Assembly (NCBI GenBank): GCA_025922795.1 | Contig: JAICHC010000086.1 | Span: 1 to 8,406, forward strand | Direction: 5' to 3' | Length of the DNA stretch: 8,406 nt | Source: Candidatus Binatia bacterium | Lineage (GTDB): Bacteria; Desulfobacterota_B; Binatia; UBA9968 | Shown here: piece after piece, positions 1 through 8,406 of the stretch | Layout: every line of letters starts with the position of its first letter | Position numbering within the stretch: the stretch's first letter is position 1 | The notes under the pieces: model-generated | Told to the model about the DNA's origin: nothing | Database searches by the model: none | The model's input: the letters and a program-made list of their open reading frames with translations, nothing else | Program-made: the position numbers and the translations under genes

Positions 1-71
1 ACCTTGAATGACGTTGCCGGCAAGAACCCTATTTTAATAAACTGTTCCAGCCAATAGCAACGATCGTTGAC

Positions 72-89
72 AGCCTGCTGAAAAAGGCT
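72..89. repeat. short inverted repeat in gene-free left end
   Basis: Arms AGCCT (72-76) and AGGCT (85-89) can pair around an eight-base, A-rich loop. Bases 1-150 contain no reading frame with recognisable protein similarity, and apart from this element I see nothing there. The phrase around it resembles sequence repeated between genes, or at insertion-element ends, in some environmental genomes, but that is recollection. A five-pair stem can easily arise by chance. Confidence 0.2.
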
Positions 90-150
90 CCTAGGCCGAT
101 CGCCCCGAGCGCGGCGCTCAATCGCCTCGCCGGTACTGGAGTAGGGGAGC

Positions 151-190
151 GATGGAGTGATGGGTTCGAGACCAATCCTCCATCACTTCA
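151..190. repeat. inverted repeat with two alternative folds, downstream of the substrate-binding protein gene
   Basis: An 11-base arm at 153-163 pairs with 180-190 (one G-T wobble) around a 16-base loop. Alternatively, 151-157 (GATGGAG) pairs perfectly with 178-184 (CTCCATC), enclosing a small arm, ATGGG/CCAAT with one mismatch, that presents the loop TTCGAGA (165-171). The second fold looks like a tRNA acceptor stem plus T-arm with the D and anticodon arms missing. The element begins 71 bases past the stop codon of the minus-strand binding-protein gene and could end its transcript, but no T-tract follows on either strand. Function is unknown. Confidence 0.35.
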
Positions 191-260
191 CCACTGCACT
201 CGTTATGCGCCTCGCCTCTGGTTCTTTTGAGCAGCTGCAATCAGAGGTTTCAGCGAGCTC

Positions 261-1187
261 CTATTTCCCGAGGGTCGCCAGCGCCTTCTGATAAAACCGC
301 TCATCGATATATTTTTCCGGCCTCGGCACGGGCGCTTTCATCAAGCCAGCGATTTCGCGCAGCTCGAGGACGGTGCGGATGCCGTCCATGTCGATGCGGC
401 TGCGCGGTGTCAGTCCCAGAGTGGGACTTAACGCTTGCCTATACATCGATTCGGCGCGGGCTTGGTTATTGTTGGTCGCGCCCGACAGAACCTGAATGAC
501 TTCTGCCTTGTTGGTCGGCGTTTGCAACCAATCGCTAGCGCGGATCATCGCTCGGACAAAGCGCACGACGATATCCTCGTTTTTATTCGCCCATTCTCGG
601 CGCGTTGCACCGAGACCGCGGGCATAGTGCTTGACGTAGTCCTGAGCCTCGGCGAGCGCTTTGAAGCCGCGTTGGTGAATTTCCTCGTCCGCCAGGCTCA
701 TCATTGCCGCGGCCGCTTCGCCCCGGCTCATGGCATCGGCCCGCGCCGTGGTATTGCCGAAGGCTTTAAAAGTGTAGTCGCGATTCCATTCCAGCCCGTG
801 TTTTTTCATAATGTAAACGCCGACGATGGCATAGCCGGTGGTCGGCGCGTCGACCGCGAAAATTTTGCCTTTGAGATCGCCGTAGCCGTTGATCCCGGGG
901 GCGACCACGAGTTTTTGATCAACGCCCTGGCTGCCGCCCAGGAAGATGACGAAATCATTTTTCTGCGGGTCCTCGCCTTGGCCCTCGGCCCACGCGATCA
1001 CGTTGTCCGCGTTGTTCAAGATCAAATCATATTGGCCGCTGATCAGATTGCGCAATAGCGTCGGCGAGTCGGTCACGGTGTTGATTTCGACACGTAGATT
1101 TTCTTGCTTGAGAAAACCTTTAGCTTCGGCGGCGATGATCGCCGCATCGCGATTAAATAAACCGATTTTAATTACATTTTCAGGCAT
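261..1187 (-). CDS. NMT1/SsuA-type ABC substrate-binding protein without signal peptide
   Basis: This 308-residue protein has the fold signature of NMT1/THI5/SsuA-like periplasmic binding proteins. Residues 5-10 form the first strand, followed by the helix that starts the ligand cleft; IxGQYDL lies near 49-55. The hallmark DLKGKIFAVDAPTTGYA (104-120) opens the second lobe, and a FxALxEAQD-type segment lies at 175-183. Family members normally carry a Sec signal or lipoprotein signal of 20-30 residues. Here the ATG is followed almost at once by mature domain sequence, and an in-frame TAG (1206-1208) lies seven codons upstream, so no leader can be hidden there. The ATG at 1187 has no clear Shine-Dalgarno and follows a hairpin (1199-1216). 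No permease or ATPase is adjacent; it is last in a minus-strand series after the actin module, 69 bases from its neighbour. It may bind its ligand in the cytoplasm, have lost its leader, or serve an enzymatic or sensory role. The ligand cannot be deduced. Confidence 0.88.
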   Translation of the reverse strand: MPENVIKIGLFNRDAAIIAAEAKGFLKQENLRVEINTVTDSPTLLRNLISGQYDLILNNADNVIAWAEGQGEDPQKNDFVIFLGGSQGVDQKLVVAPGINGYGDLKGKIFAVDAPTTGYAIVGVYIMKKHGLEWNRDYTFKAFGNTTARADAMSRGEAAAAMMSLADEEIHQRGFKALAEAQDYVKHYARGLGATRREWANKNEDIVVRFVRAMIRASDWLQTPTNKAEVIQVLSGATNNNQARAESMYRQALSPTLGLTPRSRIDMDGIRTVLELREIAGLMKAPVPRPEKYIDERFYQKALATLGK

Positions 1188-1198
1188 AGCTTGGATCG

Positions 1199-1216
1199 GC
1201 CGGCGCTAACGCCAGC
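1199..1216 (-). repeat. hairpin just upstream of the substrate-binding protein start
   Basis: In the minus-strand transcript GCTGGCG and CGCCGGC (six Watson-Crick pairs and one G-T wobble) enclose the loop TTAG. The stem ends 11 bases before the ATG at 1187, occupying the place where a ribosome binding site would be expected. It has no T-tract, so it is a poor intrinsic terminator. It could limit translation initiation or stabilise a processed mRNA end; that is inference from position. Confidence 0.4.
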
Positions 1217-1256
1217 GGTCCTTTCATAAGTATTATCCGACCTGGCGCGAATTCGT

Positions 1257-1601
1257 TTAATTCGTCTTGATCCGCTTGGACAACCGGACCCCCCGATGAT
1301 TGGCTTGCTCGGCGATCGGATCGAGAACGGCCGTCAAGGTCTTCCGCAATGTTTGCAGTGATTTGTCGAGCTCGCCGCGGATGTCTTGAGTCGTCTGAAA
1401 CGCTTCGTGCAAGATCTCTTGCTCGTGTTGCTCTTTGATGGCGACCAGGATCCGCTCGCGCGCTTTGTCAAGGGCGCTGCGGCGCCGTTTGCTGGCGCTA
1501 AAGGACGGGGCAAGGCTGCATATGAGAATCCCGCCCGCGATGCCGGCTGAGAACAGCAAAACGTCGGAAATCCAGTCGCCGATTTTCGACCTCATGTTCA
1601 T
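1257..1601 (-). CDS. small single-pass membrane protein with charged helical tail
   Basis: I do not recognise a family. The 114-residue product starts at ATG 1601; a TTG one codon earlier (1604) or an ATG two codons later (1595) are alternatives, and none has a strong Shine-Dalgarno. Residues 11-31 form one hydrophobic, glycine-rich transmembrane segment containing one Cys. It is followed by KRRR (38-41), which by the positive-inside rule favours a cytoplasmic C-terminus. Residues 42-95 are rich in E, K, Q, R, L and A without proline and look like a long amphipathic or coiled-coil helix. The last 15 residues are basic. The gene lies 76 bases downstream of the MamK-like actin gene on the same strand with no visible terminator between them. 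A membrane anchor or adaptor for that filament is a plausible role, inferred only from location and architecture. A DUF-type ATP-synthase-b-like or YtxH-like stress protein would look similar. Confidence 0.65.
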   Translation of the reverse strand: MNMRSKIGDWISDVLLFSAGIAGGILICSLAPSFSASKRRRSALDKARERILVAIKEQHEQEILHEAFQTTQDIRGELDKSLQTLRKTLTAVLDPIAEQANHRGVRLSKRIKTN

Positions 1602-1677
1602 CAAGACTCAAGCTCGAGAAGATGACTCGGTATGCACCTAAAGCTGAGAAGACGTTTCCTTCGATCCGATGGGTGTT

Positions 1678-2700
1678 TCAGAGGGATAATTGGTCCCAAT
1701 CCGACGCCGACGCATCGCGGGCAATCGCGAGGCTGCCGTCGGAACCGGTGAAAACCGGATCGATCACCGCTGTTGCGCGCCCGCCGCCCGTGTCTCTAAG
1801 CATTTTGGTGATCGCCTGCGGCAATCCAGACATAAGCGAAGTCCCACCCGCCAGAATGACATTGTTGCGCATTTTAACCCGATATTCGGGCTCGACTTGC
1901 GCCAGCAAGCCTGTCAGAGTCTCGCAAATAGGTCCCAGAATACTTTCGCAAGCGGAGCGCATTTCCTTGGTAATGTCGATTTCAGCCGCTTTCGCCATGA
2001 TTGGGACCTTGACGATCACGCGATTTTTGGGTTCGCCGACGAAGCTATGTTGTTCCTTCCACTCGCGCACCATGTGAATAGAAAATTGCGCGTCCGGGTG
2101 CCGCTCCCGAATCAGCTTCATCAGTCGCGTGTCGATCGAATCACCCGCATTGGGGAGCGTTTTTTGATCCTCTTCAGTGGGGTAGCGCCCTTGCATAACG
2201 CAAAAATCAACCGTTCCAGCGCCGATGTCGATGACCAAGGCGTCCGCCAGAGCCTCGAGACCGTAGGCCACGGCACAGGGTTGCGAGACCATCATGACGC
2301 TGTCGGCGAGGCCGGCCATGGCGCTGCGCAAGTTGTGGCGGTTTACGCGAAACGCTCCTGTGGGAACGCCCACCACGGCGCGCACTTTCGATTTCTTGTC
2401 CCCGGTTTCGACCAGGGATATTAAATGACGCACCAATTCCCGAACCGCTTCTAGATCTTTCTCCGATCCGTCTTTGGTGACGGCATGTTCGAGTGGGCGG
2501 TGCAGATCCAATAGGGGGCGGTTGTCGAGCGCATCGCGGCCGACAAGCACGGGTTTTGTGATCAATTCACGCGCATCGGCATCGACCGGCCAGCCCACGT
2601 AACTATCGACGACATGGCGCTCGCCGTTGCAAGCCGAAAGGGAGCTGCGCGAGGTACCGAGATCTATCCCGACGTAAATTATAACGCGGCGATCTTCTAT
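1678..2700 (-). CDS. MamK-like bacterial actin (filament-forming ATPase), atypical AUA start
   Basis: This is an actin-fold ATPase expected to polymerise in the cytoplasm. Read from 2700 it has 340 residues, close to MamK. Motifs in order are phosphate-1 GIDLGTS (11-17), VVGVPTG (109-115), phosphate-2 VIDIGAGTVDF (156-166), KEQHSFVG (215-222), EPEY (270-273) and the adenosine motif ILAGGTSLMSGL (282-293). The KEQ-SFVG, PEY and C-terminal DPVF-G--G-L-IA segments match magnetosome MamK more closely than MreB, ParM or DnaK, by recollection of MamK sequence. The first ordinary start, GTG 2598, would delete phosphate-1, so it cannot be the true start. Upstream in frame there is no ATG, GTG or TTG before TGA 2706-2704. 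The best candidate is ATA 2700-2698, seven bases after GGAAAGGGG (2716-2708) and overlapping the amidase stop as ATAG. ATT 2679-2677 is a weaker option. The residue aligned with the MamK catalytic Glu is Gln140; Asp158 is kept. Translational coupling to the amidase is likely. Confidence 0.88.
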   Translation of the reverse strand: MEDRRVIIYVGIDLGTSRSSLSACNGERHVVDSYVGWPVDADARELITKPVLVGRDALDNRPLLDLHRPLEHAVTKDGSEKDLEAVRELVRHLISLVETGDKKSKVRAVVGVPTGAFRVNRHNLRSAMAGLADSVMMVSQPCAVAYGLEALADALVIDIGAGTVDFCVMQGRYPTEEDQKTLPNAGDSIDTRLMKLIRERHPDAQFSIHMVREWKEQHSFVGEPKNRVIVKVPIMAKAAEIDITKEMRSACESILGPICETLTGLLAQVEPEYRVKMRNNVILAGGTSLMSGLPQAITKMLRDTGGGRATAVIDPVFTGSDGSLAIARDASASDWDQLSL

Positions 2701-3701
2701 CGATCAACCCCTTTCCAATCGGCGAGCCGGAGACTTTTGGCATAAGTCCGAATGCCTTTGGCCAGGGCCTCGGCGATATTTTCGCGATAGTGTTCCGTTG
2801 CCAACAACTCGGCTTCCTCCCCGTTGGAAAGAGAGGCGATTTCCACCAATATGGCGGGCATCTGCGTGCCGATCAAGACCACGAATGGCGCTGTTTTAAC
2901 GCCGCGATTCTCCAGTTTGGGATTGCTCGTTTTAAGCGAACGAAACAAATGGTTCTGGATGGTGTGAGCCAGCGCGCGCGACTCGTTGCGGCGCACGTCA
3001 ACGTAAATTTTCTCGAGGATTTTTTTGTAATCTGAGAGCGAATAGCCGGAGTCCGAATTTTCCCGGCTGGCCAGCCGGAGGGTGGCGGCGTTATCTGCCG
3101 GGCCGACATAAAAAGTCTCTAGCGCCCGGATCGAGTGGGGTTCCATCCAGTTCAGATGAATCGACAAAAACAAATCCGCCTGGTTCTCGTTGGCAAATTT
3201 GACACGTTTGTCGAGCGACATCCATCGGTCGGTTTCGCGGGTCAGCAGCACTCTAAACGGCGCTTCTTCCAAAACACGCCGCAGGCGCAGAGCAATATCG
3301 AGAGTAAGCTCTTTTTCCGTGAGCCCTGATTCGGAGGTGGTGCCAGGTTCGCCGCCGTGGCCGGGATCGATCACGATGGTTTTGATCGAAAACGGAATAG
3401 TCCCCGGAACGATCGGCCGCGGGTGAGCAAGAGGATTCGCTGTTGCGACGTCGAGTTGGTCCAAAGCGGCGGCTTGTCGAGCGGGCGCGGCGCTCAGCGT
3501 CGGTGTGTCGGCTTTAGGAATTACCGATAAAATCACCATCAACGAAGTCGTTGCGGCGGCGATTGAACCGGTCCATAACCAGAACCAGTTCCGGCTTTTG
3601 TCCCTCTTGACGGGCGTGACCCGCACGTCCCGGCGCACATTCAGGTTGTCTTGGACAATGCTGCGTAGCAGCTGGGCCTTGGTTTCGTCAATGCTGGCCA
3701 T
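2697..3701 (-). CDS. membrane-anchored N-acetylmuramoyl-L-alanine amidase (Amidase_3)
   Basis: This zinc amidase cleaves the bond between N-acetylmuramic acid and L-alanine in peptidoglycan. From ATG 3701 it has 334 residues: a charged cytoplasmic tail (1-38), one transmembrane helix (about 39-61, WFWLW to VILSV), a proline/alanine-rich linker (62-105) and the catalytic domain (106-325). Zinc ligands are His115 in IDPGHGG, Glu129 in GLTEKE and His182 in LSIHLN; the catalytic Glu is Glu287 in VEIASLSN. AmiA/AmiC-type enzymes are normally exported; this one is a type II membrane protein that retains a cytosolic tail. An upstream in-frame TTG (3767) lies inside the preceding terminator stem and is rejected as start. 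ATG 3701 lacks a good Shine-Dalgarno but sits a few bases downstream of a candidate promoter, so the mRNA leader may be very short. The TAG stop (2699-2697) overlaps the proposed actin start. Cell separation or wall remodelling is the likely role. I see no LysM, SPOR or AMIN domain. Confidence 0.93.
   Translation of the reverse strand: MASIDETKAQLLRSIVQDNLNVRRDVRVTPVKRDKSRNWFWLWTGSIAAATTSLMVILSVIPKADTPTLSAAPARQAAALDQLDVATANPLAHPRPIVPGTIPFSIKTIVIDPGHGGEPGTTSESGLTEKELTLDIALRLRRVLEEAPFRVLLTRETDRWMSLDKRVKFANENQADLFLSIHLNWMEPHSIRALETFYVGPADNAATLRLASRENSDSGYSLSDYKKILEKIYVDVRRNESRALAHTIQNHLFRSLKTSNPKLENRGVKTAPFVVLIGTQMPAILVEIASLSNGEEAELLATEHYRENIAEALAKGIRTYAKSLRLADWKGVDR
2708..2716 (-). promoter_or_regulatory. 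Shine-Dalgarno deciding the actin start
   Basis: The minus strand reads GGAAAGGGG here, inside the last codons of the amidase gene. Seven bases separate it from the ATA at 2700-2698, which is ideal spacing. No other initiation codon in the actin frame lies within reach, so this site is the main argument for starting at 2700 rather than at GTG 2598. Confidence 0.55.
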
Positions 3702-3722
3702 TGAGACACGACTAACATTGAA

Positions 3723-3751
3723 AAAGTAGCGGTGATCAGCGGTCCTGTCAA
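3723..3751 (-). promoter_or_regulatory. candidate sigma-70 promoter of the amidase-actin unit
   Basis: The minus strand has a perfect -35 hexamer TTGACA (3751-3746), a 17-base spacer and TACTTT (3728-3723), which matches the -10 consensus at three of six positions. It begins three bases past the T-tract of the upstream terminator and would start transcription about 3716, some 15 bases before the amidase ATG at 3701. The placement between terminator and gene is persuasive; the -10 box is weak. Confidence 0.45.
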
Positions 3752-3753
3752 CT

Positions 3754-3774
3754 AAAAAATCTGCCAAACGGCAG
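3754..3774 (-). terminator. intrinsic terminator after the UbiD-family gene
   Basis: On the minus strand CTGCC and GGCAG pair perfectly around the loop GTTT, followed by A and six T residues. It lies 24 bases beyond the UbiD-family stop codon and before the amidase promoter. It therefore divides the minus-strand genes into a metabolic unit (amidohydrolase, UbiD) and a cell-wall/cytoskeleton unit. The stem is only five pairs but GC-rich. Confidence 0.75.
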
Positions 3775-3797
3775 GAAAACAGATGGCGGCGACGATT

Positions 3798-5168
3798 CTA
3801 CTTCGCGAACTGCGGCAGGAAGTCTTCCAGCCGAATTTTTTTCATGACTTCGTCGGGCACTCTGAGCTCGGGGGCGAAACCGGTCAGAGGTTTGGTGGCG
3901 TCGATGCCCATCTTGGTGTTGATGCCGCCGGGCCCGGCTGAAGGATCGAGCTCGCTGCCTTGCGCATTCGGAATCACGACTAGGCCGCGATCGGCTTGGA
4001 AGCGGTTCGATACCGCCCAAAGCACCTGTTCCTCATCGAACACGTCGATGTCCTCGTCGACGACCACGACATGCTTGAGCAGCATGTCCGAGGCGAAAGC
4101 GGCGCAAATGGCATTCTTCGCTTGGCCGGGGGTCCGCTTGGCGATCGATATGTAGGCATGAAAGCGGCAATTGCCCGACACCGGCATACAGACGTTTTTC
4201 ACGGTCGGCACGGTTTGACGCACGGCTTTGATCAGCGCCGCTTCACGCGGCACCGCACCCATCAGCTTATGCTCGGTGTAGCCGGCGTGTACGTCCTGAA
4301 AAATATAGTTCTTGCGGTGCGTGACGGCGGTTACCTCGATCACCTGCCGTTCGTCCTTGGACACGGCGTGGCCGGTGAATTCGCCGAAAGGGCCTTCTTC
4401 GCGGCGAACATTGGCGAGGATTTTACCTTCGATCACCATCTCGGCGTCGGCGGGGACTAGAATCGGCACCGTCTTCGCTTTCACGACGCGCAGGGCTTCG
4501 CCGATCATGCCGCCGATGACCGCGTACTCGTCGTCCGTCGACGGCGTGAAGGCTTGCGCGCCGAGGGAAAATAGCGGATGCACGCCGATGACGACGGCGA
4601 TCGGTAGCGGCTCGTTGCGCCGCTCCATTTTGTTATGCAGTGTCCAAAGATGCCGGCCTACGGCCATAAAGATGCGCAGCTCGCGTTTGCGCGCCATCAT
4701 CAGCCGATTGTAGCTGGTGTTTCTCACGCCGCTGTCGGGATCGGCGGCGACGACGATGCCGGCGGTGATGTAAGGCGCCGCGTTGACATCGTAGTGGGTG
4801 AGCAGCGGAACTTTGGTTAAATCCACGTCGTCGCCGGTTTTGACCTGGTCGTGCACCGGCGCATTGTTCACTTCGACCGGCGCCAGCGGTTTGCCCTGAC
4901 GCTGGCTAAACTTCGCTGCCAGCTCCTCGGTTCGACATTCCAGCGCCAGCGCCATGAGCTTGCGGCTCGCTTGCGCGTTGATGACGACCGGTGCTTCGCT
5001 GCCGGCAACATTTTCGCAAAAAAGCAAGGGAAAACGTTTTTGCTTCTCCAACTGCGTGAGCAGAGCCGTGATCTCGTAACGCGGCGCGATCGGCTTTTTC
5101 ACCCGCGCCACTTCTTCGGGATACTTCGATTCCAGTTCGGCGATGAAACTGCGCAGATCTTTGGCCAT
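3798..5168 (-). CDS. UbiD-family prenylated-FMN-dependent (de)carboxylase
   Basis: UbiD enzymes add or remove CO2 on aromatic or alpha,beta-unsaturated acids using prenylated FMN and a divalent metal plus K+. The protein has 456 residues, a normal family length. It keeps N150-x4-R155 (NTSYNR) and His173, which align with the metal/cofactor residues N168, R173 and H191 of fungal Fdc1. It also keeps EGPFGEFTG (258-266), whose Glu258 and Glu263 have the spacing of the Fdc1 catalytic pair E277/E282. DEDIDVFDEEQVLWAVSNR (371-389) is a typical late UbiD segment. All key residues appear intact. The ATG at 5168 is 26 bases downstream of the amidohydrolase stop, so the two are probably co-transcribed; the Shine-Dalgarno is weak. 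No flavin prenyltransferase (UbiX) is in the window. The pairing with an amidohydrolase and a divergent importer suggests a catabolic rather than ubiquinone-biosynthetic role; the substrate is not identifiable. I therefore do not assign the name ubiD. Confidence 0.94.
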   Translation of the reverse strand: MAKDLRSFIAELESKYPEEVARVKKPIAPRYEITALLTQLEKQKRFPLLFCENVAGSEAPVVINAQASRKLMALALECRTEELAAKFSQRQGKPLAPVEVNNAPVHDQVKTGDDVDLTKVPLLTHYDVNAAPYITAGIVVAADPDSGVRNTSYNRLMMARKRELRIFMAVGRHLWTLHNKMERRNEPLPIAVVIGVHPLFSLGAQAFTPSTDDEYAVIGGMIGEALRVVKAKTVPILVPADAEMVIEGKILANVRREEGPFGEFTGHAVSKDERQVIEVTAVTHRKNYIFQDVHAGYTEHKLMGAVPREAALIKAVRQTVPTVKNVCMPVSGNCRFHAYISIAKRTPGQAKNAICAAFASDMLLKHVVVVDEDIDVFDEEQVLWAVSNRFQADRGLVVIPNAQGSELDPSAGPGGINTKMGIDATKPLTGFAPELRVPDEVMKKIRLEDFLPQFAK

Positions 5169-5194
5169 GCGGCTTACCGTTCAGAGCCGGAAAT

Positions 5195-6262
5195 TTACAG
5201 CGCGTAGAGCCGGCGCGGGTTATCGTCCAATATTTTTTTCTTGATCGGGTCCGTCACCAGTTCCGTCGCGCGGAAGATATCGATGGCGTCGACTTCACTC
5301 GACGCATCGGTGTGCCCGTAATCGGTGCCGATAACCAAATTGTCTTCGCCGGCGTAACGAAGCACGTAATCGAAATCGTCGTTGGTTTCGGTCGTGACGT
5401 AGATGTTGAAGTCCTTGAACGGCAGCTTGGGAAAGCCTTTGGTGCCGGTACGGCGGATCGCTTCTTTGACAACCCACGGCACCCACTGCGCTGAAGCTTC
5501 GACGAAAGCCCATCGGAGCTGCGGGAAAGTCTCGGGCACGTCGCTCATGATCAAAGAGAGACAGGTAATGACGGTGGGAATGCGGAATTGTGCGAAGCCG
5601 CCCATACGATCGTAACGCGGCTTGAACTGATCCATGAGTTGCGGACTGGCGTTGGCAATGTGGACCGCGACCGCGAGATTGAGCCGGGTCGCTTCCTCGT
5701 AAATCGGATAAAAATAGGGATCCACCAGGTGCTTGTCGTCTTCGAACGGGCGGAGACTCACCGCAACAGCGCCGTGCTCTTTGGCGAAGCGCATCTGCTG
5801 CAGCGCTTCGTCGATCGTCATCGCCGGAACCACGCACGACCAACGCAGCCTGTGTTTGCCCTGCTTCCAGACCTCGGCCATCCAGCGGTTCCACGATTTG
5901 CACAGAGCGATTTCCGGCTCGGCCTTGTCGGCGACGCGGGCGATCCACATGGTATTGAAGAGAATCTGCACGTCGATGCCGAGTTTGTCCATGTGCTTTA
6001 AGCGCAGCTCGACGTCGCGCAACTCGCGTGCCTCGGGAGCGGTCTTGAGCTCGCGCCCGGTTTCTTTTGAAAGCGCGATCAGCTCTTGCTCGGTCAAAGT
6101 CGGCGGGCGAAAGCCGATCGACTTTCCTTCGACGAACCAGTACTGCATGTTGGGATTGTCGTTAGAACTGAAAAGTTGCGGCCGGAATTTTTTCTCCGAG
6201 GCATCCAAAAAGTCCCACGTGTGCTCGGATTCAACCACGTGCGCGTCAGCGTCGACAATCAT
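5195..6262 (-). CDS. amidohydrolase_2 family metal-dependent hydrolase or decarboxylase
   Basis: The 355-residue product is a TIM-barrel metalloenzyme of the amidohydrolase_2 family, which includes ACMSD and gamma-resorcylate decarboxylase as well as C-C and C-N hydrolases. Seen motifs: DADAH at 4-8 (first-strand metal ligands) with Glu11; AVAVHIAN with His201; the FVEASAQWVPW segment (253-263); and IGTDYGHTD (311-319), where Asp314 should be the last-strand catalytic or metal residue. The C-terminal DDNPRRLYAL is the usual family ending. ATG 6262 has the best ribosome site in the window, GAGGAG (6274-6269) with six-base spacing. It is the first gene of a two-gene unit with the UbiD-family enzyme, and is divergent from the ABC importer genes across the palindrome-rich intergenic region. 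Conversion of a ring or carboxylic acid substrate is likely, but hydrolase and decarboxylase activity cannot be told apart from sequence. Confidence 0.93.
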   Translation of the reverse strand: MIVDADAHVVESEHTWDFLDASEKKFRPQLFSSNDNPNMQYWFVEGKSIGFRPPTLTEQELIALSKETGRELKTAPEARELRDVELRLKHMDKLGIDVQILFNTMWIARVADKAEPEIALCKSWNRWMAEVWKQGKHRLRWSCVVPAMTIDEALQQMRFAKEHGAVAVSLRPFEDDKHLVDPYFYPIYEEATRLNLAVAVHIANASPQLMDQFKPRYDRMGGFAQFRIPTVITCLSLIMSDVPETFPQLRWAFVEASAQWVPWVVKEAIRRTGTKGFPKLPFKDFNIYVTTETNDDFDYVLRYAGEDNLVIGTDYGHTDASSEVDAIDIFRATELVTDPIKKKILDDNPRRLYAL

Positions 6263-6492
6263 GATTTACTCCTCTACGAACCTTTGTTCTGACACCAGTT
6301 GTACAATGTCTTTCGGGACGAATCCAACCTCGCAAGGGATCTAGCCCAAAGGATAGCGGAGAGTGTCCGCACGGATTAAGCCAAGCGTCCTGTCGTAGTT
6401 CATCCGAATGCGCCATGAATCAGATTAATCGCTCTGCTCGGAGCGACAAATAGATAAGCATTATGTCATGTCTTACGCGAAAGATCTTCATT

Positions 6493-6519
6493 CAACTGAC
6501 CGCTAGCGCAGTTGGGTCA
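6493..6519. repeat. nested inverted repeats, possible operator
   Basis: CAACTG (6493-6498) and CAGTTG (6509-6514) flank the perfect palindrome CGCTAGCG (6501-6508) with a two-base offset. Overlapping this, TGACC (6497-6501) pairs with GGTCA (6515-6519). The density of symmetry in 27 bases suggests a protein binding site or a small hairpin. Part of it reads like a tRNA D-arm, but no other tRNA parts follow. Confidence 0.35.
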
Positions 6520-6546
6520 CCGGACGACAGCAACACAGAGACTAAT

Positions 6547-6576
6547 ATTGACTCAATGACTCGTACGCAATACATT
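6547..6576 (+). promoter_or_regulatory. candidate promoter with overlapping palindrome before the importer operon
   Basis: TTGACT (6549-6554, five of six -35 positions), a 16-base spacer and TACATT (6571-6576, four of six -10 positions) form a plausible sigma-70 promoter. The -35 box is embedded in the perfect odd palindrome ATTGACTCAAT (6547-6557), a good place for a repressor. Transcription would begin around 6583, almost at the annotated ATG (6587), which bears on the start choice for the permease. Confidence 0.4.
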
Positions 6577-6586
6577 CCCGGCAGGT

Positions 6587-7456
6587 ATGGCCCCAGAGGA
6601 TAAAGTTCTTCCGATAATCGCCGAACGCGGCTCGCTTGCGGACGGAGACGCTGTGTTGCCGGCGGGCACCAAAGCGGCGGCGGGTTGGGAATTCGCGCAG
6701 TCCGCTGCTTTACGCATCGGATCGATTCTATCGATGATCCTGGTCTGGTGGGGCATGACTTATTTCTTTCCTCCCACTCTGATTCCCCATCCCATCGAAA
6801 CGCTAAGCGAGGTTGTCGCCATCATTGGCACCGGCGATTTCTTCTCCGAGATGGGCGCCACGTTACGGCGCGTCGGGGTTGGTTTCGCCATCGCCATATT
6901 GGTCAGTATTCCGCTCGGCATTCTCATGGGCACGATCAAGCCGTTGGAGCATTTTTTCGAGCCGCCGGTAATTCTTGGATTGACCATGCCCGGACTTATC
7001 TGGGCGGTCCTCGCGATCATGTTTTTCGGCTTGAATGAAACCAGCGCCTATGCCGCCGTGTCGATTACCATTTGCCCGATGCTGGCCATCAGTCTGTGGC
7101 AGGGCACCAAGTCCATTGACAAGGACTTGATCGACATGAGCACGGCGTTTCATGCCAGCCCTTGGTCCAAAGTGATCGATGTGATCCTGCCGCAACTGAT
7201 TTCGCATATTCTCGCGGCCATTCGCTACGGTTTGGGTCTTGCGTGGAAGGTTGTCGTCGTTGTCGAAATGTTCGGCTTCAGCAACGGGGTGGGTTACCAG
7301 GTCGTGCGCGGGTTCAATACCTTCTCGATGAAGGCGGTGCTGGCCTGGGCGATCACGTTTCTGATCGTGATGATCATCATCGAGTTCGGTTTCATCGGCT
7401 GGTTGGAAAGCCGGGTTACCCGTTGGCGCCCGAAAATTCAGGCGTGGAGGCGATAG
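6587..7456 (+). CDS. ABC transporter permease, SsuC/NMT1-associated type
   Basis: This inner-membrane channel subunit of a binding-protein-dependent importer has 289 residues from ATG 6587. Hydrophobic segments near 42-62, 96-116, 127-149, 153-172, 205-229 and 250-273 give the six-helix pattern of SsuC/TauC-like permeases. The EAA coupling loop is at about 183-202, ending VILPQL; His189 stands where the motif usually has Gly. The ATG has only an AGG two bases away as ribosome site. GTG 6653, 22 codons later, has GGAG at five-base spacing and would leave a more usual short cytoplasmic N-terminus before the first helix, so the real start may be there. The stop overlaps the ATPase GTG by one base. 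It pairs with that ATPase and with the exported binding protein at the window end. The substrate (sulfonate, nitrate, pyrimidine precursor or aromatic acid classes are all known) is not determinable. Confidence 0.94.
   Translation: MAPEDKVLPIIAERGSLADGDAVLPAGTKAAAGWEFAQSAALRIGSILSMILVWWGMTYFFPPTLIPHPIETLSEVVAIIGTGDFFSEMGATLRRVGVGFAIAILVSIPLGILMGTIKPLEHFFEPPVILGLTMPGLIWAVLAIMFFGLNETSAYAAVSITICPMLAISLWQGTKSIDKDLIDMSTAFHASPWSKVIDVILPQLISHILAAIRYGLGLAWKVVVVVEMFGFSNGVGYQVVRGFNTFSMKAVLAWAITFLIVMIIIEFGFIGWLESRVTRWRPKIQAWRR
7446..7450 (+). promoter_or_regulatory. Shine-Dalgarno fixing the ATPase GTG start
   Basis: GGAGG lies five bases before GTG 7456, inside the last permease codons. It shows that the ATPase starts at 7456 and not at an upstream in-frame ATG (7162), from which the translation is low-complexity nonsense within the permease gene. 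Confidence 0.85.
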
Positions 7457-8235
7457 TGGCGTACGTGCACGTGGAAAACGCCGTCAAATATTTTCCCCGC
7501 GAGGACGGTTCCAACATGCTCGTGCTCGACCGGGTTTCTTTCGATACCGAGGAGTTCGGCATCACCTGTCTACTCGGGCCATCGGGTTGCGGAAAGTCCA
7601 CTCTGCTCAACGCGATCTCGGGGCTCGAACGTCTCGACGGCGGCCGAGTGGAGGTCGTCTCCAACGGCCCATCGTCGCACCATCCATCGCCCCGCCTCGG
7701 CTACGTGTTCCAAGACGCGCGCTTGCTCAATTGGAAACGAGTGGAGGACAATCTTACTTTTGCTTTGAAGGGCATGAAAATCCCCCAAGCCGAATGGCCG
7801 GAGCGCTTGAACAAATATCTCGATCTGGTTGGACTTGCGGAATTCCGGAGCCAGTATCCACTCTATCTTTCGGGCGGCATGCGCCAGCGCGTCGGGTTGG
7901 CGCGCGGGTTAGTGATTGAACCGCAGGTGCTGCTGATGGACGAGCCGTTCAGCAAGCTCGATCAGTTGACGGCACGCCGCCTGCGCCAGGAAACTTTGCA
8001 GATCTGCGAGCGGTTAAGGCAGACCACGGTGCTCGTGACCCATGACGTCGAGGAGGCTGCTTACATGGGAGATCGGATCGTGATCCTGCGCGCGCGCCCC
8101 GCCCGCATCGTCGATATCTTTGAAAATCCGCTCGAGCCCAATCAACGAGACGTCGATGATCTGCAGTTTATTCAATTCAAAAAGACCCTGCTGCAAACGG
8201 TGCTCGAGTTGATAGAGAAGGAGGGGACATCATGA
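7456..8235 (+). CDS. ABC transporter ATP-binding protein, SsuB/TauB type
   Basis: This is the cytoplasmic ATPase that drives the importer. From GTG 7456 it has 259 residues. Walker A GPSGCGKST is at 41-49, the Q-loop VFQDARLL with Gln86 at 84-91, the signature LSGGMRQR at 138-145, Walker B VLLMDEP at 158-164, the D-loop SKLD at 166-169, and the switch His196 in LVTHDVEEA. All catalytic residues are present. The signature uses Met where LSGGQ has Gln, a frequent variant in the SsuB/TauB group. Its start overlaps the permease stop by one base (TAGTG) and its stop overlaps the next start as ATGA, so the three importer genes are translationally coupled in one operon. Confidence 0.96.
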   Translation: MAYVHVENAVKYFPREDGSNMLVLDRVSFDTEEFGITCLLGPSGCGKSTLLNAISGLERLDGGRVEVVSNGPSSHHPSPRLGYVFQDARLLNWKRVEDNLTFALKGMKIPQAEWPERLNKYLDLVGLAEFRSQYPLYLSGGMRQRVGLARGLVIEPQVLLMDEPFSKLDQLTARRLRQETLQICERLRQTTVLVTHDVEEAAYMGDRIVILRARPARIVDIFENPLEPNQRDVDDLQFIQFKKTLLQTVLELIEKEGTS

Positions 8236-8406
8236 AGAGCATTCCGCCATTGAGAAGTCTATGCGTGTTAACGCTGACCGCACTTTTCGCCGTAGTGACT
8301 GTGTACAAGAGCTGGTCCGCGGAATTGCCGACGATCGAAATCGGATTCCCGTCGGATGGTGTTTTTGGCTTGGGCGGCCAGTATCTTCTTGACAAAGGGC
8401 TTGACC
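8232..8406 (+). CDS. exported ABC substrate-binding protein, NMT1/SsuA-like, 5' part only
   Basis: Only the first 58 codons fall in the window; the gene runs off the right edge. The start is ATG 8232, overlapping the ATPase stop as ATGA and preceded by GGAGGGG (8220-8226) at five-base spacing. Residues 2-8 are basic, residues 9-24 are hydrophobic and WSA at 28-30 before ELP is a good signal peptidase I site, so this is a Sec-exported periplasmic protein. The mature start, PTIEIGFPSDG followed by GGQYLLDKGL, matches the first strand and helix of NMT1/SsuA binding proteins. It is the expected ligand-binding partner of the permease and ATPase encoded just upstream. Confidence 0.88.
   Translation, partial: MKSIPPLRSLCVLTLTALFAVVTVYKSWSAELPTIEIGFPSDGVFGLGGQYLLDKGLD

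Follow-up and report, generated by a model that had tools for sequence, protein, structure and literature searches.

How cells choose the site at which they cut their wall is understood only in part, and few direct physical connections are known between a filament in the cytoplasm and a wall hydrolase. A locus on contig JAICHC010000086.1 of Candidatus Binatia bacterium raises the question of whether a MamK-like actin could provide such a link. In the stretch of 8,406 nucleotides analyzed here (the window), three genes follow each other on the minus strand in the order amidase, actin, and small membrane protein. This order, proposed in an earlier note made from the sequence alone, was borne out by the Pfam family PF01520 for the first gene and by the MamK model for the second.

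A three-gene locus in a Binatia contig

The first gene (2697..3701, minus strand) codes for an N-acetylmuramoyl-L-alanine amidase of 334 amino acids, composed of a cytosolic tail, a membrane helix, a Pro/Ala-rich linker, and an Amidase_3 domain. It is followed by the gene of the MamK-like actin (1678..2700, minus strand; 340 amino acids when counted from a start at the ATA of 2700-2698) and by that of a small membrane protein whose tail is helical and charged (1257..1604, minus strand; 115 amino acids from a TTG), a clade-restricted third gene. The amidase stop codon TAG (2699-2697) overlaps the candidate ATA, so that the overlap of the two genes claimed in the earlier note holds only if the actin starts there. 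The first standard start of the actin frame is a GTG at 2598, with no ATG, GTG, or TTG before it; a start at this GTG would abolish the overlap and remove the first nucleotide-binding loop. Three protein records (P0003, P0004, and P0005), in which only residues can be read, start with L, V, and M where the window has TCG, and the window actin has no standard start codon where the records of its close relatives begin. Because of this lack of a standard start, together with a Gln in the SEP motif, the window copy may be an altered, atypical member of a well-kept family.

The unit had also been thought to be bounded upstream by a terminator and a promoter, which is at best half supported. A terminator-like hairpin followed by a T run does lie between the UbiD gene and the amidase (3761..3774, minus strand), in a scanned region where such hairpins show no excess over shuffled sequences (4 vs a mean of 3.6), and the promoter scan detected nothing sigma-70-like ahead of the amidase gene. 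None of the viral contigs encoded a relative.

The actin and its pairing with the amidase

The window actin combines the actin fold with both phosphate-binding motifs and thereby belongs to the actin superfamily. MamK is its nearest solved relative and its best NCBIfam model (NF040964; 343.7 bits, E 9.5e-103, below the model cut-off of 400), as against 60.3 bits for the best MreB model (NF010539, cut-off 293) and 18.3 bits for the best DnaK model. Pfam MreB_Mbl also recognizes it (72, threshold 27), and the BeeR model NF053558 gives 202.3 bits, under its cut-off of 530. The actin match starts at residue 8 of the frame and the N-terminal extension of 30–50 residues typical of BeeR is absent; module actins in general are short at the N-terminus, where inspection by eye reveals no membrane helix. 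The best 120 database matches to the window actin all share at least 70% identity with it across the aligned region.

We placed these proteins in an IQ-TREE phylogeny of 53 rows, 37 of which are module rows (29 loci, the window, and seven database proteins without neighbors seen). A branch with support 92/85 separates the 37 rows from the rest; for the 36 rows without L056 the support is 99/99. MamK of AMB-1, the one true MamK in the tree, and seven amidase-less actins adjoin this clade (87/83), and BeeR branches outside (93/94), the placement of both MamK and BeeR being less sure on the long branches that the program flagged. MreB, including the MreB of module genomes, is far apart at 100/100, so that the actin is distinct from MreB by score and by tree, and in its scores it sides with MamK and not with the DnaK/Ppx-type proteins that the earlier note had named as the outcome speaking against its proposal. 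In addition, the five amidase-less relatives compared all depart from the module at 14 positions, each of which is fixed in at least 92% of the 37 module rows.

The Glu of the SEP motif, which we take to be the catalytic residue of the actin, is replaced by Gln in the window. It is kept in 161 of the 169 actins compared, six having Gln (the window and P0003-P0007), L044 having Gly, and one giving no match to the pattern. For the catalytic Glu of MamK, the designations E143 and Glu143 are absent from the text of PMC3346761, as is E143 from that of PMC2818848. By analogy with MamK and BeeR, the module actins would form filaments with ATP.

The association of this actin with an amidase is conserved across genomes, more than chance would allow. 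A first contig scan with the actin alignment found 21 loci, all with an amidase relative directly upstream (21/21). In the 48 database loci left after duplicate removal (35 groups at 90% actin identity) whose clade actins exceed 370 bits, the amidase adjoins the actin upstream on the same strand without exception, only partially in L003 and L015, where the contig ends. The recurring amidase neighbor, whose absence the earlier note would have counted against its proposal, was thus found throughout. A crude overlap rule passes 46 of these 48 loci, and L032 and L043 pass with a trimmed start (gap of -4). The distance between the two genes, measured in 46 loci (L007 and L088 left out), is between -20 and +25 nt in 37 and between 26 and 250 nt in seven; in the other two, the genes seem to overlap by more than 20 nt. 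When the neighbors in 41 loci were clustered, the actin was recovered in 41 and the amidase in 37, every other family being present in at most five.

The gene pair, carried by some little-studied bacteria, is kept in three phyla. Actins above 370 bits occur in 26 of 247 Acidobacteriota genomes (whole-genome search) and in nine of 145 genomes of the class of L001, to which two partial matches can be added; a whole-genome search also found the actin in two of 95 genomes of the phylum to which a Rokubacteria genome belongs. The centre genomes, known beforehand, are part of these counts, which refer to samples of unstated completeness in which MAG labels may be wrong. By contrast with the module clade, seven genomes of the phylum of G002 with actins of 271–345 bits, among which L110-L112 are near-copies, have neither an amidase match nor a neighbor with the tail motif within about 5 kb, as far as their contigs reach. 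Actin and amidase distances are correlated (r 0.85, 29 loci), a correlation for which joint inheritance alone suffices. Four records that join amidase and actin (P0198, P0199, P0258, and P0205) were discarded as proof of contact: Pfam finds the two domains in three of them, but they contain long stretches that look frame-shifted.

The amidase and its cytosolic tail

The amidase is a membrane-anchored enzyme of the AmiA/B/C fold. Its catalytic domain (residues 105-327; 2721..3389, minus strand) matches PF01520 (Amidase_3) with an E value of 1.9e-48 and 165.2 bits, against a gathering score of 27. The residues H115, E129, H182, and E287, presumably the zinc ligands and the catalytic Glu, are invariant in 36/36 amidase rows. 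The domain includes an inserted segment bearing E214-N215. We take residue E290 of AmiB (in our own numbering) to be a Glu that blocks the zinc site; E214, invariant in the amidase rows, aligns with it in the EN of Bartonella AmiB (3ne8) and with the EN of E. coli AmiA (8c2o). Judging from the retention of the segment and from the position of this Glu, the amidase may be autoinhibited and need a trigger.

AmiA, AmiB, and AmiC are secreted, whereas the module amidase is anchored in the membrane and carries a cytosolic motif. Its transmembrane helix (residues 38-59; 3525..3590, minus strand) appears as helix H38-59 in the structure model, as a hydropathy peak in the homologues, and with a basic flank by eye. 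In the homologues an N-terminal tail helix is followed by basic residues and then by the membrane helix, the tail probably lying inside and the enzyme outside.

The conserved cytosolic helix with its invariant Asn is the new element of this work. In the homologues it follows the motif K-x-x-[LI]-[LIV]-x-x-A-[VI]-x-[DE]-N, which reads K-x-x-L-L-x-x-I-V-x-D-N in the window (amidase K8 to N19; 3645..3680, minus strand). N19 is invariant in 36/36 amidase rows and, among the rows reaching those columns, the Asn and the Lys/Arg of the tail are present in 45/45 each, the Asn being as conserved as the catalytic His. The structure model places the helix at residues 4-24, where its confidence is low (pLDDT about 70). 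A regular expression for the tail matched 43 of the 49 module amidases, window included, and had no match in 20 amidase paralogues from the module genomes (the 20 strongest non-module amidase matches, from 19 genomes), the expression and the tail profile having been built from the same sequences on which they were counted. Four of the six misses have no N-terminus (L039, L044, L088, and L091) and two, L086 and L090, keep the Asn and change the D/E position. Most of the 20 paralogues start, by eye, with a signal-like hydrophobic stretch.

The tail and the actin also co-occur in the sample of 247 Acidobacteriota genomes, scored for at most eight candidates per genome with a profile that includes sequences from these very genomes. 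The 25 amidase-profile matches of at least 355 bits come without exception from genomes with the actin. Of these matches, 24 extend into the tail, and the other (G409) is truncated by a contig end; the 26th actin-positive genome (G400) has an incomplete amidase copy covering profile positions 147-329. The other amidase matches listed for the sample score 299 bits or less and start at profile position 39 or later, so that none reaches the tail.

Possible roles of the pair and of its third genes

These observations point to an undescribed way for an internal skeleton to steer wall-cutting. We consider it probable that the two genes form a dedicated module connecting cytoskeleton and wall, in which the actin, by binding to the amidase tail, would position the enzyme or gate it. 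Binding between actin and tail is the simplest reading because the conserved cytosolic portion of the amidase is its tail and no gene besides the amidase and the actin is constant. Polymers of the actin in the cytoplasm would bind the tail helix, which would tether the filament to the membrane; the filament would in turn cluster, position, or switch the amidase across the membrane, and the enzyme may be held off by the Glu of its inserted segment until triggered. A clade-specific third membrane protein (a SPOR protein, a PilZ protein, or a small helix protein) would add a second input. The module would act beside MreB and a standard amidase and not instead of them, since 19 of the 20 module genomes tested have a standard MreB (469–511 bits; absent in G014) and 19 of 20 an Amidase_3 protein outside the module (absent in G005). 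The idea that the filament controls a wall hydrolase, already raised in the earlier note, gains a candidate link in the tail, through which the interaction itself would take place. Such a short, specific, and mutable link makes the question directly testable. The pair also offers a likely role for the large set of MamK-like actins that occur in bacteria other than magnetotactic ones.

The pair might instead be co-transcribed for the sake of dosage or timing only, with the tail recognizing some other cytosolic protein (one of the divisome, for example) or lying on the membrane as an amphipathic helix. Co-expression alone can preserve tight spacing, and a short helical tail with spaced hydrophobic positions would suit such an arrangement; simple lying on the membrane, however, needs no invariant Asn and Lys/Arg, and the co-occurrence of tail and actin in Acidobacteriota speaks for a more specific relation, which makes this explanation unlikely. 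We give similarly little credit to the possibility that the amidase serves chiefly to anchor the actin to the membrane, with the filament organizing some other cargo (an organelle, a protein array, or the chromosome) and wall-cutting only opening the mesh locally. The tail and membrane helix of the amidase would suit an anchor for actins whose short N-terminus bears no evident membrane helix of its own, and MamK, their nearest relative, aligns magnetosome organelles according to the part of PMC10653835 covered here. Against it, the invariance of the zinc ligands and catalytic Glu in all 36 rows indicates that hydrolysis is under selection, no recurring cargo gene was found beside the pair in the 41 loci, and the SPOR partners of one clade suggest wall work. 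That a magnetosome gene, displaced or left as a remnant, makes up the locus and that its actin is simply MamK is very improbable: despite MamK being the nearest solved relative and best model, the score stays under the MamK cut-off, the only MamK in the tree, on its flagged long branch, falls next to the clade and not inside it, no magnetosome family was recognized among the genes of the window, and the constant neighbor is a wall enzyme.

A filament acting on a wall hydrolase through the amidase tail would not be without parallel, and the kind of function is already known from two precedents, as far as the excerpts of their sources go. In Bacillus subtilis, MreB isologues control the wall hydrolases LytE and CwlO (PMC3817527), a likeness in that actin homologues control wall hydrolases; the actin family is another one, however, and control passes through MreB isologues and FtsEX, whereas the module pairs two genes, one of them for a membrane amidase with a tail. 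In the second precedent, the actin-fold FtsA binds the cytosolic part of the one-pass protein FtsN, the SPOR domain of which binds glycans stripped by amidases (PMC8998562). One module clade similarly encodes an actin, a membrane amidase, and a SPOR protein together, with the differences that the amidase itself is anchored and carries the conserved tail, that the actin is MamK-like, and that the genes form one unit. The module actin differs from MamK of magnetotactic bacteria in standing on a neighboring branch, in a score under the MamK cut-off, and in a gene context with a constant amidase and no magnetosome genes seen. BeeR of Verrucomicrobiota, published as of unknown function, branches outside and possesses a disordered N-terminal extension of 30–50 residues that the window actin does not have; no amidase is named in the portion of PMC11929497 covered here. 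Among the open-licence PMC papers listed for the subject, none deals, judged by title, with an amidase paired with a MamK-like actin.

A broader reading can be offered only tentatively. Filaments of the MamK lineage may grip periplasmic wall hydrolases directly via a short cytosolic tail, such that assembly in the cytoplasm sets the site of wall-cutting; together with exchangeable third partners, this would amount to a separate morphogenetic or division system, and the MamK of magnetosomes would be a relative of a wall-partnered actin.

The third gene varies by clade, coding for a small helix protein, a SPOR protein, or a PilZ protein. The small protein of the window, for which no Pfam family scores above its cut-off, has one hydrophobic segment near its N-terminus by eye and 75 homologues at E <= 0.001. 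It adjoins the actin only in the window, L001, and L003 (two of 34 genomes plus the window), and 11 of the 75 homologues share their longest-contig size with one of 116 actin records (shifted controls: mean 0.93, maximum 4). The proposal that it serves as membrane anchor is therefore not supported as a general rule: since it is not general and two other clades have SPOR or PilZ proteins, the amidase itself is the likelier general anchor. We also rejected the small protein as a mimic of the amidase tail, the mean score of its homologues with the tail profile (1.8) being about 2 SD above the background (-8.6, SD 4.8) but far below that of real tails (32.2); helical proteins beside amidase-less actins fall in the same range as the small protein.

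SPOR domains, which bind the stripped glycan left by amidases, are encoded on the same strand 0.8–1.7 kb behind the actin in five of 34 module genomes (G011, G017, G218, G261, and G339), and directly next to it in L021 (G017) and L141 (G218), with gaps of 34 and -4 nt. A PilZ domain, which we take to belong to a family binding c-di-GMP, follows the actin in at least three of the 34 (G009, G012, and G363). In the four partners checked in full (L012, L021, L141, and L150), a strong hydrophobic segment separates two parts of the protein. An AMIN domain suggested by eye in the PilZ partners L012, L150, and P0228 was dropped for want of Pfam support, as was P0228 as a protein joining actin and PilZ, apparently a read-through after a frameshift. 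In the tree, one branch holds the SPOR loci L011, L021, L032, and L037, and a separate branch holds the PilZ loci L009, L012, and L055; because SPOR, PilZ, and small partners are each confined to one part of the tree, they represent few independent events. Outside this pattern, genome G401 has a PilZ domain upstream of the amidase and not behind the actin.

Opening of the actin frame

In the window, the reverse-strand reading frame of the MamK-like actin opens with TGA-TCG-ATA (2697-2706), and its ATA overlaps the stop of the amidase gene as ATAG. At the point where the window has TCG, the actin records of close relatives have their first residue (M, V or L), which suggests that the start of the window actin may be non-standard or lost. 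The record of one relative, P0006, which is 94% identical to the window actin, starts only at the later GTG position.

Variation among the actins

At residue 140 the window actin reads SQP, with Gln replacing the Glu of the SEP motif. This Gln occurs in 6 of the 169 actins compared, namely that of the window and the database records P0003-P0007, and the actin of locus L044 carries Gly. A further actin record, P0002, is 455 aa long and contains an internal repeated segment; it is probably an assembly chimera. Three proteins from Planctomycetota (P0233, P0257 and P0276), annotated as “MamK family actin-like protein”, show 44-45% identity to the concatenated amidase and actin sequences of the window across about half of the query length.

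Neighbours of MamK-like actins

The small protein of the module (1257-1604) has a conserved helix, for example EILHEAFQTTQD, with a faint likeness to the cytosolic N-terminal tail helix of the module amidase; the invariant Asn of that tail is absent from it. Behind the actin at L012 (2432-3553) and L150 (9033-10277), the encoded proteins combine a PilZ domain, a hydrophobic segment and, at the C-terminus, a region of AMIN-like appearance, Pfam supporting PilZ only. The same arrangement and the same Pfam outcome apply to P0228, an actin-plus-PilZ record resembling read-through after a frameshift. Among amidase-less loci, the MamK-like actin adjoins a 171 aa protein and a 648 aa protein, FeoB-like by eye (L108, L109), a 663 aa membrane protein and a helical protein (L110-L112), or a membrane coiled-coil protein (L114), and at L113 two such actins flank a 160 aa membrane coiled-coil protein.

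Genes flanking the module

The flanking genes of the window (261-1187, 3798-6262 and 6587-8405) code for an NMT1-type binding protein, an ABC transporter, a UbiD decarboxylase and an amidohydrolase, relatives of which are present in 4-5 of the 41 module loci, the window counted among them.
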